A stretch of 64,000 nt of DNA from assembly GCF_011762095.1 (NCBI RefSeq), contig NZ_JAASQO010000002.1, positions 248,001-312,000 on the forward strand, in the 5' to 3' direction. The translations under genes and the position numbers were made by a program. Within the stretch, counting starts at the first letter, position 1, and each line of letters begins with the position of its first letter. The notes under the pieces are model-generated. The model saw only the letters and a program-made list of their open reading frames with translations. It ran no database searches and was not told the DNA's origin. Positions 1-64,000 of this stretch are shown here, in pieces. Source of the DNA: Parvibaculum indicum. GTDB lineage: Bacteria > Pseudomonadota > Alphaproteobacteria > Parvibaculales > Parvibaculaceae.

Positions 1-1197
1 GCCCGTTTCCGTCTGCCACCAATGGTCGATCACCGGCACATTGAGCATACGCTCCGCCCACTGAATGGTGTCGGGATCGGCGCGCTCGCCCGCCAGGAAC
101 AGCGTATCGAGCGAGGAAAGATCGTATTTGCCGATGAACTCGCCCTTCGGGTCTTCCTTCTTGATCGCGCGGAAGGCGGTCGGCGCGGTGAAGAGCGCTT
201 TCACGCCATGATCCGCGATGACGCGCCAGAAGGTGCCCGCATCGGGCGTGCCGACGGGCTTGCCCTCGAAGAGAATGGTGGTGGCGCCATGCAACAGCGG
301 CGCATAGACGATATAGGAATGGCCGACCACCCAGCCGACGTCCGACGCCGCCCAGAACACATCGCCCGGATCGACGCCATAGACGTTTTTCATCGTCCAT
401 TTGAGCGCGACCATGTGCCCGCCATTGTCGCGCACCACGCCTTTCGGCTTGCCGGTCGTGCCCGAGGTGTAGAGCACGTAGAGCGGATCGGTCGCATCGA
501 GCGGCACGCAATCGGGCTTGTTGCCCGCCGCCGCGGCCTTCTCCATCTCCGCCTTCCAGTCGAAATCGCGCCCCTCGACCATGGAGGCCTCTTCCATCTC
601 GCGCTGGAAGACGATGCAGGCCTCGGGCTTGTGCGACGCCATGTCGATGGCGCGGTCGAGCAGCGGCTTGTAGGCGATGACGCGGCCCGGCTCGAGCCCG
701 CAGGAGGCGGAGACGATGAGTTTGGGCTTGGCATCGTCGATGCGCGTCGCCAGCTCCTTCGCCGCGAAGCCGCCGAACACCACGGAATGGACGGCCCCGA
801 GACGGGCACAGGCGAGCATCGCCACTGCGGCCTGCGGCACCATGGGCATATAGACGATGACGCGGTCGCCCTTGCCGACGCCCTTGCTCTGGAGAACGCC
901 GGCGAAGGTCGCGACCTTCTCCGTCAGTTCCGCATAGGTGAATTTCTTCACCTTGCCCATCATCGCGGAATCGTAGATGAGCGCGAGACGGTCGCCATGG
1001 CCGGCTTCCACATGCCGATCGAGCGCATTCCAGCAAGTGTTGCAGCTTGCCCCCGCATACCAGTCCGCAAGCCCGCCCTCGCGCATTTCGCGGACCTTCC
1101 CGACCGGCGTGAACCAGTCGATCTCGCCCGCGGCATCGCGCCAGAAGCCCTCCGGATCGGTCTGCCAGTTACGATAGGTTTCGGCATAGCTGCTCAT
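1..1197 (-). CDS. prpE: Propionyl-CoA/acetyl-CoA synthetase, AMP-forming (3' end beyond window)
   Basis: Adenylate-forming acyl-CoA synthetase that activates a short acid (propionate or acetate) with ATP and CoA through an acyl-AMP intermediate. 399 residues are visible; the C-terminal part, including the lid domain, lies outside the window. Seen in order: a start-proximal WRDAAGEIDW segment, the NTCWNALDRHV block typical of PrpE-type enzymes, the VVFGGFAA stretch, the P-loop YTSGTTGKPKG, DVGWVVGHSY, and WWQTETG at the very edge. The N-terminal wording matches propionyl-CoA synthetases better than Acs, so prpE is preferred, but substrate choice is inferred. The ATG at 1197 follows a GGGAG ribosome site 8 bases upstream. 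It stands alone, divergent from the TauE/SafE gene. Confidence 0.85.
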   Translation of the reverse strand, partial: MSSYAETYRNWQTDPEGFWRDAAGEIDWFTPVGKVREMREGGLADWYAGASCNTCWNALDRHVEAGHGDRLALIYDSAMMGKVKKFTYAELTEKVATFAGVLQSKGVGKGDRVIVYMPMVPQAAVAMLACARLGAVHSVVFGGFAAKELATRIDDAKPKLIVSASCGLEPGRVIAYKPLLDRAIDMASHKPEACIVFQREMEEASMVEGRDFDWKAEMEKAAAAGNKPDCVPLDATDPLYVLYTSGTTGKPKGVVRDNGGHMVALKWTMKNVYGVDPGDVFWAASDVGWVVGHSYIVYAPLLHGATTILFEGKPVGTPDAGTFWRVIADHGVKALFTAPTAFRAIKKEDPKGEFIGKYDLSSLDTLFLAGERADPDTIQWAERMLNVPVIDHWWQTETG

Positions 1198-1327
1198 GAG
1201 GACACTCCCGGCAAAATGGGCCTTTACGGCGCTCGTTACGTTTGGAAGGAGCCTATACCGGCCCGGCGGCAATCAAAAGTGTGCCGGACGGCTGCGCCGA
1301 CCGCCAATTCCCGCTAGAACAGCGGCC

Positions 1328-2086
1328 ATGATTACCGATCCCTGGTTCTATGCCGCCGCCATTCCCGCCATCCTGATCGTCGGTCTCTCCAAGGGAGGGT
1401 TCGCGGGCGGGCTCGGCATTCTCGGCGTGCCGCTCATGGCGCTTGCCGTGCCGCCGCTTCAGGCGGCGGGCATCATGCTGCCCATCCTCTGTGCGATGGA
1501 CGTGATCGGCATCTGGGCCTATCGGCACAGCTTCGACCGGCACAATCTGAAGATCCTCGTACCCGGCGCAATCGCGGGCATTCTCATTGCCGCCTTTACC
1601 GCGCGCTATCTGTCGGAAGCCGTGATCCTGCTGCTGGTGGGCGGCATCGCCGTCGTCTTCACGCTCGACCACTGGATCGGGCGGCGCGCCTTGCAGGCGC
1701 CCAAGCCGAGGCACACGCTGAAGGGCTCTTTCTGGGGCAGCGTGGTGGGCTTTACGAGCTTCATCGCCCATGCGGGCGGCCCGCCCTATCAGATCTATAT
1801 GCTGCCGCAGAAGCCCGACAAGAAAATCTATGTCGGCACCAGCGTCTTCTTTTTCTGGCTGGTGAACCTCTTCAAACTGCCGCCCTATGCCTATCTGGGC
1901 GAACTGTCGCTCGGCAATCTGGCCACCTCCGCCGTGCTGCTGCCGCTCGCGCCCATCGGCATGCTGCTCGGCATCAAGGCGCTGCATGTGATCCCGGAAA
2001 AGCCGTTCTACCGGCTGGCCTATATCCTGGTGTTTCTGGTGGGGCTGAAGCTGCTCTGGGACGGCGCCTCGGCGTTTCTGGCCTGA
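1328..2086 (+). CDS. TauE/SafE family sulfite/anion exporter-like permease
   Basis: Inner-membrane permease of 252 residues in the TauE/SafE (DUF81) family, whose members move sulfite, sulfoacetate or other small organic anions. The family signature GLSKGGFAGGLGILGVP lies at about residues 18-34, and a second half-repeat with FTSFIAHAGGPP follows at about 145; about eight hydrophobic segments are visible. The reading frame stays open further upstream, but ATG 1328 gives the normal family N-terminus (MITDPWFY). The Shine-Dalgarno is weak. Its substrate cannot be told from sequence, and no taurine or sulfur genes adjoin it. It is divergent from the acyl-CoA synthetase gene. Confidence 0.85.
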   Translation: MITDPWFYAAAIPAILIVGLSKGGFAGGLGILGVPLMALAVPPLQAAGIMLPILCAMDVIGIWAYRHSFDRHNLKILVPGAIAGILIAAFTARYLSEAVILLLVGGIAVVFTLDHWIGRRALQAPKPRHTLKGSFWGSVVGFTSFIAHAGGPPYQIYMLPQKPDKKIYVGTSVFFFWLVNLFKLPPYAYLGELSLGNLATSAVLLPLAPIGMLLGIKALHVIPEKPFYRLAYILVFLVGLKLLWDGASAFLA

Positions 2087-2109
2087 TCCGCCACCCCCGA
2101 AATACAAAA

Positions 2110-2132
2110 GCGCCGGGCAACATGCCCGGCGC
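2110..2132 (-). terminator. Hairpin terminator between TauE gene and DUF465 gene
   Basis: Perfect 10-bp inverted repeat (GCGCCGGGCA, loop ACA, TGCCCGGCGC). Read on the minus strand the stem is followed by CTTTTGTATTT, so it best serves the DUF465 gene at 2159-2335, but it also lies just past the TauE stop and could work both ways. Confidence 0.65.
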
Positions 2133-2158
2133 TCCCATCGATCCGTTTGCGCCGACGA

Positions 2159-2335
2159 TCAGGCGGCCGTTTCGGTGCCTAATCGTTCGATTTCCTCTTT
2201 GAGTTTGAGCTTTTTCTTCTTGAGTTCAGCGATATGGAGATCGTCGCTGCTGGAATGCATCAGCTCGCTGTTGATCTCCTCTTCCAGGGCCTTGTGTCGA
2301 TCACGAAGTTCGGCAATGTGAGAATCCAGTGCCAT
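2159..2335 (-). CDS. YdcH/SlyX-like DUF465 small coiled-coil protein
   Basis: 58-residue charged protein starting MALDSHIAELRDRHKALEE and ending in a lysine/glutamate-rich helix (AELKKKKLKLKEEIERL). This is the DUF465 (YdcH) pattern of alphaproteobacteria: two short helices that form a hairpin or coiled coil. The function is unknown. ATG 2335 is the only sensible start. A second DUF465 gene sits at 3759-3977, so the window holds two divergent paralogues around ubiX and the TIGR02444 gene. The terminator at 2110-2132 follows it. Confidence 0.85.
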   Translation of the reverse strand: MALDSHIAELRDRHKALEEEINSELMHSSSDDLHIAELKKKKLKLKEEIERLGTETAA

Positions 2336-2459
2336 ATTGCGACCTACCTTTCGTTACGCTGGAGGGGCAAAAATTCTGACTCCTTTTGCCGCCCCTGTCG
2401 AACGGTGCCGCAAAAAAGCTGTGGATTATTCCGGCCGATTTAACGTAAGTATTTGAAAT

Positions 2460-3134
2460 ATGAGCAGAAAGCCGAAATCCGGAGAAACGGGCTCCATAAC
2501 ATCGGGCCCCGCGCCGCAAGGCCCGCCCCGGCGCCTCATCGTCGGCATCTCGGGCGCGTCCGGCGTGGCCTACGGCATCCGCCTTCTCCAGATGCTGAAC
2601 GCGCTCGATGTCGAGCCGCATCTCGTCATGTCGAAGGCGGCCGAAATGACCATCGGCTATGAAACGAACCTCGCCCCGAAGGATGTCGAAAAGCTCGCTC
2701 ATACTGTCTACCGGCAGGACGATGTGGGCGCGGCCATTTCCTCCGGCTCCTTCAAGACCATGGGCATGGTCGTCGCGCCCTGCTCGATCCGCTCCATGTC
2801 CGAAATCGCAACGGGCGTGACCTCCTCCCTCCTGACCCGCTCGGCGGATGTGGTGCTGAAGGAGCGGCGGAAGCTCGTGCTGATGGTGCGCGAGACGCCG
2901 CTTCATACCGGCCATCTGCGCTCCATGACGCAGCTTTCGGAAATGGGCGCCATCATCGCCCCGCCCGTGCCGGCCTTCTACGCCAATCCCGAAACGGTGG
3001 ACGACATCGTTACCCAGTCCGCCGCCCGGGTGCTGGATCTTTTCGGCCTGGAAGCCGACGAGACCAAACGCTGGGGCGAGGATCTGACAGGCGGCAGGCG
3101 CCGTCCCGTATCCCGCGGCAGGAAGCCGTCCTGA
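2460..3134 (+). CDS. ubiX: UbiX-type flavin prenyltransferase
   Basis: 224-residue flavoprotein that joins dimethylallyl phosphate to FMN to make prenyl-FMN, the cofactor of UbiD-type decarboxylases used in ubiquinone synthesis and aromatic acid metabolism. Seen: GISGASG at residues 29-35 (flavin phosphate loop), a CSIRSMSEIATG block, and RETPLH near the C-terminal third, all hallmarks of UbiX/Pad1. The first 24 residues are a non-conserved charged leader, and the C-terminus adds an arginine-rich tail. No ubiD partner is in the window. The ribosome site ahead of ATG 2460 is weak, so a slightly later start cannot be excluded. It is convergent with the TIGR02444 gene, 4 bases apart. Confidence 0.9.
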   Translation: MSRKPKSGETGSITSGPAPQGPPRRLIVGISGASGVAYGIRLLQMLNALDVEPHLVMSKAAEMTIGYETNLAPKDVEKLAHTVYRQDDVGAAISSGSFKTMGMVVAPCSIRSMSEIATGVTSSLLTRSADVVLKERRKLVLMVRETPLHTGHLRSMTQLSEMGAIIAPPVPAFYANPETVDDIVTQSAARVLDLFGLEADETKRWGEDLTGGRRRPVSRGRKPS

Positions 3135-3138
3135 CCGC

Positions 3139-3657
3139 TCACCTCGGCGCGAAGGCGGCATCCAGCAGGAGCTGAAACAGCCTCTCCCGCGTTGCGCCCA
3201 GCGCCATGCCCTTATCCGCCAGATAGGCCTGAAGATTGCGCAGCGCCGTCCCGCGCGCGCCCGCCGCGCCGCCCGCCGCGCCGCCCGCCGGCGCACCCTG
3301 CTCGCGCAAGGCCGCCTCCAGAGCGTCCTGCATGGCGAATTCCGCCTCGAGCTCCAGCGCCTTCACCTTTTCGCGAAGATCGGCCACCGCCTCGTCCGGC
3401 AACATGGTCTTGAGCCCGCGCCGCGCCCGGCGCAGCGGCGACACCGCCTCCTGCGACCAGCGCCCGGCAATGCGCCCGAAGACCCCGAACGCCTCCTCGT
3501 CGAAGGCCGGATAGCCCTGCGCGGCCGCGAACAGGCAGAACAGGACGAGATTGACCTCCAGCCCGTGCTCGTCCTGCAGCGTCAAAAGGGCATGTTCCAC
3601 GCCGGGGCGGCCGTAAAAGGCCGATGAAAAATGCCGGAACCGGTCTGCCTCGTTCAT
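3139..3657 (-). CDS. TIGR02444 family protein (uncharacterised)
   Basis: 172 residues. The first 100 residues carry the TIGR02444 pattern: FSSAFYGRPGVEHALLTLQDEHGLEVNLVLFCLF, then a W-x-x-x-V-x-PLRRARR block. This family is frequent in proteobacteria and has no assigned function. An alanine/glycine run at about residues 121-133 (GAPAGGAAGGAAGARG) links to a short C-terminal helical segment. Convergent with ubiX. Nothing shows its regulation. Confidence 0.75.
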   Translation of the reverse strand: MNEADRFRHFSSAFYGRPGVEHALLTLQDEHGLEVNLVLFCLFAAAQGYPAFDEEAFGVFGRIAGRWSQEAVSPLRRARRGLKTMLPDEAVADLREKVKALELEAEFAMQDALEAALREQGAPAGGAAGGAAGARGTALRNLQAYLADKGMALGATRERLFQLLLDAAFAPR

Positions 3658-3758
3658 GACGTCATGCTCCGTTTTCCGTCCGGCCTTCCCGCGAAGCGCG
3701 CTTGTTCCCTCATACCATGTAGGGGTATGAAACGTGTTGCAATCGTCGCCCCTCTCGC

Positions 3759-3977
3759 ATGGCCGGCCGGATGACCGAACAGGATGAAGAAAATCTGCGC
3801 AACGAACTGGCGCAACTGAAGATGGAACATCGCGACCTCGACGATGCGATCCTGGCGCTCGAAACGCTGCCGCTTCCCGACCAGCTTCAGGTCAAGCGGC
3901 TGAAAAAGCGCAAACTCGTCCTGCGCGACCGCATTCAGGAAATCGACGACATTCTCTTCCCCGACATCATCGCCTGA
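3759..3977 (+). CDS. YdcH-like DUF465 protein (second copy)
   Basis: 72-residue DUF465 protein: EENLRNELAQLKMEHRDLDDAI, then LQVKRLKKRKLVLRDRIQEIDD and a C-terminal FPDIIA, the end typical of alphaproteobacterial DUF465 proteins. It is longer and better matched to the family core than the copy at 2159-2335. The function is unknown; helical hairpin proteins of this kind may bind RNA or protein. ATG 3771 (MTEQDEE) is an equally good start, 4 codons downstream; neither has a clear Shine-Dalgarno. Convergent with the diguanylate cyclase gene. Confidence 0.85.
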   Translation: MAGRMTEQDEENLRNELAQLKMEHRDLDDAILALETLPLPDQLQVKRLKKRKLVLRDRIQEIDDILFPDIIA

Positions 3978-3998
3978 AATCTTCGGCGAACGGGCGGA

Positions 3999-4739
3999 TC
4001 AGCGGCCCTCGCCGGTTTCGTCCAGCCGCTTCTTGTCGCGATACATCTGCGCGTCCGCCCGGGAAAGCGCCGTATCCGGACTGTCCTCGCCGCCGAACGC
4101 CGTTGCGCCGACGGACACCGATACCGGAATGGCGACGCCCTCATATTCGAAGGGCTCCGCGCCGATCAGCTCCTTCAGCTCGCGCGCCTTGGCCTGCGTG
4201 CTTTTTTCATCCGTATGCACAAGAAGAACGGCGATCTCGTCGCCCCCCAGCCGCCCCATGATGTCGGTGTCCCTGATATGGGCCGCCGTCCGCGAGGCCA
4301 CGAATTTCAGCACGCCGTCTCCGGCCGCATGGCCATGGATGTCGTTGATTTCCTTGAAACGGTCGATGTCGAGATAGACGATCCCCGCCGTCTCGCCATA
4401 GCGCCTGCCCATGGCCACGACGCGGCCGATCTCCCGGACGAAGGCCCGGCGGTTCAGCACCGGGATCAGCGGATCGTGATCGGCCAGATGTTCCGCCTCG
4501 CGCAAGCGCTTCTGGATTTCCTTCACGTTGCGGCGAAGCTGATCGACTTCCTGCATGAGGCCCATCAGGGCATCGCGCACATTGGGGGTGAGCTCTTCCT
4601 CGGGAATGCCCAGCACCCGGGCGCTGTCTTCCACATGGCGCACGGAAGCCGCCAGCCCATCGCCGCCCGCTCCGACCGAAGCGGCGCTGCGCGCGCGTGA
4701 CGTTGTCGGCCGGATTGACCCTATGCCGCCCAGTTTCAT
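3999..4739 (-). CDS. GGDEF-domain diguanylate cyclase (GGDEI variant)
   Basis: 246-residue soluble protein predicted to make cyclic di-GMP. Residues 1-80 are a charged helical segment without a recognisable sensor domain or membrane helix. From about 85 a full GGDEF domain follows: [35 protein letters not shown], then RDTD at 156-159 (a complete RxxD inhibitory site) five residues before the active-site loop GGDEI at 165-169. The phenylalanine of GGDEF is replaced by isoleucine, usually tolerated because the Gly-Gly-Asp/Glu-Glu core is kept. The I-site suggests product inhibition. Convergent with the DUF465 gene, divergent from purE. Confidence 0.88.
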
Positions 4740-4927
4740 CGCCGTGCCTCCGAGCCCCTATGATGGCCTGCAATCTCCTGAAAATGCCACTTCTGATCGC
4801 ACATTTCCATAATTCCAGTGGGGTGAAACCTCCAGCCCGGTCCGAATCTTGTCAAAGGCGTCTCCATGCCTATACTCCCCGCCTTTCCGCGCGGCCAATC
4901 GGCGGCCGCCAGCGCAACGGACAGAAA

Positions 4928-5443
4928 ATGGCTGCATCGGGCTCCACAGACAAAGATCCGGCCGAAAGCCCCCTTGTCGGGATCATCATGGGCAGCCAGT
5001 CCGACTGGCCGACCATGAAACACGCCGCCGACATTCTGGAGGCGCTCGGCATCTCCCACGAGGCCCGGATCGTCTCCGCGCACCGGACCCCCGACCGCAT
5101 GTACGACTATGCCCGCACGGCGCGGGACCGCGGTCTCAAGGTCATCATAGCGGGCGCGGGCGGCGCTGCCCACCTGCCTGGCATGACGGCCTCACTCACG
5201 CCGCTGCCCGTTTTCGGCGTGCCGGTGCAAAGCCGCGCGCTGTCGGGCCAGGACAGCCTCCTGTCCATCGTGCAGATGCCAGGCGGCATTCCCGTCGGCA
5301 CGCTGGCCATCGGCGATGCGGGCGCGAAGAACGCCGCCCTGCTGGCCGCCGCCGTGCTGGCGCTGAACGACGACGCCCTGGCGGCCCGCCTCGACGCCTA
5401 CCGGGCCAAACAGTCGGCATCCATCGGCGACGCACCGGCCTGA
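4928..5443 (+). CDS. purE: N5-carboxyaminoimidazole ribonucleotide mutase
   Basis: 171-residue class I PurE, which converts N5-CAIR to CAIR in de novo purine synthesis. Seen: [13 protein letters not shown] at about residues 19-31, the catalytic-histidine segment [18 protein letters not shown], and the conserved [14 protein letters not shown] block. The ATG at 4928 gives an 18-residue leader before the core; the frame stays open upstream but that part is not PurE-like. purK follows 3 bases after the stop, so the two form an operon and act in sequence (PurK makes N5-CAIR, PurE rearranges it). Confidence 0.95.
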
Positions 5444-5446
5444 GCC

Positions 5447-6583
5447 ATGAACCGCACCGTCAACGCTTCGGCAGGAGAACCGGTCGCCCCGGGCGGCTGC
5501 ATCGGCATTCTGGGCGGCGGCCAGCTCGGCCGCATGCTCGCCACCGCCGCCGCCGAACTGGGCCTGACCGCGCATGTCTATTGCCCGGACGAGAACTCTC
5601 CCGCCTTCGACGTGGCCGCTGAAAAGACCGTCGCCGCCTATGACGATGCGGACGCGCTTGCCCGCTTTGCCGACAATGTCGATGCGGTGACCTACGAGTT
5701 CGAGAACGTGCCCGCCGAAACGGTCCGTATCCTGACCGAACACGCGCCCGTGCGCCCCGGCGCGCAGGCGCTGGCGACCGCGCAGGACCGGCTGGCGGAA
5801 AAGACCTTCATCGCCGAACAGGGCATCCGCACCGCGCCCTTCCGGGCCGTGGACGATGCGGCGGGCCTTGCGCAGGCCATCGCCGATCTCGGTACGCCCG
5901 CCATCCTGAAGACGCGCCGTTTCGGCTATGACGGCAAGGGCCAGACCCGGATCGAAGCCGATACCGCGCCGCAAGCCGCCCTCGACGAGATTGGCAACGC
6001 CCCGGCCATTCTGGAAGGCTTCGTGCCCTTCGAGCGGGAAATCTCCGTCATCGTCGCCCGCGGGCAGGACGGCGCCATCGCCGCCTACGACCCGGTGGAG
6101 AACATCCACAAGAACCATATTCTGGACCGGAGCTTTGCCCCGGCCGCGCTGACGCCCGGGATCGCCGCCGAGGCCATCGAGATCGCCTCGACCATCGTAC
6201 GCGAGCTGGACTATGTGGGCGTGATGGGCGTGGAGCTTTTCCTCCTCCCCGAAAGCGCCGGCAATGAGAACCGGCTGCTGGTCAACGAGATCGCGCCCCG
6301 CGTCCATAATTCCGGCCACTGGACCATGGATGCCTGTCTTGTGAGCCAGTTCGAGCAGCATGTCCGGGCGATTTGCGGCTGGCCGCTGGGCAGCGCCGCG
6401 CGCCATAGCGACGCGGTGATGACGAACCTCATCGGCGAGGATGCCGCCGACTGGACGACGCTTGCCGCCGAGCCCGGCTGCGCCATCCACCTTTATGGAA
6501 AGACGGAAATCCGCACGGGCCGGAAAATGGGCCACGTCACCCGCCTGTTCCCGATCGGGGAACTTCCGGTAACCCGGAATTAA
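5447..6583 (+). CDS. purK: N5-carboxyaminoimidazole ribonucleotide synthase
   Basis: 378-residue ATP-grasp enzyme that carboxylates AIR with bicarbonate and ATP. Seen: GILGGGQLGRML near residues 18-29, YCPDENSPAFDVA, TYEFENVPAET, the ATP-grasp block LKTRRFGYDGKGQ, and the C-terminal VNEIAPRVHNSGHWT segment that carries metal ligands. The length is normal. It follows purE at a 3-base gap. Confidence 0.95.
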   Translation: MNRTVNASAGEPVAPGGCIGILGGGQLGRMLATAAAELGLTAHVYCPDENSPAFDVAAEKTVAAYDDADALARFADNVDAVTYEFENVPAETVRILTEHAPVRPGAQALATAQDRLAEKTFIAEQGIRTAPFRAVDDAAGLAQAIADLGTPAILKTRRFGYDGKGQTRIEADTAPQAALDEIGNAPAILEGFVPFEREISVIVARGQDGAIAAYDPVENIHKNHILDRSFAPAALTPGIAAEAIEIASTIVRELDYVGVMGVELFLLPESAGNENRLLVNEIAPRVHNSGHWTMDACLVSQFEQHVRAICGWPLGSAARHSDAVMTNLIGEDAADWTTLAAEPGCAIHLYGKTEIRTGRKMGHVTRLFPIGELPVTRN

Positions 6584-6680
6584 CCTCGCTTTTCCAATGT
6601 AGTTTTTCGGTCCCGGATCGGGATGCCAATAAACACGCACAACCTGCGCGAGTTTCGCAGGAATGGCGGGGTGACGGGCG

Positions 6681-7295
6681 GTGGTATATGCCCATTTGAA
6701 GGGAAAAAGGGACGCCGACTTCAACGCCTTCATGGCGGAATATGCGCCCTATGAAGCTGGCAGCACCGCCGCGCCCGTCTTCGATACGCCGGCCTTTCAA
6801 ACCCTGATGGAGTGCTGGCGCGAGAGCGCCGGGGAAGACATTCTCCCCGACGGAAGCCGGCTCCCGCTTTCCAAACTGGCCCCCTGGATGCCGGATATGA
6901 GCAAGCTGACGGTGGAAGGGCCCTTCAATATCCGCTACCGGCTGGTCGGCACACGCGCCTGCGAACGTCTGGGCATGGACCCGACCGGGCAGAATCTCTA
7001 CGACATGATGGACCCGTCCATCCGCGACACCATCGCCCGAAGTTTCGCCGAAATGGTGACGCGCCCCTGCGGCTTTTACGGACGCTATGAAAACGTGAAC
7101 ACCGCCGGGCGGCGCAGCGCGATCCAGAGCCTCTACCTGCCGCTGAAGCCCCTGCCGGACGGCACGCCGAAGATCATCGGCATGCATGCGCCCGGCGAGA
7201 TGATCGACTATGGCAGCCCGGCGGAAAGCGCGTCCATCGCCACCGCGATCACGGATTTCACCTGGATCGATCTTGGTTTCGGCGCGCCCTGTTAG
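6681..7295 (+). CDS. PAS_5 domain-containing protein
   Basis: 204 residues; the core (about 35-165) matches the alphaproteobacterial PAS_5 family, a single PAS-like fold with no output domain: LPLSKLAPWMPDMSKLTV, then the strand IRYRLVGTRACERLGMDPTGQNLYDM and the FYGRYENVNTAGRR block. Such proteins are common in marine and rhizobial alphaproteobacteria, of unknown signal and partner. The start is uncertain: GTG 6681 is used here, ATG 6732 (MAEYAPYEAG) is the main alternative. It stands alone between purK and the convergent COQ9 gene. Confidence 0.75.
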   Translation: MVYAHLKGKRDADFNAFMAEYAPYEAGSTAAPVFDTPAFQTLMECWRESAGEDILPDGSRLPLSKLAPWMPDMSKLTVEGPFNIRYRLVGTRACERLGMDPTGQNLYDMMDPSIRDTIARSFAEMVTRPCGFYGRYENVNTAGRRSAIQSLYLPLKPLPDGTPKIIGMHAPGEMIDYGSPAESASIATAITDFTWIDLGFGAPC

Positions 7296-7310
7296 GGCCC
7301 GCCCGGCGGA

Positions 7311-7973
7311 TCATCCGCGCGGGCCGGGATAGCGCAAGCGCCCCATCAGCCCGACGGGATCGGGCAGCTTCTCCGCAAGGCCACGCAGGCCCGCCTTGGC
7401 CTTTTCGATCCGCATGACATCCTCGATGCGGCGGTCGAGAAACGCCCATGTGCCGGTAAAGCCGTCCGTTTCGTCGCCCAGCCAGTGCAACGTCACTGCC
7501 GAATAGACGGCGGCCAGCGTCGCGCGCTTCGTATAGAAATTGAAGTCCGTGGAACTGTCGCCCGTCGCCCGCCAGATGGCATCGACGGTGCGATAAAGCG
7601 AGCGCGGCCCCAGCGTGCCCGCGACCGGCAGCGCGGCATAGGTCACGGCGCGGCGAAGCGCCTCGCGATACGCCGCATCCGCCTCGATACGGGTTCTGAC
7701 GGCGAGCGTAATCTTCTCGCGTATCTTCATATTGTCGAGGCCGCGCCCGGCCAGCATCTCCGCCATGCGGCGGTCGCCATCGGCCAGGAAATAGTCGATG
7801 AGGTCGTTCACGCCGCCGGGAAAGGCCACGCGCATCGCCTCATGGCCGATCCCGGCCTCCGCCGCCGCATGGCGCATGACGGCGGGCGTCCACCCGTCAA
7901 AGGCCACATGCGGCAGGGCCGCCTTCAATATGGCGGCGCGGTTCTTGTCTTTTTTGGTCATCTTGTCAGGCAT
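7311..7973 (-). CDS. COQ9 family protein (ubiquinone biosynthesis)
   Basis: About 220 residues of the COQ9 family, lipid-binding TetR-fold proteins that present ubiquinone intermediates to the COQ7 hydroxylase in mitochondria and probably in alphaproteobacteria. Seen: an N-terminal helix-turn-helix-like part (KNRAAILKAALPHVAFDGWT), then LGPRSLYRTVDAIWRATGDSSTDFNFYTKRATLAAVYSAVTLHWLGD, the family's most conserved block. The gene overlaps the end of the peptide deformylase gene and is translated from its message. ATG 7973 is chosen; 7997 and 7961 are other in-frame starts. Confidence 0.85.
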   Translation of the reverse strand: MPDKMTKKDKNRAAILKAALPHVAFDGWTPAVMRHAAAEAGIGHEAMRVAFPGGVNDLIDYFLADGDRRMAEMLAGRGLDNMKIREKITLAVRTRIEADAAYREALRRAVTYAALPVAGTLGPRSLYRTVDAIWRATGDSSTDFNFYTKRATLAAVYSAVTLHWLGDETDGFTGTWAFLDRRIEDVMRIEKAKAGLRGLAEKLPDPVGLMGRLRYPGPRG

Positions 7974-8544
7974 CCCGCTCGTCCGGCTCCCGCTCATGCA
8001 CCGGGCCCAGCCAGTGCTTCGCCTCGCTTTCGAAGATCAGCTTCGACAGATCCTCCATCCGCTGAGGATAGAGAATACCGTCCAGATGATCGCATTCATG
8101 CTGCACGACACGGGCATGGAACCCGCGCGCCTCGCGCTCGATCGTCTCGCCCTTGGGGGTCACCCCGCGATAGGCGATATGGGCGGCGCGCGGCACCAGG
8201 CCGCGAAGGCCGGGAACCGACAGGCATCCCTCCCAGCCTTCCTCGGTGCCGGGGCTCATGATCTCTATTTCCGGGTTCACCAGCACGGTCAGCGGCGCTG
8301 TGTGGTCGAATTCTTCCGCCTCGTCCACCCCTTCCGGCGCGCGCTCCGGCGGCGCCTGAAAGACGACGATCCGCCAGGGCTCATGCACCTGCGGGGCGGC
8401 AAGACCGGCGCCATTGGCGTCGATCATGGTCTCGATCATGTCGCGTACCAGGGCCCGCACCTCGTCCGAGGTCGGATCGGGAACCTTTTCGGCGGTCCGG
8501 GCAAGCACCGGATGGCCCATGCGGGCGATCTTGCGAATGGCCAT
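7966..8544 (-). CDS. def: Peptide deformylase
   Basis: 192-residue metalloenzyme that removes the formyl group from the N-terminal methionine of new proteins. The three family motifs are intact: GAGLAAPQV (motif 1), EGCLSVPG (motif 2, cysteine metal ligand) and QHECDHLDG (motif 3, HExxH with two histidine ligands). The start MAIRKIARMGHPVL is standard. It runs directly into the COQ9 gene with a short overlap, suggesting co-translation. Divergent from rpsU. Confidence 0.95.
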   Translation of the reverse strand: MAIRKIARMGHPVLARTAEKVPDPTSDEVRALVRDMIETMIDANGAGLAAPQVHEPWRIVVFQAPPERAPEGVDEAEEFDHTAPLTVLVNPEIEIMSPGTEEGWEGCLSVPGLRGLVPRAAHIAYRGVTPKGETIEREARGFHARVVQHECDHLDGILYPQRMEDLSKLIFESEAKHWLGPVHEREPDERDA

Positions 8545-8623
8545 AGGGCGAATATGTAAGCTGCGTCCGGTTCCGGCAAGTCGGGCATTTCGACGCTTTT
8601 CGGCGATGCCTTGCGGGCCAGTG

Positions 8624-8652
8624 TGGACAAAGTCCGATTCTTTTGATACTTA
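8624..8652 (+). promoter_or_regulatory. Candidate sigma-70 promoter for rpsU
   Basis: TGGACA at 8624-8629 and TACTTA at 8647-8652 are separated by exactly 17 bases, placing transcription start about 60 bases before the rpsU GTG. Reading only; no start-site data. Confidence 0.4.
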
Positions 8653-8720
8653 AGCCTCCTGTCGCGGGCGCCGAATACGGGTCCGCGACTAACTTATTGA
8701 ACCATAAGCAGGATTTTCTC

Positions 8721-8936
8721 GTGCAGGTACTCGTCCGCGACAACAATGTCGATCAGGCCATGAAGGCCCTGAAGAAGAAGCTTCAGCGCGAGGGTGTTTT
8801 CCGCGAAATGAAGCTGCGGAACTTCTACGAGAAGCCCTCCGAGAAGCGCGCCCGTGAAAAGGCGGAAGCCATTCGCCGCGCCCGCAAGCTCGCTCGCAAG
8901 CGCGCCCAGCGCGAAGCCGGCATCGGCCGCAAGTAA
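8721..8936 (+). CDS. rpsU: 30S ribosomal protein S21
   Basis: 71-residue S21, a small basic protein of the 30S subunit that helps start translation. The sequence [20 protein letters not shown], then [24 protein letters not shown] and an arginine/lysine-rich tail, is the alphaproteobacterial S21 form. The start is GTG 8721, chosen because homologues begin exactly there and an AGGA site lies about 9 bases upstream; the reading frame remains open further upstream but that part is not S21. A strong terminator follows at once, so it is a single-gene unit. Confidence 0.95.
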
Positions 8937-8956
8937 TTCGACCGCAAGGTCAGTCG

Positions 8957-8990
8957 AAAACGCCCCCGGATTTCCGGGGGCGTTTTTGTT
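8957..8990 (+). terminator. Rho-independent terminator of rpsU
   Basis: Perfect inverted repeat AAAACGCCCCCGG / CCGGGGGCGTTTT with a 4-base loop (ATTT), followed by a T-rich run. Textbook structure 20 bases after the rpsU stop. It also abuts the end of the convergent Rieske oxygenase gene. Confidence 0.9.
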
Positions 8991-10060
8991 TATCCGTCGC
9001 CCGTCATGCGCTTCAGATAGCGGTGGAAATGCCAGAGGCCGCGCTCCAGATGGCTGAGCGGTCCGGGCGCCGCCGCCGGGCTCGAAAGCCCCGCCTGCAC
9101 CCCGTCGCAAACGGCAATGTCTTCCAGATGAATATGGCGCAACACCTCCGCGGTGCCTGTGACGAGGTCCGCGTCCGACGCCTTCGGCTCCTTCATCAGA
9201 ATATGGATGGTGAGGTCGAAAGAGGCCTCGTCGCGGATATCGAGCCGATACCAGACGGCCGAAACCGTTTCGCCGCGCAGCACGACCAGCAGGAAGGCGG
9301 GAAAGCCCACATAAACGGAAAAGGGGTCCGCCCCTTCGACCGGCGGGTTTTCGAGCGCCGTGAAAGACGTGCCGTCGGGCAGCTCCGGCACATAGGTACC
9401 GAAGGCCGGATTGCTGTGCTGCAGGCTTTCCGCATGCGGGCCGATATGGTGGTAGGACTCGATGAAGTTTTCCACCAGCACCTTCCAGTTCCAGGGCGAG
9501 GGAAATGTCAGCGAGCTGACGATGCGCATATCGCCAAGCCCGTCCCGCGCCACCAGCGCATCCAGCCCCGCCATATGTTCCGCCAGCGGCGCTGCGCCCT
9601 CGTCCAGATTGACGAAGACGAAGCCCTGCCAGACATCGACCGGAAAGGACGGCAGGCCGCATTTGCCCCTGTCGAAGGCGTCCGACTGCTCCATGGCGGG
9701 CGCGGAGAGAAGCCGCCCGTCGAGCCCGTAGCGCCAGAGATGACAGGGGCAGGTAAAGGCCTTCGCGTTCCCCTCGCCCTGCGCCACCGGCATGGCGCGA
9801 TGGCGGCAGACGCGCGACAGCGCATGGAGAGCGTCCTCTTCGTCGCGCGACACGACAAGCGGCACGCCTGCGAGATCGACCGTCAGGAAATCGCCCGCTT
9901 CGGCGAGCTGTTCGACCCGCGCCACCGGCATCCATTGCCGCCGGAAAATCCGGTCGGTCTCCGCCTCGAACACCGCCTTGTCCAGAAAGGCCGTGGGCGG
10001 CAGGGACATTGCCGTCTCCATCCTGTCCGACACGCCCGCATAGACACTCGTTCCCGACAT
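8990..10060 (-). CDS. Rieske [2Fe-2S] aromatic ring-hydroxylating-type oxygenase, alpha subunit
   Basis: 356-residue Rieske non-haem iron oxygenase. The Rieske cluster ligands are C85, H87 (CRH) and C104, H107 (CPCH). The mononuclear iron site shows ESYHHIGPH at 201-209 (H204 and H209 as ligands). The overall wording resembles the choline/carnitine monooxygenase and vanillate O-demethylase-like branch rather than large naphthalene dioxygenases; the substrate cannot be predicted. No beta subunit or reductase lies beside it, so electrons must come from elsewhere. It is divergently transcribed from a TetR regulator across an 80-base gap with two operator-like palindromes, so it is probably that regulator's target. 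Confidence 0.88.
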   Translation of the reverse strand: MSGTSVYAGVSDRMETAMSLPPTAFLDKAVFEAETDRIFRRQWMPVARVEQLAEAGDFLTVDLAGVPLVVSRDEEDALHALSRVCRHRAMPVAQGEGNAKAFTCPCHLWRYGLDGRLLSAPAMEQSDAFDRGKCGLPSFPVDVWQGFVFVNLDEGAAPLAEHMAGLDALVARDGLGDMRIVSSLTFPSPWNWKVLVENFIESYHHIGPHAESLQHSNPAFGTYVPELPDGTSFTALENPPVEGADPFSVYVGFPAFLLVVLRGETVSAVWYRLDIRDEASFDLTIHILMKEPKASDADLVTGTAEVLRHIHLEDIAVCDGVQAGLSSPAAAPGPLSHLERGLWHFHRYLKRMTGDG

Positions 10061-10076
10061 CGCACCGATCCTAATA

Positions 10077-10112
10077 TTAAGTCATATGACCTAAAATAGG
10101 TTGATCGACCTA
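10077..10112. promoter_or_regulatory. Paired palindromes, likely TetR operator
   Basis: Two adjacent imperfect palindromes sit in the divergent region: TTAAGTCATATGACCTAA (10077-10094) and TAGGTTGATCGACCTA (10097-10112). They share the half-site A/TAGGTC-GACCTA and are separated by two bases, the layout expected for two regulator dimers. One regulator would control both the Rieske oxygenase and itself. Confidence 0.6.
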
Positions 10113-10139
10113 ATTGTCAAGACGGGCTATGCTCGCGCC

Positions 10140-10772
10140 ATGACCGATCCAGCCTCTCCCGACGCCCTGCCTCCCCAACATCGCGGCCAGAATCGCGGCC
10201 GCGAACGCATGGAAAACTTGCTCGTCGAGGCGGAGCGGATGATGATCGAGGAAGGCTATGCGGGCCTGACCATGCGCAGGCTGGCGGAGCGCTGCGGCAT
10301 CGCGCTCGGCAATCTCCAGTATTATTTCCCGTCGAAAACGGCGCTGGTGGCGGCGCTTGTAGACCATATCTGCGCGCGCCACCGTCAGGCGGTCGAGACA
10401 TGGCCGGAAAAGGACGCAGACCCCGAAGCCGCATTCGAGGCCCTTATCCGCTATGTGCTGGAAGACATCAGGAAGCCGGAAGGCTCCATCCTCTATTGGG
10501 AGTTCTGGGCGCTGGCCGCGCATGACGAGCATGCGAAGACCGCCATGGCCGAACTCTACCGGACCGAACTCGACCTGCTGGCGGAAGCCGTCACCCGGCT
10601 GAACCCCGCCCTGCCCGCGCCGAAAACTCGCCACCGCGCCGAAATCATCGTCGGCATGCTGGAAGGCAGTGGACTGATGATCGGCCCCGGCCGCCCCCAT
10701 GCCGAAAACCCCGAACCGCTGATGCAGGAAATCGCCGCCGCCGCGCTGGCAATCGCGAAACGGGCTGCATAA
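10140..10772 (+). CDS. TetR family transcriptional regulator
   Basis: 210 residues. The N-terminal helix-turn-helix is complete: ERMENLLVEAERMMIEEGYAGL, then MRRLAERCGIALGNLQYYFPSKTALVAALVD. The C-terminal ligand-binding half is helical and not close to any known effector class. The start ATG 10140 is used; the frame stays open to a TTG at 10101 that would lie inside the operator-like palindromes, which argues against it. The divergent Rieske oxygenase is the probable target, with an unknown aromatic or quaternary-amine inducer. Confidence 0.88.
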   Translation: MTDPASPDALPPQHRGQNRGRERMENLLVEAERMMIEEGYAGLTMRRLAERCGIALGNLQYYFPSKTALVAALVDHICARHRQAVETWPEKDADPEAAFEALIRYVLEDIRKPEGSILYWEFWALAAHDEHAKTAMAELYRTELDLLAEAVTRLNPALPAPKTRHRAEIIVGMLEGSGLMIGPGRPHAENPEPLMQEIAAAALAIAKRAA

Positions 10773-10867
10773 ACGCCAAGCCCTGTTGCGGAAAGGCCGT
10801 CGCATTTTCGTTTGCCTCCTCCCGCTTGCCGCCCCAGACTCCTCCCGACAATAGCCGGGAGGAGGCT

Positions 10868-12472
10868 ATGAGCGAGACGAAACCCCTCATGGTTCTGGCG
10901 GGTCGCCTTGAAGACCTCGCAACCACAGGACGGAAGATCTTCCGCCACGACGGCAAACAGATCGCGCTCTTCCGGTCGGGCGAGAAAATCTTCGCCTGCA
11001 ACAATCGCTGCCCGCATGAAGGCTATCCGCTTGCGGAAGGCAGCCTGTCGGAGACCTCTTCCGGCTGCACGCTCACCTGTAACTGGCACAACTGGAAATT
11101 CGACCTCGCCACAGGCCGAACACTTCTTGGCGGCGACAATCTTCGTATCTACCCCACCGAACTGCGCGGCGAGGAAATCTGGGTCGATATATCCGATCCC
11201 CCCGCAGAGCATGGCAGGGCGCAAGCTTTGACGCGCCTCATGGCGGCGTCGCACCGTTTCGAGTACGACCGCATGGCGCGCGAACTCGCCCGCTTCATCA
11301 AGCTGGGCGGCGATCCGATGGACGCGATCCGGGCTGCGATGGAGGAAGCGGCGCCGCGCTTCGAGTTCGGCATGACGCATGCCCATCCCGCTGCGGCGGA
11401 CTGGCTTCGGCTGCGCGAAACACTCTCCGGTTCCGGGCATGATGACGCCGATCTTTTCGTTCCGTTCCTCGAGATCCTGGCGCATCTGAGCTGGGACACG
11501 TTGCGGGAGAACGAATTTCCCTACCCGGACGGCAGCGTCCCCTTCGACGCTGAAGAACTTGTCGCCGCCATAGAGGATGAGGACGAAGAAGGGGCCATCG
11601 CCCTTATCCGCGATGCGCTGAGGTCGGCCGTGAGCTTCAGGACCGTTCAGCCTGCACTGGCGCGCGCCGCCCTCGCCCATTATGCCGATTTCGGCCATTC
11701 AGCGATCTATGTGCAGAAAGCGGGAACGCTGATCGAACGGTTGGGCGAAAGATCAGCTCCCGCCATCCTCTATCCCCTCATTCGTTCGCTGACTATGGCG
11801 ACACGGGAAGACCTTATTCCCGAATTCCGCTTCTATGGCAATGCACTCGCGCGATGGAACGGCGCGGGCGAAGAAAGCCCCGCCCCCGGAGACCTCCGGA
11901 GAGCGTCCATACGGCGCGCGCTCGACCTGACCGTGCGGGCATCCGCCCTGCCACCTCAACGTCTTCATACGCTTCTGCTCCAAGCCGCCATGTGGCAGTT
12001 CCTGCATTTCGACAATTACTGGCAGGAGCAGACCGAGAAATCCGTCACAGACAATGTCGGCTGGCTGGACTTCACCCACATGCTCACCTTCGCCCATGCC
12101 GTGCGCGAGCTATGCGGCGCTCAGCCCGATCTCTGGCCGCAAGGGTTATTGCAAATGGCCTGCTTCATCGGCCGGAACGCAACTTACACCGATGGCACGC
12201 AAGACGTTTCCGGCTGGTCCGTCGAAAACCCGGCGGCGTTCTTCGAGAGCGAATTGACGGGCATGCTGGATCACGGACAGCGCGATCCACTCGTCGCCGC
12301 CCATCTGCTGAAAACGCTCATGGCGGCGCGAGACGAATGGCTGGCCGATCCGGAAGGCGCGCATATACCGCTCATGCTTGCCGCGGTGAACCGGTTCCTG
12401 CATTCGCCATTGAAGCGCCGTCATGCCCTGCGCTCGGCACGGCAGGCGCTCGATTTCGTGGCCAGCGAGTAA
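10868..12472 (+). CDS. Rieske [2Fe-2S] domain fused to a large helical domain of unknown function
   Basis: 534-residue protein of unusual build. Residues 1-108 form a complete ferredoxin-type Rieske domain with ligands C48, H50 (CPH) and C71, H74 (CNWH); the spacing of 20 residues between the pairs includes a small insertion. Residues 110-534 are an almost wholly helical domain rich in His, Trp and acidic residues, with a MTHAHPAAADWLRL segment and WLDFTHMLTFAHAVRELCG; this looks loosely like the questin oxidase-like (DUF4243) helical proteins, but the match is weak. No transmembrane helix or signal peptide is visible, so it is cytoplasmic. A strong AGGAGG precedes ATG 10868. The Rieske part probably passes electrons to, or senses redox for, the helical part. 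Confidence 0.7.
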   Translation: MSETKPLMVLAGRLEDLATTGRKIFRHDGKQIALFRSGEKIFACNNRCPHEGYPLAEGSLSETSSGCTLTCNWHNWKFDLATGRTLLGGDNLRIYPTELRGEEIWVDISDPPAEHGRAQALTRLMAASHRFEYDRMARELARFIKLGGDPMDAIRAAMEEAAPRFEFGMTHAHPAAADWLRLRETLSGSGHDDADLFVPFLEILAHLSWDTLRENEFPYPDGSVPFDAEELVAAIEDEDEEGAIALIRDALRSAVSFRTVQPALARAALAHYADFGHSAIYVQKAGTLIERLGERSAPAILYPLIRSLTMATREDLIPEFRFYGNALARWNGAGEESPAPGDLRRASIRRALDLTVRASALPPQRLHTLLLQAAMWQFLHFDNYWQEQTEKSVTDNVGWLDFTHMLTFAHAVRELCGAQPDLWPQGLLQMACFIGRNATYTDGTQDVSGWSVENPAAFFESELTGMLDHGQRDPLVAAHLLKTLMAARDEWLADPEGAHIPLMLAAVNRFLHSPLKRRHALRSARQALDFVASE

Positions 12473-12475
12473 CCC

Positions 12476-12982
12476 CTAGAGCGCCTTCCGCATCACGCGC
12501 TCGTAATCGCCATAGCCGAGCTTTTCATAGAGGCGGATCGCGTTCGAGTTGCTGCCGAGTACGCCCAGCCGAACCTCGCCCAGGCCGCGCTCCCGTGCCC
12601 GCTCCTCGATTTCCTGTATGAGCTGCCGTCCGATCCCCTGCCCGCGCGCATCCGGCGTCACGCTCACATCGAGGATCATGGCATATCGCCGGCATTCCGG
12701 GCGGATATAGGCGCCGTTCGCTTCCTCAATGATATAGCAGCCGAACCCCGCGATCCGGCCCTGTCGCTCCGCTACCAGCCATTCACCATCATGGCGCTCG
12801 ACATGGCCCCGCAACCAACCGAAATGCGCCGCCGCCGCGCCCGCATCGGCCCGGTTGGTCTCGATCAGCGCTTCGGCATCGTTCAATTCGCCGAGAAGGC
12901 CGATCGCCGCCCGCTCGTCCGCCGGAAAGACAGCGTTGCGGATAAGGATGTCGCTCAAAGCCTCAGAACCTCTCTTCGCCAT
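12476..12982 (-). CDS. GNAT family N-acetyltransferase
   Basis: About 168 residues with the GNAT fold: AMILDVSVTPDARGQGIGRQLIQEIEERARERGLGEVRLGVLGSNSNAIRLYEKLGY, containing the acetyl-CoA loop (R/Q-x-x-G-x-G/A) and the C-terminal LYEKLGY. The acceptor is unknown. The start is uncertain: ATG 12982 overlaps the end of the DUF6614 gene; ATG 13030 and a TTG a few codons downstream of the DUF6614 stop are alternatives. It is transcribed with the two upstream small genes. Confidence 0.85.
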   Translation of the reverse strand: MAKRGSEALSDILIRNAVFPADERAAIGLLGELNDAEALIETNRADAGAAAAHFGWLRGHVERHDGEWLVAERQGRIAGFGCYIIEEANGAYIRPECRRYAMILDVSVTPDARGQGIGRQLIQEIEERARERGLGEVRLGVLGSNSNAIRLYEKLGYGDYERVMRKAL

Positions 12983-13313
12983 ATTCCCGGACGGGATCGG
13001 GGAAATCGCGGTAGAGGGCGAAGCTGACATTCTCGACCAGCGAGTTCAGCCCGTAATGCTCGCCCTCCACGGGTTCGGCGCGGCTTGCCACCCAGTTGAA
13101 GGCGGTATCGAGCTGGGTCAGGTCCTGCACCTCGATCATGATGTGGAATTCGCCGAGATGGGCGGGCGCGAGGCCGAGTTTCTTGCGGGTGAGCCGCCAG
13201 CCCGCGATCACGCCTTCGCGCTCCAGCAGCTCCATATAGCTTGAAAAAGCGTCGACGAATTCATGGTCGCGGACGTCCGGCTTCAGCCCGCACCAGATAT
13301 GATAGATGTCCAT
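12963..13313 (-). CDS. DUF6614 family protein
   Basis: 116 residues beginning MDIYHIWCGLKPDVRDHEF and containing GWRLTRKKLGLAPAHLGEFHIMIEVQDLTQLD, then a conserved EGEHYGLNSLVENVSFALYRDFPDP ending. This matches the small DUF6614 family of alphaproteobacteria as I recall it; a ferredoxin-like alpha/beta fold similar to NIPSNAP or Dabb proteins seems likely. The function is unknown. A good AAGGAG site lies 7 bases before ATG 13313. It overlaps the GNAT gene and is preceded by the DUF4345 gene with a 22-base gap, suggesting one transcript. Confidence 0.7.
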   Translation of the reverse strand: MDIYHIWCGLKPDVRDHEFVDAFSSYMELLEREGVIAGWRLTRKKLGLAPAHLGEFHIMIEVQDLTQLDTAFNWVASRAEPVEGEHYGLNSLVENVSFALYRDFPDPVREYGEERF

Positions 13314-13335
13314 GCGCTCACTCCTTCAAGGGATG

Positions 13336-13713
13336 TCAGCTCCGCCCCAGCGTCCGCGCGCCGAATACCGACAGGGCGACGAGCACCAGTTCCACCGTGA
13401 CGGGCTGCGCGATCCCCTCCGGCGCGCCGTCGACGACGATACCGAGAAAACGTCCGGCTACTGCGAGGCCATAGAGACACGCCACGCCCCACATCCAGTT
13501 GGCCCGGCCGGCGAAAAGCGCCAGCGCGCTCGCAATGGCGCTGGCCAGGAAGAAGGACCCGAGATCGGCCCTGAGCGCATTGAGGCCCAGCGGCGTCAGC
13601 GCGTCGATCCCCAGCGTGTTGCCGAGCTGAACGGGCGAGGCAAGCGCCATCAGCCCCATTCCCAACGAAAAGAGCCCCACCAGCGCAATAGCGATTCGCG
13701 CGATCCAGACCAT
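13336..13713 (-). CDS. DUF4345-like four-helix membrane protein
   Basis: 125 residues, almost entirely hydrophobic with four predicted transmembrane helices (about 4-24, 48-66, 70-90, 103-120). The layout and the motif LRADLGSFFLASAI match DUF4345 integral membrane proteins of unknown function. GGGGGGAA precedes ATG 13713. First gene of an apparent DUF4345-DUF6614-GNAT unit. Confidence 0.7.
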   Translation of the reverse strand: MVWIARIAIALVGLFSLGMGLMALASPVQLGNTLGIDALTPLGLNALRADLGSFFLASAIASALALFAGRANWMWGVACLYGLAVAGRFLGIVVDGAPEGIAQPVTVELVLVALSVFGARTLGRS

Positions 13714-13753
13714 GTGTCATTCCCCCCTTGATATTGGATATCCGCATAGAAAA

Positions 13754-13790
13754 CGGGCGGTGCTCATGTGAACACCGCCCGCCTTTTTCG
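13754..13790. terminator. Bidirectional hairpin terminator after pntB
   Basis: Inverted repeat CGGGCGGTG (13754-13762) and CACCGCCCG (13773-13781) with a 10-base loop. On the minus strand, the direction of pntB, the stem is followed by TTTTCTATG; on the plus strand it is followed by CCTTTTTCG. It ends the pnt operon 25 bases past the pntB stop. Confidence 0.75.
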
Positions 13791-13814
13791 TCCAGTATTC
13801 CGTCAGGCGACGGA

Positions 13815-15227
13815 TCAGTCGAGCTGCTTGATGATGCCTTCGACCATCTTCTTCGCATCGCCGAACAGCATCATCGTGTTGTCGCGGAAGAAGAGTTCGT
13901 TTTCCACGCCCGCATAGCCGGAGCCCATGCCGCGCTTGACGAAGAGCACCGTGCCCGCCTTTTCGACGTCCAGAACCGGCATGCCGTAGATCGGGCTCTG
14001 CGGATCGGACTTCGCCGAGGGGTTGGTCACGTCGTTCGCGCCGATGACGAAGGCAACGTCCGTCTGGCCGAACTGGCTGTTGATGTCTTCCAGCTCGAAC
14101 ACTTCGTCGTAAGGCACGTTCGCTTCGGCCAGCAGCACATTCATATGGCCGGGCATGCGGCCCGCCACCGGATGAATGGCATAGGACACCTTCACGCCTT
14201 CGGCCTTCAGCAGGTCGCACATTTCACGCAGCACATGCTGGGCCTGCGCCACCGCCATGCCGTAACCGGGCACGATGATGACGGAGCTGGCATTCTTCAT
14301 GATGAAGGCGGCATCGTCCGCCGACCCCTGCTTCACGGGCCGCGTTTCCTGCTGGCCGCCACCGGCCGCAGCGCCTGCGTCCGCACCGAAGCCGCCCAGG
14401 ATCACGCTGATGAAGGAGCGGTTCATGCCCTTGCACATGATGTAGGACAGGATCGCACCCGACGAGCCGACCAGCGCGCCCGTGATGATGAGCGCAAGAT
14501 TGCCGAGCGTGAAGCCGATACCGGCCGCCGCCCAACCCGAATAGGAGTTGAGCATGGAGACCACCACCGGCATGTCCGCGCCGCCGATCGGGATGATCAG
14601 CAGGAAGCCGATCAGGAAGGCCGCCAGCGTGATGAAGAGGAAAAGCTCGACCGACTGGTTGGCCGGATCCAGCACGATCCAGATCACGCCTGCGACGATG
14701 GCCGCCGCGATCACGATATTGATGAGGTGACGCCCGGGCAGCATGATCGGCGCACCCGACATGTTACCGTTGAGCTTGGCAAAGGCGATGAGCGAACCGG
14801 AAAAGGTGATCGCACCGATGGCCGCGCCGATCGACATTTCGATCAGGTTGGAGGCATGGATCGCCCCCAGCGTGCCGATGCCATAGGCCTCGGGCGCCAG
14901 ATAGGCCGACCAGGCGATGAACACCGCCGCCAGACCGACCAGCGAATGGAACGCCGCCACGAGCTGCGGCATCGCCGTCATGGCGATACGCCGCGCGATG
15001 ATGGCGCCGATGCCGCCGCCGATGGCCAGACCGACCACGATGAGCGTCCAGGTGAGCGTGTTCTGCGCCTGAAGCAGGAACAGCGTGGTGCCGATGGCGA
15101 TTGCCATGCCCACCATGCCGTAAATGTTGCCCTGCCGGGACGTTTCCGGCGAGGAGAGTCCGCGCAGCGCGAGAATGAAGAGCACGCCCGATGCGAGATA
15201 GAGCAGTGCCGCGAGATTGGCTGACAT
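13815..15227 (-). CDS. pntB: NAD(P) transhydrogenase subunit beta
   Basis: 470-residue beta subunit of the proton-translocating transhydrogenase, which uses the proton gradient to make NADPH from NADH. The first 270 residues are membrane helices ([27 protein letters not shown]), and the C-terminal 190 residues are the NADP-binding domain III with [39 protein letters not shown] and the final [17 protein letters not shown] block. Normal length. [12 protein letters not shown] linker joins the domains. Last gene of the pntA1-pntA2-pntB operon. Confidence 0.97.
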
Positions 15228-15242
15228 GTCTATAAGGCCCCT

Positions 15243-15560
15243 TTACCGCTGTTTCTTTTTGTACATGGCGAGCATCCGCGCGGTGACGAGGAAGCCACCG
15301 AAGATGTTCACCGCGGCAAGGATGACGGCGACGAAGCCGAAGCCCTTGGAGACGAGGCCGGAATCGCCGGCCTGTGTCGCGTCGAGACCGACGGCGATCA
15401 ACGCGCCGACGATCACCACCGAAGAGACGGCATTGGTCACGGACATGAGCGGCGTATGCAATGCCGGGGTCACGCTCCAGACCACGTAATAGCCGACGAA
15501 AATCGCAAGAACGAAAATCGCCAGACGGAAAACAAAAGGATCGATAACGGCCGCTTCCAT
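15243..15560 (-). CDS. pntA2: NAD(P) transhydrogenase subunit alpha part 2 (membrane)
   Basis: 105-residue membrane part of the alpha subunit with three transmembrane helices: FRLAIFVLAIFVGYYVVWSV, the SVTNAVSSVVIVGALIAVG helix, and FGFVAVILAAVNIFGGFLVTARML ending in MYKKKQR. In many alphaproteobacteria the alpha subunit is split into a soluble and a membrane polypeptide, as here. Its start overlaps the pntA1 stop (TGATG), and 15 bases separate it from pntB. Confidence 0.95.
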   Translation of the reverse strand: MEAAVIDPFVFRLAIFVLAIFVGYYVVWSVTPALHTPLMSVTNAVSSVVIVGALIAVGLDATQAGDSGLVSKGFGFVAVILAAVNIFGGFLVTARMLAMYKKKQR

Positions 15561-16693
15561 CAGTTGCCTCCTTCGGTGAATGAGGGATGGATCACTCGGC
15601 CCTCGCGCGTCAGCGCCGTGCCGGTGACGGTCTCATCTTCCCAATCGATGGTGAGCTGGCCGCTCTCCTTGTCGAGATGGGGGGCGATGAAGTTGAAAAG
15701 GTTCTTGGCGTAAAGCGCCGAGGCATCGGTCGCGAGCTGACCGGCGAGGTTCAGCTCGCCGATAATGGTCACGCCATGCTTCCGGACGATCTGGCCGGGC
15801 TCCGTCAGTTCGCAGTTGCCGCCGCGCTCGGCGGCGAGATCCACGATGATGGAGCCGGGCTTCATCGTCTTCACCATCTCTTCGGTGAGAAGACGCGGCG
15901 CCGGACGACCCGGAATGAGCGCCGTGGTGATAACCACGTCCTGCTTCTTGATATGCGAAGCGACGAGTTCGGCCTGACGGCGCTGATAATCCTCGCTCAT
16001 TTCCTTGGCATAGCCGCCGGCCGCGTCGCCGGATTCTTCCGATTCGACCATGACGAAGGACGCGCCGAGGCTTTCCACCTGCTCCTTGGTCGCCGAGCGC
16101 ACATCCGTCGCGCTCACCACGGCGCCGAGACGCCGCGCGGTCGCAATCGCCTGCAGGCCCGCGACGCCGACGCCCATCACGAAGCAGCGGGCCGCGGCAA
16201 TCGTGCCGGCCGCCGTCATCATCATCGGGAAGGCGCGGCTGTAATGCGCCGCCGCGTTCACGACGGCCTTGTAGCCCGCCAGGTTCGACTGCGAGGACAG
16301 GATGTCCATGGACTGGGCGCGCGTGATGCGCGGCATCAGCTCCATCGCAAAGGTCGTGATGCCCTTGTCCGCGTAGGTCTTCAGCCGGTCCTTGTTGTCA
16401 TAGGGGTTGAGCGTGGCCGCCAGCACGGCGCCCTGCTTCATCAGCCCCAGCTCTTCGTCGGACGGGCCGCGAACCTTGAAGACAAGGTCCGCGTCCTTGA
16501 GCGTCTCCTCGAGGCTCGCGCCGATCTTCGCGCCGGCCTCGGTGAAAACCGTATCGGGCAGCGCCGCGGCGTCGCCCGCGCCCGTTTCGATCACCACATC
16601 GACGCCGAGGCCGACAAACTTCTTCACGGTCTCCGGCGACGCTGCGACGCGGGTCTCGCCATCGGGCCGTTCTTTCGGAATTGCTAGCTTCAT
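15560..16693 (-). CDS. pntA1: NAD(P) transhydrogenase subunit alpha part 1 (NAD-binding)
   Basis: 377-residue soluble domain I, homologous to alanine dehydrogenase. Seen: MKLAIPKERPDGETRVAASPETV, MELMPRITRAQSMDILSSQSNLAGYKAV, the dinucleotide fold GVGVAGLQAIATARRLGA, the mobile-loop region with TTALIPGRPAPRLLT, and the C-terminal LFNFIAPHLD. It binds NADH and passes hydride to domain III of PntB. First gene of the operon; its promoter should lie in 16694-16860, where an AT-rich patch (GAATTAGAATTATTCG) is visible. Confidence 0.96.
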   Translation of the reverse strand: MKLAIPKERPDGETRVAASPETVKKFVGLGVDVVIETGAGDAAALPDTVFTEAGAKIGASLEETLKDADLVFKVRGPSDEELGLMKQGAVLAATLNPYDNKDRLKTYADKGITTFAMELMPRITRAQSMDILSSQSNLAGYKAVVNAAAHYSRAFPMMMTAAGTIAAARCFVMGVGVAGLQAIATARRLGAVVSATDVRSATKEQVESLGASFVMVESEESGDAAGGYAKEMSEDYQRRQAELVASHIKKQDVVITTALIPGRPAPRLLTEEMVKTMKPGSIIVDLAAERGGNCELTEPGQIVRKHGVTIIGELNLAGQLATDASALYAKNLFNFIAPHLDKESGQLTIDWEDETVTGTALTREGRVIHPSFTEGGN

Positions 16694-16860
16694 GAATTTC
16701 CGCCTCTTGGGGTCATTCCGCCATCTGGGAACGCGGACCCGAACTCGAGAGTCCGCAAAGCGGGACCGGCTCCCCGGCGGGCAACCAGTCGCGAATTAGA
16801 ATTATTCGTAAATATACAGATGAGCGCGAACGTCAAGTCCCCGCCCACAATCTTCGGCTG

Positions 16861-17007
16861 TCAGAGCGTGACGACCGCCAGCAAGATTACGAAAAGAGCC
16901 ACGGCAACGGTGCCGTATTTCGAGAACGTAATGAAGCTCTCATAAGTGGCGAGATGCTCCTGCGCATCCATTTCCTCGCCCCAGCCCTCTTGAGCCTTGT
17001 TTTCCAT
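16861..17007 (-). CDS. aa3-type cytochrome c oxidase subunit IV
   Basis: 48-residue small protein: a charged N-terminus (MENKAQEGWGEEMDAQEHLATYESFITFSKY) followed by one transmembrane helix (GTVAVALFVILLAVVTL). This is the pattern of the bacterial aa3 oxidase subunit IV (COX4_pro_2), a single-helix accessory subunit that packs against subunits I and III. It lies upstream of the pnt operon on the same strand; other oxidase genes are not in the window. Confidence 0.8.
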   Translation of the reverse strand: MENKAQEGWGEEMDAQEHLATYESFITFSKYGTVAVALFVILLAVVTL

Positions 17008-17160
17008 CTGCGTAACGCCCCTCTGTATTGCTGCTCGTACCGGTTTCAGAGCGTGCGGACTATAGCAAAGGTGTTCCGCTCGGCAAGCGAATCGACCGGC
17101 TGCGCTTCACCAAACCCCTTCAACCTGTTGTGCAATTTCGTTCACGCATCCTCCGCGCGG

Positions 17161-18585
17161 TCAGGCCGGTACGCCCGCCGCGTCGAGCGCCTCGCGCTGG
17201 CGCGCCTCGAGCGCCGCCGCGTCGAAGCCCTCGATCGCCTCCATGAACATTTCGTGGAAGTTCAGCTCCGCGTCGAGGTGCAGGAACACCGCGCCAAGCC
17301 CGATGGCGGCGCGGTCCATGAAGACGAATTCGCGCGGCGGCGTTACCGGCCCGAGTTCCTTCAGCGCCTGATGCACGCGATGGGCTTCCTGGCGGCCGTA
17401 TTCGGCCGGGCTCACCCCGTCGGCAATCGAGCGCACCCGGTCGTCCAGCAGCGGCCCGTAGATGAATTTCGCCCAGATGTTGAGCGTGTCGATCATCTCA
17501 TTGTTGAGCCCGGTAAAGCCCCATCGCTCATAGGCCGCCGCCGCCCGGTCGCGATCCTCCGTCGCGATGGCGTGGTAGAGCTCGATCACGCCCGCCACGA
17601 AGACCGGTGGAAAGATCCGGATGCATCCATAGTCGAGCAGGTTGATCGCCCAACCGCCGCTTTTGTTGGCCCCGCCCTTTTCCGGCACGTCGTCATGCAT
17701 GCGCACCGTGTAATTGCCCAGATGCGGATCGCCATGAATGACGCCGTAACGCGCAAAGGGATGCCACCAGGCCGCGAACATGGAGCGCGCGATCTCGTTG
17801 CGGTCTTCCAGCGGGTGATCGCGGAACGACAGGATCGGCTCGCCGTCGAGCCGCGTCATGGTCAGCAGCCGCTTCGTGCTCAACGCCGGCACGGGTTCGG
17901 GCACGATGATGCGCGGATCGTCCGCGAAGATGCGGTCGTAAAGCCGCATATGCGCGGCCTCGCGCTCATAGTCGAGTTCCTCGCGCAGTCTTTCGGACAG
18001 CTCCTGATAGATTTCGCTGGTGTCGATCGCGCTGTCCACGCGGCGGAAGATCTGCAGCAGGATACGAAGCTGCCTGAGATCGGCCTCCACCGCGGACTGC
18101 ATGTCCGGATATTGAAGTTTGGACACGACCGCGCGCCCGTCCGGCGCGACGGCGCGATGCACCTGGCCGAGCGACGCCGCGAAGGCCGCGTCGCGCTCGA
18201 AGGATTTGAAATGCGATTGCCAGTCGGCCCCGAGTTCCGCGCGCATGCGCCGCTTCACGAAGGGCCAGCCCATGGGCGGGGCGGACGACTGAAGCTGCGA
18301 CAATTCCTCGGCGAATTCCTTCGGCACGGCTTCGGGGATGGAGGACAGAAGCTGGGCGATCTTCATGATCGGCCCCTTCATGCCGCCCAGCGCCTCGCGC
18401 AGCTCGCGCGCGGTGCTCTCATTGAGCTTGTTGCCGAAAAGCCTGTTGCCGACGAGCCGCGCGGCAACGCCGCTCATGCCGCCGCCGACCTGCGCATAGC
18501 GCTGCAGCCGCCGCCCGAAGCGATTGCCCTCCGCATCCCGTGCCGGGCGATCTGCCTCTCCGTCGCCGGACGCGCGATCCGCCAT
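17161..18585 (-). CDS. ABC1/UbiB-type atypical kinase (AarF family)
   Basis: 474-residue member of the ABC1/ADCK family, atypical ATPases or kinases that support ubiquinone synthesis. Seen: K75-I-A-Q78 in place of the family's usual KxGQ, the nucleotide-loop AASLGQVHRA, RLREELDYEREAAHM, and the catalytic HGDPHLGNYTV with the metal-binding LLDYGC. The KIAQ variant is also found in eukaryote-like ABC1 members. No transmembrane segment at the C-terminus, unlike UbiB of enterics, so a soluble or peripheral protein is likely. Start and PepF stop overlap (TAATG), so the two genes are translationally coupled. Confidence 0.85.
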   Translation of the reverse strand: MADRASGDGEADRPARDAEGNRFGRRLQRYAQVGGGMSGVAARLVGNRLFGNKLNESTARELREALGGMKGPIMKIAQLLSSIPEAVPKEFAEELSQLQSSAPPMGWPFVKRRMRAELGADWQSHFKSFERDAAFAASLGQVHRAVAPDGRAVVSKLQYPDMQSAVEADLRQLRILLQIFRRVDSAIDTSEIYQELSERLREELDYEREAAHMRLYDRIFADDPRIIVPEPVPALSTKRLLTMTRLDGEPILSFRDHPLEDRNEIARSMFAAWWHPFARYGVIHGDPHLGNYTVRMHDDVPEKGGANKSGGWAINLLDYGCIRIFPPVFVAGVIELYHAIATEDRDRAAAAYERWGFTGLNNEMIDTLNIWAKFIYGPLLDDRVRSIADGVSPAEYGRQEAHRVHQALKELGPVTPPREFVFMDRAAIGLGAVFLHLDAELNFHEMFMEAIEGFDAAALEARQREALDAAGVPA

Positions 18586-20420
18586 TAAAGCGTCTCCAGC
18601 TCGTCGATGAAGCGTTCGATCACCGAAAGCCCGCGCTGCCAGAAGGCGGGGTCGCTCGCATCGAGGCCGAAAGGCGCCAGCAGTTCCTTGTGGCGCAGCG
18701 TGCCCCCCGCCGCCAGCATCTGCATGTAACGCTCCGCAAACCCTTCCGGCGCGCGCTCATAGACGGCATAGAGCGAGTTCACCAGGCAATCGCCGAACGC
18801 ATAGGCATAGACGTAGAAAGGCGAATGAATGAAATGGGAGATGTAGCACCAGTAATGCTCATAGCCCTCGCCCAGATGGATGGCGGGGCCCAGGCTTTCG
18901 CCCTGCACGTCCATCCAGATACGACCGATGTCCTCGGAAGTGAGTTCGCCTGCACGCCGCGCTTCGTGGACGCGCCGCTCGAACGTATAAAAGGCGATCT
19001 GCCGGACCACGGTGTTGAGCATGTCCTCGACCTTGCCCGCCAGCATCGCCTTGCGCCGCGCCGGATCGCTCGCGCCTGCCAGCAGCTTGCGGAAGGTCAG
19101 CATCTCGCCGAAGACGCTGGCGGTTTCGGCAAGCGTCAGCGGCGTGTCGGCCATCAGCGCGCCCTGTTTCGCCGCCAGCACCTGATGCACCCCGTGGCCG
19201 AGTTCATGGGCAAGTGTCATCACATCGCGCGTCTTGCCCTGATAGTTGAGCAGCACGTAAGGGTGCGCGCTCGGCACGGTCGGATGGGCAAAGGCGCCCG
19301 ACGCCTTGCCGGGCCTGAGCGGCGCGTCGATCCAGCCCTTCTCGAAAAAGGTCGAGGCGATTCGCGCCATCTCCGGCGTGAAACCGCCATAGGCCTCCAG
19401 CACGGTGTCGCGCGCGCGGTCCCATGAAACGACCTCGTCATCCGTTTCCGGCAGCGGCGCATTGCGATCCCAATATTCGAGCTTCTCGACGCCGAGCCAC
19501 TTCGCCTTCATCGCATAATAGCGATGCGACAGGCGCGGATGCGCTTCGCGCACGGCAGTGGTGAGCGCGTCCACCACCTCGGGCTCAACCCGATTCGCGA
19601 TATGGCGGGACTGGGCGATATCGGTGAAGCCGCGCTTGCGGTCCTCGATTTCCTTGTCCTTGGCCAGCGTATTGGTGATGAGCGTGAACAGGCTCGCATT
19701 CTCTGCGAAGACGGCCGACAGCGCATGAGCGGCCCTTTTGCGCATGGCGGGATCCCTGTCGGAGAGCCGGTGCAACGCGCCTTCGAGCGGAAGCCTCTCG
19801 CCGTCGATCTCGAAACCGATGCGCGCCATCGTCTCGTCGAAAAGGCGGCTCCATGCGCCATGCCCGGAGACGCTTTTTTCGTGCAGCAAGGTCTCGATCT
19901 CGTCGGAAAGCTGATAGGGGCGCATGGCCCTGAGATCGCGCAGCCAGGGCTCGTAATGCGCCAGCGCCGGGCTCTCCAGCGCCCGCGCCATCACGCTGTC
20001 CTCGATCCGGTTGAGTTCCAGCGTGAAGAAAAGAAGCTCGGTGGAGATCGCGGTCACGCGCTCCTGCGTGTCGCCATAGAATTTCGCCCTGACCGGATCG
20101 ACATTGTTGCCCGCATAGAGGAGCCCCGCATAGGAGATGAGGCGCCCGAGCAGATCCTCGATCGTCTCATAGGTCTCGATCATCGAGGCCAGCACATCCC
20201 CGCCATCCGGGGCGGACGCGATCTCCTCCACCCGACCGCGGAAACTGGCGGCGAAGGTTTTCGCCGCCTCTTCCGCCCGCCTGAAATCGCGCGACACCTC
20301 CGGGGCGTCGGGCGCGGCATAAAGATCGGCAAGGTTCCAGACCGGCAATTTACCGAGCGACAGGTCGTCATTGGCCGGATTGGGCAGACCGGCGGCTTCA
20401 TGGGGGGAGGGATTACTCAT
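18585..20420 (-). CDS. pepF: M3 family oligoendopeptidase F
   Basis: 611-residue zinc metallopeptidase that cuts short peptides in the cytoplasm. The zinc motif HELGH is at residues 405-409 within MTLAHELGHGVHQ; the downstream glutamate-containing segment ETASVFGEM supplies the third ligand. The N-terminal part (PVWNLADLY, then SYAGLLYAGNN) and the C-terminal FIHSPFYVYAYAFG are typical of clade PepF. Normal length, no signal peptide. It overlaps the following ABC1 gene by one base. Confidence 0.93.
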   Translation of the reverse strand: MSNPSPHEAAGLPNPANDDLSLGKLPVWNLADLYAAPDAPEVSRDFRRAEEAAKTFAASFRGRVEEIASAPDGGDVLASMIETYETIEDLLGRLISYAGLLYAGNNVDPVRAKFYGDTQERVTAISTELLFFTLELNRIEDSVMARALESPALAHYEPWLRDLRAMRPYQLSDEIETLLHEKSVSGHGAWSRLFDETMARIGFEIDGERLPLEGALHRLSDRDPAMRKRAAHALSAVFAENASLFTLITNTLAKDKEIEDRKRGFTDIAQSRHIANRVEPEVVDALTTAVREAHPRLSHRYYAMKAKWLGVEKLEYWDRNAPLPETDDEVVSWDRARDTVLEAYGGFTPEMARIASTFFEKGWIDAPLRPGKASGAFAHPTVPSAHPYVLLNYQGKTRDVMTLAHELGHGVHQVLAAKQGALMADTPLTLAETASVFGEMLTFRKLLAGASDPARRKAMLAGKVEDMLNTVVRQIAFYTFERRVHEARRAGELTSEDIGRIWMDVQGESLGPAIHLGEGYEHYWCYISHFIHSPFYVYAYAFGDCLVNSLYAVYERAPEGFAERYMQMLAAGGTLRHKELLAPFGLDASDPAFWQRGLSVIERFIDELETL

Positions 20421-20592
20421 GATCGGGCGGCTCCGGGTAGCGGGACAGGACAGGCACCAGCGGCGGGCGAGGCCTCAAGGGCACTCAATCCTATATTGAG
20501 CGCCCGGCACAAGCCTTCAACGAAAGCGCGGTAATTTAATGACGGCGCCCCGCCGGGCCCTGGCGCCAAGGAGCGAACCCCGCACAAAAAAA

Positions 20593-20616
20593 GGCCCCGG
20601 CATCGCTGCCGGGGCC
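20593..20616 (-). terminator. Rho-independent terminator of the OmpA-like gene
   Basis: Perfect 10-bp stem GGCCCCGGCA / TGCCGGGGCC with a TCGC loop. On the minus strand the stem is followed by seven T's. It lies about 25 bases past the stop of the OmpA-like lipoprotein gene. Confidence 0.88.
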
Positions 20617-20640
20617 CGATCTTTGGAACAACCCGCGGAA

Positions 20641-21483
20641 TTATTCGCAGGTCGTCACAACCGCGCGGCGGTTGAGCGGCTCACGCACACCGTCACCGGT
20701 CTGCACGGCGAGGTCCGTTTCGCCCTTCGAGGCCTTCTCGCACAGGTCCTTGCCCTGAGCGGTCAGCGCGCCGGCAACCGAGTCGGCACGACGCTGGCCG
20801 AGAGCCTGGTTGTAGGCGTTGGAACCGGACGTATCGGTGTGACCCACCACAGCCAGCGGCGTGGAAGTCTCGGACACGATCTGGTCGATCACGGCCTGGG
20901 CTTCCGGCGTCAGGTTGTACTTGTCGAAACCGAAATAGATGGTCCAGGGGCCGGCGGCCTTCTTCTGGCACTCGGTCAGAGCTTCCCAGAAAGCGGCCTT
21001 CTCGGCTTCCACGCGACCCGGCTGCACCGGACCGCCTTCACCGCCGAGCCAGGAACCGTTTTCGCCGAGCTTGTTGTCGCTCGCCTGTTCCACCCAGCCA
21101 TCATAATAACGCTGCGCCTTGGCGCAGGCGCAGGCGCGTTCGCTCGTGCGCCCACCGTCGTCGAGAGCTGCGAGCAGCTTCTGACGCGCATCCTGAAGTT
21201 CCGGCAGATCGCCCGGCAGGACGCCCATGGTGGCCGGATCGTACGGCATCACCGTCTCGCCGGCCGCGGCGGCGCGGCCCTTCTTCACGATCTGGGCAGT
21301 GTCCACCCAGTTGCAATCCACATAAGCCTCGGACGTGGCGCGATCCTGATATTCGCGCGCGAGGCACGCGTTGAACGTATCTCCCTGAATGTCCTCATGC
21401 AGGTAGGATTCGGCCGTCCAGGTGCCGCAGCCTGCCAACACAAGGAGGGAGGCCAACGCTGTCAGCCGGGAAAAGATTTTCAT
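20641..21483 (-). CDS. OmpA-like outer-membrane lipoprotein
   Basis: 280-residue lipoprotein: signal peptide MKIFSRLTALASLLVLAGC with a clear LAGC lipobox, then a helical middle domain, and a C-terminal OmpA domain (about 185-280). The OmpA part has IYFGFDKYNLTPEAQAVID, the peptidoglycan-binding VVGHTDTSGSNAYNQALGQRRADSV, and a final EPLNRRAVVTTCE. It probably tethers the outer membrane to peptidoglycan. ATG 21483 is chosen because the lipobox signal peptide begins there and GGAG precedes it; the frame is open 9 codons further. Single gene with its own terminator. Confidence 0.88.
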   Translation of the reverse strand: MKIFSRLTALASLLVLAGCGTWTAESYLHEDIQGDTFNACLAREYQDRATSEAYVDCNWVDTAQIVKKGRAAAAGETVMPYDPATMGVLPGDLPELQDARQKLLAALDDGGRTSERACACAKAQRYYDGWVEQASDNKLGENGSWLGGEGGPVQPGRVEAEKAAFWEALTECQKKAAGPWTIYFGFDKYNLTPEAQAVIDQIVSETSTPLAVVGHTDTSGSNAYNQALGQRRADSVAGALTAQGKDLCEKASKGETDLAVQTGDGVREPLNRRAVVTTCE

Positions 21484-21858
21484 CCCCATCTCCGTCACTA
21501 TTTCGCACATGCCCCCGCATAGGCCGTCCTAGGACCGGCCCATTCTGGAAAGCGCTCGGACAATTCGTTGCAGGAATCCCCAGACCCTTCAACAGCTATC
21601 GCGTTTGATATGACATTTCTGCGTCAGTCGTGCCGTGGCGGCCACAGTAAGGGGTTAACCAATGCTCAAATCCCATAACCTCAGCCTAAATTAGCGCCAT
21701 TTTAGGTCAGTATTGCTGTCCTGCCGCCGGAATCGCCCCTTTTTGACACTTACTGTCCCGGGGTTAAGCGGCCTTTTACCAATGCAACCCAGTATGGAGG
21801 CAGAGCCAAGGCCCTTTCCCGAACCGAATAGCGGGACTGCCCATAATCGAGGACGAGA
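21484..21858. other. Intergenic region between OmpA-like gene and sigma-54 regulator
   Basis: 375 bases without a credible gene. It holds divergent promoter space for the two genes; a TTGACA-like hexamer lies at 21743-21748, but no convincing -10 follows at 17 bases. AT-rich patches occur around 21640-21710. No repeat or RNA structure stands out. Confidence 0.5.
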
Positions 21859-23394
21859 ATGACACAATCGATTCTGATCGTGGATGACGATCCCGCTCAG
21901 CGCCGCATTCTGGAAGAAGTGGTGAAGCGCGACGGCTATCGCGCGGTTCCCGTCGAGAGCGGCGAGGCTGCCCTCGACTATCTTCAGGGACCGTCGGGCT
22001 CGGAAATATCGCTCATGGTGCTCGACCTGGTCATGCCGGGCGTGGGCGGCCTCGAGGTGCTGGAGCGCGTTACCCCCCAGAAGCCCAACCTGCCGGTCAT
22101 CGTGCTGACCGCGCATGGCGGCATCGAGACGGTGGTGAACGTCATGCGCGCCGGCGCGACGGATTTCGTGGTGAAACCCGTCAGCCCCGAACGCCTGCAT
22201 GTGTCGATCCGCAACGCGCTCAAGGTCAACGCGCTGACGGGCGAAATCTCCCGCCTGCAGAAGAAGCAGCAGGGCAAACTCACATTCGACGATCTCATCG
22301 CCTCCAGCCAGGCGATGGAAAACGTCATCCGCCTGGGCAAGCGCGCCGCGCAGTCCAATATTCCGATCCTCATCGAGGGCGAATCCGGCGTCGGCAAGGA
22401 GCTGATCGCCTCAGCCATTCAGGGCGAGAGCGAGCGCGCCGGCAAACCTTTCGTCACCGTGAACTGCGGCGCCATTCCCGAAAACCTCGTCGAAAGCATT
22501 CTGTTCGGCCATGAGAAAGGCGCCTTCACCGGCGCCGCCGACAAACATGCCGGCAAATTCCAGGAAGCCAATGGCGGCACGCTGTTCCTCGACGAAATCG
22601 GCGAGCTACCGCTCGACATGCAGGTAAAACTGCTGCGCGCCCTGCAACAGGGCGAAGTCGATCCCGTCGGCTCCAAGAAGCCGGTCAAGGTCGATATCCG
22701 TCTCATCTCCGCGACGAACCGCGACCTGCTGGAAATGGTCAAGGAAGGCCGCTTCCGCGAGGATCTCTATTACCGGCTGAACGTCTTCCCGATCCATGTG
22801 CCGCCGCTGCGCGAGCGCAAGGAGGACATTGCCGAACTCGTCGCGCATTTCGTCCGGCGCCTCGCCGCGGAAGAAAACAAACAGGTGATCGGCATCTCCG
22901 ATCAGGCGCTGGCCATGCTGCGTGCCTATGACTGGCCGGGCAATGTGCGCCAGATCGAAAACACGGTCTTCCGCGCCATCGTGCTGGCGGACGGCGAAAG
23001 CCTGAACGTGGACGACTTCCCGCAGATCGCCAACATAGTCGGCGGCTATGCCGAGGCGTCCGCCCCGCAGACGCCCGCCAGACAACCCGACTACGCCAGC
23101 GAAGCGCCCATGGCCGCGCCTGTCGCCGCCGAACAGCCGGCCTATCGCCCGCAGCCCGCGCCGCAGACGCATACGCTGGCCGATTTCGCCCGTTCCAACT
23201 TCGCCGACGGCATTTCCGTCACCGACGATGCGGGCAATGTGCGCAAGCTCGAGGATATCGAGGCGGAAATGATCCGCCTCGCCATCGAGAAATACCGCGG
23301 CCACATGACCGAAGTCGCCCGCCGTCTGGGCATCGGCCGCTCCACGCTCTACCGCAAGGTCCGCGATCTCGGGCTCGAGGTTCGCGAACGCTGA
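21859..23394 (+). CDS. NtrC-type sigma-54-dependent response regulator (orphan)
   Basis: 511 residues in three parts. Receiver domain with D56 as the phospho-acceptor and K106 conserved. AAA+ domain with Walker A GESGVGKE at 174-181, the sigma-54 contact loop GAFTGA at 221-226 and Walker B TLFLDE at 241-246. A proline/alanine-rich linker (about 395-435) leads to a Fis-type helix-turn-helix at the C-terminus (MTEVARRLGIGRSTLYRKV). It activates sigma-54 promoters when phosphorylated. No histidine kinase adjoins, so its partner and regulon are unknown; it is not NtrC or NtrX by neighbourhood. Confidence 0.93.
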   Translation: MTQSILIVDDDPAQRRILEEVVKRDGYRAVPVESGEAALDYLQGPSGSEISLMVLDLVMPGVGGLEVLERVTPQKPNLPVIVLTAHGGIETVVNVMRAGATDFVVKPVSPERLHVSIRNALKVNALTGEISRLQKKQQGKLTFDDLIASSQAMENVIRLGKRAAQSNIPILIEGESGVGKELIASAIQGESERAGKPFVTVNCGAIPENLVESILFGHEKGAFTGAADKHAGKFQEANGGTLFLDEIGELPLDMQVKLLRALQQGEVDPVGSKKPVKVDIRLISATNRDLLEMVKEGRFREDLYYRLNVFPIHVPPLRERKEDIAELVAHFVRRLAAEENKQVIGISDQALAMLRAYDWPGNVRQIENTVFRAIVLADGESLNVDDFPQIANIVGGYAEASAPQTPARQPDYASEAPMAAPVAAEQPAYRPQPAPQTHTLADFARSNFADGISVTDDAGNVRKLEDIEAEMIRLAIEKYRGHMTEVARRLGIGRSTLYRKVRDLGLEVRER

Positions 23395-23402
23395 TACGGA
23401 AA

Positions 23403-23428
23403 GAGGGGAAGCGTCCCTGCTTCCCCTC
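23403..23428. terminator. Hairpin after the sigma-54 regulator gene
   Basis: Perfect 10-bp inverted repeat GAGGGGAAGC / GCTTCCCCTC, 6-base loop, 8 bases past the stop codon. No T-run follows, so it may stabilise the message 3' end rather than terminate strictly. Confidence 0.5.
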
Positions 23429-23510
23429 CCATCCGCATGCCGCCAGGGGTGGGCGTTCGGGTGTCACGCCGGACGGCAGCCCGCGGATCCCGTCGACGCC
23501 GTCCCGGCGT

Positions 23511-23981
23511 TCAGCAATTCTTTCCCTGATAAATGCCCATCAGCACCTGACGGCGAACGCCCGCGTCGCGCGCGCGCTGCTCGGCCTCGGCTTTCTGCTG
23601 CGCGGTGAGCTGCCCGGCCGCGTTCGTGGCCTGCATGGCGCCCACGCCCCCGAAATACCCGACGAAGGACGTCGCCACATTCGACACGGTCGACGTCATG
23701 CCGGCGCTCGACGCATCCGAGCTCGCCGCCTGTTCGATGGCCTGCGTCTCCTCGATTTCGGCCTTGAGCTGCTCGCAGCTCTTCTTGCCGTCATCGACCT
23801 GGGACGCCGCCATGGTGGCGCCCGCGGGCGCATTGCCGCCCCCCATATAGGCCGAGCTGGCCGCATTGGCCGCGCCCATATAGGAAGCCGCCGTGCTCGC
23901 CCCGCCGAGACCCGTTGTCTGGCAGCCCGCCAGCATTGCCGCCAGCCCCGCCGCAAATCCTGCAATCGCGATCTTTTTCAT
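23511..23981 (-). CDS. Small alanine/glycine-rich lipoprotein, uncharacterised
   Basis: 156 residues: signal peptide MKKIAIAGFAAGLAAMLAGC with C20 as the lipid-modified cysteine, then a low-complexity stretch rich in Ala, Gly, Met and Ser, and a helical charged segment (KKSCEQLKAEIEETQAIEQAA). The mid-region VSNVATSFVGYFGGVGAMQA is hydrophobic and may associate with membrane. C-terminus ends in QGKNC. I do not recognise a family. ATG 23981 is chosen because it begins the lipoprotein signal; the open frame upstream is unlike a protein. Convergent with the sigma-54 regulator. Confidence 0.75.
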   Translation of the reverse strand: MKKIAIAGFAAGLAAMLAGCQTTGLGGASTAASYMGAANAASSAYMGGGNAPAGATMAASQVDDGKKSCEQLKAEIEETQAIEQAASSDASSAGMTSTVSNVATSFVGYFGGVGAMQATNAAGQLTAQQKAEAEQRARDAGVRRQVLMGIYQGKNC

Positions 23982-24132
23982 GACCAATCGTCTCCATTGC
24001 CCGGACGGCACCCCATGTCCGTCCGCCGGCATGGAACAATTGGTAGGTGACTGAGACACACGGTTTAATAGTGCAAATGGGCCATAAATCGGTGCGGTTT
24101 CCCGGCCGGATCGCGACGCGCCGCCGGGCCGA

Positions 24133-25875
24133 CTAACCGGCTCCCCGTCCGACAAGCGCCTCCAGAACCTCCCGGTGGAACCGCGACACCACGGCATGGC
24201 CCTCGCCCGCGATCGTCCGGAACTCGGCAAGGTCGAGCTTCATCTCGTCGATCCGCCGCCGGAGCTCCTCCAGCGTCACGATCCGGTCTTCCTCGCCATG
24301 CCAGATGTGAAGCGGCGCGGTAAGCCCGGTGAGATCGAGTTTCACGCCCTCCAGAAAGAGCGCCGACTCCCGCAAAAGGCCGCCATAAGTCAGCGCCACC
24401 GCCTCCATCGCCGCATCTATCATGTCTTCCACCAGGTCCGGCTCGGCCTCCAGATAGGCGATGTCGCGTGGCGACTGTTCGAAAAAGCTGAAGACGAGCG
24501 GCCGCATGAACCGCCGGGACATCTTGGCCCGCAGAATGAAAAGCGTGGAATCCAGCACCCAGGGATAGCGCCGCAGATTGCTGAAGAAATAGCCGAGCAT
24601 GCCGCGCCGTCCGGGCTCGCCCTCGGGCGCCCCGAAACGCGGCGCCACCATCATGTATTTCTCGATGCGCGGCCCCATGCGCGCGGCGACCGCGAGCCCG
24701 AACGGCGCCGAGGACGACCGCGTCAGCAGGGGAAACGCTTCAAGCCCCATCCTGTCCGCCCATGCCTCGAAATCGCGCGCCGCGCTTTCGAAGGTCATAT
24801 CGGGATCGGCGGTCGAATAGCCGGTGCCCGGCCGCTCCACCACGATCAGCCTGACACCGAGTTCCGCCGCCGATTGCGCCTCCCTGTGCCAGACCAGGCT
24901 GCTTCTGAGCGAACTCTGCATCAGCACCACCGGCGTTCCGTTGAGACGGCCATAGACGCGGTAGGCAATTCGCCGCCCGTCATCCAGCTCGACGAAGCGG
25001 TGCGGCACATCGTGAATGGCCGTTCCGCCGCCGGCGGCAGTCGTCTCTTCCTCCGCGCCGAAACGGATATAGGCGGAAAGCTGGCTAAGCTGCGTGAGGT
25101 GCCGGATGAGATCGCTCTGCCGGTTGATGCCGAGCTTCTCGAAGATGCTTTTGAGCTGGTTGCGCGCGGTATTGACGGTAACGCCGAGCGCTTCCGCCGC
25201 CTCCTTCATCGACAGCCCTTCCTGAAGATGCGCGGCCAGCCTTGCCTCGGCATGGCTGAGCCCCAGCGCCCGCCGGAAGACATGATTGCGCCGGGCGGGC
25301 GGGTCGGGTTCGGGCGCAATCAGGGCGATCGCCCCCTCGCGCTCTTCCATCGGCAGGGAAATCGTATCGCGCAGGCCGCGCGGGAGATGGGCTTCCGGCA
25401 CCGCATAGCCGACGACCGCCTCGTCTCCCGCCTCGTCATAGAGCCGGAACAGCAGCGGCAATCCATCCGCCGCGGATTTGAGCTGCCCGATCACCTCGTC
25501 CAGCCGCGCCTCGTTTTCCGGCAATGCAAAGGAAAGCCGCCCGCCAAGCGGCACCCCCTGCGCCGCATAGGGCGCCAGCAACGCCTCGGCGCCGCGCGAC
25601 CGGGCAAGCACCCGCCTGTTTCGCCCGAAAACGAGATAGGCATAGGACCGGGAAGCATCCTCTTCCGACTGCGCGCTATGAAGCCGCCCTGCGATCTCCT
25701 GCGCACGTTCCAGATGCGACCGGATATTCTCCACCGACGCAGCGACATCCGGCTGTTCCTCGCCCAGCTCGATCTGCGTGAGGAAGCGCGTCATCTCCTC
25801 CCAGTGATAGGGGTCGGAGGCATAGGTATAGACGGCATCGACCGCCGCGGAGAACGTCATGTCCTCCGCCTGCAT
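24133..25875 (-). CDS. LuxR-type regulator fused to an alpha/beta-hydrolase domain
   Basis: A 580-residue form from ATG 25875; GTG 25950 would add 25 residues, and positions below count from that longer form. An N-terminal region of about 220 residues with PAS-like character precedes a LuxR/GerE helix-turn-helix (about 228-285: LSHAEARLAAHLQEGLSMKE, then NTARNQLKSIFEKLGI). After a short linker an alpha/beta-hydrolase domain fills 310-605. Its nucleophile elbow is degenerate: TRSSS at 410-414 instead of G-x-S-x-G, with S412 aligned to the nucleophile; D555 (HGEEDR) and H585 (GEGHA) remain as possible triad members. The hydrolase may sense or hydrolyse a ligand ester or lactone. Cytoplasmic, single gene. 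Confidence 0.8.
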   Translation of the reverse strand: MQAEDMTFSAAVDAVYTYASDPYHWEEMTRFLTQIELGEEQPDVAASVENIRSHLERAQEIAGRLHSAQSEEDASRSYAYLVFGRNRRVLARSRGAEALLAPYAAQGVPLGGRLSFALPENEARLDEVIGQLKSAADGLPLLFRLYDEAGDEAVVGYAVPEAHLPRGLRDTISLPMEEREGAIALIAPEPDPPARRNHVFRRALGLSHAEARLAAHLQEGLSMKEAAEALGVTVNTARNQLKSIFEKLGINRQSDLIRHLTQLSQLSAYIRFGAEEETTAAGGGTAIHDVPHRFVELDDGRRIAYRVYGRLNGTPVVLMQSSLRSSLVWHREAQSAAELGVRLIVVERPGTGYSTADPDMTFESAARDFEAWADRMGLEAFPLLTRSSSAPFGLAVAARMGPRIEKYMMVAPRFGAPEGEPGRRGMLGYFFSNLRRYPWVLDSTLFILRAKMSRRFMRPLVFSFFEQSPRDIAYLEAEPDLVEDMIDAAMEAVALTYGGLLRESALFLEGVKLDLTGLTAPLHIWHGEEDRIVTLEELRRRIDEMKLDLAEFRTIAGEGHAVVSRFHREVLEALVGRGAG

Positions 25876-26126
25876 ATCCTCGCCGTTCCTATTTTTCAAC
25901 GGATCGTCCCCGCTGTCGCGGTTCCCGACACCCTTGCCGACCACAATCACCCCCGAACGCCCGGCACTTGCCCCTGACGGAAACGCCAGTCACCGCCAGA
26001 TTGCCAAGTTTAGAGGATGGAGGAAAGAGCCATGAAAACCGGTGGCCATAGCGGCTGCCGCCACCCCTATCCGTAATAATCCGCAAACGGATGGTCAGTC
26101 GCAGCCAAAAACAGCCGAAAACCGGC

Positions 26127-26414
26127 TCAGACCATGCCGAGCGCGTGCATGTAAAGTTCCAGCACCGCTTCCTGCTCCTGGCGCTCGGCCTTGTCCTGCT
26201 TGCGCAGGCGCACGACCTGGCGCAGCGTCTTGGTGTCGAAGCCGTTGGCCTTGGCCTCGGCATAGACTTCCTTGATGTCGTTGGCAATGGCGGCCTTTTC
26301 TTCTTCCAGCCGCTCGATGCGCTCCACGACGGAGCGAAGCTGGTCCTGCGCCACGCCGCCCGTATTCACGCCCGTATTCACATCGGTCTCCACAGGTGTG
26401 TTTCCGTCCGCCAT
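26127..26414 (-). CDS. gapR: GapR family DNA-binding protein (DUF2312)
   Basis: 95-residue nucleoid protein. The core [58 protein letters not shown] closely follows Caulobacter GapR, which binds overtwisted AT-rich DNA ahead of replication forks and helps topoisomerases. The first 22 residues are a variable acidic/threonine tail. Alphaproteobacteria-specific. It lies downstream of the DUF1244 and GGCT-like genes on the same strand, but with a gap of about 145 bases, so may have its own promoter. Confidence 0.93.
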
Positions 26415-26558
26415 GTGCGCCGTCCCGCCTTCTTGCGATTTCGATGATCAAGGGGCGCGACGATATAGGACGGCGCTGCCATACGGCAAGAAATGCATTT
26501 CAAAAAACTGTGGATATCGGATGCGCCGCGATATGCGCGCTCCGCGATCCACGCCCGG

Positions 26559-26858
26559 TCAGCCATGGGCCTTGCTCGCCGCCTCGAAAGCCGCCTGCTG
26601 TTCCGGCGTCGCTTCCTTCTGATATTTCGCCTTCCAGTCGGCGAAAGGTTCTCCATAAACAATCTCGCGGGCCTCGTCCTTGGAAAGCTCGATGCCCTTT
26701 TCCGCCGCCGCGTCCTGGTACCAGTTCGCCAGACAGTTGCGGCAGAACCCCGCCTGGATCATCAGGTCGATATTCTGCACGTCATGGCGCTCGCGCAGAT
26801 GCCGAAGCAGCCTGCGAAAGGCCGCGGCTTCGAGTTCCGTTTCCGTCTGCTTGTCCAT
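26559..26858 (-). CDS. DUF1244 family protein
   Basis: 99 residues: ETELEAAAFRRLLRHLRERHDVQNIDLMIQAGFCRNCLANWYQDAAAEKGIELSKDEAREIVYGEPFADWKAKYQ. This is the DUF1244 pattern (family of S. meliloti SMc04008); C39 and C42 form a CxxC pair that may bind a metal. The function is unknown. ATG 26858 follows AAGGAG 5 bases before. The gene starts 24 bases after the stop of the upstream GGCT-like gene, so the two are likely co-transcribed. Confidence 0.88.
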   Translation of the reverse strand: MDKQTETELEAAAFRRLLRHLRERHDVQNIDLMIQAGFCRNCLANWYQDAAAEKGIELSKDEAREIVYGEPFADWKAKYQKEATPEQQAAFEAASKAHG

Positions 26859-26881
26859 TTCGCTTCTCCTTCGCGTGTTCT

Positions 26882-27784
26882 TCATGCGCGCCGACAATGC
26901 CGCGCGATCGCCTCCAGCGTGCGCGCACGGCCTGTCTCGCCTTTGATATTGCCCGCCACGAAATCCTCGAAAGGCAGCTCCGGCGCGGCCATATCGTGGA
27001 GACGCTTCTGCATGTCGGGCTGGGTCAATGCCCGGAACCCATGGCCGGACTGGGGCACGGCGGCAAGCGCCACCGGGCTTTCTTCCACCCGCATCGCCCC
27101 ATGACACGAGATATAGGCATCCACTTCAAGACCGGAAGAGGCATGCAGGTCCTGAAGATAGAGGAGCGACGAGTCGATACGATGCAGATTGTACTCGACG
27201 CCGAGGTCTTCCGTCGCATTCATGATCTCGAGCTGCCGCCGCGTGAGCAGCGTCACATGCACCTCCGCCGATGCCCCGTCGATGGGTTCGAGCGTCGCCG
27301 GAATGGAGGCATAGCCGGAAAGCGCCGCCGCATAGACCACCGCCCAGTCGTCGATCCGCGCCTTGAGTACGGGCACGATCTCCGGCAGGCCGTCCCCGCC
27401 GGGGAATTTCTGCAACAACCGCTCCGGCGCGGAGTTGGAGCCATGCGCCAGCACGATCACGCGCTCTTCCAGCCATTCCTCCCGCCCGGCCCGCTCATCG
27501 GGATAAAGCGCGGTCAGGAGATCGCCCAGCACGCCGTCTCCCGCCGCCGAGCGAATCCGCGTATCGCCCAGATTGCCGAGATCGAGCGTGTCGAGCGGCA
27601 ACACCCGCCCATCGGCCCAGACAAAGGAGCCTTGCGGCTTCTCGAAGGGATAGGCGAGCGCGAAACGCACCGCTTTCTGGCGGTCGGATGTAACCGGGGA
27701 CAATCGGAAATCCTCTCTCGAAACGATCTCTGGCGTGACAAACCGGGGCGCGGCGCATAATACCGGATCGGCCCGTAAACGCAT
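26882..27784 (-). CDS. Uncharacterised protein with a possible gamma-glutamylcyclotransferase-like fold
   Basis: 300 residues, no signal peptide. I do not recognise the family as a whole. In the middle, AHGSNSAPERL (HGSN at 114-117) resembles the YGSN phosphate/cavity loop of GGCT-fold proteins; IPATLEPIDGASAEVHVTLLTRRQLEIMNATED follows, with E192 in the place of the catalytic glutamate and Y198 downstream. This order fits the GGCT fold, but the N-terminal 100 residues and the C-terminal cap (AYISCHGAMRVEESPVAL) are different. Divergent from the glycerate kinase gene, 23 bases apart; upstream of DUF1244. Confidence 0.55.
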   Translation of the reverse strand: MRLRADPVLCAAPRFVTPEIVSREDFRLSPVTSDRQKAVRFALAYPFEKPQGSFVWADGRVLPLDTLDLGNLGDTRIRSAAGDGVLGDLLTALYPDERAGREEWLEERVIVLAHGSNSAPERLLQKFPGGDGLPEIVPVLKARIDDWAVVYAAALSGYASIPATLEPIDGASAEVHVTLLTRRQLEIMNATEDLGVEYNLHRIDSSLLYLQDLHASSGLEVDAYISCHGAMRVEESPVALAAVPQSGHGFRALTQPDMQKRLHDMAAPELPFEDFVAGNIKGETGRARTLEAIARHCRRA

Positions 27785-27807
27785 CGGCAGCGAATACAGG
27801 AGACTTG

Positions 27808-29148
27808 ATGCGCGCGCAAAACGAGGAATGGCGCAAGCAGCTGACCGCCCTTTACGAGGCGGGTCTGCGCGAGGCGCTGCCTGCGCAGTGCCTGCCGCCC
27901 TGCCTGCCCGCCCCGCCCGAACGACCGGGACGCCTCGTCATTTTCGCCATCGGCAAGGCCGCCGCATCCATGGCTGCCGCTGCGGAAGACTGGTACGAGG
28001 AATACTGGCCGGGCACCGATATTCACGGGCTCGCACTCACCCGCTATGGCCACACCCGCCCCACGCACCATGTGGAGGCGATCGAAGCCGCCCACCCCGT
28101 TCCCGACGAAGCGGGGCTGGAGGGCAGCGCCCGATTGCTGGCGCTCGCGGAAAGCCTCACGCCGCGGGACCAGGCGCTGGTGCTGCTTTCCGGCGGCGGC
28201 TCGGCACTGGCGACCCTGCCCGCGGACGGGCTGACGCTCGCCGACAAACAGGCCGTCACCCGCGCCCTCTTCGCAGCGGGCCTGCCCATTACCGCCATGA
28301 ATGGCCTGCGCAAGCATCTCTCGCGCATCAAGGGCGGGCGGCTGGCCGCCGCCATCCATCCCGCGCCCTGCGTCACGCTCGCCATTTCCGATGTGGCGGG
28401 CGACGACCCCAGCACCATCGCCTCCGGTCCCACCGTTACCGACCCGACAACGCTCGACGACGCCCGCGCCATCCTCGCCCGCCTCGAAAAGCACATGGAC
28501 GGCGAGACGATGGCCCGCCTGTCTCGCGCGCTGGAGCAGGCCGGCGAAACGCCCACGCCCGGCGACCCCGCCTTCGCGGAAGACAGCTACCGCATCGTCG
28601 CCAGCGGCAACGCCGCCCTGAAGGCGGCGGCGAAGCTCGCCCGCGAACGGGGCTACGAACCCCTGCTGCTGGGCGACGCCGTGGAAGGCGAGGCGCGCGA
28701 GGTGGCCGCCAGGCACGCCGCCCTCGCCCTGAAACTCCGGCACGAGAGCGTGCGCACGGCCATCCTGTCGGGCGGGGAAGTCTCGGTCACCTTCGACACG
28801 CGCCCCGAACCGGAAGCCCGGGGCGGCCCCGGCCAGGAATATGCCCTGGCGCTTGCCATCGCCCTCAAGGGCGAACCGGGCATCGCCGCGCTCGCCGCCG
28901 ACACCGACGGGATCGACGGCGGCTCGGGCGATGAAAACGACCCGGCAGGCGCCTTTGTGCTGCCGGATACGCTCTCGCGCGCCGCCCAAACCGGCCTCGA
29001 CGCGGAAAATCGCCTCGCCCGGCATGACTCCGGCACATTCTTCGCCAGAATAGGCGACCTCCTGAAAACCGGCCCTTCGTTCACGAATGTGAATGACTTT
29101 CGGGTCATCCTTGTCGAACCGGACGAATCCCTCCCGTCTCGGGAATGA
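27808..29148 (+). CDS. Glycerate 2-kinase (GckA/TtuD family)
   Basis: 446-residue class II glycerate kinase that phosphorylates D-glycerate to 2-phosphoglycerate. Seen: FAIGKAAASMA near residue 45, VLLSGGGSALATLP, ITAMNGLRKHLSRIKGGRLA, SDVAGDDPSTIASGPT, and the C-terminal AADTDGIDGGSGDENDPAGAF. ATG 27808 is chosen because AGGAG sits 5 bases before it; a TTG one codon earlier is less well placed. Pyruvate kinase follows 19 bases later, so 2-phosphoglycerate made here can feed enolase and pyruvate kinase, linking glycerate use to lower glycolysis. Confidence 0.9.
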   Translation: MRAQNEEWRKQLTALYEAGLREALPAQCLPPCLPAPPERPGRLVIFAIGKAAASMAAAAEDWYEEYWPGTDIHGLALTRYGHTRPTHHVEAIEAAHPVPDEAGLEGSARLLALAESLTPRDQALVLLSGGGSALATLPADGLTLADKQAVTRALFAAGLPITAMNGLRKHLSRIKGGRLAAAIHPAPCVTLAISDVAGDDPSTIASGPTVTDPTTLDDARAILARLEKHMDGETMARLSRALEQAGETPTPGDPAFAEDSYRIVASGNAALKAAAKLARERGYEPLLLGDAVEGEAREVAARHAALALKLRHESVRTAILSGGEVSVTFDTRPEPEARGGPGQEYALALAIALKGEPGIAALAADTDGIDGGSGDENDPAGAFVLPDTLSRAAQTGLDAENRLARHDSGTFFARIGDLLKTGPSFTNVNDFRVILVEPDESLPSRE

Positions 29149-29167
29149 AAGACCCTTGGAGCCCCCA

Positions 29168-30586
29168 GTGACACGCAGGCGCAACGTCAAAATCATCGCA
29201 ACGCTCGGCCCTTCTTCCGACAGCCCGGACATGATCAAGGCGCTCTGGGAAGCCGGCGCGGATGTCTTCCGGCTGAATATGAGCCATCTCGATCATCCCG
29301 GCCTCAAGCGCCTGCATGGCGCCATCCGGCAGGTCGAAGCGGAAGTGGGCCGCCCCATCGGCATTCTCGCCGATTTGCAGGGCCCGAAACTGCGCATCGG
29401 CGAAATGCATGACGGCGCGGCCATGCTGGAAACCGGCGCCGCCTTCCGCCTCGACATGAAAGAGGAACCCGGCACGCAAGAGCGCGCGCCCATGCCCCAT
29501 CCCGAAATATTCGATGCGCTGATGGAAGGCGACGCGCTGCTGCTCGATGACGGCAAGATCCGGCTGCGCGTCACGAAGAAGAGCAAGGAGTTCGTCGATA
29601 CGGAAGTGCTGGTCGGCGGCCGCCTCACCAACCGCAAGGGCGTGAGCTGCCCCGACACCGTCCTGCCGCTGAAGGCCCTCACCGAAAAGGACCGCCGCGA
29701 TTTCGACGCCGCGCTGGATCTCGGCGTGGACTGGATCGCGCTTTCCTTCATCCAGCGCCCGGACGACATTGCCGAAGCGCGCAAGATCGCTCAGGGACGC
29801 GCGGCCATTCTCGGCAAGATCGAGAAGCCGCAGGCGCTGAACCATCTGGAAGAAATCCTCGAAATCTCCGACGCCATCATGGTGGCGCGCGGCGACCTCG
29901 GCGTGGAACTGCCGCTGGAGCAGGTGCCCGGCTGGCAGAAACGCCTGACCCGCGCCGCCCGCCGCGCCGGCAAGCCCGTGGTGGTGGCAACCCAGATGCT
30001 GGAATCGATGATTTCCTCGCCCACCCCCACACGCGCCGAAGTGTCGGACGTGGCGACCGCGGTCTTCGAGGGCGCGGATGCGATCATGCTCTCGGCGGAA
30101 TCGGCGGCGGGCCAGTTTCCCGTCGAGGCCGTTCACATGATGAGCCGCGTGTCGGAATCCGTCGAAGCCGATCCGACCTATCCCGGCATCATCTACGCCC
30201 AGCGCACCGAACCCGAGGCGACCGGCGCGGACGCCATCAGCGCCGCCGCGCACTCCGTGGCCGACACGCTCAACGCCGCCGCCATTGCCTGCTGGACCAA
30301 TTCAGGCTCCACGGGCCTGCGCGCGGCGCGCGAACGGCCCCTGATCCCGATTCTCGTCCTGACCCCCATCCAGGCCACCGCGCGCCGCCTCACCCTTGTC
30401 TGGGGCCTTCACTGCGTGCTGACCGAGGATGCAAAAGATCTCGACGACATGGTGGAGCGCGCCTGCGGTATCGCGCATGAGGAAAGCCTCGCCCAGCCCG
30501 GCGAGCGCATCGTCATCACGGCCGGCGTCCCGCTCGGCACGCCGGGCGCGACGAACATGCTGCGGATCGCCTTCGTCGATCGCTAG
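29168..30586 (+). CDS. pyk: Pyruvate kinase
   Basis: 472 residues; converts phosphoenolpyruvate and ADP to pyruvate and ATP. Seen: MTRRRNVKIIATLGPSS, FRLNMSHLDH, LADLQGPKLRIG, GKIEKPQALNHLEEI, the nucleotide/metal segment MVARGDLGVELPLEQVPGWQK and the signature KPVVVATQMLESM. Normal length for the short bacterial form. The start is GTG 29168, with GGAG at 29157-29160; the frame is open upstream inside the glycerate kinase gene but that part is unlike Pyk. Second gene of the glycerate kinase-pyk unit. Confidence 0.95.
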   Translation: MTRRRNVKIIATLGPSSDSPDMIKALWEAGADVFRLNMSHLDHPGLKRLHGAIRQVEAEVGRPIGILADLQGPKLRIGEMHDGAAMLETGAAFRLDMKEEPGTQERAPMPHPEIFDALMEGDALLLDDGKIRLRVTKKSKEFVDTEVLVGGRLTNRKGVSCPDTVLPLKALTEKDRRDFDAALDLGVDWIALSFIQRPDDIAEARKIAQGRAAILGKIEKPQALNHLEEILEISDAIMVARGDLGVELPLEQVPGWQKRLTRAARRAGKPVVVATQMLESMISSPTPTRAEVSDVATAVFEGADAIMLSAESAAGQFPVEAVHMMSRVSESVEADPTYPGIIYAQRTEPEATGADAISAAAHSVADTLNAAAIACWTNSGSTGLRAARERPLIPILVLTPIQATARRLTLVWGLHCVLTEDAKDLDDMVERACGIAHEESLAQPGERIVITAGVPLGTPGATNMLRIAFVDR

Positions 30587-30609
30587 AGCATTTCACGTTC
30601 GATCGATCG

Positions 30610-30691
30610 TCATTGCGAGGAGGCACCGCCGACGAAGCAATCCAGCACTGAACTTGCCGCTTCTGGATTGCTTCGCTATCGCTCGCAATGA
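30610..30691. repeat. Palindromic interspersed repeat, copy 1
   Basis: An 82-base element bounded by perfect terminal inverted repeats TCATTGCGAG and CTCGCAATGA, with an inner perfect pair CGAAGCAATCCAG and CTGGATTGCTTCG. The whole element can fold into one long hairpin with a short loop region. It lies in the gap after pyk. A second copy is at 44278-44356. Elements of this kind recur between genes in many alphaproteobacterial genomes. Confidence 0.85.
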
Positions 30692-30743
30692 CCCTGATTG
30701 TTTCCGCCTGAAACTGAAATTCTTCCGGACCGGGGCGTTTCCG

Positions 30744-31778
30744 TCAGTCCGCCGCCTCGCGGATTTCGACGCTGTCGTCCGGCCAGACCGTCACCTCGCC
30801 GGGGCGCGGCGCCTGCCCGCGCGCAAGCCTCAGCACCGCGTCCGCGACGACTTCGCACCGCTCGTAATGAGGCATGTGCCCCACCCCCTTGAGCTTGACG
30901 AGTTCGGAGCCTGTCACCGCGTTGTGAAAGGCATAGGAATGGATTTTCGGCGACACCGTGAAATCGGCATTGCCGGTCACGACGATGACCGGCGCCAAAA
31001 TCTCGTCATAGCGTTCACTCTGCGCCGCGAGATTTTCCTTCAGGTTTCGGACATCCTCGCTGTTCGCCCCGAATTCCCCGGCCCGGAAAATCATCGGCAG
31101 GCCGATCGCCTCCGCATATCCCGCCGGCGCGTCATTGGGTCTGAACGTCGCCATGACACCGGCGGGCGCAAGCAGTTGCGCGGCGGGCGTCATCAGGATG
31201 CGCAGAAACAGGCTTCCGATCACCGGCATCGCTATCACGTCGTGATACCAGGCATTGCCGCCCGGCCATGGATAGAGCGCGCCGGATAGCGGCACGATAC
31301 CGGAAATCTCGTCGCCGAACTCTATCGCATAGGCGGCCGCCACGGCCCCGCCCCAGCTATGGCCGAGAATGACGGGCCGCTCGATCCCGAGATCGCGCAC
31401 GGCCTGCCGGATGAGCCGCGCCTGAGCGGCAGGGCTTGCCATATCCGCCCCGCGCCCGCTCCAGCCCCGTTCGCTCCAACCATGTCCCGGCCGGTCGAAG
31501 GCGATGACGCTTGTTTCGCGGCCGAGCCTATCGCCCAGCGCATTCATCATGTCTCGCAGATTGCCGCTCGCGCCATGGATGAGCACCACAGGCGCCACGC
31601 CATCGCGCAACGCACCCCGCCTTTGATAGTGAAGCCGGACGCCCGCCACCTCCACAAAATCGCCGACCGGCGGATAGCGCCGCTCGATCCGCCGGCTCGT
31701 CCAGACCGAATAGGCCCAAAGACCGACAAGGAGAAGGAGGAAGCCCCCCGCCACATAGAAGAACATCTCTATCACCAT
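30744..31778 (-). CDS. Membrane-anchored alpha/beta-hydrolase
   Basis: 344 residues: one N-terminal transmembrane helix (FFYVAGGFLLLLVGLWAYSVW) then an alpha/beta-hydrolase domain. Oxyanion segment HGASGN, FDRPGHGWSER, nucleophile elbow GHSWGG, a cap region, then acid residue region VTGNADFTVSP and catalytic histidine GVGHMPHYE. All triad elements are present. The substrate is unknown; the anchor suggests a membrane-side esterase or lipase. ATG 31766 (MFFYVAGG) is an alternative start. Single gene. Confidence 0.85.
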   Translation of the reverse strand: MVIEMFFYVAGGFLLLLVGLWAYSVWTSRRIERRYPPVGDFVEVAGVRLHYQRRGALRDGVAPVVLIHGASGNLRDMMNALGDRLGRETSVIAFDRPGHGWSERGWSGRGADMASPAAQARLIRQAVRDLGIERPVILGHSWGGAVAAAYAIEFGDEISGIVPLSGALYPWPGGNAWYHDVIAMPVIGSLFLRILMTPAAQLLAPAGVMATFRPNDAPAGYAEAIGLPMIFRAGEFGANSEDVRNLKENLAAQSERYDEILAPVIVVTGNADFTVSPKIHSYAFHNAVTGSELVKLKGVGHMPHYERCEVVADAVLRLARGQAPRPGEVTVWPDDSVEIREAAD

Positions 31779-31839
31779 GAAAACGATACGCCCGACTGCC
31801 AGTTCCGGATCGGCCCGGCACCGGGGCTCCGGCTCCTTC

Positions 31840-32460
31840 TCATATCCCCCGGCCTTCCACCTCCGGCTCCAGATGCTTGATGCGCGCTGGTACGCCTTTC
31901 AGCCAGGGGTCGAGTTCGAGCGCCCGGCGATAGGCATCAAGCGCGCCTTTCTTGTCGCCCAGATCTTCGAGGATGGCGGCGAGCCCCGCCAGCGCCTCGA
32001 AATGGCGCGGCTCCAGCCGGAGCACATGCTCCAGATCGGCCAGCGCGGCGGAATAATCGTTAAGGATGAAATGCACCGCCGAGCGCTTGTTCCAGCCTTC
32101 CGAATAGCCGGGCGCAAGCGAGACCACTTCGTCGAAATAATAGAGCGCGTCGTCGTAGTCCTTGGCTGCCAGAGCCTCCAGGCCATGCGACATGAGAAGC
32201 CCGATGCTGGCGCTGCCCGACGCCATCCACACTTTCCGGATGGCGTCTTCCAGACCCTCCGCAGCCGCCCGGCTCCTGGCGGCTTTCAACTGTGCGAAAA
32301 GCATATCCAGCACCTGCTCGCGCGACTGGCGCTCGGCCGGCCGTTCGACGGCTGGAGGCCCGCCCTCGGCCGCTTGCCCGGCAGAAGGCGGCGCCGAAGC
32401 GAGGCCCGCAACGAAAAGGCAGGCCAGAAGACCGGAAATGGAGTTGCGCGATGAGGCCAT
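31840..32460 (-). CDS. Periplasmic TPR-repeat protein
   Basis: 206 residues with a signal peptide (SGLLACLFVAGLASAPPSAGQA) and about two to three TPR motifs: GLEALAAKDYDDALYYFDEVVSLAPGY, NKRSAVHFILNDYSAALADLEHVLRLEPRH and LAAILEDLGDKKGALDAYRRALELDPW. It is expected to act as a protein-binding scaffold in the periplasm. ATG 32460 (MASSRNS) fits the signal peptide; ATG 32484 gives eight more residues. Confidence 0.8.
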   Translation of the reverse strand: MASSRNSISGLLACLFVAGLASAPPSAGQAAEGGPPAVERPAERQSREQVLDMLFAQLKAARSRAAAEGLEDAIRKVWMASGSASIGLLMSHGLEALAAKDYDDALYYFDEVVSLAPGYSEGWNKRSAVHFILNDYSAALADLEHVLRLEPRHFEALAGLAAILEDLGDKKGALDAYRRALELDPWLKGVPARIKHLEPEVEGRGI

Positions 32461-32514
32461 GCCGCATGATAGGCAGCCTTGCATCTGCCCGCCAATCGGA
32501 AGATCGCGCGGCGA

Positions 32515-33564
32515 TCAGAGGTCCTGGCGCGAGGTATCGGGAAATTCGAGGATGAAATCGGGCCCGAAAACCTCCGACGGCGTCTGGAACCCGGCAGCCC
32601 CCTCATCGTTCAGCACGCGCGCGACGATTTCGAGCGAGGTCATGGCGGTCAGCCGATAGCCTTCCGGCGTCGTCAGCCGCGAAGACACCGTCTCACCTTT
32701 TTCGTTCGACGCCTCGCCGTAAAGCTCCATGCGCCCCGTCTCGCGCGCCTCCTCGTCGGGCCCTTCCGGCTCCTGGTCGATCCGGCGCTTGAGCATGCGC
32801 TGCATCGGCCCGAGGCTGAGAACCCAGCGCATCAGCCCGCCCATATTGGCCATCTGCTTCATCTGCGCATTGGCCTCGAAATAGACGGAGATATTGGGAA
32901 TGCCGGTCGAGTGATAGGCGGTCGCGACATCGCCCCAGCCCACGGCAACCGATTCGACCAGCCCCTTGCCGAAATCGATCTCGCGGGCGAGCGCGCCCCG
33001 GGCCCGCACGATGCGCCCGTCCTTGCGGATGCGCGTTCCCTCGCCGATGCTCTCGATGCCGGTCTTGGCCGTGCCGCGCGACATGCCGCCGAAACCGGAA
33101 ATCCCGAGCACGAGATCGGTCGCATCGGGCATCCGCGCCTTCATGTGCGCGGCAAGGCAATCGGACGGCACGACATCGAAACCGGTGCCGGGCATGACCA
33201 TGATGCCCGCTTCCTTCGCCTTGTCGTCCATCGAGGCGCAATATTCGAAAACGTCGATCTCGCCGGTAATGTCGAAATAATGCGTGCCCGTCCTGAGACA
33301 GGCATCGAGCATCGGCTGGCAGGTCTGGGAGAACGGCCCGGCGATGTTGAGCACGGCATCCACCTGCGACAGCCCGGCTTCCAGCGCTTCGGGCTCGTCG
33401 AGCGAAATCGCCTGATACTCGAAAGAGTGCTGCGCGGCGATCCCCTTCAGCCGCGCCTCGTTGCGGCCCGCCAGCAGGGGGTTCATGCCCGCCTGTTTCG
33501 CGGCCTTGGAGACAAGCTTCCCCGTGTAGCCCGTGGCGCCATAGATCATGAAGCGTTTGGCCAT
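32515..33564 (-). CDS. Saccharopine dehydrogenase-like / trans-acting enoyl reductase family protein
   Basis: 349 residues with an N-terminal dinucleotide-binding fold MAKRFMIYGATGYTGKLVSKAAKQAG and a C-terminal substrate domain. The DAVLNIAGPFSQT and GTHYFDITGE motifs and the later VMPGTGFDVVPSDCLA block are typical of the saccharopine dehydrogenase-like proteins, including the mycobacterial trans-acting enoyl reductase. The reaction is a NAD(P)-dependent reduction of an unknown substrate. ATG 33564 is chosen because the fold begins there; the frame is open 14 codons upstream. Confidence 0.85.
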   Translation of the reverse strand: MAKRFMIYGATGYTGKLVSKAAKQAGMNPLLAGRNEARLKGIAAQHSFEYQAISLDEPEALEAGLSQVDAVLNIAGPFSQTCQPMLDACLRTGTHYFDITGEIDVFEYCASMDDKAKEAGIMVMPGTGFDVVPSDCLAAHMKARMPDATDLVLGISGFGGMSRGTAKTGIESIGEGTRIRKDGRIVRARGALAREIDFGKGLVESVAVGWGDVATAYHSTGIPNISVYFEANAQMKQMANMGGLMRWVLSLGPMQRMLKRRIDQEPEGPDEEARETGRMELYGEASNEKGETVSSRLTTPEGYRLTAMTSLEIVARVLNDEGAAGFQTPSEVFGPDFILEFPDTSRQDL

Positions 33565-33640
33565 CTGGATTCCCCTGTCCCGTCCTGTGTGCCGGCAGCC
33601 TGCCACTGCCTCTTCCCACTATACCGTCAGACCCCGCCGG

Positions 33641-34267
33641 TCAAAGAAGGCCGAGCTGTGTGAGTTCCTCTCGCAAGGCACCGGCATCGGTAAACCGGAT
33701 ACCGTGGAGCCCCAGCTCGCGGGCCGCGTCCACATTTTCCGGCAGATCGTCGACGAACACAGCCTCCTCGCCCCTGAGCCCGAATGTTTCCAGCGCATAC
33801 CGGTAGATCGCGGCATCGGGCTTGCGCAGCCGCACCTGCCCGGAGACCACGATGTCCTCGAACTTGCCGAGAAAACCATAGGCATCGCGGTTTTCCACCC
33901 CCTCGATCTCATGTGGCGGCCAGACCTGATGCGGCCAGTTGGTGAGGCCGTAAAGCGGCACCCCTTTCTCATGCAACGCATCCAGGATCTCGATGCTATC
34001 CGGCATCGGCCCGCCGAGAAAACGGTGCCATTCCAGCTCATAGACCTCGATCAGATGCCGCATCTCCGGATGCGCGTCCTTGAGCGGCGCCAGGCACAGG
34101 CTCATCGACCGCGGGTCGTCATGGACCGCGTTGTACATCCTGGGGAAGAAGCGGCTGAGAAAGGCAACACGATCGCCCGCATCCGGCAGATGCGGCCGGT
34201 AGGCTTCCTGCGGATCCCAGTCGATCAGCACATTGCCCATATCGAATATGACGGCGCGACGCGTCAT
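33641..34267 (-). CDS. HAD-superfamily hydrolase (copy 1 of a tandem pair)
   Basis: 208 residues, HAD subfamily IA. Motif I is FDMGNVLIDWDP, with the nucleophile Asp kept but Gly in place of the second Asp (DxG), as in YihX-like/epoxide-hydrolase-N-like members. Motif II LTNW, motif III lysine KPDAAIY, motif IV VFVDDLPENVDAA. Probably a small-molecule phosphatase. Its start overlaps the stop of the next HAD gene by four bases (ATGA), so they are translationally coupled. The two proteins share the same motif order and are probable paralogues. Confidence 0.85.
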   Translation of the reverse strand: MTRRAVIFDMGNVLIDWDPQEAYRPHLPDAGDRVAFLSRFFPRMYNAVHDDPRSMSLCLAPLKDAHPEMRHLIEVYELEWHRFLGGPMPDSIEILDALHEKGVPLYGLTNWPHQVWPPHEIEGVENRDAYGFLGKFEDIVVSGQVRLRKPDAAIYRYALETFGLRGEEAVFVDDLPENVDAARELGLHGIRFTDAGALREELTQLGLL

Positions 34268-34884
34268 GTCTTTCCCTTCGCAAGCCCGAGGGCTTCGAGA
34301 TGGTCGGCGAGCCCCGCCGCCCCGGTGAAATGATGCGTCCGGAAACCGAGTTCCTCGGCCGCGTCGATATTGAGCCGGGAATCGTCGACGAACAATGTGC
34401 GCGCGGGAACGAGTCCCGTCCGCTCGGCCAGAATGTCGAAAATACGCCGATGAGGCTTGATGACGCCCTCATCGCCAGAAACCACGGTCACCTCGAGAAG
34501 CTGCAATTCCGGGAAACGCTCCCGAAGCACCGGATAGACTTCCGCGGGCATATTGGTGATGCCGTGGAGCGTGACGCCGCCCGCCTTCAGGCTTTCCATG
34601 ATCTCCCGCGTCCCCGGCAGACGCCCCGGAATCATTTCCTGAAAGCGTTCGCCCCACATGTCGATCAGGGGGCCATGCTCGGGAAATTCCTTTTTCAGCG
34701 CCGCCGCATTGTCCCGGAAGCTCGTCCCCCGGTCATGCGCCAGATGCCACGCCATGGTGCACACGGTATGGAGGAAGGTCTCCATCTCCGTCTCGTCGTC
34801 GAAAACCTTCCGGTAGAGATGGCGCGGGTTCCAGCAGAAAACCACATTGCCGAGATCGAAGACGACCGTATCGACAGAACTCAT
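34264..34884 (-). CDS. HAD-superfamily hydrolase (copy 2 of a tandem pair)
   Basis: 206 residues, same subfamily as its neighbour: motif I FDLGNVVFCWNP, motif II ITNM, motif III KPHRRIFD, motif IV LFVDDSRLNIDAAEELG. The position usually filled by aspartate after GNV.. (D-W in copy 1) is cysteine here (FCW). First gene of the pair. Likely phosphatase; the physiological substrate is unknown. Confidence 0.85.
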   Translation of the reverse strand: MSSVDTVVFDLGNVVFCWNPRHLYRKVFDDETEMETFLHTVCTMAWHLAHDRGTSFRDNAAALKKEFPEHGPLIDMWGERFQEMIPGRLPGTREIMESLKAGGVTLHGITNMPAEVYPVLRERFPELQLLEVTVVSGDEGVIKPHRRIFDILAERTGLVPARTLFVDDSRLNIDAAEELGFRTHHFTGAAGLADHLEALGLAKGKT

Positions 34885-34921
34885 GACGCCTTTCCCTCTT
34901 CAGGCCGAAAGGGCAAACAAA

Positions 34922-34947
34922 AAGGCCGCGTCCGAAAACGCGGCCTT
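34922..34947 (-). terminator. Rho-independent terminator of rpmJ
   Basis: Perfect 10-bp stem AAGGCCGCGT / ACGCGGCCTT with a 6-base loop. On the minus strand it is followed by TTTTGTTTG. It lies about 50 bases past the L36 stop. Confidence 0.8.
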
Positions 34948-34996
34948 GTAACTCGTTGTCGGCATGCGTGCGACATGCCCGGCCATCCGGCCCAGT

Positions 34997-35122
34997 TCAG
35001 CCCTGACGGGCTTTGAAACGGCGGTTGGTCTTGTTGATGATGTACACGCGGCCCTTGCGGCGGACCAGACGGTTGTCGCGGTGCCGGTTGCGCAGCGAAC
35101 GCAGCGAATTGCGAATCTTCAT
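34997..35122 (-). CDS. rpmJ: 50S ribosomal protein L36, zinc-free (C-minus) form
   Basis: 41 residues: [20 protein letters not shown] then [21 protein letters not shown]. This is the alternative L36 (YkgO-like) that has lost the four zinc-ligand cysteines/histidines; in alphaproteobacteria it is the common form and often the only L36. It begins at ATG 35122 and has its own terminator, so it is a stand-alone gene. Too short for ordinary gene-calling thresholds. Confidence 0.93.
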
Positions 35123-35434
35123 GTCTCAACCTCAAAATGGGGCCGTCTGCCGGTGCCCGGGCCGCGCTGGCTCTATGCCGCTGCCGCCCATGGCCCGCTC
35201 ACGGACCGCCTTGTCGATGAATTGGCGCGGAAACTAGAGGGGCGGACCCGCTCTGTCAACCGGAAGAATCCCCTATTCCTCCTGCATTTCCGGGGCTCAC
35301 GGCCGCTTTCGGGACGATCTGCCCGCCCTGCCTTTTCACCATCGCGGATTCAGGCTAAACCGGAGCCAACTCGAAAATGGCGCTGGCGTCACTTTCCGGA
35401 CCCTGCGCGGCGAAATCAGTATTGGATCGGTATC
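35123..35434. other. Intergenic region before the alpha/beta-hydrolase gene
   Basis: 312 bases between rpmJ and the hydrolase. The frame of the hydrolase stays open leftwards through all of it, but the reading is arginine-rich and unlike the protein. No RNA, repeat or convincing promoter is apparent; it must hold the divergent promoters of both genes. Confidence 0.5.
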
Positions 35435-36514
35435 ATGGCTTACGACGAAGCGGAATGCTCCGCCCCGGAACGCGCCGTCAAAGAGGCGCGCGCGGCGGAA
35501 GAAGCGCAGAAAACCAGAGAGCAGCTTCAGGAAGAATGGGAAAATCGCGGGCCACAGCCGCCCCATATTCCGGACGAAGACATCATTCGCCATCGTCCCC
35601 AATGGTTCAAGGAAGCGCTCGACGCCCCGCGCACCGAGCACTGGCTGGAGGTGGACGGCGCGAAGATCCATTACTATCGCTGGGGCAATGACGATCCGAA
35701 CCGCCCGGGCGTCCTCTTCGTCCATGGCAATGGCGCCCACGCCAACTGGTTCCACTTCATCGCGCCGCTGATCTCCGACCGTTACAATGTGGCCTCGATG
35801 GATCTGGGCGGCATGGGCGACAGCGAATGGCGCAAGAGCTATTCCCGCGACAGCTTCGCGCATGAAATCGGGCAGGTGGCGCTGGCCGCCAATCTCGGCC
35901 CGAAGCCCGTCATCTGCGGTCATTCCTTCGGCGGTTTCGTCACCCTTATCGCGGGCAAGCATTACGGCGACAGGCTGGGCGGCCTGATCCTGGCCGACTT
36001 CACCGTGCGCCCGAAAGAGGATGCGCATGAATGGTTCACCCGGCCCGACCAGCCCAAGCGTCGCCCGACCCGCATCTATCCTGATTTAGAGAGCGCGGTC
36101 GCCCGCTTCCGCCTCGCGCCGCTTCAGGTCTGCGCCAACCAGTTCGTCATCGACTACATCGCGCCCTTGAGCCTGCGCGAGGTGAAGAAGGGCGACAATC
36201 CCGGCCGTGCACCGTCCGACGAGGCGGGCTGGACCTGGAAGTTCGACGGCCCCGCCTTCAACGGCCTTGAAATGGGCGACGACCACGCCGAGATTTACGC
36301 CAACCTGCCCTGCAAGGCAGCGTCCTTCTTCGGGCAATACAGCAAGGATTACGAGCCGGACCGGCTGGATTTCATTCGGGGCCTGCGTCCCGGCAGCCCC
36401 GTCTTCACCATCGCAGGCGCCCAGCACCACATCATGCTGGACCAGCCCCACGCCTTCGCCGCCGCCGTGGCGTCCCTGATGGGCCAGTGGGAAGCGGACG
36501 GCGCCCTGAGCTAG
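35435..36514 (+). CDS. Alpha/beta-fold hydrolase
   Basis: 359-residue cytoplasmic hydrolase. After an acidic, helical leader of about 65 residues, the domain starts EVDGAKIHYYRWG; oxyanion loop VHGNGAHANWF, nucleophile elbow GHSFGG, an arginine-rich cap region, and catalytic histidine near the end (AGAQHHIMLDQP). Resembles the epoxide hydrolase/haloalkane dehalogenase-like branch; substrate unknown. Start chosen at ATG 35435 (MAYDEAE). Confidence 0.85.
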   Translation: MAYDEAECSAPERAVKEARAAEEAQKTREQLQEEWENRGPQPPHIPDEDIIRHRPQWFKEALDAPRTEHWLEVDGAKIHYYRWGNDDPNRPGVLFVHGNGAHANWFHFIAPLISDRYNVASMDLGGMGDSEWRKSYSRDSFAHEIGQVALAANLGPKPVICGHSFGGFVTLIAGKHYGDRLGGLILADFTVRPKEDAHEWFTRPDQPKRRPTRIYPDLESAVARFRLAPLQVCANQFVIDYIAPLSLREVKKGDNPGRAPSDEAGWTWKFDGPAFNGLEMGDDHAEIYANLPCKAASFFGQYSKDYEPDRLDFIRGLRPGSPVFTIAGAQHHIMLDQPHAFAAAVASLMGQWEADGALS

Positions 36515-36529
36515 GGCGAAGCGGCGGCC

Positions 36530-37942
36530 CTAGTGGTAGCCGATGCCTTCTTCTTCATCCTCGAAATCTTCCGCCCGCTGATCGAGCCCCTTCATCAGCG
36601 GGTGGAAGACGGCAAAGCCGAGAATGACGACCATCAGCACACCGCACATGACAAAGGGCGCGAAATGGTGCCAGTGATAAAGCGGGATGCCGACAAACGG
36701 GTTGATGACATGGCCCGTCGCAGCGGTGGATCCGATAATGCCGGCAATGGCGCCCTGCTCCCTGGGTGAGACGGAGAGCGACCCGCCCGCCTGAAGCCCC
36801 GGCCGCAAGAGCCCGAAGGCAAGACCCGCCAGCCCCATCCCGATCACGAGAACGCCGAGGGAATTGGCGACGACGAGCATCGCCGCGGCAAGGATCATTG
36901 TCACCGCGCCCCAGCGCAGCAGGAACTGCACCGACAGGTTGAACCGCTGGATAAGGCCGATCTGCGCCATGATGGTCGACAGCGCCATGACGAGAAGGCC
37001 GATCGAAATCGCCTGCGTCGCCGCTTCGGCCTCCAGGTTCAGCACATCCATGAAATAGAACGCGGCAAGCTGCATCGTCGTGGACTGGCAAAGGCTCAGC
37101 AACACGCCCACGACGACCCATGGCAACACATTGGGCGCCATCAGGTTGAGCTTCACCCCGGCGCGCTTTTCGGCAACCGTCTTTTTGGGGGCCGTGCGCT
37201 CCGGCAGCAGGAACCAGATCATCAGCGCCGACAGGAAGGCCAGCACCGCCACGGCGAAGAACGGCGCGAGAATGTGGATTTCCGAAAACCCCGCCGCCAC
37301 GCCCGGCCCCACAACCGTGCCAATGCCGAAAGCCGCGCCGATGCCCGCTACGCCCGAGGCGCGCTCGGCCCGCGTCGTGCGGTCGGCGACATAGGCCTGG
37401 GCGGCGGGCATGGTGCCCGAACCGAAGGTGCCGAAGATCGCGCGCGTTCCCATCAGCATCGGAAACAGAAAGGCCAGCGGCACCATGCCCCAAAGGCCGA
37501 AAAGCACGGCGAAGGCGAACAGCGTGGTCGACACGGCAAAGCCCAGAAGGCCGATCAGGATGACGGGCTTGCGGCCCATCACGTCGCTGCGCCGCCCCCA
37601 GAAGGCGCTCGTCATCACCCAGAGCAGAGCCGAGAGCGAATAGATCATCGTGGTCTCGAACTCGCCCATGCCGAGCTTGCGCGTGATCGGCGGCAGCACG
37701 GCAAAGACGAGCGTCTGCCCCATGCCGACGGCCAGCAGACACATGAAAAGGATGACAAAGGCACGCTTACGCTCTTCCGGCGTCGTCTTGCCGACAATGG
37801 CGCCCGCCGCCTGCTTGGCCCGTTCCGCAAGCCCCACCGGCGCAGCATCTTCCTGCGCAGCCCGGGCTTCCCGCTCCTTCGGCGTTTCCTCTAGTTCGGA
37901 CATTTCCAACCGTTCTGAATCAACAAAGCGCCTCTTTGACAT
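36530..37942 (-). CDS. MFS transporter
   Basis: 470 residues, 12 predicted transmembrane helices after a long charged N-terminal tail of about 60 residues (SELEETPKEREARAAQED). The family A-motif is visible after helix 2 as FWGRRSDVMGRKPVI, and the second half repeats the pattern. An acidic C-terminus ends EDFEDEEEGIGYH. By wording it is a TCR/Tet-like drug:H+ antiporter of the DHA1 type. ATG 37903 is an alternative start. Convergent with the preceding hydrolase gene (15 bases between stops). Confidence 0.85.
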   Translation of the reverse strand: MSKRRFVDSERLEMSELEETPKEREARAAQEDAAPVGLAERAKQAAGAIVGKTTPEERKRAFVILFMCLLAVGMGQTLVFAVLPPITRKLGMGEFETTMIYSLSALLWVMTSAFWGRRSDVMGRKPVILIGLLGFAVSTTLFAFAVLFGLWGMVPLAFLFPMLMGTRAIFGTFGSGTMPAAQAYVADRTTRAERASGVAGIGAAFGIGTVVGPGVAAGFSEIHILAPFFAVAVLAFLSALMIWFLLPERTAPKKTVAEKRAGVKLNLMAPNVLPWVVVGVLLSLCQSTTMQLAAFYFMDVLNLEAEAATQAISIGLLVMALSTIMAQIGLIQRFNLSVQFLLRWGAVTMILAAAMLVVANSLGVLVIGMGLAGLAFGLLRPGLQAGGSLSVSPREQGAIAGIIGSTAATGHVINPFVGIPLYHWHHFAPFVMCGVLMVVILGFAVFHPLMKGLDQRAEDFEDEEEGIGYH

Positions 37943-38137
37943 GGGCGCTTGTCATCCATTTACGCCTTTTTGCGTCCCTCGCCAATGGCGCGGCGCTTTC
38001 CACATTTCACAGGCGTTGATCTTCGTTCCCCGAACTGCCGCAGCGGCGCGCTGCGCTCGTCCGGCGTCGTTTGACACATGGCCAGGCCCGTCGCCTACTC
38101 TCGCGCAAACGCCATTGGATTTGGGGAGGATCGGGCG

Positions 38138-39373
38138 ATGGAACTCGCTTACGCAAAAGAGGATGCGCAATTCCGCGACGAGGTGCGCAGCTTTCTCGAC
38201 GACAAGCTGACGCCGGAGCTGCGCCGCCGGGGCAAGCTCATGACGAGCGTTTACGCCGACCACGAAACCACAATGGAATGGCATGGAACGCTGTTCGACA
38301 AGGGCTGGGTCGCCCCGGCCTGGCCGGTGGAGCATGGCGGCTGCGACTGGTCCGTCGTCCAGCACTACATCTTCGCCAGCGAGTTCGCCGCCGCCGGCGC
38401 GCCGCCGCTTTCGCCCATGGGCGTGGGCATGTGCGGGCCCGTGCTCATCGGCTATGGCACGCAGGAGCAGAAGGATTTCTACCTGCCGCGCATTCTGAGC
38501 GGCGAGGATTTCTGGTGTCAGGGCTATTCGGAACCGGGCTCGGGCTCCGACCTTGCGAGCCTGCAGATGAGCGCGGTGGAGGATGGCGACGACTATGTCT
38601 GCAACGGCCAGAAGATCTGGACCACGCATGGCCAGTATGCCAACCGCATTTTCTGCCTCGTGCGGACCTCGAAGGAGGACATCCCCCAACGCGGCATCAC
38701 TTTCCTGCTCATGGATATGGACACGCCCGGCATCGAGGTGAAACCGCTCATCATGCTGACGGGCGAGCATGTACAGAACGAAATCTTCTTCACCAATGCC
38801 CGCGCTCCGAAACGGAACGTCGTCGGCAGGGTCGGCGACGGCTGGACGGTCGCGAAATACCTTCTGCAGTTCGAGCGCGGCGGCCACGCCTATGCGCCGG
38901 GGCTGCATACGCGGCTCGAACGCATCCGCATGATCGCAGGCGAGGAACTGTCGGGCACGGGCGAAAGGCTGATCGACGATCGGGGCTTCGCGGCAAAGCT
39001 CGCCGAGGCCTGGTCGGAAATCACCGCGCTCGAATTCACCGAGCACCGCATCATGTCGAAACTTAGCCATGGCGAGGCGCCGGGCGCGGAAAGCTCCATG
39101 CTGAAAACGCGCGGGACGGAGCTGAGCCAGCGCCTGACGGAGATCGCGCTGGAGGCGGTCGCCCATTACGCCGTTCCCTTCCAGCCCCATGCAACCTGCC
39201 CCGGCGGGCCCGTACCGGGCTATGAAGCGCCGGAAGGAAGCCAGGCGCATGCCGGTCCCGATTATGCCCTGCCCGTGACGTCCAAATATCTGAACGACCG
39301 GGCGGGCTCCATCTATGCAGGCTCCAACGAGATCCAGCGCAACATCATGTCGAAAGCCGTGCTCGGATTATGA
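38138..39373 (+). CDS. Acyl-CoA dehydrogenase family protein
   Basis: 411-residue flavoprotein that oxidises an acyl-CoA to its 2-enoyl form, or a related reaction. Seen: MELAYAKEDAQFRDEVRSFL, then WHGTLFDKGWVAPAWPVEHGG, the FAD-binding YSEPGSGSDLASLQ, the NGQKIWTTHGQYANRIFCLVRT block, and the C-terminal IYAGSNEIQRNIMSKAVLGL. The YAGSNEIQ end is characteristic. ATG 38138 follows GGGGAGGA 8 bases upstream; an upstream ATG at 38078 is not supported. Probably in the fatty or isoprenoid/aromatic acid degradation pool; alone in its neighbourhood. Confidence 0.93.
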   Translation: MELAYAKEDAQFRDEVRSFLDDKLTPELRRRGKLMTSVYADHETTMEWHGTLFDKGWVAPAWPVEHGGCDWSVVQHYIFASEFAAAGAPPLSPMGVGMCGPVLIGYGTQEQKDFYLPRILSGEDFWCQGYSEPGSGSDLASLQMSAVEDGDDYVCNGQKIWTTHGQYANRIFCLVRTSKEDIPQRGITFLLMDMDTPGIEVKPLIMLTGEHVQNEIFFTNARAPKRNVVGRVGDGWTVAKYLLQFERGGHAYAPGLHTRLERIRMIAGEELSGTGERLIDDRGFAAKLAEAWSEITALEFTEHRIMSKLSHGEAPGAESSMLKTRGTELSQRLTEIALEAVAHYAVPFQPHATCPGGPVPGYEAPEGSQAHAGPDYALPVTSKYLNDRAGSIYAGSNEIQRNIMSKAVLGL

Positions 39374-39390
39374 GCCCCCCGCGCGGCGCA

Positions 39391-40416
39391 CTATAGAAAC
39401 GCATCCACCAGCCTTTCCACCAATGCGCCGCCGACCCATGAGAAAACCGGGATACCGAGATAAAGTGTGAAACGGCTCGCCGTGCCGAAATCGACCGGCC
39501 ATTCGCGCACCTGATCGATACGCTTCTCCAGGGCGATGAGGCCGGGAAGCCGGGCGAGAGCCTGCGCACCACGCTCGTCCCGGCTGAATGCCAGCTCGCG
39601 CTCCTCCCGGATCGCCGTCCGAAGCGTATCGAGTTCTTCCTTCTTGGTACGAACGATATGCTGATGAACCCGTATCAGCGGCGGCATCAGCACACCGACC
39701 GCAATGACGCAGATGCCGATGAAAAGCGGCTCGAGCGCCGTGCGCTCGATCCCCGCGCTCAGAAAAAACAGCGAACCCAGCGTCGCGCCGACAATCCACA
39801 CCACCGACCGCCGCATGGCGATCCGCGTCAGCGGTGCCAGCCTGTCTATGTCCAGCAGGTCGATCCACAGATAGCGCCGCTGCAAACGCCGCAGAAACAC
39901 GCCTTCGGAGATGCTGAAGAAAAGCCCCTGACCGAGAATGTAGAAAAGCGCCGGCCCCGTGACGAGAAACCAGAGCGGCGCGAACGCTATCGCTCCCTCA
40001 ATGGGAGCCGGTCCCATGGGCAGGAGGAAGCGGAGGTGAAGAACGTCGACGAGCCCCGGCACCGTGACCAGCATGACGAAGATACCCAGCGCCATGCCCG
40101 CATAGCCCGCCATACGACCATACTGGAGCTGCGGCCGGTCGGAAGAGCGCCAGGTGGCGAGAAGGCCTTTGGCCTTTTCGTCCAGCATGGGCAGAAGGCG
40201 CACCATGTCTTTCCAGTCTCTCAGGATCGAAAAGGACGCAACCGAGACCATGTATCCGCCGAGCAGGGACACGACGAAGGCCGCCCAGGAAAAAGGATCG
40301 AGACCGAAGACGCTCTCCGACCAGACATCCCGTTCCATCCTCTCGAAATTGCCCAGAAGCCAGGCCGGCAGAAAAAAACTCGCCATCAGGATCAGGGGAA
40401 CCGTCGCCGCCGCCAC
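39391..40416 (-). CDS. Uncharacterised multi-helix membrane protein (start unclear)
   Basis: 341 residues from GTG 40416, with about six predicted membrane segments and a long charged cytoplasmic stretch near the C-terminus (HIVRTKKEELDTLRTAIREERELAFSRDERGAQ). I do not recognise the family. The same frame continues upstream for about 60 codons without a stop and reads protein-like (GTWDQWIVWRLGGRPE just before the GTG), yet contains no ATG, GTG or TTG up to the stop at 40603-40605. Either the true start is a rare codon, or the GTG is used, or there is a sequence or frameshift difference. Convergent with the acyl-CoA dehydrogenase gene. Confidence 0.65.
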   Translation of the reverse strand: MAAATVPLILMASFFLPAWLLGNFERMERDVWSESVFGLDPFSWAAFVVSLLGGYMVSVASFSILRDWKDMVRLLPMLDEKAKGLLATWRSSDRPQLQYGRMAGYAGMALGIFVMLVTVPGLVDVLHLRFLLPMGPAPIEGAIAFAPLWFLVTGPALFYILGQGLFFSISEGVFLRRLQRRYLWIDLLDIDRLAPLTRIAMRRSVVWIVGATLGSLFFLSAGIERTALEPLFIGICVIAVGVLMPPLIRVHQHIVRTKKEELDTLRTAIREERELAFSRDERGAQALARLPGLIALEKRIDQVREWPVDFGTASRFTLYLGIPVFSWVGGALVERLVDAFL

Positions 40417-40604
40417 CTCGGGCCGTCCGCCCAGCCGCCAGACAATCCACTGATCCCATGTACCGACAATCCTACGTTCGATGCGCTCAGGCGCAGTGCT
40501 GCTGAAAATCCCGGCCTCCCTCGAAACAGCCCGTCCATTTGACCGACTATGCCGCCTCGCTACACTTGCGCCAAACGAAATCCCGTATCCAGTGAGGCAG
40601 TTTC

Positions 40605-41276
40605 ATGCATATCGACGACACCATCCGGTCGCGCAAATCCGTGCGTGCCTTCAAGCCCGATCCCGTGCCGCGCGAACTGATGGAGGAAATTCTCGAGCTT
40701 GCTTCCCGCGCGCCCTCCGGCACGAACATCCAGCCCTGGAAGGTGCATGTCGTGGCCGGCGATGTTCGCGATCGTCTCGTCGCCGAGGTGATGGCCCATC
40801 GCGAAAACGACCCCCATGACGCCAAGGCGGAATTTCCGCGCACCTCCAAGCGCAAGGAACCCTATACCGGCCGCATGCGCACGCTCGGCAAGGAGATGTA
40901 CGGGCTTCTCGGTATCCCGAAAGGCGACAAGGCGGCGAACTGGCGCCAATGGGGCCGCAACTATGAATTCTTCGACGCGCCGGTGGGGCTCATCTTCACC
41001 ATCGACAAGGATCTCGATGCGATGAGCTTTCTCGACATCGGCATCTTCATGCAGACGCTGATGCTGGCGGCGAAGGCACGCGGCCTCGACACCTGCTCGC
41101 AGGGCGCGTGGAACAATTTCTGGTCGGTCACCCGCCGTGTGTTGGATGTACCGGACGACGAATACATCATCGCCGGCATGTCGCTTGGCTATGCCGACGA
41201 AAGCCAGCCCGTGAACACGCTCGTCGCGGAGCGCGAACCGCTCGACAGTTTCGCGACATTTCACGGTTTCGACTGA
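40605..41276 (+). CDS. Nitroreductase family protein
   Basis: 223-residue FMN-dependent NAD(P)H nitroreductase-type enzyme. Seen: MHIDDTIRSRKSVRAF, SRAPSGTNIQPWKVHVV, and MLAAKARGLDTCSQGAW, the three blocks that bind FMN. The FASTA-like pattern of this clade (EYIIAGMSLGYADESQP) also appears. It reduces nitro compounds or quinones, or acts on an unknown substrate. A single gene, convergent with a small secreted protein gene. Confidence 0.93.
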   Translation: MHIDDTIRSRKSVRAFKPDPVPRELMEEILELASRAPSGTNIQPWKVHVVAGDVRDRLVAEVMAHRENDPHDAKAEFPRTSKRKEPYTGRMRTLGKEMYGLLGIPKGDKAANWRQWGRNYEFFDAPVGLIFTIDKDLDAMSFLDIGIFMQTLMLAAKARGLDTCSQGAWNNFWSVTRRVLDVPDDEYIIAGMSLGYADESQPVNTLVAEREPLDSFATFHGFD

Positions 41277-41618
41277 TCAGCGCTTCAGATCTTCGATAGT
41301 GCGACCCGGCGAATGCGAAATGCCCTTGTTTGCGGGCTTCATCGCTTTCGAGCCGAGAGTGCCTCCCATCGCGCCGCCATTTCCCGTCCGGTCGAGAGAC
41401 GGGACGTTCAGGACGAAAATCGCAGGGCCGTTGGCGCCGGCAAAAAGCGGGACAGGATCGGCCATACCGCCCGCCACGCCCGACGTCACCACATGACCGC
41501 CGAGATCGATCATCGATGAACCACCGATGGCGGCCATCGCATCGCCAGCCCGCGCCGATACGCTTCCGAGAAGGGCGACGGCGAGAGACAGGCTCAGGAC
41601 AGGAACAATTGTTTTCAT
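41277..41618 (-). CDS. Small secreted protein, uncharacterised
   Basis: 113 residues with a clear signal peptide (MKTIVPVLSLSLAVALLGSVSARA). The mature part is glycine/alanine/proline-rich (GGSSMIDLGGHVVTSGVAGGMADPVPLFAG) with no cysteine and no family I recognise. ATG 41618 begins the signal peptide; ten further codons upstream are unlike one. Convergent with the nitroreductase gene, meeting end to end. Confidence 0.65.
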   Translation of the reverse strand: MKTIVPVLSLSLAVALLGSVSARAGDAMAAIGGSSMIDLGGHVVTSGVAGGMADPVPLFAGANGPAIFVLNVPSLDRTGNGGAMGGTLGSKAMKPANKGISHSPGRTIEDLKR

Positions 41619-41899
41619 GACCTGAATATATGTCCCTGAAACAGGCAATCAAGCGGCCCGCCAACCGGACGCGCATGGCGGCACGCGCCCGCCCTGCGCC
41701 GTTTCCTTGCGTGAGCGACGTCTAAAACGACCATCCAGTCGACATTTCCCCACAAACCAGGCTCCATTCTTCACGGATTCGTGAGAGCGGGACCGATCCT
41801 TGCGGCAATCCATCCCCTGTTTTCTACCGTACCCAGAACATCGCAAGCATGAGCAGCTTTGCTCTGATGCGACATGAAAGCGTAAACAGGAGAAACGCC

Positions 41900-42559
41900 A
41901 TGACCCCCCTCCACACTGCGGCCCGCGCCGCGGCGTACAGCCTTCTATTGCTCGGCACGACGGCGCTCACCAGCGCCAATGCGATGGAAAGCAAGAACGG
42001 CATCGAGATGCCCGGCAAGATGATGGCACAAGCCGAGATGCACGATGGCGGCATGTCCCATAACCAAATGTCGGACGAGAAAACCGTCGAGGTGGGCGGT
42101 GCGCCCATGTACCCGTCGAAGGACATCATCGAGAACGCTGTAAACTCGAAAGACCACACCACTCTCGTCGCCGCGGTCAAGGCGGCAGGCCTGGTGGAAA
42201 CGCTCAAGGGCCCCGGTCCCTTCACCGTCTTCGCCCCCACCAACGAAGCCTTCGACAAATTGCCCGACGGCACCGTCTCCACGCTGCTGAAGCCGGAGAA
42301 CAAGGACCAGCTGACGAAAGTCCTGACCTATCACGTTGTTCCCGGCGACATCACAGCCTCCGAGCTGATGCAGCTCATCGAGCAGGGAGGCGGCACGGCG
42401 ACGCTGCCCACCGTCGCAGGCGAAAAACTGACGGCAAAGAAAGCGGAAGGCGGCATCGAAATTATCGACGCCAAGGGCGACAAGGCCATGGTCACCATCG
42501 CCGACGTCCACCAGAAGAACGGCGTCATCCATGTGATCGACACCGTGCTCCTTCCCTAA
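41900..42559 (+). CDS. Fasciclin (FAS1) domain secreted protein with Met/His-rich linker
   Basis: 219 residues. Signal peptide AAYSLLLLGTTALTSANA, then a methionine- and histidine-rich stretch (about 29-58: PGKMMAQAEMHDGGMSHNQMSD), then one FAS1 domain (about 72-219) with LVAAVKAAGLVETLKGPGPFTVFAPTNEAFDKLPDG, VLTYHVVPGDITASEL and the closing NGVIHVIDTVLLP. FAS1 domains mediate adhesion. The Met/His linker could bind copper or another soft metal. AGGAGA precedes ATG 41900. A perfect hairpin follows at 42586-42609. Confidence 0.9.
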   Translation: MTPLHTAARAAAYSLLLLGTTALTSANAMESKNGIEMPGKMMAQAEMHDGGMSHNQMSDEKTVEVGGAPMYPSKDIIENAVNSKDHTTLVAAVKAAGLVETLKGPGPFTVFAPTNEAFDKLPDGTVSTLLKPENKDQLTKVLTYHVVPGDITASELMQLIEQGGGTATLPTVAGEKLTAKKAEGGIEIIDAKGDKAMVTIADVHQKNGVIHVIDTVLLP

Positions 42560-42585
42560 AGGTCACCTGTTCAAAATCGATTCGA

Positions 42586-42609
42586 GGGATCGCACTCCGG
42601 TGCGATCCC
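42586..42609 (+). terminator. Hairpin after the fasciclin gene
   Basis: Perfect 10-bp stem GGGATCGCAC / GTGCGATCCC with a TCCG loop, 26 bases past the stop. No T-run follows, so termination is probable but not textbook. Confidence 0.6.
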
Positions 42610-42702
42610 CCAGCTTGCCAATCCGTCCGGTGCGGCTATCCTCCCCGCACTCGAATTTCCGGCATTCAAAGAACCGGAATCACATATGTCAGGGAGGTCC
42701 TC

Positions 42703-43113
42703 ATGGCGGACTACAAACGCCCCTTGCCCCAACCCACGCCGGAAACGCAACATTTCTGGGACGGGTGCCGGGACGGGGAAATCCGGCTGCAACGCTGCAA
42801 GAGCTGCGATCACACCTATTTCCCGCCCCGCGATTTCTGCCCGGCCTGCTCGGCGCGCGAGGTGGAAGTGGTGAAGGCGAGCGGCAAGGCAACGCTTTAC
42901 AGCTACATCATCAATCACCGCCCGCGTCCCGATTTCGGCGAAGAGCCCCATTCCATCGCCGTCGTGCAGCTGGAAGAAGGCCCGCGCATGATGACCAACA
43001 TCGTGGGCTGCCCGCAAACGCCTGAAGCGCTCGAACTCGACATGCCCCTCGAAGTCACCTTCGAAAAGGCGACGGACGAGATCAGCCTGCCCAAATTCCG
43101 GCCGGCGAAGTAA
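42703..43113 (+). CDS. DUF35 zinc-ribbon/OB-fold acyl-CoA-associated protein
   Basis: 136 residues: an N-terminal helix (PTPETQHFWDGCRDGEI), a four-cysteine zinc ribbon (LQRCKSCDHTYFPPRDFCPACSA) and an OB fold ending in EVTFEKATDEISLPKFRPAK. DUF35 proteins form complexes with thiolase-like enzymes or hydratases that act on acyl-CoA (for example ChsH2/Ltp2 in steroid side-chain breakdown). The thiolase-like gene follows 11 bases later, consistent with such a complex. First gene of the set 42703-47110. Confidence 0.9.
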   Translation: MADYKRPLPQPTPETQHFWDGCRDGEIRLQRCKSCDHTYFPPRDFCPACSAREVEVVKASGKATLYSYIINHRPRPDFGEEPHSIAVVQLEEGPRMMTNIVGCPQTPEALELDMPLEVTFEKATDEISLPKFRPAK

Positions 43114-43124
43114 GGGGACGAGAG

Positions 43125-44267
43125 ATGAAACAGAAATCAGTCGCCGTGGTCGGCGCCGCCGAAACCACACAGATGGGCAAGATCCCGAACCAGTCGCAGC
43201 TCGCGCTCCATGCCGATGCCGCGCTCAATGCCATGGCCGATGCAGGCCTCACCGCAAAGGATATCGACGGCGTGGCGACGGCGGGCGACAGCCCCGTCGA
43301 GACCGCGCATTATCTCGGCATCACGCCCACATGGGTCGACGGCACCTCGGTGGGCGGTTGCTCCTTCATGCTGCATGTCCGCCACGCCGCGGCGGCCATC
43401 AATGAAGGCCTGTGCAACACGGTGCTCATCACCCATGCGGAATCGGGCCGCTCGCGCGTCGGCGCGCGCCGCTTCAGCCGCGATCCGCAGAGCCAGCAGG
43501 GCCAGTTCGAGGTGCCCTACGGCATCACCAATCCGCCGAGCATGTTCACCATTCCGGCGCTGCGCTACATGAAGACCTATGGCGTGACGGAAGAAGATGT
43601 GGCCATGGTCGCCGTGATCCAGCGCGAATGGGCCGCTAAAAACCCGCGCGCCAGCTTCCGCGACCTCATCACCGTGGACGATGTGCTGAACTCGCGCATG
43701 ATCTCCTGGCCGTTCCGCCTGCTGATGTGCTGCCTCGTCACCGATGGCGGCGGCGCGCTCATTCTCACCAGTGCCGAGCGTGCAAAGGATTTCCCGCAAA
43801 AGCCCGTCTACATTCTCGGCACGGGCGAAAGCGTGGAAACGCCGATGGTCAGCCAGATGGAAGACTTCACCACCTCCAAGGCCTTCCGCGTTTCCGGCAA
43901 GAAGGCGTTCGACGAAGCGGGCATCGCGCATTCCGATGTCGATCACCTGATGATCTACGATGCCTTCGCGCATCTGCCGATCTACGGGCTGGAAGATCTC
44001 GGCTTCTGCGAGCGTGGCGAAGGCGCGGCCTTCATTCGCGAACGCAACACGGCGCCCGGCGGCAAGCTGCCGCTCAACACCAATGGCGGCGGCCTCTCCT
44101 ACATGCATTCGGGCATGTACGGCATGTATGCGCTTCAGGAAAGCGTGCGGCAGATGCGCGGCATTGCGCCTGCGCAAGTGCCGGATGCGAAAATCTCGAT
44201 CGCACATGGCGTTGGCGGCATGTTCGCCTCGTCGGGTACGATCGTCTTCTCCAACGAAGCGCCGTAA
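43125..44267 (+). CDS. SCPx/Ltp-like thiolase family protein
   Basis: 380 residues of the non-decarboxylating thiolase fold. In place of the catalytic cysteine loop it has TSVGGCSFMLHVRHAAAAI, in which the cysteine is offset by one from the normal position; the C-terminal region has NGGGLSYMHSG and AHGVGGMF, with His-Gly-x-Gly-Gly instead of the usual Cys-x-Gly. These substitutions are typical of lipid-transfer-protein/aldolase-like members. The upstream DUF35 gene is its probable partner, as in Ltp2-ChsH2-type retro-aldolase complexes. Could therefore cleave or transfer acyl units from a beta-hydroxyacyl-CoA; substrate unknown. Confidence 0.85.
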   Translation: MKQKSVAVVGAAETTQMGKIPNQSQLALHADAALNAMADAGLTAKDIDGVATAGDSPVETAHYLGITPTWVDGTSVGGCSFMLHVRHAAAAINEGLCNTVLITHAESGRSRVGARRFSRDPQSQQGQFEVPYGITNPPSMFTIPALRYMKTYGVTEEDVAMVAVIQREWAAKNPRASFRDLITVDDVLNSRMISWPFRLLMCCLVTDGGGALILTSAERAKDFPQKPVYILGTGESVETPMVSQMEDFTTSKAFRVSGKKAFDEAGIAHSDVDHLMIYDAFAHLPIYGLEDLGFCERGEGAAFIRERNTAPGGKLPLNTNGGGLSYMHSGMYGMYALQESVRQMRGIAPAQVPDAKISIAHGVGGMFASSGTIVFSNEAP

Positions 44268-44277
44268 GACCCGCGCG

Positions 44278-44356
44278 TCATTGCGAGGAGCAACGCGACG
44301 AAGCAATCCAGCGCAGCATTTGCCGCCTCTGGATTGCTTCGCTTCGCTCGCAATGA
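44278..44356. repeat. Palindromic interspersed repeat, copy 2
   Basis: 79-base element with the same terminal inverted repeats TCATTGCGAG / CTCGCAATGA and the same inner arms (CGAAGCAATCCAG / CTGGATTGCTTCG) as copy 1 at 30610-30691. The middle differs slightly. It lies between the thiolase and VOC genes, which are otherwise close, so it is inserted within the cluster. Confidence 0.85.
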
Positions 44357-44380
44357 CGAACAAAGGAACGGAGGCGCTCC

Positions 44381-45067
44381 ATGCATCTCGCGAAACCCCG
44401 CATCGATGTCGGGCTCTTCACCAACGATCTCGAACCCATGCTCGCCTTCTGGCAAAACAAGGTCGGCCTGAAACTCGATCATGTCCTGCCGCTGGGCGGC
44501 GGCAAACGCCAGCACCGCCACGACCTGGCGGGCTCCGTTCTCAAGATCAACCATGCCCGAGACCCGCTGCCTGACGCACGCGCCTCGGGCTATCGCGAAT
44601 TGCTGATCGCACGGGAAGGCGTCACCGAACCGGAAGCGCTGACCGATCCGGACGGCAACCGCGTCACGCTTGTGCCGGAAGGCTGGCTCGGCATGACGCG
44701 CATCGGCATTCGCCTCGGCGTGCGCGACCTCGCGGCCCATCGCGATTTCTATGGCCGGGTGCTGGAACTTGAGGAAATTCCCGCCGAAACCGGCATCGCC
44801 TTTCGCTGCGGCGACAGCATGATCCTGGCGGAAGAAGACCCGGACGCCCCCGCCGACGCCGCCATGGACGGCCCGGGCTGGCGCTATGTCACGGTCCAGG
44901 TCTTCAAGGTCGACGAGGAACATGCCGCCATCCTCGCGCGCGGCGGCGCGGAGGGCATGGCGCCGCGCACGCTGGGCGAAACGGCGCGCATTTCCTTCAT
45001 CCGCGATCCCGACGGCAACTGGATCGAGATGTCCCAGCGCGCCTCCCTCACCGGCTCCCTCGACTGA
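44381..45067 (+). CDS. VOC family protein (two glyoxalase-like domains)
   Basis: 228 residues made of two vicinal-oxygen-chelate domains. Domain 1 (about 1-100) reads RIDVGLFTNDLEPMLAFW and EALTDPDGNRVTLVPE; domain 2 (about 105-228) reads IGIRLGVRDLAAHRDFYGRVLELEE and SFIRDPDGNWIEMSQRA. Metal-binding dioxygenase, isomerase or glyoxalase roles are all possible. It sits between the thiolase and TauD genes; the palindromic repeat lies upstream. Start ATG 44381. Confidence 0.85.
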   Translation: MHLAKPRIDVGLFTNDLEPMLAFWQNKVGLKLDHVLPLGGGKRQHRHDLAGSVLKINHARDPLPDARASGYRELLIAREGVTEPEALTDPDGNRVTLVPEGWLGMTRIGIRLGVRDLAAHRDFYGRVLELEEIPAETGIAFRCGDSMILAEEDPDAPADAAMDGPGWRYVTVQVFKVDEEHAAILARGGAEGMAPRTLGETARISFIRDPDGNWIEMSQRASLTGSLD

Positions 45068-45134
45068 AAACGCATATCGGCTAGACTGTTCTTCTCAAAC
45101 CCCGGCACAAGACCGGCGAGGCGAGGAGGAAATC

Positions 45135-45989
45135 ATGAGCGCCAGAAGCTACAAGACCATCGAGGTGAAACCCATCGCCGGTGCGCTCGGCGCGGAGATC
45201 GAGGGCGTGGACCTGTCGGCGGCGCTGTCCAACGAGCAGTTCGACGACATCCACCAGGCTTTTCTGGATCATCTGGTGATCTTCTTTCGCGAACAGAACC
45301 TCACGCCCGAAAAGCACAAGGAATTCGGCCGCCGCTTCGGTACGCTCAACATCCACCCTTACGTGAAGGGCATGGACGGACATCCGGAAATCATGCGCAT
45401 CGTGAAGGAGCCGGAAGACAAGCTGAATTTCGGCGGCGGCTGGCATTCCGACATGTCCTTCCTGGAAGAACCCGCGCTCGGGTCCATCCTTTATGCCAAG
45501 GACGTGCCGCCCTATGGCGGCGACACGCTCTGGGCGAACCAGTATCTCGCCTATGAAACGCTGTCGGACGGCATGAAGACGACGCTTGCAGGCCTGAAGG
45601 CCGTGCACACCGCCAAGGCGGAATATGGCCGCGAAGGCCATTCCGCGCATAAGCGCAAGGGCATGGAGGTGAACCGGGCCGAGGGCGACGTGCCGGGCTA
45701 TGAGCACCCGGTGGTGCGCACCCATCCGGAAACGGGCCGCAAGGGCCTCTATGTGAACCCGGCCTTCACCGAGCGCTTCGTCGGCTGGACGCGGCGCGAG
45801 AGCCAGCCGCTGCTGCAGTTTCTCTACGAGCATTGCACGCAGGAGCCCTTCACCTGCCGCTTCCGCTGGACGAAAGGCGCGCTCGCCTTCTGGGACAATC
45901 GCTGCACGCAGCATTTCGCGCTCAACGACTATCATGGCCATCGCCGCGAAATGGAGCGCGTGACCGTGAACGGCGACCGGCCGGTCTGA
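45135..45989 (+). CDS. TauD/TfdA family Fe(II)/2-oxoglutarate dioxygenase
   Basis: 284-residue oxygenase. The iron facial triad is visible: H104-S-D106 in GGWHSDMSF and the distal H260 in NRCTQHFALNDY; an arginine near 270 would bind 2-oxoglutarate. Family members hydroxylate taurine, 2,4-D, alkyl sulfates and similar compounds. ATG 45135 follows a strong GAGGAGG. The neighbours argue for a catabolic substrate in the same pathway as the thiolase pair; identity unknown. Confidence 0.93.
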   Translation: MSARSYKTIEVKPIAGALGAEIEGVDLSAALSNEQFDDIHQAFLDHLVIFFREQNLTPEKHKEFGRRFGTLNIHPYVKGMDGHPEIMRIVKEPEDKLNFGGGWHSDMSFLEEPALGSILYAKDVPPYGGDTLWANQYLAYETLSDGMKTTLAGLKAVHTAKAEYGREGHSAHKRKGMEVNRAEGDVPGYEHPVVRTHPETGRKGLYVNPAFTERFVGWTRRESQPLLQFLYEHCTQEPFTCRFRWTKGALAFWDNRCTQHFALNDYHGHRREMERVTVNGDRPV

Positions 45990-45999
45990 GAGACCGGCC
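45979..45999 (+). terminator. Hairpin spanning the TauD-like stop codon
   Basis: Perfect 9-bp inverted repeat GGCCGGTCT / AGACCGGCC with a GAG loop, overlapping the stop codon. No T-run, so it may only attenuate transcription into the radical SAM gene. Confidence 0.4.
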
Positions 46000-46075
46000 C
46001 GTTCTCACGCTCATGTGATCCGCGCATGCCCGACGGTTCGTTATTCTCTTCCGGGAAACGAAAGGAAGGCGCGCC

Positions 46076-47110
46076 GTGGAATCGATCTACTATGTCCTGA
46101 CATGGGCCTGCCATCGCCGTTGCAGGCACTGCTACGACACGCGGTTCCGCCCCTATGTGCGCGATGCTCTCGCCTCGGTCATGGCCGAGGGCGAAACGAG
46201 CTTCCGCAAGATCGTCGCCAACCTGCCCGACAGCATGATCTACAAGGACCCCGCCCGGCCGGATGCCAAAGGTAATCCGTCGGAACGGGTGGGCCGGATC
46301 ATCATTTCCGGCGGCGAGGTGATGATCGACCCCGTCCGCGAAACGCTTTTCTATCCCGCGCTCGACGCGCTGACGGAGAAATACGGGAAAGACGGCGTCC
46401 GTCTTTCCATGCAGACCACGGGCGATATCCTGACGCCGAAAATGCTGGACGAATTACGCGAGCACAATATCGGGACCGTCGCCATCGCCAGCATGGACGA
46501 CTTCCATGTCGGCATGGAGGGCGCCAAGCGCGACGCCTTTCAGGAAAAGCTGACCGGGATGTTCCTCGCCGCCGGCTTCGAGCCCGCCCCGAAAGACGGC
46601 GAAGCGAAAGGCCCCAGCTTCCTGTTCTTCGGCGCCCAGCCCGGCCAATGGATCGAGGAATTATGGCCGCGCGGCCGCGCCTGGGAGAACGGGCTTTCCA
46701 CCGCCGGCATGGAAACCAATTTCTGTGCGCGATGGTCCGGCGCCAGGAATTTCCTGAACCACGGATTTGCCGGTTCGGAAGTCGCCATCGAACCCAATGG
46801 CGACGTCTATCCCTGCTGCCTGAAGACGAAACTGCCGCTCGGCAATCTCACCGAAGAGCCCCTCACCGACATTCTGGACAGCCTCAAGGGTCATCCCGTC
46901 TTCGAGGCGCTCAACAAGGGCGATCCGCTGAATATGGGCGAAAGCATGGGCTGGAACGAAACCCGCATGCGCGCGGAATCCCGCACCGCCACGCCGCAGG
47001 GCGTGCCTTACGCGAATCCCTGCATCGGCTGCGACCGCTTCCATGAGGAAATGCTGGGCCCCGTCATTCGCGACATCCGCGAAAGGCGTCGTCAGGCCTC
47101 GATGGCCTGA
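46076..47110 (+). CDS. Radical SAM protein with SPASM-like C-terminus
   Basis: 344 residues. The radical SAM cluster motif is C12-x3-C16-x2-C19 (CHRRCRHC). Middle part SGGEVMIDPVRETLFYPALDAL is the GGE segment that contacts SAM. The C-terminal third has PNGDVYPCCLKTKLPLGNL and CIGCDRFHEEM, as in SPASM-type auxiliary cluster regions. Substrate unknown; such proteins mature peptides or modify small molecules. The start is GTG 46076 with AAGGA ahead. It converges on the RND gene, whose stop overlaps its 3' end by 19 bases. Confidence 0.88.
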   Translation: MESIYYVLTWACHRRCRHCYDTRFRPYVRDALASVMAEGETSFRKIVANLPDSMIYKDPARPDAKGNPSERVGRIIISGGEVMIDPVRETLFYPALDALTEKYGKDGVRLSMQTTGDILTPKMLDELREHNIGTVAIASMDDFHVGMEGAKRDAFQEKLTGMFLAAGFEPAPKDGEAKGPSFLFFGAQPGQWIEELWPRGRAWENGLSTAGMETNFCARWSGARNFLNHGFAGSEVAIEPNGDVYPCCLKTKLPLGNLTEEPLTDILDSLKGHPVFEALNKGDPLNMGESMGWNETRMRAESRTATPQGVPYANPCIGCDRFHEEMLGPVIRDIRERRRQASMA

Positions 47111-50100
47111 CCACCTTCCGTGTCGCGGCCCTTCTCCCGCCACGACACGACGATGAGATAGACCGTCGGAACCACGAAGAGCGTCAGCAGCGTCCCGAAG
47201 CTCATGCCGCCGACGATCACGATGCCGATGGCCTGGCGGCTTTCCGCGCCCGCCCCGCCGGCCAGCGCCAGCGGCATCGCCCCCAGCACCATCGCACCCG
47301 TCGTCATCAGGATCGGACGCAGCCGGAGCCCCGCCGCCTCCACCACCGCCTCGCGGACATTCCGTCCCTGTTCGCGCAACTGGTTGGAGAACTCCACGAT
47401 CAGAATGCCGTGCTTGGTAATAAGGCCGATCAGCGTGATAAGACCCACCTGGCTGTAGATATTGAGCGTGATATTCGCGCCCGTCACCAGATTGGTGAGG
47501 AACATCAAAAGCAGCGCCCCCGCCAGCGACAGCGGCACCGAGACCAGAATGATCGTCGGCTCGATGAAACTTTCGAACTGCGCGGCCAGCACCAGATAAA
47601 TGAACATCAGCGCCAGCACGAAGGTAACGGCCAGCGTGCCGGAGGATTTCGTGAACTCGCGCAAGGGGCCGTTGAGATCGGTCTGCGCGTTCTTGGGCAG
47701 GACTTCCGCCGCCGTCTGTTCCAGGAAGGCCAGCGCCTCGCCCATGGAATAGCCCGGCGCGAGATTGGACGAGATCGTTGCCGCGCGAAGCTGGTTGAAG
47801 CGGTTGAGAGAGGCGGGCGCCACCGTCTCCTTCACGTCGATCAGGTTCGACAGCTGCACCATCTCGCTGTCCTTGCCGCGCACATAAATGTCGGAGATGT
47901 CCTGCGGCGTGCGCCGGTCCTCGTCGGCCACCTGCACGATGACGTCGAACTGCTTGCCGTTACGCTCGAAGCGCGTGACCTTGCGCCCGCCCAGAAGCGT
48001 TTCCAGCGTGCGCCCCACGGTCGACACGTCGATCCCCGCATCCACGACCTTTTCGCGGTTCACCTGGATGTCGAGCTGCGGCTTGTCGAGCTTCAGATCC
48101 GTATCGGCATTGATGAAACCGGGATTGGCCCGCAGCCTCTCCATGAACACGTCCATGTCATTGGCCAGGTCGTCGTAAGTGCCGGAGGTCTGGAGCACGA
48201 ACTGAATGGGCTGCGACCGCCCGCTCTGCCCGAGCGAGGGCGGATTGATACCGAAAGCGAGAATGCCCGGAATGTCCATCAGAGCGGGCTGGACGGAATT
48301 GACGATCTCCTGCTGCGAGCGGTCCCGCTCGCTCCAGTGCTTCAGGCGCGAGAAGGAAATGAGATTGGTGATTTCCGGAAAACCGGCGACCACCAGATAG
48401 CCCTGAACTTCGGACACCCGGGCGACGATCTGCTCGATCTGCTTGGTATAATGCAGCGTGTAGTCGAGCGTCGCGCCTTCCGGGGCGCGGCCCGCGATGA
48501 GCAGGATGCCACGATCCTCCGTCGGCGCGAGCTCCTGGTTGAGCATCTTGAAAAGCCCCACGCAGGAAAGCCCGACGATAACGGCCGCGACCACGATCAG
48601 CGCCTTGCGGCCCAGCGCCTTGTCCAGCGCATTCTTGTAGGCGGCGTCGAGACGGTCGAGCCAGCCGCCCAGCAGTTTGTCGAACCGTCCGCCGCCCGTA
48701 TCGTGCCGCAAAAGTTTCGAGCACATCATCGGCGTCAGCGTCAGCGCCATCGCGCCCGACACGACGACCGCGCCCGCCAGCGTCAGCGCGAATTCGAGGA
48801 AGAGACGCCCCGTCCGCCCCTCGGCAAAGGCTACCGGCGCATAGACGGCGGCGAGCGTCAGCGTCATGGCCACGATCGCAAAGGCGATTTCGCGCGAGCC
48901 CTTGATCGCCGCCTGAACGGGCGACAGACCTTCCTCGATATGCCGGAAGATGTTTTCCAGCACCACGATTGCATCGTCCACCACAAGGCCGATGGCAAGC
49001 ACCATGGCAAGCAGCGTCAGCGTGTTGATGCTGAAGCCGAGCAACAGCATCATGCCGAATGTACCGATCAGCGAAATCGGGATCGTCACCACCGGGATGA
49101 ACGAGGCGCGCACCGTCCGCAGGAAGACGAAAATCACCAGCACGACGAGGATCACCGCCTCGACAATCGTCTCGTAAACCGACTTGATCGATTCCTCGAT
49201 GAAGATGGAGGTGTCGTAACCGATGGAATATTCCATCCCGACCGGCAGCGTCGGCTCCATCTGCTTCAGCTTGGCGCGGACCGCGGCCGCCACTTCCAGC
49301 GGGTTGGCCGTCGCCTGCTTCACGATACCCACCGAAATCGAGGTCTGGCCGTTATAGGTCGCAGCCCGGCGTTCGTCGGCCGGCGCGATCTCGACATTGG
49401 CCACCTGGCCGAGCGTCACCTGGAAACCGCCGCTATCCTTCACCACGATTTTCGAGAATTCTTCCGGCGTTTCGAGCGCGGTCTTGGAAAGCACCGTGAA
49501 TTCGCGCTTGGTACTCTCGATACGACCGGAGGGAATTTCCGCGTTCTGGTTGCGGATCGCGTTTTCCACATCCTGCACCGTCAGCCCATAGGCGGCGAGA
49601 CGCTGCCGGTCCACCCAGACCCGCATCGAGTAAAGCCGCTCGCCGAAGATCGACACCTGCGCGACGCCCGGCTGGTTCTGAAGCTGGTTCTTCACGATAC
49701 GGTCGAGATAGTCGGTAATGTCCATGCCCGACATGCGCGACGAGGCAAAGGCGATATACATGATCGGGCTCGCATCGGCCTCGACCTTTGCGATGATCGG
49801 CTCGTCCACATCGTCGGGAAGCTGTCCGCGCGCACGTCCCACCCGGTCGCGCACATCGCTTGCGGCGACGTCGGGATCCGTCGACAGCGTGAAGCGCGCC
49901 GTCACCTGGCTGCTTTCCGGACGGCTGGACGAGGTCAGGATCTCGATGCCCTCGATCCCCGCCATCGCCTCTTCGAGCGGCTGCGTCACCTCGCGTTCGA
50001 TCACCGAGGCGCTGGCACCGCGATAGGCCGTCGTCACGGTCACCACCGGCTCGTCGATCGCCGGATATTCGCGCACCGTCAGCCGCTCATAGGAAACGAG

Positions 50101-50175
50101 CCCGACAAGGATAAGGATGAGCGCAACCACTGTCGCAAAGACAGGGCGGCGGATGAAGAGTTCTGAAATATGCAT
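47092..50175 (-). CDS. RND efflux transporter permease subunit (HAE1 type)
   Basis: 1027-residue inner-membrane proton/drug antiporter of the AcrB/MexF kind. Twelve helices in two halves with large periplasmic loops; the proton-relay pair D400-D401 lies in LAIGLVVDDAIVVLEN. N-terminus MHISELFIRRPVFATVVALI is standard. It should work with the adaptor gene upstream and an unlinked TolC-like channel. 9 bases separate it from the adaptor gene, so the two form one operon. Substrates unknown; no regulator adjoins. Confidence 0.95.
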   Translation of the reverse strand: MHISELFIRRPVFATVVALILILVGLVSYERLTVREYPAIDEPVVTVTTAYRGASASVIEREVTQPLEEAMAGIEGIEILTSSSRPESSQVTARFTLSTDPDVAASDVRDRVGRARGQLPDDVDEPIIAKVEADASPIMYIAFASSRMSGMDITDYLDRIVKNQLQNQPGVAQVSIFGERLYSMRVWVDRQRLAAYGLTVQDVENAIRNQNAEIPSGRIESTKREFTVLSKTALETPEEFSKIVVKDSGGFQVTLGQVANVEIAPADERRAATYNGQTSISVGIVKQATANPLEVAAAVRAKLKQMEPTLPVGMEYSIGYDTSIFIEESIKSVYETIVEAVILVVLVIFVFLRTVRASFIPVVTIPISLIGTFGMMLLLGFSINTLTLLAMVLAIGLVVDDAIVVLENIFRHIEEGLSPVQAAIKGSREIAFAIVAMTLTLAAVYAPVAFAEGRTGRLFLEFALTLAGAVVVSGAMALTLTPMMCSKLLRHDTGGGRFDKLLGGWLDRLDAAYKNALDKALGRKALIVVAAVIVGLSCVGLFKMLNQELAPTEDRGILLIAGRAPEGATLDYTLHYTKQIEQIVARVSEVQGYLVVAGFPEITNLISFSRLKHWSERDRSQQEIVNSVQPALMDIPGILAFGINPPSLGQSGRSQPIQFVLQTSGTYDDLANDMDVFMERLRANPGFINADTDLKLDKPQLDIQVNREKVVDAGIDVSTVGRTLETLLGGRKVTRFERNGKQFDVIVQVADEDRRTPQDISDIYVRGKDSEMVQLSNLIDVKETVAPASLNRFNQLRAATISSNLAPGYSMGEALAFLEQTAAEVLPKNAQTDLNGPLREFTKSSGTLAVTFVLALMFIYLVLAAQFESFIEPTIILVSVPLSLAGALLLMFLTNLVTGANITLNIYSQVGLITLIGLITKHGILIVEFSNQLREQGRNVREAVVEAAGLRLRPILMTTGAMVLGAMPLALAGGAGAESRQAIGIVIVGGMSFGTLLTLFVVPTVYLIVVSWREKGRDTEGGQAIEA

Positions 50176-50184
50176 TAGCGCCCC

Positions 50185-51345
50185 CTACCGCGCGGCCTCG
50201 TCCGGCGCGGCCCCGCTCTCGGGCGCCTGCTTTTCCACCTCGACGGGCTGCACCTGCGACCCGTCGCGAACCTTCATCTGACCCGCCGTGATCACCCGTT
50301 CGCCCTCTTCCACGCCGGAGCGGATCTCCACCTGGCCCGGCTGGCGCACGCCGAGTTCCACGGGGCGCATATGGGCGTTGCCTTCTTCATCCACCACGAA
50401 GACCGCCTTGGCGCCCGTCGCATCCGAACCCGCCGTCGAGATGATGGCCTGCTCCGGCACGACGACGGAATCCCGCGTCTGCGTCACGATCTTCACACGC
50501 CCGAACAGGCCCGGGCGCAAACGCCCTTCCTTGTTGGCGATCACCGCGCGCACCTTGATGGCGCGGCCGTCGACATCGATCACCGGATCGATGGCACTGA
50601 CGGTGCCGCTGAAGGTCTCGCCGGGCAGCGCGTCGAATGTGATGCCGACGGTCTGCCCCTTCTCGATCTCGGTCAGATAGATTTCGGACACGCGGAAATC
50701 GATGCGTAGATTGTCCACATCCGCAAGCGTCGCAATCGGCTGGCCGGGCGTCACATACTGGCCCAGGCTGACCTGCCTCAGGCCGACAATGCCGGAGAAC
50801 GCCGCCTTGATCGTGCCCTTGTCGAGCGCCGCCCTGGCAAGCGCGAGCTGCGCCTCGGCGGATTTCAGCTCATTGAGCGCCTCGTCCCGTGCCCGCTCCG
50901 TGCCGGAGCCGCGGCTCACCAGCTTGCGGGCGCGGTCGAAATTCGCCCTTGTAAGGGTCAGTTGCGCTTCGGCCTGCTGGACGCGCGCTTTCAGATCTTC
51001 ATCGTTCAGCGTGACGATGAGATCGTCCTGTTCGAGACGTTGCCCGTCCTGGAAATCGATGCTGGTCACGATGCCGGAGATTTCCGGCGTCACCACGATG
51101 GACTGGTCGGCCTCAAGCGTACCGATGGCCGAAACTTCCGCCTGCACCGGCCGCACCTCGGCGATCACCGTTTCCACGGCGGGCGGCGGGGACGCCCATC
51201 CCTGATTCTGCCCGCCCATACGCTGAAACGCCATCCAGGCAAACCCCGCCAGCAGAATAACGGCGATCGCAATGGCAATCAGCATCGGGCGGCTGGGCAT
51301 ACGCGCAGCCGCTTTCTCGCGCGGTGTGTCGCTGGAGGAAGTCAT
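50185..51345 (-). CDS. RND efflux periplasmic adaptor subunit (MFP)
   Basis: 386 residues: an N-terminal transmembrane anchor (LIAIAIAVILLAGFAWMAFQ), then lipoyl/barrel-sandwich, alpha-hairpin (LKARVQQAEAQLTLTRANFDRARKLVSRG) and beta-barrel parts, ending VEIRSGVEEGERVITAGQMKVRDGSQV. It bridges the permease to the outer-membrane channel. Standard length. No lipobox, so it is membrane-anchored rather than lipidated. Confidence 0.95.
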   Translation of the reverse strand: MTSSSDTPREKAAARMPSRPMLIAIAIAVILLAGFAWMAFQRMGGQNQGWASPPPAVETVIAEVRPVQAEVSAIGTLEADQSIVVTPEISGIVTSIDFQDGQRLEQDDLIVTLNDEDLKARVQQAEAQLTLTRANFDRARKLVSRGSGTERARDEALNELKSAEAQLALARAALDKGTIKAAFSGIVGLRQVSLGQYVTPGQPIATLADVDNLRIDFRVSEIYLTEIEKGQTVGITFDALPGETFSGTVSAIDPVIDVDGRAIKVRAVIANKEGRLRPGLFGRVKIVTQTRDSVVVPEQAIISTAGSDATGAKAVFVVDEEGNAHMRPVELGVRQPGQVEIRSGVEEGERVITAGQMKVRDGSQVQPVEVEKQAPESGAAPDEAAR

Positions 51346-51514
51346 ATTCCGGCCTCTGTTCCCGGAGGTCGGTCACCCGCCTCCCATTCGTCCCTGCGTA
51401 CGGATGGGCGCACAGTAAGAGCCCTCTCCCCTCTGCCTTGACATAGGTCATTTCGGTGATGAGGAAAATGGCAATTTGCCGTTTTATTGTACGTTTCCCC
51501 TGCGGGAAGGGGTG

Positions 51515-51856
51515 TCAGGCGGCCACGTCGTCGCCGTTCTGCTCCGGATCGATGGACGCATGCCGCCCGGCGGCCCTCTCCTTGTAGATGAGGTAGAGGT
51601 TGCGCCCATAGATCAGAAGGCCCGCGCCCTGCCCCATGATGAAGACCGGGTCCTCGCGCCACAGCGCATAGGCGAACAATGTCGCGCCGCCGCAGATCGA
51701 GAAATACCAGAAGGCCACCGGCACGATGGAGCGCTTGGCCTTTTCGCTGGCCAGCCATTGCAGCAGGAAGCGGGCGGAAAACAGCGCCTGCCCCAGAAAA
51801 CCGATAAAGACCCAGATGCTCGCCTGGGAAAGCCAGGTCATTACAGAGGTGAACAT
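51515..51856 (-). CDS. LAB_N (lipid-A-disaccharide synthase N-terminal-like) membrane protein
   Basis: 113-residue membrane protein with three to four helices: WVFIGFLGQALFSARFLLQWLASEK, then PVAFWYFSICGGATLFAYALWR and FIMGQGAGLLIYGRNLYLIYKER. This matches LAB_N, a short domain found alone or fused to LpxB and to GT2 enzymes in lipid A and polyprenyl-phosphate sugar pathways; rhizobial RgtF is of this kind. The gene overlaps the following GT2 gene by 16 bases on the same strand. Confidence 0.85.
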   Translation of the reverse strand: MFTSVMTWLSQASIWVFIGFLGQALFSARFLLQWLASEKAKRSIVPVAFWYFSICGGATLFAYALWREDPVFIMGQGAGLLIYGRNLYLIYKERAAGRHASIDPEQNGDDVAA

Positions 51857-52620
51857 GGCTCGTCCTTCCCGTCCGGCAGGTTATGGGTCACCCCGTGAGG
51901 GTCGTGACGCCGTTTCAGCAGCCACCAGACCGCCGCCAGATCGCCGATGCCGACCCAGAGACGGTTCCAGGTGTTATATTTGGCCACGCCCGACACGCGC
52001 GGGCGGTGATTGACCGGCGCCAGCGCGATCTCGAAGCCCTCGCGTTTCACCAACGCAGGCATAAAACGGTGCAGGCCGGTGAAAAAGGGCAGTGCCAGAA
52101 ACAGCTCCCGGCTCAGCAGCTTGAAACCGCATCCGGCATCCTTCGTCTCATCGTTGAGGATCGCGCCGCGAACCTTGTTGGCGATGCGCGACACCAGATT
52201 GCGCGGGAAAGGATCCTTCCGCTTGGTGCGTTGCCCCTCGACGATGCCGATATTCACGCCGCGCTTTTCCGCCTCGACATAGACCTGATAGAGCCGGGGG
52301 ATATCCGCCGGATCGTTTTGCAGGTCGCCGTCGATCATCACGATCAGCCGGCCCCGCGCATTCCGAACGCATGTCAGCAGCGCTTCGGACTTGCCGCAGG
52401 GCTTTGCGTGACTGAACACCCGGAGATGGGGCATGGCCCGCATCGCGTCGCGAAGCTTGTCCAGCGTCGCGTCCGTGCTCCCGTCATTTACGAACACATA
52501 TTCACACGGCACATCGAGAGAGGCCCTCACCGCCTCCAGTTCGGCCAGAAGAGGGTCGATATTGCCCTCCTCGTTGAGCACCGGCACAACGACGCTCAAC
52601 TCGAAATTTTCGCCCGTCAT
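51841..52620 (-). CDS. GT2 family glycosyltransferase (polyprenyl-phosphate sugar synthase-like)
   Basis: 259 residues of the DPM1/ArnC-like GT2 type: LSVVVPVLNEEGNIDPLLAEL, YVFVNDGSTDATLDKL, the metal-binding VMIDGDLQNDPADIP, and RVSGVAKYNTWNRLWVGIGDL near the end, which is the family's acceptor-lipid block. It would transfer a sugar from a nucleotide donor to a polyprenyl phosphate at the inner membrane. No C-terminal membrane helices. Upstream of and overlapping the LAB_N gene; divergent from the ArnT-like gene. Confidence 0.88.
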   Translation of the reverse strand: MTGENFELSVVVPVLNEEGNIDPLLAELEAVRASLDVPCEYVFVNDGSTDATLDKLRDAMRAMPHLRVFSHAKPCGKSEALLTCVRNARGRLIVMIDGDLQNDPADIPRLYQVYVEAEKRGVNIGIVEGQRTKRKDPFPRNLVSRIANKVRGAILNDETKDAGCGFKLLSRELFLALPFFTGLHRFMPALVKREGFEIALAPVNHRPRVSGVAKYNTWNRLWVGIGDLAAVWWLLKRRHDPHGVTHNLPDGKDEPCSPL

Positions 52621-52908
52621 GCGAGCCCCTCGCTTCCATCGCCCCGGCCCGGACGCCTTTGGGCCGCCCCTGGCCGGGAAATTCCGCTATAGTCCGTCCA
52701 CAATTCGAAGGGCCCCTGATGGTCCATCGCGCATCCCGCCCCGCTTTCCTGCAAGGCGAGCCTGTCATATGGCAGATTGCAAGATAATCCAAAACTCTCT
52801 TGTCAAAAATGCGCTCCCGCGCGAGACAGTGCCCCCAAAGCCACGGCCCCGAACACTGCCGGGGGAAAAGAAGCGCCGCCATGATTTTCCGAAAGCAGGG
52901 TTAACCGC

Positions 52909-54618
52909 ATGACCGACCGATCCCACAGCCCGGCCGCGCACAAGGCCGGCCCCCTGCTCCGGTCGATTCCGGAAGAGGCGGTAGCGGGCTGGCGCCCCTA
53001 TGCGATCCTGATCGCCTTTTGCGCCCTCGTCTTCCTGCCGGGCCTTGCGGGCCTGCCGCCGATGGACCGCGACGAGTCGCGCTTTGCCCAGGCCACCAAG
53101 CAGATGCTGGAAACCGGGGATTACGTCGTCCCCTATTTCCAGGACCAGCCGCGCACCAAGAAACCCGTCTTCATCTACTGGGTACAGGCCGCCTCCGTGT
53201 CGGCCCTGTCGGACGCGGGCGCCAATGAAATCTGGCCCTACCGCCTGCCCTCCGTTCTGGGCGGCATGGCCTCGGTCCTGCTGACCTTCCTGATCGGCGC
53301 CCGTCTCTTCGACCGGCGAACCGGGCTGATGGGCGGGCTGCTCCTAGGCGGCGCCATGCTCATGGTCGGGCAATCGCATATCGCCCAGACCGACGCGGTA
53401 TTGCTCGCAACCATCCTCGCCGGCATGTACGGCCTGACGCTCGCGGGCCTCGGGCCGCAAAAGGGCGAATCCTCGGAGATGGGCCCCGCCCCCGGCCTCT
53501 TCTTCTGGGGCGGGCTCGGCCTTTCCATCCTCACCAAGGGGCCGATCGGTCCGGCCGTGCTGGGCTTCACCGCCATCGCCTGGGGCGTCTTGCGCAAGGA
53601 TGCAAGCTGGTTCCGGCGGCTGAAACCGCTTTGGGGCATCCCGCTCCTCATCCTCATCGTCGCCCCCTGGCCGCTCGCGCTGTGGCATTCCGGCGCCTTT
53701 TCCTTCATCGCCAACGCCGCGCAGGAAGATCTGATCCCCAAGCTGATGGGCGGGCAGGAAAGCCATGGCGCGCCGCCCGGCACCTATCTGGTGAGCCTCT
53801 TCGCCGCCTTCTGGCCGATGTCGCTCATCGTCATTCCCGGCATTGTCACCGCCTGGCACTATCGCCGCGAACCGGCGGTGCAATTCCTCGTCTGCTGGGC
53901 GCTGCCCTCCTGGATCATGTTCGAGGCGGTGCCGACCAAGCTGCCGCATTACGTGCTGCCGACCTATCCGGCGCTGGCGCTGCTCGGCGGCTTTTTCGCG
54001 GTGAACGGCCTGCCGCCGCGCCTGCCGGGCTGGGGCCGGGCGCTGTTCTGGCTGCATCTGGCCTTCTGGCTTGTCGTCGGATTTGCTCTCGCAGGCGGGG
54101 CGCTCTTCGCGCTCACGCAATACGGACCGGGCGTGGACTGGCGCGGCATCGTCCTGGCGCTCATCGTGCTCGCCGGCATCCTGCCCGCCGCCTGGCTCGC
54201 CTTCCGGCGGCGCTTCGAGCCCGCCATCGCCGTACTCGTCCTGATGATGGCGCTTTTCGTGCCATGGCTGGGCTCGGCGGTCGCCCCCGCCCTCGACAAA
54301 CTGTGGATCGCCCGCGAAGTCGCCTCGGCAATTCCGCCCCATGACGAGCGCCCGCCGCTCGCCTCGGCGGGCTTCACCGAGCCGAGCCTCATCTTCATGA
54401 ACGGCACCGGCACCCTGCTGGTTCCCGGCGCCACCGCCGCCGACTATCTAGCCGACACGCCCCGCGCCTATGCGCTCGTCGCCGGAGAGCAGACGGAAGC
54501 ATTTCTCGACCGGGCAAAGGCACGTAACCTGCGCCTTGAACGGATCCGCCAATGGGACGGCTTCGACTATACCAATGGCGATCCCCTGACCCTGATCCTC
54601 TACAAAGCCGCCGAATAA
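52909..54618 (+). CDS. ArnT-like GT39 glycosyltransferase
   Basis: 569-residue membrane glycosyltransferase with about 11-12 helices. Seen: GLAGLPPMDRDESRFAQATKQMLETGDYVVPYFQDQPRTKKPVFIYW, the ArnT block with the acidic first-loop DRDE, and later KLPHYVLPTYPALALL, the acceptor-binding region. It would move a sugar from a polyprenyl phosphate carrier to an acceptor such as lipid A in the periplasm. Arranged with the GT2, LAB_N and PAP2 genes, suggesting a lipid A or polysaccharide modification module. The sugar (aminoarabinose, galacturonic acid or other) is not determinable. Confidence 0.88.
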   Translation: MTDRSHSPAAHKAGPLLRSIPEEAVAGWRPYAILIAFCALVFLPGLAGLPPMDRDESRFAQATKQMLETGDYVVPYFQDQPRTKKPVFIYWVQAASVSALSDAGANEIWPYRLPSVLGGMASVLLTFLIGARLFDRRTGLMGGLLLGGAMLMVGQSHIAQTDAVLLATILAGMYGLTLAGLGPQKGESSEMGPAPGLFFWGGLGLSILTKGPIGPAVLGFTAIAWGVLRKDASWFRRLKPLWGIPLLILIVAPWPLALWHSGAFSFIANAAQEDLIPKLMGGQESHGAPPGTYLVSLFAAFWPMSLIVIPGIVTAWHYRREPAVQFLVCWALPSWIMFEAVPTKLPHYVLPTYPALALLGGFFAVNGLPPRLPGWGRALFWLHLAFWLVVGFALAGGALFALTQYGPGVDWRGIVLALIVLAGILPAAWLAFRRRFEPAIAVLVLMMALFVPWLGSAVAPALDKLWIAREVASAIPPHDERPPLASAGFTEPSLIFMNGTGTLLVPGATAADYLADTPRAYALVAGEQTEAFLDRAKARNLRLERIRQWDGFDYTNGDPLTLILYKAAE

Positions 54619-54623
54619 GCGAC

Positions 54624-55406
54624 ATGACCAAGTCAGACATGGCCGAGGCGGCAGAAACCGAGATCCGCCAATGCACGCCCGCCGAACTGGCGGCCATCGC
54701 GAGGGCGGCGACGGAGGCACCGACGCCGCTCCATCGCATCAGGCGCATGATGTGGTCGGGACTGTCGCCATTGCTCGCTTTCGCCATCGGCCTGATGCCC
54801 CATATCGACCTCGTCGTCTCGCGGCTGATGGAACGCGCCGTCACGCCCAACATGCATTATTTCTGGCAGGCCGTGACCGATCTGGGCGACGGCACGGTCT
54901 ACATCGCCGCCGCCGCGCTCGCCTTTCTCGTCATCCCCAAAGGCAAGCGCCTTGCCGCCTATCGGGCGACGCGCCGGAATCTCGAAAAGCTCTGGCGTTT
55001 CTGCGCGCTGATGCTCGCCGCGATGGCCAGCTCGGCCATCGTCCTGCATCTGGTGAAATTCGCGGCAAGCCGTCACCGCCCGAGCGATTTTTTCCGTGAC
55101 GGCGTGGCGGGCTTCTTCCCCTTCACCGTCGCGGAACGCCTGGACAGCTTCCCCTCCGGTCATTCGCAGACCATTTTCGTCTTCATGGCGACGCTGATGA
55201 TCGCCTTCCCGCGCCACTGGAAGCTCTTTCTGGCGGTCGGCGCCTTTACCGCCATTTCCCGCGTCGTGCTGCTCAACCACTTTCCGAGCGACATCCTGAT
55301 CGGCTCCTGGCTCGGCGCCTTCTTCGTCCTCCTGCTCGCCCCCCTCATCCTGCGAAAAGGCGACAGCCCGCTCTATCCCCGGCCCGAAAAGCCCGTCGGC
55401 GGCTAG
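54624..55406 (+). CDS. PAP2 family membrane phosphatase
   Basis: 260 residues with membrane helices and the full PAP2 signature: KFAASRHRP (K-x6-RP), FPSGHSQT (PSGH) and SRVVLLNHFPSD (SR-x5-H-x3-D). It removes phosphate from a lipid such as lipid A (LpxE/LpxF type) or undecaprenyl diphosphate. A 5-base gap separates it from the ArnT-like gene, so they form an operon. ATG 54639 (MAEAAE) is an alternative start. Confidence 0.9.
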   Translation: MTKSDMAEAAETEIRQCTPAELAAIARAATEAPTPLHRIRRMMWSGLSPLLAFAIGLMPHIDLVVSRLMERAVTPNMHYFWQAVTDLGDGTVYIAAAALAFLVIPKGKRLAAYRATRRNLEKLWRFCALMLAAMASSAIVLHLVKFAASRHRPSDFFRDGVAGFFPFTVAERLDSFPSGHSQTIFVFMATLMIAFPRHWKLFLAVGAFTAISRVVLLNHFPSDILIGSWLGAFFVLLLAPLILRKGDSPLYPRPEKPVGG

Positions 55407-55692
55407 ATCCGGCGCCCTCCCGCCGCCTGCAATCGCGCAATCGGCAAAATTTCCGCCTTATCGATTTCTACTTGCCGCCGGATTTGGCATTCTGCGTCCG
55501 CATGCGGCGCTCGCGCCGCGTTGGGCAACGAGGTGGCAATCGCGACAGAGACGGCATGTTTTGCCGCCGACCTGCCTCTGCGAACGGGCTGGAGGGAGCC
55601 GGGCGCATATGCGGGGGCTCGGGAGCAAAAGCCGCATCGCCCGCCGGGATCGGAACGATCCGCGGTACCGAACACAAATCAGGGAGAGAGAA

Positions 55693-56532
55693 ATGTCATT
55701 CGTCAGTTCCGCTTTGCGCCGAGCCGCGCATGCAGTCCTTGTCGCGCTGCCGCTTATGGGGCTCGCCGCCGTCCAGGCGCAGGCGGACGACCTGCCGGGC
55801 ACCGACCGGCCCGAGGCGCGCGGCCTCGCCATTGCGAAGGAAACCGACAATCGCGACAAGGGATGGGGCGACGCCGAAGCGGATATGGAGATGGTCCTCA
55901 CCAATGCGCATGGCGACACCAGCACGCGGGAACTGCGCTCCTATTCGCTGGAGCGGACCGCGCCCGAGGAAGGCGACTGGAGCCTGATCGTCTTCAACAA
56001 GCCGCGCGACGTGGACGGCACGGCGCTGCTCACCCATGCGAAGATTCTCGAGCCCGACGACCAGTGGCTCTATCTCCCGGCGGTGAAGCGCGTGAAGCGC
56101 ATTTCCTCGGTCAACAAGTCCGGTCCCTTTGTCGGCTCCGAATTCGCCTTCGAGGATTTCTCCTCCACCGAAGTCGGCAAATATTCCTACAAATGGCTGC
56201 GCGACGAGCCCTGCGGCGAGCTCACCTGCCATGTCGTGGAACGCAAACCGCTCTATGAGCATTCCGGCTATACCCGCCAGGTCGTCTGGACCGACACGAC
56301 CGACTATCAGCCGCGCAAGATCGATTATTACGACCGCAAGGACGCGCTGCTGAAAACGCTGACCCTCTCCGACTACCGTCTTTACGAGGACAACTTCTGG
56401 CGCGCCCACGACCTCTACATGGTCAACCACAACAACAAGAAGGCCACCCGTCTCACCTGGAAGAACTACAAGTTCCATGAAGGACTGACGGAAGCGGACT
56501 TCTCCACCACGGCGCTGAAACGCGCGCGCTAA
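55693..56532 (+). CDS. Outer membrane lipoprotein-sorting (LolA-like) protein
   Basis: 279 residues with signal peptide (VLVALPLMGLAAVQAQA) and a LolA-like beta-sheet fold: MEMVLTNAHGDTSTRELRSYSLERTA, then WSLIVFNKPRDVDGTALLTHAK, IDYYDRKDALLKTLTLSDYRLYEDNFWRAHDLYMVNHNNKKATRL. Members of this branch are usually found beside RND/MMPL exporters and an outer-membrane barrel. ATG 55693 follows AGGGAGAGAG. A barrel protein gene follows after a hairpin; no MMPL exporter is nearby. Confidence 0.85.
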   Translation: MSFVSSALRRAAHAVLVALPLMGLAAVQAQADDLPGTDRPEARGLAIAKETDNRDKGWGDAEADMEMVLTNAHGDTSTRELRSYSLERTAPEEGDWSLIVFNKPRDVDGTALLTHAKILEPDDQWLYLPAVKRVKRISSVNKSGPFVGSEFAFEDFSSTEVGKYSYKWLRDEPCGELTCHVVERKPLYEHSGYTRQVVWTDTTDYQPRKIDYYDRKDALLKTLTLSDYRLYEDNFWRAHDLYMVNHNNKKATRLTWKNYKFHEGLTEADFSTTALKRAR

Positions 56533-56544
56533 ACCGGCAAAAAA

Positions 56545-56577
56545 GCGGCCCGGCGGCTCAGGGTGTCGCCGGGCCGC
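56545..56577. other. Intergenic hairpin in the LolA-like / barrel operon
   Basis: Perfect 11-bp inverted repeat GCGGCCCGGCG / CGCCGGGCCGC with an 11-base loop, 12 bases past the LolA-like stop and about 28 bases before the barrel gene. No T-run follows on the plus strand. It may set the ratio of the two proteins or protect the upstream message. Confidence 0.6.
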
Positions 56578-56605
56578 CACCATCATCCGAGACGGGGGGA
56601 TTGAG

Positions 56606-57805
56606 ATGAGAAAGAGTTGGGCCGGATGGGCGGCGATCGCGCTTGCATGCGCGGCCGGACCGGCACAGGCGGGCGAGTTCGAGTTCACCGGCTATGTGGA
56701 GCCCGAACTGCAGCTCTTCCTGCAAAAGGCATCGAGGCCCGAACAACCTCGCGCCAACATGTCGCTCGCCGGCGAGGTCAGCGCGAAATATTTCTGGGAC
56801 GATGGCGACCAGTCATTCGTCGCCACCCCCTTCATGCGCCTCGACATGCATGACGACAAACGGACCCATGTCGATCTGCGCGCCTTCAAATATGCCTATA
56901 TCGACGGCGCCTGGGAATTCCGCGCCGGCGTCGACAAGATCTTCTGGGGCGTCACCGAGGCGGTTCATCTGGTCGACATCATCAACCAGACCGACATGGT
57001 GGAAGATGTGCGCGAGCGCGAAAAGCTCGGCCAGCCTCTTGTCTCGCTGTCCACCTATCAGCGATGGGGCACCGTCGATCTTTACGTGCTCCCCTGGTTT
57101 CGCGAACGTCTCTTTCCCGGCGCCAATGGGCGACCCGCGACGGATATTCCCATCGACACGAGCCAGACGAAATTCGAAAGCGGCCGGAAACGGCGCCATG
57201 TCGATTTCGCCGCGCGCTACGCCAACACCTTCGATATCTGGGATGTCGGGTTCGGCTATTTCCGGGGCACCGGCCGCAAGCCGATCCTGATACCGGGGCT
57301 GAGCAGCGGCGGATCGCCCGTGCTCATTCCCTACTACGCCCAGATCGACCAGCTCTCCACCGACATTCAGGCCACCAAAGGCGCCTGGCTCTACAAATTC
57401 GAGGGGCTATGGCGCAAGGAGCTGAACGACCGCTATCTGCAAGGTACGGGCGGCATCGAATACACGCTTTACGGCCTGTTCGACACGCCCTCCGATCTCG
57501 GTATCGTCGCCGAATATATCTGGGACGAACGCGGCGCCAATCCGCAAAACCCCTTCGCCAACGACGTCTTCGCAGGCGTGCGCTGGACCGCCAACGACAT
57601 TGCCGATACCAGCCTGCTGACGGGCGCCGTGGTGGATATGGACACACAGGCGACGTTTTTCTCGGCGGAATTCGAAAAGCGCCTCGGCCAGAACTACAGG
57701 CTCAGCGTGGAAGCGCGCCTGTTCGCCGGGCAGCCCGCGAGCGATCCCTATTACACGCTGAAGGACGACGATTTCCTGCAGATTCGCCTGGCGCGCTATT
57801 TCTGA
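56606..57805 (+). CDS. Predicted outer-membrane beta-barrel protein (uncharacterised)
   Basis: 399 residues with a signal peptide (WAAIALACAAGPAQA) and many alternating aromatic strands (FTGYVEPELQLFLQKA, RRHVDFAARYANTFDIWDVGFGYF, GAWLYKFEGLWRKELNDRYLQG). The C-terminus ends in RLARYF, the aromatic final residue expected for BAM-assembled outer-membrane barrels. Resembles the DUF1302-type barrels that accompany LolA-like exporters. It probably works with the upstream LolA-like protein to move a lipid or hydrophobic compound. A strong-looking GGGGGG lies before ATG 56606. Confidence 0.75.
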   Translation: MRKSWAGWAAIALACAAGPAQAGEFEFTGYVEPELQLFLQKASRPEQPRANMSLAGEVSAKYFWDDGDQSFVATPFMRLDMHDDKRTHVDLRAFKYAYIDGAWEFRAGVDKIFWGVTEAVHLVDIINQTDMVEDVREREKLGQPLVSLSTYQRWGTVDLYVLPWFRERLFPGANGRPATDIPIDTSQTKFESGRKRRHVDFAARYANTFDIWDVGFGYFRGTGRKPILIPGLSSGGSPVLIPYYAQIDQLSTDIQATKGAWLYKFEGLWRKELNDRYLQGTGGIEYTLYGLFDTPSDLGIVAEYIWDERGANPQNPFANDVFAGVRWTANDIADTSLLTGAVVDMDTQATFFSAEFEKRLGQNYRLSVEARLFAGQPASDPYYTLKDDDFLQIRLARYF

Positions 57806-57830
57806 GTTTTCGGATGGGTTCGGGCGGCAA

Positions 57831-57905
57831 TGGTGGGCGTGACTGGGATTGAACCAGTGACCCCTTCGATGTCAACGAAGTGCTCTCCCGCTGAGCTACA
57901 CGCCC
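57831..57905 (-). tRNA. tRNA-Val (anticodon GAC)
   Basis: Full cloverleaf on the minus strand: acceptor GGGCGTG pairing with CACGCCC, D-arm GCTC/GAGC, anticodon arm CTTCG/CGAAG around loop TTGACAT (anticodon GAC), T-arm ACTGG/CCAGT with TTCAATC, discriminator A and an encoded CCA. It reads GUC/GUU valine codons. Confidence 0.95.
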
Positions 57906-58011
57906 ATTGCCATTGGCGGGACGGGTTTTCGGCTGTCTCTGCGCCGATCCGTCGAGAGGCGCATCGTATATCTAGGAATTGAGGCCCTGACAAGTCTCCG
58001 GAAGAGAAGTC

Positions 58012-58374
58012 TCAGGCCGCGGCCATCATCCGGTCCACTTCCGCCACGAGTTCGCGCAGATGGAACGGCTTGGAGAGGACTTTCGCCTCGTCGGGCGCGG
58101 GCTGGTCGGGGCTGAGCGCCACGGCGGCAAACCCGGTGATAAACATGATCTTGAGCGTCGGATCGAGTTCGGCGGCATGACGGGCAAGCTCGATCCCGTC
58201 CATTTCCGGCATCACGATATCGGTCAGCAGAATATCGAAGATATCGCCCTTGAGCCGGTCATGCGCTTCGCCGCCCATGCCATAGGCGGCCACTTCGTGA
58301 CCGGCATTTTCCAGCGCCCGCGCCAGAAAGCGGCGCATGGATTCATCGTCTTCCGCAAGGAGAATGCGTGCCAT
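58012..58374 (-). CDS. cpdR: CpdR single-domain response regulator
   Basis: 120-residue receiver-only protein. MARILLAEDDESMRRFL, then TDIVMPEMDGIELARHAAELDPTLKIMFITGFAAVAL, and AKVLSKPFHLRELVAEVDRMMA are nearly the same words as Caulobacter CpdR. D52 is the phosphorylation site. Unphosphorylated CpdR recruits ClpXP to cell-cycle substrates at the pole; phosphorylation through CckA-ChpT blocks it. The divergent N-formylglutamate amidohydrolase gene is a common neighbour in this class of bacteria. Confidence 0.95.
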   Translation of the reverse strand: MARILLAEDDESMRRFLARALENAGHEVAAYGMGGEAHDRLKGDIFDILLTDIVMPEMDGIELARHAAELDPTLKIMFITGFAAVALSPDQPAPDEAKVLSKPFHLRELVAEVDRMMAAA

Positions 58375-58652
58375 CAGCCCAACCCACCTTTTTCAAGGGG
58401 CCAATCTGCCTACGGGGCCCCATCCCGACTTTCGGCCTGTCCATTTGCCCAATGGAAAGCCTTGCCCGGTATCAGCCTACAATAGGAAGCCCCCGGTAAA
58501 CAGCCTGTGAACATAGCTTCTCTAAAGGTCGCATCCTGCGGCGCACATGCTATGGTCGGCTTTCGCGGGCAGGCGCAAGGCGAGCCGACGGGCCGAAGGG
58601 CTGCCGACCCCGCTTCGCAGTCACAGTCAATCGACCTCGCAACACCCCGCTC

Positions 58653-59636
58653 ATGGATCTCGCAACCGACAAATCCTCCAAAAATCCGGACGAAGTTCCG
58701 GCGGAAGAGCTGAGCGAAGGCCGTGTCGCAAGCGATGACGAACTGCGCGACGAACTCTATGCCCGCCCCTTCGCCGTGGAGCGGCCTGCGCACCTGACGC
58801 TACCCTTCGTCTTTTCCTCGCCCCATAGCGGGCGGCTCTATCCACGCGAATTCATCGCCGCCTCGCAGCTCGACCCGCTCGCGCTGCGCCGCTCCGAAGA
58901 CAGCTTCGTGGAAGAAATATTCGGCGACGTGCCCGGTCTGGGCGCCCCGCTTATCCATGCCCGCTTTCCCCGCGCCTATCTGGATGCGAATCGCGAGCCC
59001 TACGAACTCGATCCGGCCATGTTCGACGGCCCCCTGCCGCCGCATGTGAATACCCGCTCGATCCGCGTCGCCGGCGGGCTCGGCACCATTGCGCGGGTCG
59101 TCTCCGACACGGCGGAAATCTATCGGGCGCCCTTAAGCTACGCGGAAGCCGAACAGCGTATCCGTGGGCTCTACATGCCGTTCCACGACGCCTTGCGGCA
59201 GCATCTGGACGACGCGCTGCGGCGCTTCGGCTGCGCGGTGCTGATCGACTGCCATTCCATGCCGTCCGTGGGCGGCCCCGGCGACGACGACACGGGCGCC
59301 GACCGGCCCGATATCGTGTTGGGCGACCGCTACGGCACCTCCTGCGCGCGCGAAATCACCATGGCGGCGGAACGGACCCTCTCCCGGCTCGGCTATTCGG
59401 TGGCGAGGAACAATCCTTATGCCGGGGGCTTCAACACCGAGCATTACGGCCAGCCCCAGCACGGCCTCCATGCGCTCCAGATCGAAATCAACCGGGCGCT
59501 TTATATGAACGAGGAAAAGCTGGAACGCGCCCCGGGGTTGCAGCGCCTGCGCCGCGACATGAAGAGCTTCGCCACGGAAATGGCCACGCTCGACCTGAAC
59601 GGCCTCGGCCCGCGCTTCCGCGCCGGCCCGGTCTGA
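58653..59636 (+). CDS. N-formylglutamate amidohydrolase family protein
   Basis: 327 residues with FSSPHSGRLYP near 54 and VLIDCHSMPSVGG near 205, the two zinc-binding histidine blocks of the FGase (HutG-like) family, plus NTEHYGQPQHGLHALQIEINRALYMNE. It hydrolyses N-formylglutamate or a related N-acylated amino acid. Divergent from cpdR, a pairing conserved in alphaproteobacteria. Its physiological link to CpdR is unknown; no histidine-degradation genes adjoin, so the role may be broader. Confidence 0.88.
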   Translation: MDLATDKSSKNPDEVPAEELSEGRVASDDELRDELYARPFAVERPAHLTLPFVFSSPHSGRLYPREFIAASQLDPLALRRSEDSFVEEIFGDVPGLGAPLIHARFPRAYLDANREPYELDPAMFDGPLPPHVNTRSIRVAGGLGTIARVVSDTAEIYRAPLSYAEAEQRIRGLYMPFHDALRQHLDDALRRFGCAVLIDCHSMPSVGGPGDDDTGADRPDIVLGDRYGTSCAREITMAAERTLSRLGYSVARNNPYAGGFNTEHYGQPQHGLHALQIEINRALYMNEEKLERAPGLQRLRRDMKSFATEMATLDLNGLGPRFRAGPV

Positions 59637-59683
59637 CCGGCCTGGAAACGGCCGGGAAAGCCCTTCTCCGAAACACTCGACAC

Positions 59684-59713
59684 AAAAAAAGGGGCCCTGC
59701 CGAAGCAGGGCCC
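59684..59713 (-). terminator. Rho-independent terminator of the small RNA
   Basis: Perfect 9-bp stem GGGCCCTGC / GCAGGGCCC with a four-base loop; on the minus strand it is followed by CCTTTTTTT. It ends no protein gene on that strand, which points to a small RNA transcript running from about 59780. Confidence 0.9.
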
Positions 59714-59780
59714 AAGTCTAGGGAGGAAACGCCCAGGAAGGGCTGCGGCCCTGGGAGCTACGCTCAACCAATGCCGCGAT
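59684..59780 (-). ncRNA. Candidate trans-acting small RNA with anti-SD motif (MmgR/alpha-r8-like)
   Basis: About 97-nt transcript read on the minus strand. From the 5' side: a short lead, a hairpin made by CCCAGG and CCTGGG enclosing GGGC/GCCC, then a single-stranded TTTCCTCCCT (59720-59729), then GCC-rich terminator and seven T's. The pyrimidine motif is complementary to Shine-Dalgarno sequences. As I recall, the rhizobial MmgR (alpha-r8) family carries the same conserved UUUCCUCCCU between a hairpin and a terminator. No protein gene is present on this strand, and a well-spaced promoter lies just ahead. Hfq binding by the 3' U tail is expected. Confidence 0.75.
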
Positions 59781-59784
59781 GCAC

Positions 59785-59813
59785 AATATGACATTGCACT
59801 GCACACAAAGCAA
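59785..59813 (-). promoter_or_regulatory. Sigma-70 promoter of the small RNA
   Basis: On the minus strand TTGCTT (59808-59813) is followed after exactly 17 bases by CATATT (59785-59790). This would start transcription at about 59778-59780, just ahead of the hairpin-anti-SD-terminator unit. Confidence 0.65.
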
Positions 59814-60069
59814 GCCCGATTTGCAGAAAATTTGGCCCTGCGACATATGGCCCGTGGGAAATAACCAATTGTTTTAAAAGGGTTTTGCTCCCGGTGCCGG
59901 AAAATAGGTGCGGTGCAAAAAGATTATTTTCCCCCATTCCCGGATTTCCCGACGATTCCCCCTCAAAGCTTCCTTAACCCTGCCCGGTCATTCTGTCGGC
60001 TTGAAGGGCTGACGACAGCGCGCTCCCGGAGATCTTCCGGATCCGGCGCGCCTCCATAAGGGTTCAGGC
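59814..60069. other. Rest of the intergenic region before the transglycosylase gene
   Basis: About 255 bases upstream of the lytic transglycosylase, AT-rich around 59830-59940 (GAAAATTTGG, TTGTTTTAAAAGGG). No gene on either strand. It carries the promoter of the transglycosylase; no clear motif was picked out. Confidence 0.4.
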
Positions 60070-61053
60070 ATGAAAACGAGCGGGGCCGCCAGAGCAACGG
60101 CATGGCGCAGCAGGGGCAAGACGGGCGCGGCCATCGCCGCCTGCCTGATCGTCCTGCTCATGCCGAAAGGCGCCGCCGCCGACCCCGACAACCGGCAGAC
60201 CCTGGGCCTGCGCGGCGTTTCCGTCCCGATTTCCACCAGCGCCATCAGCGATCCATGGAATATCTGCGAACGCGAGGCCATTCGCCGGGAACTGGCCGAC
60301 GGCCTGCCCCGTGCCATCGTCGCCGCCGTCGCCATGGCGGAATCCGGCCGCTACAACCGCGCCTCCCGCACCCGCCGCGCCTGGCCCTGGACGATCAATG
60401 CGCAGGGGCGGCCCTATTATTTCGACACCAAGGCCGAGGCCGTTCGCTTTACCCGGAACCTGCTGAACAGCGGTATCCGCTCCATCGATGTGGGCTGCAT
60501 GCAGGTGAACCTGCGCTACCACCCCGATGCCTTCGAGGATTTGCGGGACGCCTTCGACCCGGCCACCAACATCGCCTATGCGGCCGAATTCCTGCTCCGC
60601 CTGCATCGCAGGCTCGGCACCTGGCCGGACGCCGTTTCGCATTATCATTCCGGTGAGCCCAGCCGCCATCGTCCCTATTTCCGCCGGGTGATCGGCATCT
60701 GGAAAAAGGAGCGCGCACGCCTCGCCGATGCGCTCTACACCTCGTCGACCCATGACGTCGCCACCGTGCAGAAGGCCGCCCTCACCAAGGACGCTGTCGC
60801 GAAGGACGCCATCGCCGCGCCCGCCGACACGGCCATGGCGAAAACGACAACGAAGGACGGCGCCGCCCCCGCGGTGCTGGATATCGACGACCGGGTCGAA
60901 CTCTCCGCACCCGCATCGACGGTTCTGCGGCTTTCTTTGCCCGCGAACCTCTTTGCGCATGACCGGATGGCCGAAGCGCCTCCGCCCGCCATCCTGAACG
61001 ACAAGGGCAAGGAGGCACCTACACGGCTCGCAGACGCAGGCATTCTTCAATAA
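60070..61053 (+). CDS. Lytic transglycosylase SLT-domain protein
   Basis: 327 residues. N-terminal signal/anchor helix (GAAIAACLIVLLMPKGAAA), then an SLT lysozyme-like domain from about 62: ICEREAIRRELADGLPRAIVAAVAMAESGRYNRAS with catalytic E91, and further blocks GCMQVNLRYHPDAF and NIAYAAEFLLRLHRRLGTWPDAVSHYHSGEP. A long alanine/lysine-rich C-terminal region of about 90 residues has no recognised domain. It cuts peptidoglycan glycan strands to make room for envelope structures. Start ATG 60070. Confidence 0.88.
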   Translation: MKTSGAARATAWRSRGKTGAAIAACLIVLLMPKGAAADPDNRQTLGLRGVSVPISTSAISDPWNICEREAIRRELADGLPRAIVAAVAMAESGRYNRASRTRRAWPWTINAQGRPYYFDTKAEAVRFTRNLLNSGIRSIDVGCMQVNLRYHPDAFEDLRDAFDPATNIAYAAEFLLRLHRRLGTWPDAVSHYHSGEPSRHRPYFRRVIGIWKKERARLADALYTSSTHDVATVQKAALTKDAVAKDAIAAPADTAMAKTTTKDGAAPAVLDIDDRVELSAPASTVLRLSLPANLFAHDRMAEAPPPAILNDKGKEAPTRLADAGILQ

Positions 61054-61177
61054 TCGGTTCAGTATCCGCCTTTTCCGTCGCGGCCGTGAAGAAACGGTGA
61101 TCCGGGCATGATCTGCTCGGGTCCGGAAGGCGCGGTGCGCACGGGCGCGCACCGGCCGCGGGAAAGGACGCCATCCC

Positions 61178-62836
61178 ATGATGATGGGAAGCGTGGAGGG
61201 GAAACGGGCAATGCAGGTTCCGGGACAGATACTGGGCGATCTGGCAAACGGCTTTCTGTCGCTTGCCGACAACGACAATTTCATCTGGAAGACGGTCGAT
61301 CTTCTCTCCGCGCTTTTCGTGGTCGCGGTCGGGATCGCTTTTCTGGCCGTCATCGCGGTCTATGTCATCGACCGCACGCAGACGACCCACGCGATCCGCC
61401 GCAACTATCCGGTCATCGGCCGCCTGCGCTATGTCTTCGAGGCGCTGGGGGAATATTTCCGGCAATATTTTTTCGCGATGGACCGCGAGGAACTGCCTTT
61501 CAACCGGGCGCAGAGAAGCTGGGTCTACCGCGCCGCAAAGGGCGTCGACACCACCGTCGCCTTCGGCTCCAGCCGCGACATCCGGCCCGCCGGGACGATC
61601 AATTTCGTCAACACGCCCTTCCCCACACTCGACCAGAACGCCGCCGACACGGCCTTTGCCGAAGTCGGCCCCTTCTGCCGGACGCCCTATCGCACCGCGT
61701 CCATCTTCAACATCTCCGGCATGAGCTTCGGCGCGATCTCCAAACCGGCCATCCGCGCGCTCTCCAGGGGTGCGAAAAAGGCGGGTATCTGGATGAACAC
61801 CGGCGAAGGCGGCCTGTCGCCCTATCATCTGGAGGGCGGCGCCGACATCGTTTTCCAGATCGGCACGGCCAAATATGGCTGCCGCGATGAAACAGGCGCG
61901 CTCAACGATGCGCGGCTTGCGGAAATCGCCGCGCACGATCAGGTAAAGATGTTCGAGATCAAGCTCAGCCAGGGCGCCAAACCCGGCAAGGGCGGCATGC
62001 TGCCCAAGGAAAAGATCTCCCGCGAGGTCTCGGCGATACGCGGCATTCCCCTCGGCGAAGATTCGATCAGCCCCAATCGTCACCCGGAAATCTCCACCAT
62101 CGCCGACCTGCTGGACATGGTGGAGCATGTGCGCGAGGTGACCGGCAAACCGACCGGCTTCAAGATGGTGATCGGCGCCTATGGCTGGCTGGACGAATTC
62201 TGCGAGGAAATCCGGCGCCGCGGCGTGGAGCGCGCGCCCGATTTCATCACCGTGGACAGCGCCGATGGCGGCACGGGCGCCGCCCCCATGCCGCTCATCG
62301 ACTATGTGGGCCTGCCCATCTGGGAAAGCCTGCCCATGCTCTGCGACATTCTCGCCCGCCACGACCTGAAGAAACGCATTCGCGTGATTGCCAGCGGCAA
62401 GCTCATCAATCCGGCCGAAGTCGCCTGGGCGCTTTGCGTCGGCGCCGACTTCGTCACCTCCGCGCGCGGTTTCATGTTCGCACTGGGATGCATCCAGTCT
62501 CTCCAGTGCAACAAGAACACCTGCCCCACGGGCATCGCGACCCACAAGAAAAAGCTGCAACGGGGCCTCGACGTCACCGACAAGTCGGAGCGGGTGCGCC
62601 GCTATGCCGAGCGCGTCTCGCATGAGGTCTGCATGATCGCCCATAGCTGCGGTTGCGACGAACCGCGCAAACTCACCCGCGAGCAGGCCCGCATCATGGG
62701 CCCGAGCGGCGTGTCCGTGTCGCTTGCGGAATATTACGAGCGCTGGTCCGCACCCCATTCCGTCCATTCGCTGAACGGCATCGAGCGCCCGACATTCGAC
62801 CATGCGAACATACGGGCCGGAACGGCGGCCGATTGA
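61178..62836 (+). CDS. FMN-binding glutamate synthase family protein with membrane anchor
   Basis: 552 residues. After an N-terminal membrane helix (TVDLLSALFVVAVGIAFLAVIAVYVI) comes the glutamate-synthase large-subunit-type (beta/alpha)8 flavin domain: ISGMSFGAISKPAIRALSRGAKKAG, NTGEGGLSPYHLEGGADIVFQIGTAKYG, TVDSADGGTGAAPM, and the [3Fe-4S] cysteine pattern CIQSLQCNKNTCPTGIATH (C-x5-C-x4-C). No glutaminase domain and no small subunit nearby, so it is unlikely to be a true glutamate synthase. ATG 61211 (MQVPGQ) is the alternative start. It resembles membrane-associated FMN/3Fe-4S oxidoreductases of unknown partner. Confidence 0.88.
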   Translation: MMMGSVEGKRAMQVPGQILGDLANGFLSLADNDNFIWKTVDLLSALFVVAVGIAFLAVIAVYVIDRTQTTHAIRRNYPVIGRLRYVFEALGEYFRQYFFAMDREELPFNRAQRSWVYRAAKGVDTTVAFGSSRDIRPAGTINFVNTPFPTLDQNAADTAFAEVGPFCRTPYRTASIFNISGMSFGAISKPAIRALSRGAKKAGIWMNTGEGGLSPYHLEGGADIVFQIGTAKYGCRDETGALNDARLAEIAAHDQVKMFEIKLSQGAKPGKGGMLPKEKISREVSAIRGIPLGEDSISPNRHPEISTIADLLDMVEHVREVTGKPTGFKMVIGAYGWLDEFCEEIRRRGVERAPDFITVDSADGGTGAAPMPLIDYVGLPIWESLPMLCDILARHDLKKRIRVIASGKLINPAEVAWALCVGADFVTSARGFMFALGCIQSLQCNKNTCPTGIATHKKKLQRGLDVTDKSERVRRYAERVSHEVCMIAHSCGCDEPRKLTREQARIMGPSGVSVSLAEYYERWSAPHSVHSLNGIERPTFDHANIRAGTAAD

Positions 62837-62854
62837 GGCTCAGCGCGCAGTTTT

Positions 62855-63739
62855 TCACCGCGTAGGCACAACGAGCCTGAGGAAATGCGCGCCCATGGCG
62901 ATGGTCTGGGGAAGCGCGCCGCGCGCATCCCCGTCCACTTCGACCGCCAGCCCCTCCGGCGAGAGGGCTTCGATGCGCCGCGGGTGCATGATCTCGACAT
63001 CCTTGAGCCGGGCCACGCGGCCAAGACCCAGCGCCGCGAAATAGCGCGCAAAGGCCATCCTTCCGCCGGATTTGAACAGCGTCAGCGTGAGCCCGGGGTC
63101 TTCGATATGCGCATCGGGCGCCAGTACGTATGGCCCGGCGAAATGCCGCGCATTGCTGACCACCGCCCAGGCGCAACGCTTTTCCTGCCCGTCCACGCGC
63201 AGCACGATGTCGCGGGCCGGCCCGGCAAACCAGAGCTTCAATCCCGACCAGACGAATGCCGCCTTGCCGAAGACGCGCTTCATCCGCGCATCGATGTCAT
63301 GCACGACTTCGCCGTCGAAACCGATCCCGACCATGAGCAGGAAAATGCGGTCGTCCACGAGCCCGGTGCCGATGAGTTGCGCCGGCCCCGAAAGAAGCAT
63401 GTCCGCGATGTCCCCCTCGCTGGTTTTGAGCCCCAGTTCGATGGCCAGGACATTTGCCGTCCCGAGCGGAATGATACCGAGCGGCGTACTCTGCCCGAGA
63501 AGACCGCGCGCGACTTCGTTGATCGTGCCATCGCCGCCCGCGGCCACGACCACATCGGCGATGCCGTGGCGCGACGCGGCGGCTGCAAGTTCGGTCGCAT
63601 GGCCCGGCCCCCTGGTCTCGTCCAGCGTGATCTCGACGCCCGCCTGGTTGAGGCGTTTGATGACACGTTCCAGAAGGTCCCTTTTCCGGGCGCCCGCCAT
63701 TGGATTGAAAATGATGTGAGCCGAGCGGCGTAGCGCCAA
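62855..63739 (-). CDS. Diacylglycerol kinase family lipid kinase (YegS/DgkB-like)
   Basis: 294 residues: IIFNPMAGARKRDLLERVIKRL near the start, the nucleotide motif VAAGGDGTINEVARGLLG, PLGTANVLAIELGL, and a C-terminal beta domain. The GGDGT motif is complete. It phosphorylates diacylglycerol or another lipid or sphingoid. Convergent with the glutamate-synthase-like gene. A 226-base gap follows on the right with no clear gene. Confidence 0.9.
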   Translation of the reverse strand: MALRRSAHIIFNPMAGARKRDLLERVIKRLNQAGVEITLDETRGPGHATELAAAASRHGIADVVVAAGGDGTINEVARGLLGQSTPLGIIPLGTANVLAIELGLKTSEGDIADMLLSGPAQLIGTGLVDDRIFLLMVGIGFDGEVVHDIDARMKRVFGKAAFVWSGLKLWFAGPARDIVLRVDGQEKRCAWAVVSNARHFAGPYVLAPDAHIEDPGLTLTLFKSGGRMAFARYFAALGLGRVARLKDVEIMHPRRIEALSPEGLAVEVDGDARGALPQTIAMGAHFLRLVVPTR

Positions 63740-64000
63740 ACCGGACCTCCCCAGCTAACGAAACCGAAGTCGCAAAAACGTCATAAACCCGTCATCTAAC
63801 CGTATCCGCGTACACGGATTATCCCGCCAATCGGATCCGGCGAATCGCTTATATCGCGTAACGAGTCGATAAGCGAGCGGATTGATCCGTAGGCGAACCA
63901 AGGCCGAAAATCGAATCGAGGCCGACAGTCCGCCGACGTCGCGCAACTGTGAGACAGATGGTTACATGACCCTGCTGGACACGGCTTTCAACAGCCTCGG
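63740..64000. other. Right-edge region, possible start of a gene
   Basis: The last 261 bases contain no complete gene. An ATG at 63966 opens a plus-strand frame to the window edge (MTLLDTAFNSL), but with only 11 residues and no strong Shine-Dalgarno it cannot be called with confidence. A small inverted repeat ATCCG/CGGAT lies near 63804-63819. Confidence 0.35.

Follow-up and report, generated by a model that had tools for sequence, protein, structure and literature searches.

An MmgR/alphaR8 small RNA of Parvibaculum with a predicted PhaR-type operator and a candidate sponge RNA

Identity of the locus and its place in the alphaR8 family

The window analysed here, a stretch of 64,000 nucleotides from the 4.02 Mb genome of Parvibaculum indicum, carries on its minus strand an RNA gene that we interpret, with a probability of about 75%, as a vertically inherited, FGase-linked MmgR/alphaR8 small RNA of Parvibaculum that would be gated by PhaR, would block mRNAs, and would itself be opposed by another RNA encoded in the DUF1467-proS stretch of the same genome. 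The window locus on its own is an ordinary ortholog; what is new in this lineage is the second intergenic RNA, predicted to pair with the MmgR core. With less confidence, yet still leaning towards it, we propose that this second RNA is a dedicated, syntenic sponge capturing the entire exposed core of MmgR, and that, together with the PhaR operators of the mmgR and phaP genes and with likely catabolic acyl-CoA targets, it would form a PHB-gated choice between carbon storage and carbon catabolism that has two layers of control.

That the minus strand encodes an MmgR/alpha-r8 RNA had been proposed from inspection of the sequence, and a covariance search bears this out: the Rfam model RF00519 (suhB) is matched over its full length (model positions 1-77, window positions 59750-59677) with 76.6 bits against a gathering cut-off of 41 (E = 4.2e-14). 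The sequence-only reading had also placed the RNA between genes of the opposite strand, and both flanking genes indeed lie on the plus strand. The transcript and its neighbours are the following, the transcript ends being predicted from the promoter and the T-run.

58653-59636, plus strand: FGase, N-formylglutamate amidohydrolase, the usual alphaR8 neighbour (Pfam PF05013, E 4.6e-77)
59684-59780, minus strand: MmgR/alphaR8 small RNA, predicted transcript of ~97 nt (RF00519 and alignment of 36 orthologs)
60070-61053, plus strand: SLT-domain transglycosylase, the other flank (Pfam PF01464)

Besides the model score and the FGase neighbour, the locus shows the remaining marks of MmgR/alphaR8 RNAs, namely an exposed UUUCCUCCCU following a weak hairpin, a Rho-independent terminator and an operator in the promoter. 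Other families can be set aside on the basis of the same Rfam scan: AbcR1/2 and NfeR1, which have unpaired anti-SD motifs like that of MmgR but are described as different families, gave no match at the locus and neither did SorX, while SorY (RF02651), which like SorX represents a family distinct from MmgR, reached 35.5 bits, far below its cut-off of 111.

RF00519 matches exceed the cut-off in 44 of the 61 genomes searched (37 of them, the window genome included, from the window's own family), and 47 genomes have a match with E <= 0.001. For the comparison of orthologs we started from 42 core-matched loci, two loci (L078 and L079) of one fetched batch of 14 having been omitted for lack of an exact core match, and removed six distant ones to obtain an alignment of 36. 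Gene order around these orthologs is well preserved, with the FGase gene adjacent at 34 of the 36 loci and the SLT gene at 33; the two loci without an FGase gene beside the RNA lack it because they are cut by contig ends. The idea that the locus extends the family proved weak. According to the published account, Rickettsiales are the one group of Alphaproteobacteria without alphaR8 RNAs, which elsewhere in the class are mostly present as a single FGase-adjacent copy, and the family, its FGase linkage and the 10-mer are thus already in print (PMC12559287). Since the family is near class-wide and mostly FGase-linked, the Parvibaculum locus is a new member rather than an extension; a literature search for Parvibaculum small RNAs found no publication among the matches listed.

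While Caulobacter has four alphaR8 siblings, the window genome has one strong and one weak copy. The weak one, a second alphaR8-like RNA at G000:C2:102242-102321 (minus strand; L002:1501-1580:-), scores 29.1 bits, below the cut-off, lies directly behind a 247-aa ORF on the same strand, and has a SorX score of 22.9 bits (cut-off 46.6); a 5' hairpin resembling its own is seen in another genome (G012, L084). Many of the weak RF00519 matches in relatives (~29-31 bits) can be discounted as family members, since by eye, in a reading of 21 of the weaker ones, they resemble unrelated terminators. Plasmids provide a separate observation: alphaR8-like stretches occur on 52 plasmid records, of which Methylobacterium and Azospirillum account for 33 and some are small (36-66 kb), and no annotated gene lies under any of the 30 matches listed.

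Architecture of the RNA

The predicted fold of the 97-nt RNA comprises, in this order, a 5' hairpin, a GCCC/GGGC helix, an open core that contains the anti-SD 10-mer and, finally, the terminator.

59785-59813, minus strand: promoter, TTGCTT (59813-59808), 17 nt, CATATT (59790-59785) (from the sequence; poor match to the consensus)
59745-59777, minus strand: 5' hairpin, beyond the Rfam model (folding against shuffles, covariation)
59731-59743, minus strand: Helix 2, GCCC/GGGC, inside the Rfam model (four pairs invariant in 36 sequences)
59714-59732, minus strand: conserved core GCGUUUCCUCCCUAGACUU, with the anti-SD 10-mer at 59729-59720 (mean unpaired probability 0.75)
59684-59713, minus strand: intrinsic terminator, 9-bp stem followed by seven T (59713-59692 in scan coordinates; terminator scan and alignment)

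None of 200 dinucleotide shuffles of the 97-nt sequence folds as well as the original (z = -3.6). In the alignment (32 distinct rows), 96.9% of the cells are paired compared to 88.4% in shuffles, and both-sided changes occur in 53 cells compared to 17.7 and at nine pairs compared to 6.0, with the proviso that a structure taken from the same sequences flatters all these values relative to the slid controls. The 5' hairpin stands out among the elements. Each of the 27 distinct 5' arms is more stably folded than its own 200 shuffles are on average (z from -1.7 to -4.3), between 0 and 13 of the 200 shuffles per arm folding equally well (6 for the arm in the window), and both-sided changes affect 5 of the 7 pairs of the hairpin (helices 1 and 2 of the alignment). 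A covarying 5' hairpin thus lies outside the Rfam model of the MmgR family, whose original description reports a short 5' helix as the sole helix besides the terminator (PMC1273637). Helix 2 gains no support from covariation, because its GCCC/GGGC pairs are invariant in the 36 sequences. A CCCAGG/CCTGGG hairpin, which had been pointed out instead, can be ruled out, as its pairing is unconserved in the alignment of 36 orthologs; the supported helices are the 5' hairpin at 59777-59745 and GCCC/GGGC at 59743-59731.

Core and terminator agree better with what had been seen before: the anti-SD motif TTTCCTCCCT at 59729-59720 is unpaired in the predicted fold, as claimed, and the terminator is present as described, with nine pairs, eight of them G-C, followed by seven T; its main helix is paired in 100% of the alignment cells. 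The sigma-70 promoter is a mixed case. The 17-nt spacing is there and the position of TTGCTT/CATATT is retained in the orthologs (judged by eye), but the hexamers are weak and a promoter scan lists no site at this place. Compared to MmgR of Sinorhizobium meliloti, which is described as 77 nt long, the Parvibaculum RNA (predicted ~97 nt) has the same core sequence, Helix 2, terminator and PhaR-type operator between -35 and -10, and differs from it in the additional covarying 5' hairpin beyond the Rfam model.

The earlier statement that no ORF accounts for a terminator on this strand needs a correction. Two minus-strand ORFs of 75 aa and 101 aa do overlap the RNA, and one might regard the sequence as a piece of a coding region, or the terminator as a chance one. 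The 101-aa ORF is not maintained in the relatives, however, either in its start codon or in its frame, with stops from codon 5 or 13 in some and an open frame of at least 90 codons in others, and both the covarying stems and the full-model Rfam match speak for an RNA gene; we give next to no credence to the coding or chance reading and rule out a protein-coding role. Judged by these comparisons, the minus-strand locus is non-coding.

Predicted PhaR/AniA operators on mmgR and phasin genes

The window genome contains one PhaR gene and four Phasin_2-type phasins. The main phasin has relatives at 27 loci, distributed over 25 of 27 genus genomes, and at 25 of the 27 loci at least two TGC-N3-GCA dyads stand upstream of the gene, usually 51-52 bp apart in the context TTGTGC-N3-GCACAA (L101-L126); of the two exceptions, one locus is truncated (L105) and the other, a distant paralog, has a single dyad (L127). 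A similar arrangement is known from S. meliloti, where phaP1 and phaP2 each have two operator copies flanking -35 and where EMSA has shown PhaR bound to the promoters of mmgR, phaP1 and phaP2 (PMC12542648). We trained an operator matrix exclusively on the phasin promoters (51 sites, 30 of them distinct) and ran it over the window. Its three best positions among 63,980 are all situated in the mmgR intergenic region, and the fourth-best score is 4.95 bits.

59903-59923, no strand assigned: distal operator-like site (17.28 bits, rank 1)
59789-59809, no strand assigned: predicted operator of PhaR/AniA type, a TGC-N3-GCA dyad in the promoter spacer (11.25 bits, rank 2 of 63,980)
59769-59789, no strand assigned: second operator-like site, at the -10/start (10.7 bits, rank 3)

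Among 2000 column-permuted matrices, none placed all three top positions in the mmgR region, 36 placed the top one there, and 28 reached a top score of at least 17.28 bits anywhere in the window. The distal site could also act for the divergent gene at 60070. A matrix site of at least 5 bits is present in the promoter spacer region of 35 of the 36 orthologs; six more distant members of the class score only -10.1 to 5.2 bits, and the mmgR site of S. meliloti reaches 16.4 bits with the Parvibaculum matrix.

That the three best window positions all fall into the mmgR intergenic region makes PhaR/AniA control of mmgR in Parvibaculum likely, as in S. meliloti. At the sequence level, the mmgR promoter contains a PhaR-type operator that it has in common with the main phasin gene; PhaR binding is what we infer from these sites. 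The PhaR operator of mmgR, for which EMSA evidence exists in S. meliloti, is on this evidence common to a phasin gene in another alphaproteobacterial family as well. PHB control has been shown for the S. meliloti MmgR and is proposed for the Parvibaculum RNA. A genome-wide PhaR regulon could not be delineated with the pattern TTTGTGCNNNGCACAAA: its sites are no commoner than those of the reversed control (5 and 6, respectively), so we used the phasin pair alone. An additional PhaR-type dyad with one mismatch lies at G000:C9:59593-59609 (L157), upstream of a 373-aa ORF and with an ORF resembling Hsp70 (by eye) on the opposite side; the gene behind this dyad is a possible further member of the PhaR regulon.

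A candidate sponge of MmgR in the DUF1467-proS stretch

A search of the window genome for AGGGAGGAAA, a complement of the exposed MmgR motif, yields 21 sites compared to four for the reversed control. Two of the 21 belong to the alphaR8-type RNAs themselves, leaving 19 non-self sites, 15 of which stand 1-9 nt upstream of an ATG, in 14 of these 15 cases before an ORF of at least 190 aa. One of the four sites not located before an ATG reads AAGTCTAGGGAGGAAACGC, the exact complement of the 19-nt core of MmgR, with a strong terminator behind it.

Contig C12 of the window genome (G000), 86889-86726, minus strand (L254:1415-1578:-): sponge candidate RNA (seed complement, promoter and terminator)

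The gene follows DUF1467 in the order nuoN-birA-rnj-mce-DUF1467 (names from translations, by eye), with two or three small genes and then proS behind it, and is present in all five Parvibaculum genomes in which the DUF1467-proS place was reached (loci L254, L085, L302, L321 and L374). Three of these, G014, G001 and G019, were reached via gene order, and the window genome and G006 via sequence. All five copies have GTGACA and TATNNT separated by 17 nt, the seed, GAGGGAA, and a terminator with eight T; the seed is the complement of the MmgR core. In the predicted fold, hairpins flank the mostly open seed, its unpaired probability being 0.62-0.66 compared to 0.43-0.45 for the whole RNA. The open frame across the gene has 72 aa in the window genome and stops after three codons in G006. 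No Rfam family scores over its cut-off on the sponge strand at the two loci scanned. Another hairpin of similar make, also with a T-run, lies 3' of the sponge terminator in two genomes, the window genome and G001 (L321).

Sponge and MmgR of the same genome are predicted to pair at 23-25 of 26 positions, with 21-24 Watson-Crick and one or two G-U pairs (22+1 in the window genome, 24+1 in G006, 23+2 in G014, 22+1 in G001 and 21+2 in G019). The variable site of the core forms a G-C pair in the window genome and an A-U pair in G006, G014 and G001. In G019, where MmgR has G at this site, the predicted C was not found in the sponge, which has U and would form a G-U wobble; the pairing in this genome also includes one A-C mismatch. 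The calculated interaction energies are -30.3 (window genome), -32.7 (G006), -27.5 (G014), -33.5 (G001) and -22.5 kcal/mol (G019), and in each of the five cases the best of 60 seed shuffles (-14.9 to -19.7 kcal/mol) is weaker than every real sponge.

The sponge gene may alternatively encode a small RNA in its own right, or be what is left of an inverted alphaR8 copy, its similarity to a ribosome-binding site merely looking like the complement of MmgR, with the window locus still being MmgR/alphaR8. Descent from an inverted copy would fit the fact that the reverse strand scores as suhB, with 42 bits in G006, 22.7 in the window genome and 19.6 in G014, though the same would be true of any perfect complement of the core. 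The complementarity, on the other hand, is not restricted to GGAGG and spans the whole single-stranded core and more in five genomes; the pairing lies far above that of seed shuffles, and the window sponge reaches a mere -13.5 kcal/mol with the second alphaR8-like RNA; and the 17-nt-spaced hexamers, GAGGGAA and the eight-T terminator recur in all five genomes. We thus regard the alternative as unlikely. Judged by its sequence and by analogy with Caulobacter, the DUF1467-proS RNA looks like a sponge of MmgR. The 42-bit RF00519 match in G006 (G006:C3:34268-34341, L085) comes from the strand opposite the sponge gene, and routine Rfam annotation would therefore call suhB on the wrong strand. Control of the sponge by PhaR finds no general support, as a site above 10 bits is present in just one of the five promoters (11.5 bits, G014).

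The analogy concerns CrfA, which in Caulobacter sequesters SisA-D via a G/A-rich loop (PMC12559287) and which corresponds to CCNA_R0093, listed at 3,781,500 (PMC5988900). Both CrfA, as far as its published description goes, and the DUF1467-proS RNA have an exposed G/A-rich stretch complementary to the alphaR8 core, the likeness being one of description. We take position 3,781,500 to be outside the nuo-proS region of Caulobacter, and the CrfA locus seems to differ from that of the Parvibaculum RNA. If the two loci are unrelated, sponging of alphaR8 RNAs arose twice or moved. A candidate alphaR8 antagonist outside Caulobacter, conserved in both its place and its pairing, suggests that sponging could be general in alphaR8 control.

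Candidate targets and a possible circuit

The 9-mer seed occurs at 31 sites in the window genome and the reversed 9-mer at three, although the latter also contains GGAGG. Leaving out one site without a locus and L187 (35 aa) gives 29 seed genes; in G014, 16 sites minus one (8 aa) give 15. Acyl-CoA families (thiolase, PhyH, acyl-CoA dehydrogenase, ECH and AMP-binding) account for 7 of the 29 and 5 of the 15 seed genes, respectively, compared to 2 of 40 window genes (one-sided Fisher test, p = 0.025 and p = 0.013). The list of families was compiled post hoc from the seed genes of the window genome, its independent tests being confined to G014 and the window genes. A control with CAGGAGAT gives no acyl-CoA match among 16 genes (29 sites minus two without an ORF and 11 with ORFs below 60 aa), but many of its sites are not genes, which makes it a poor control, and we added a second one consisting of 40 of the 47 predicted window genes. 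Gene-by-gene conservation of targets across the two genomes is weak, with one clear ortholog pair (73% identity) among the seed-matched genes. Given the post hoc list and the single shared pair, the acyl-CoA enrichment constitutes a lead.

Pairing of MmgR with ribosome-binding sites of this genome is plausible on these grounds. The competing explanation, to which we give only slightly less than even odds, holds that the (A)GGGAGGAAA ribosome-binding sites reflect nothing more than a strong type of Shine-Dalgarno sequence used by catabolic genes and are unrelated to MmgR. Any anti-SD RNA would match strong Shine-Dalgarno sequences, and the poor gene-by-gene conservation fits this explanation too; the scarcity of the reversed 9-mer argues against it, as does the acyl-CoA enrichment, which is nevertheless modest and compatible with both views. 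In Caulobacter, moreover, SisA, an alphaR8 RNA, is reported to repress many mRNAs via the same 10-mer, whose use on a Caulobacter target has been shown (PMC12559287). SisA resembles the Parvibaculum RNA in lying beside an FGase gene and in having the 10-mer UUUCCUCCCU downstream of a weak hairpin; its described targets comprise TonB receptors, further transporters and metabolic factors (PMC12559287), whereas those suggested for Parvibaculum are mostly catabolic enzymes.

MmgR might instead hold back granule proteins directly, its chief action being to pair with phasin mRNA. The behaviour of S. meliloti invites this idea, since a core-deleted mmgR leads to more PhaP1 and PhaP2 protein while the mRNAs are unchanged (PMC8401924). 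According to two further papers, however, MmgR had as yet no identified direct target (PMC7143759; PMC12559287), and the ribosome-binding sites of the genus phasins, tested for the main phasin and its relatives (one of the four Phasin_2 genes of the window genome), pair with MmgR no better than background. For the main phasin of the window genome, 36 of 51 window genes pair equally well or better, and across the 27 phasin loci this number ranges from 12 to 50, the best phasin among the relatives being the one with 12. Direct MmgR-phasin pairing thus being unsupported, we consider this mode of action improbable.

With mRNAs bearing the (A)GGGAGGAAA ribosome-binding site as the preferred targets, the circuit might operate as follows. 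At low PHB, PhaR would repress both mmgR and the phasin gene; granules, once formed, would bind PhaR and thereby release both. MmgR, probably with Hfq, would then block translation of the mRNAs with such a ribosome-binding site, and the DUF1467-proS RNA, by pairing with the whole exposed core of MmgR, would free them again, much as CrfA is described to act on SisA in Caulobacter. The 14 best-matched ribosome-binding sites provide a short, testable list of candidate MmgR targets.
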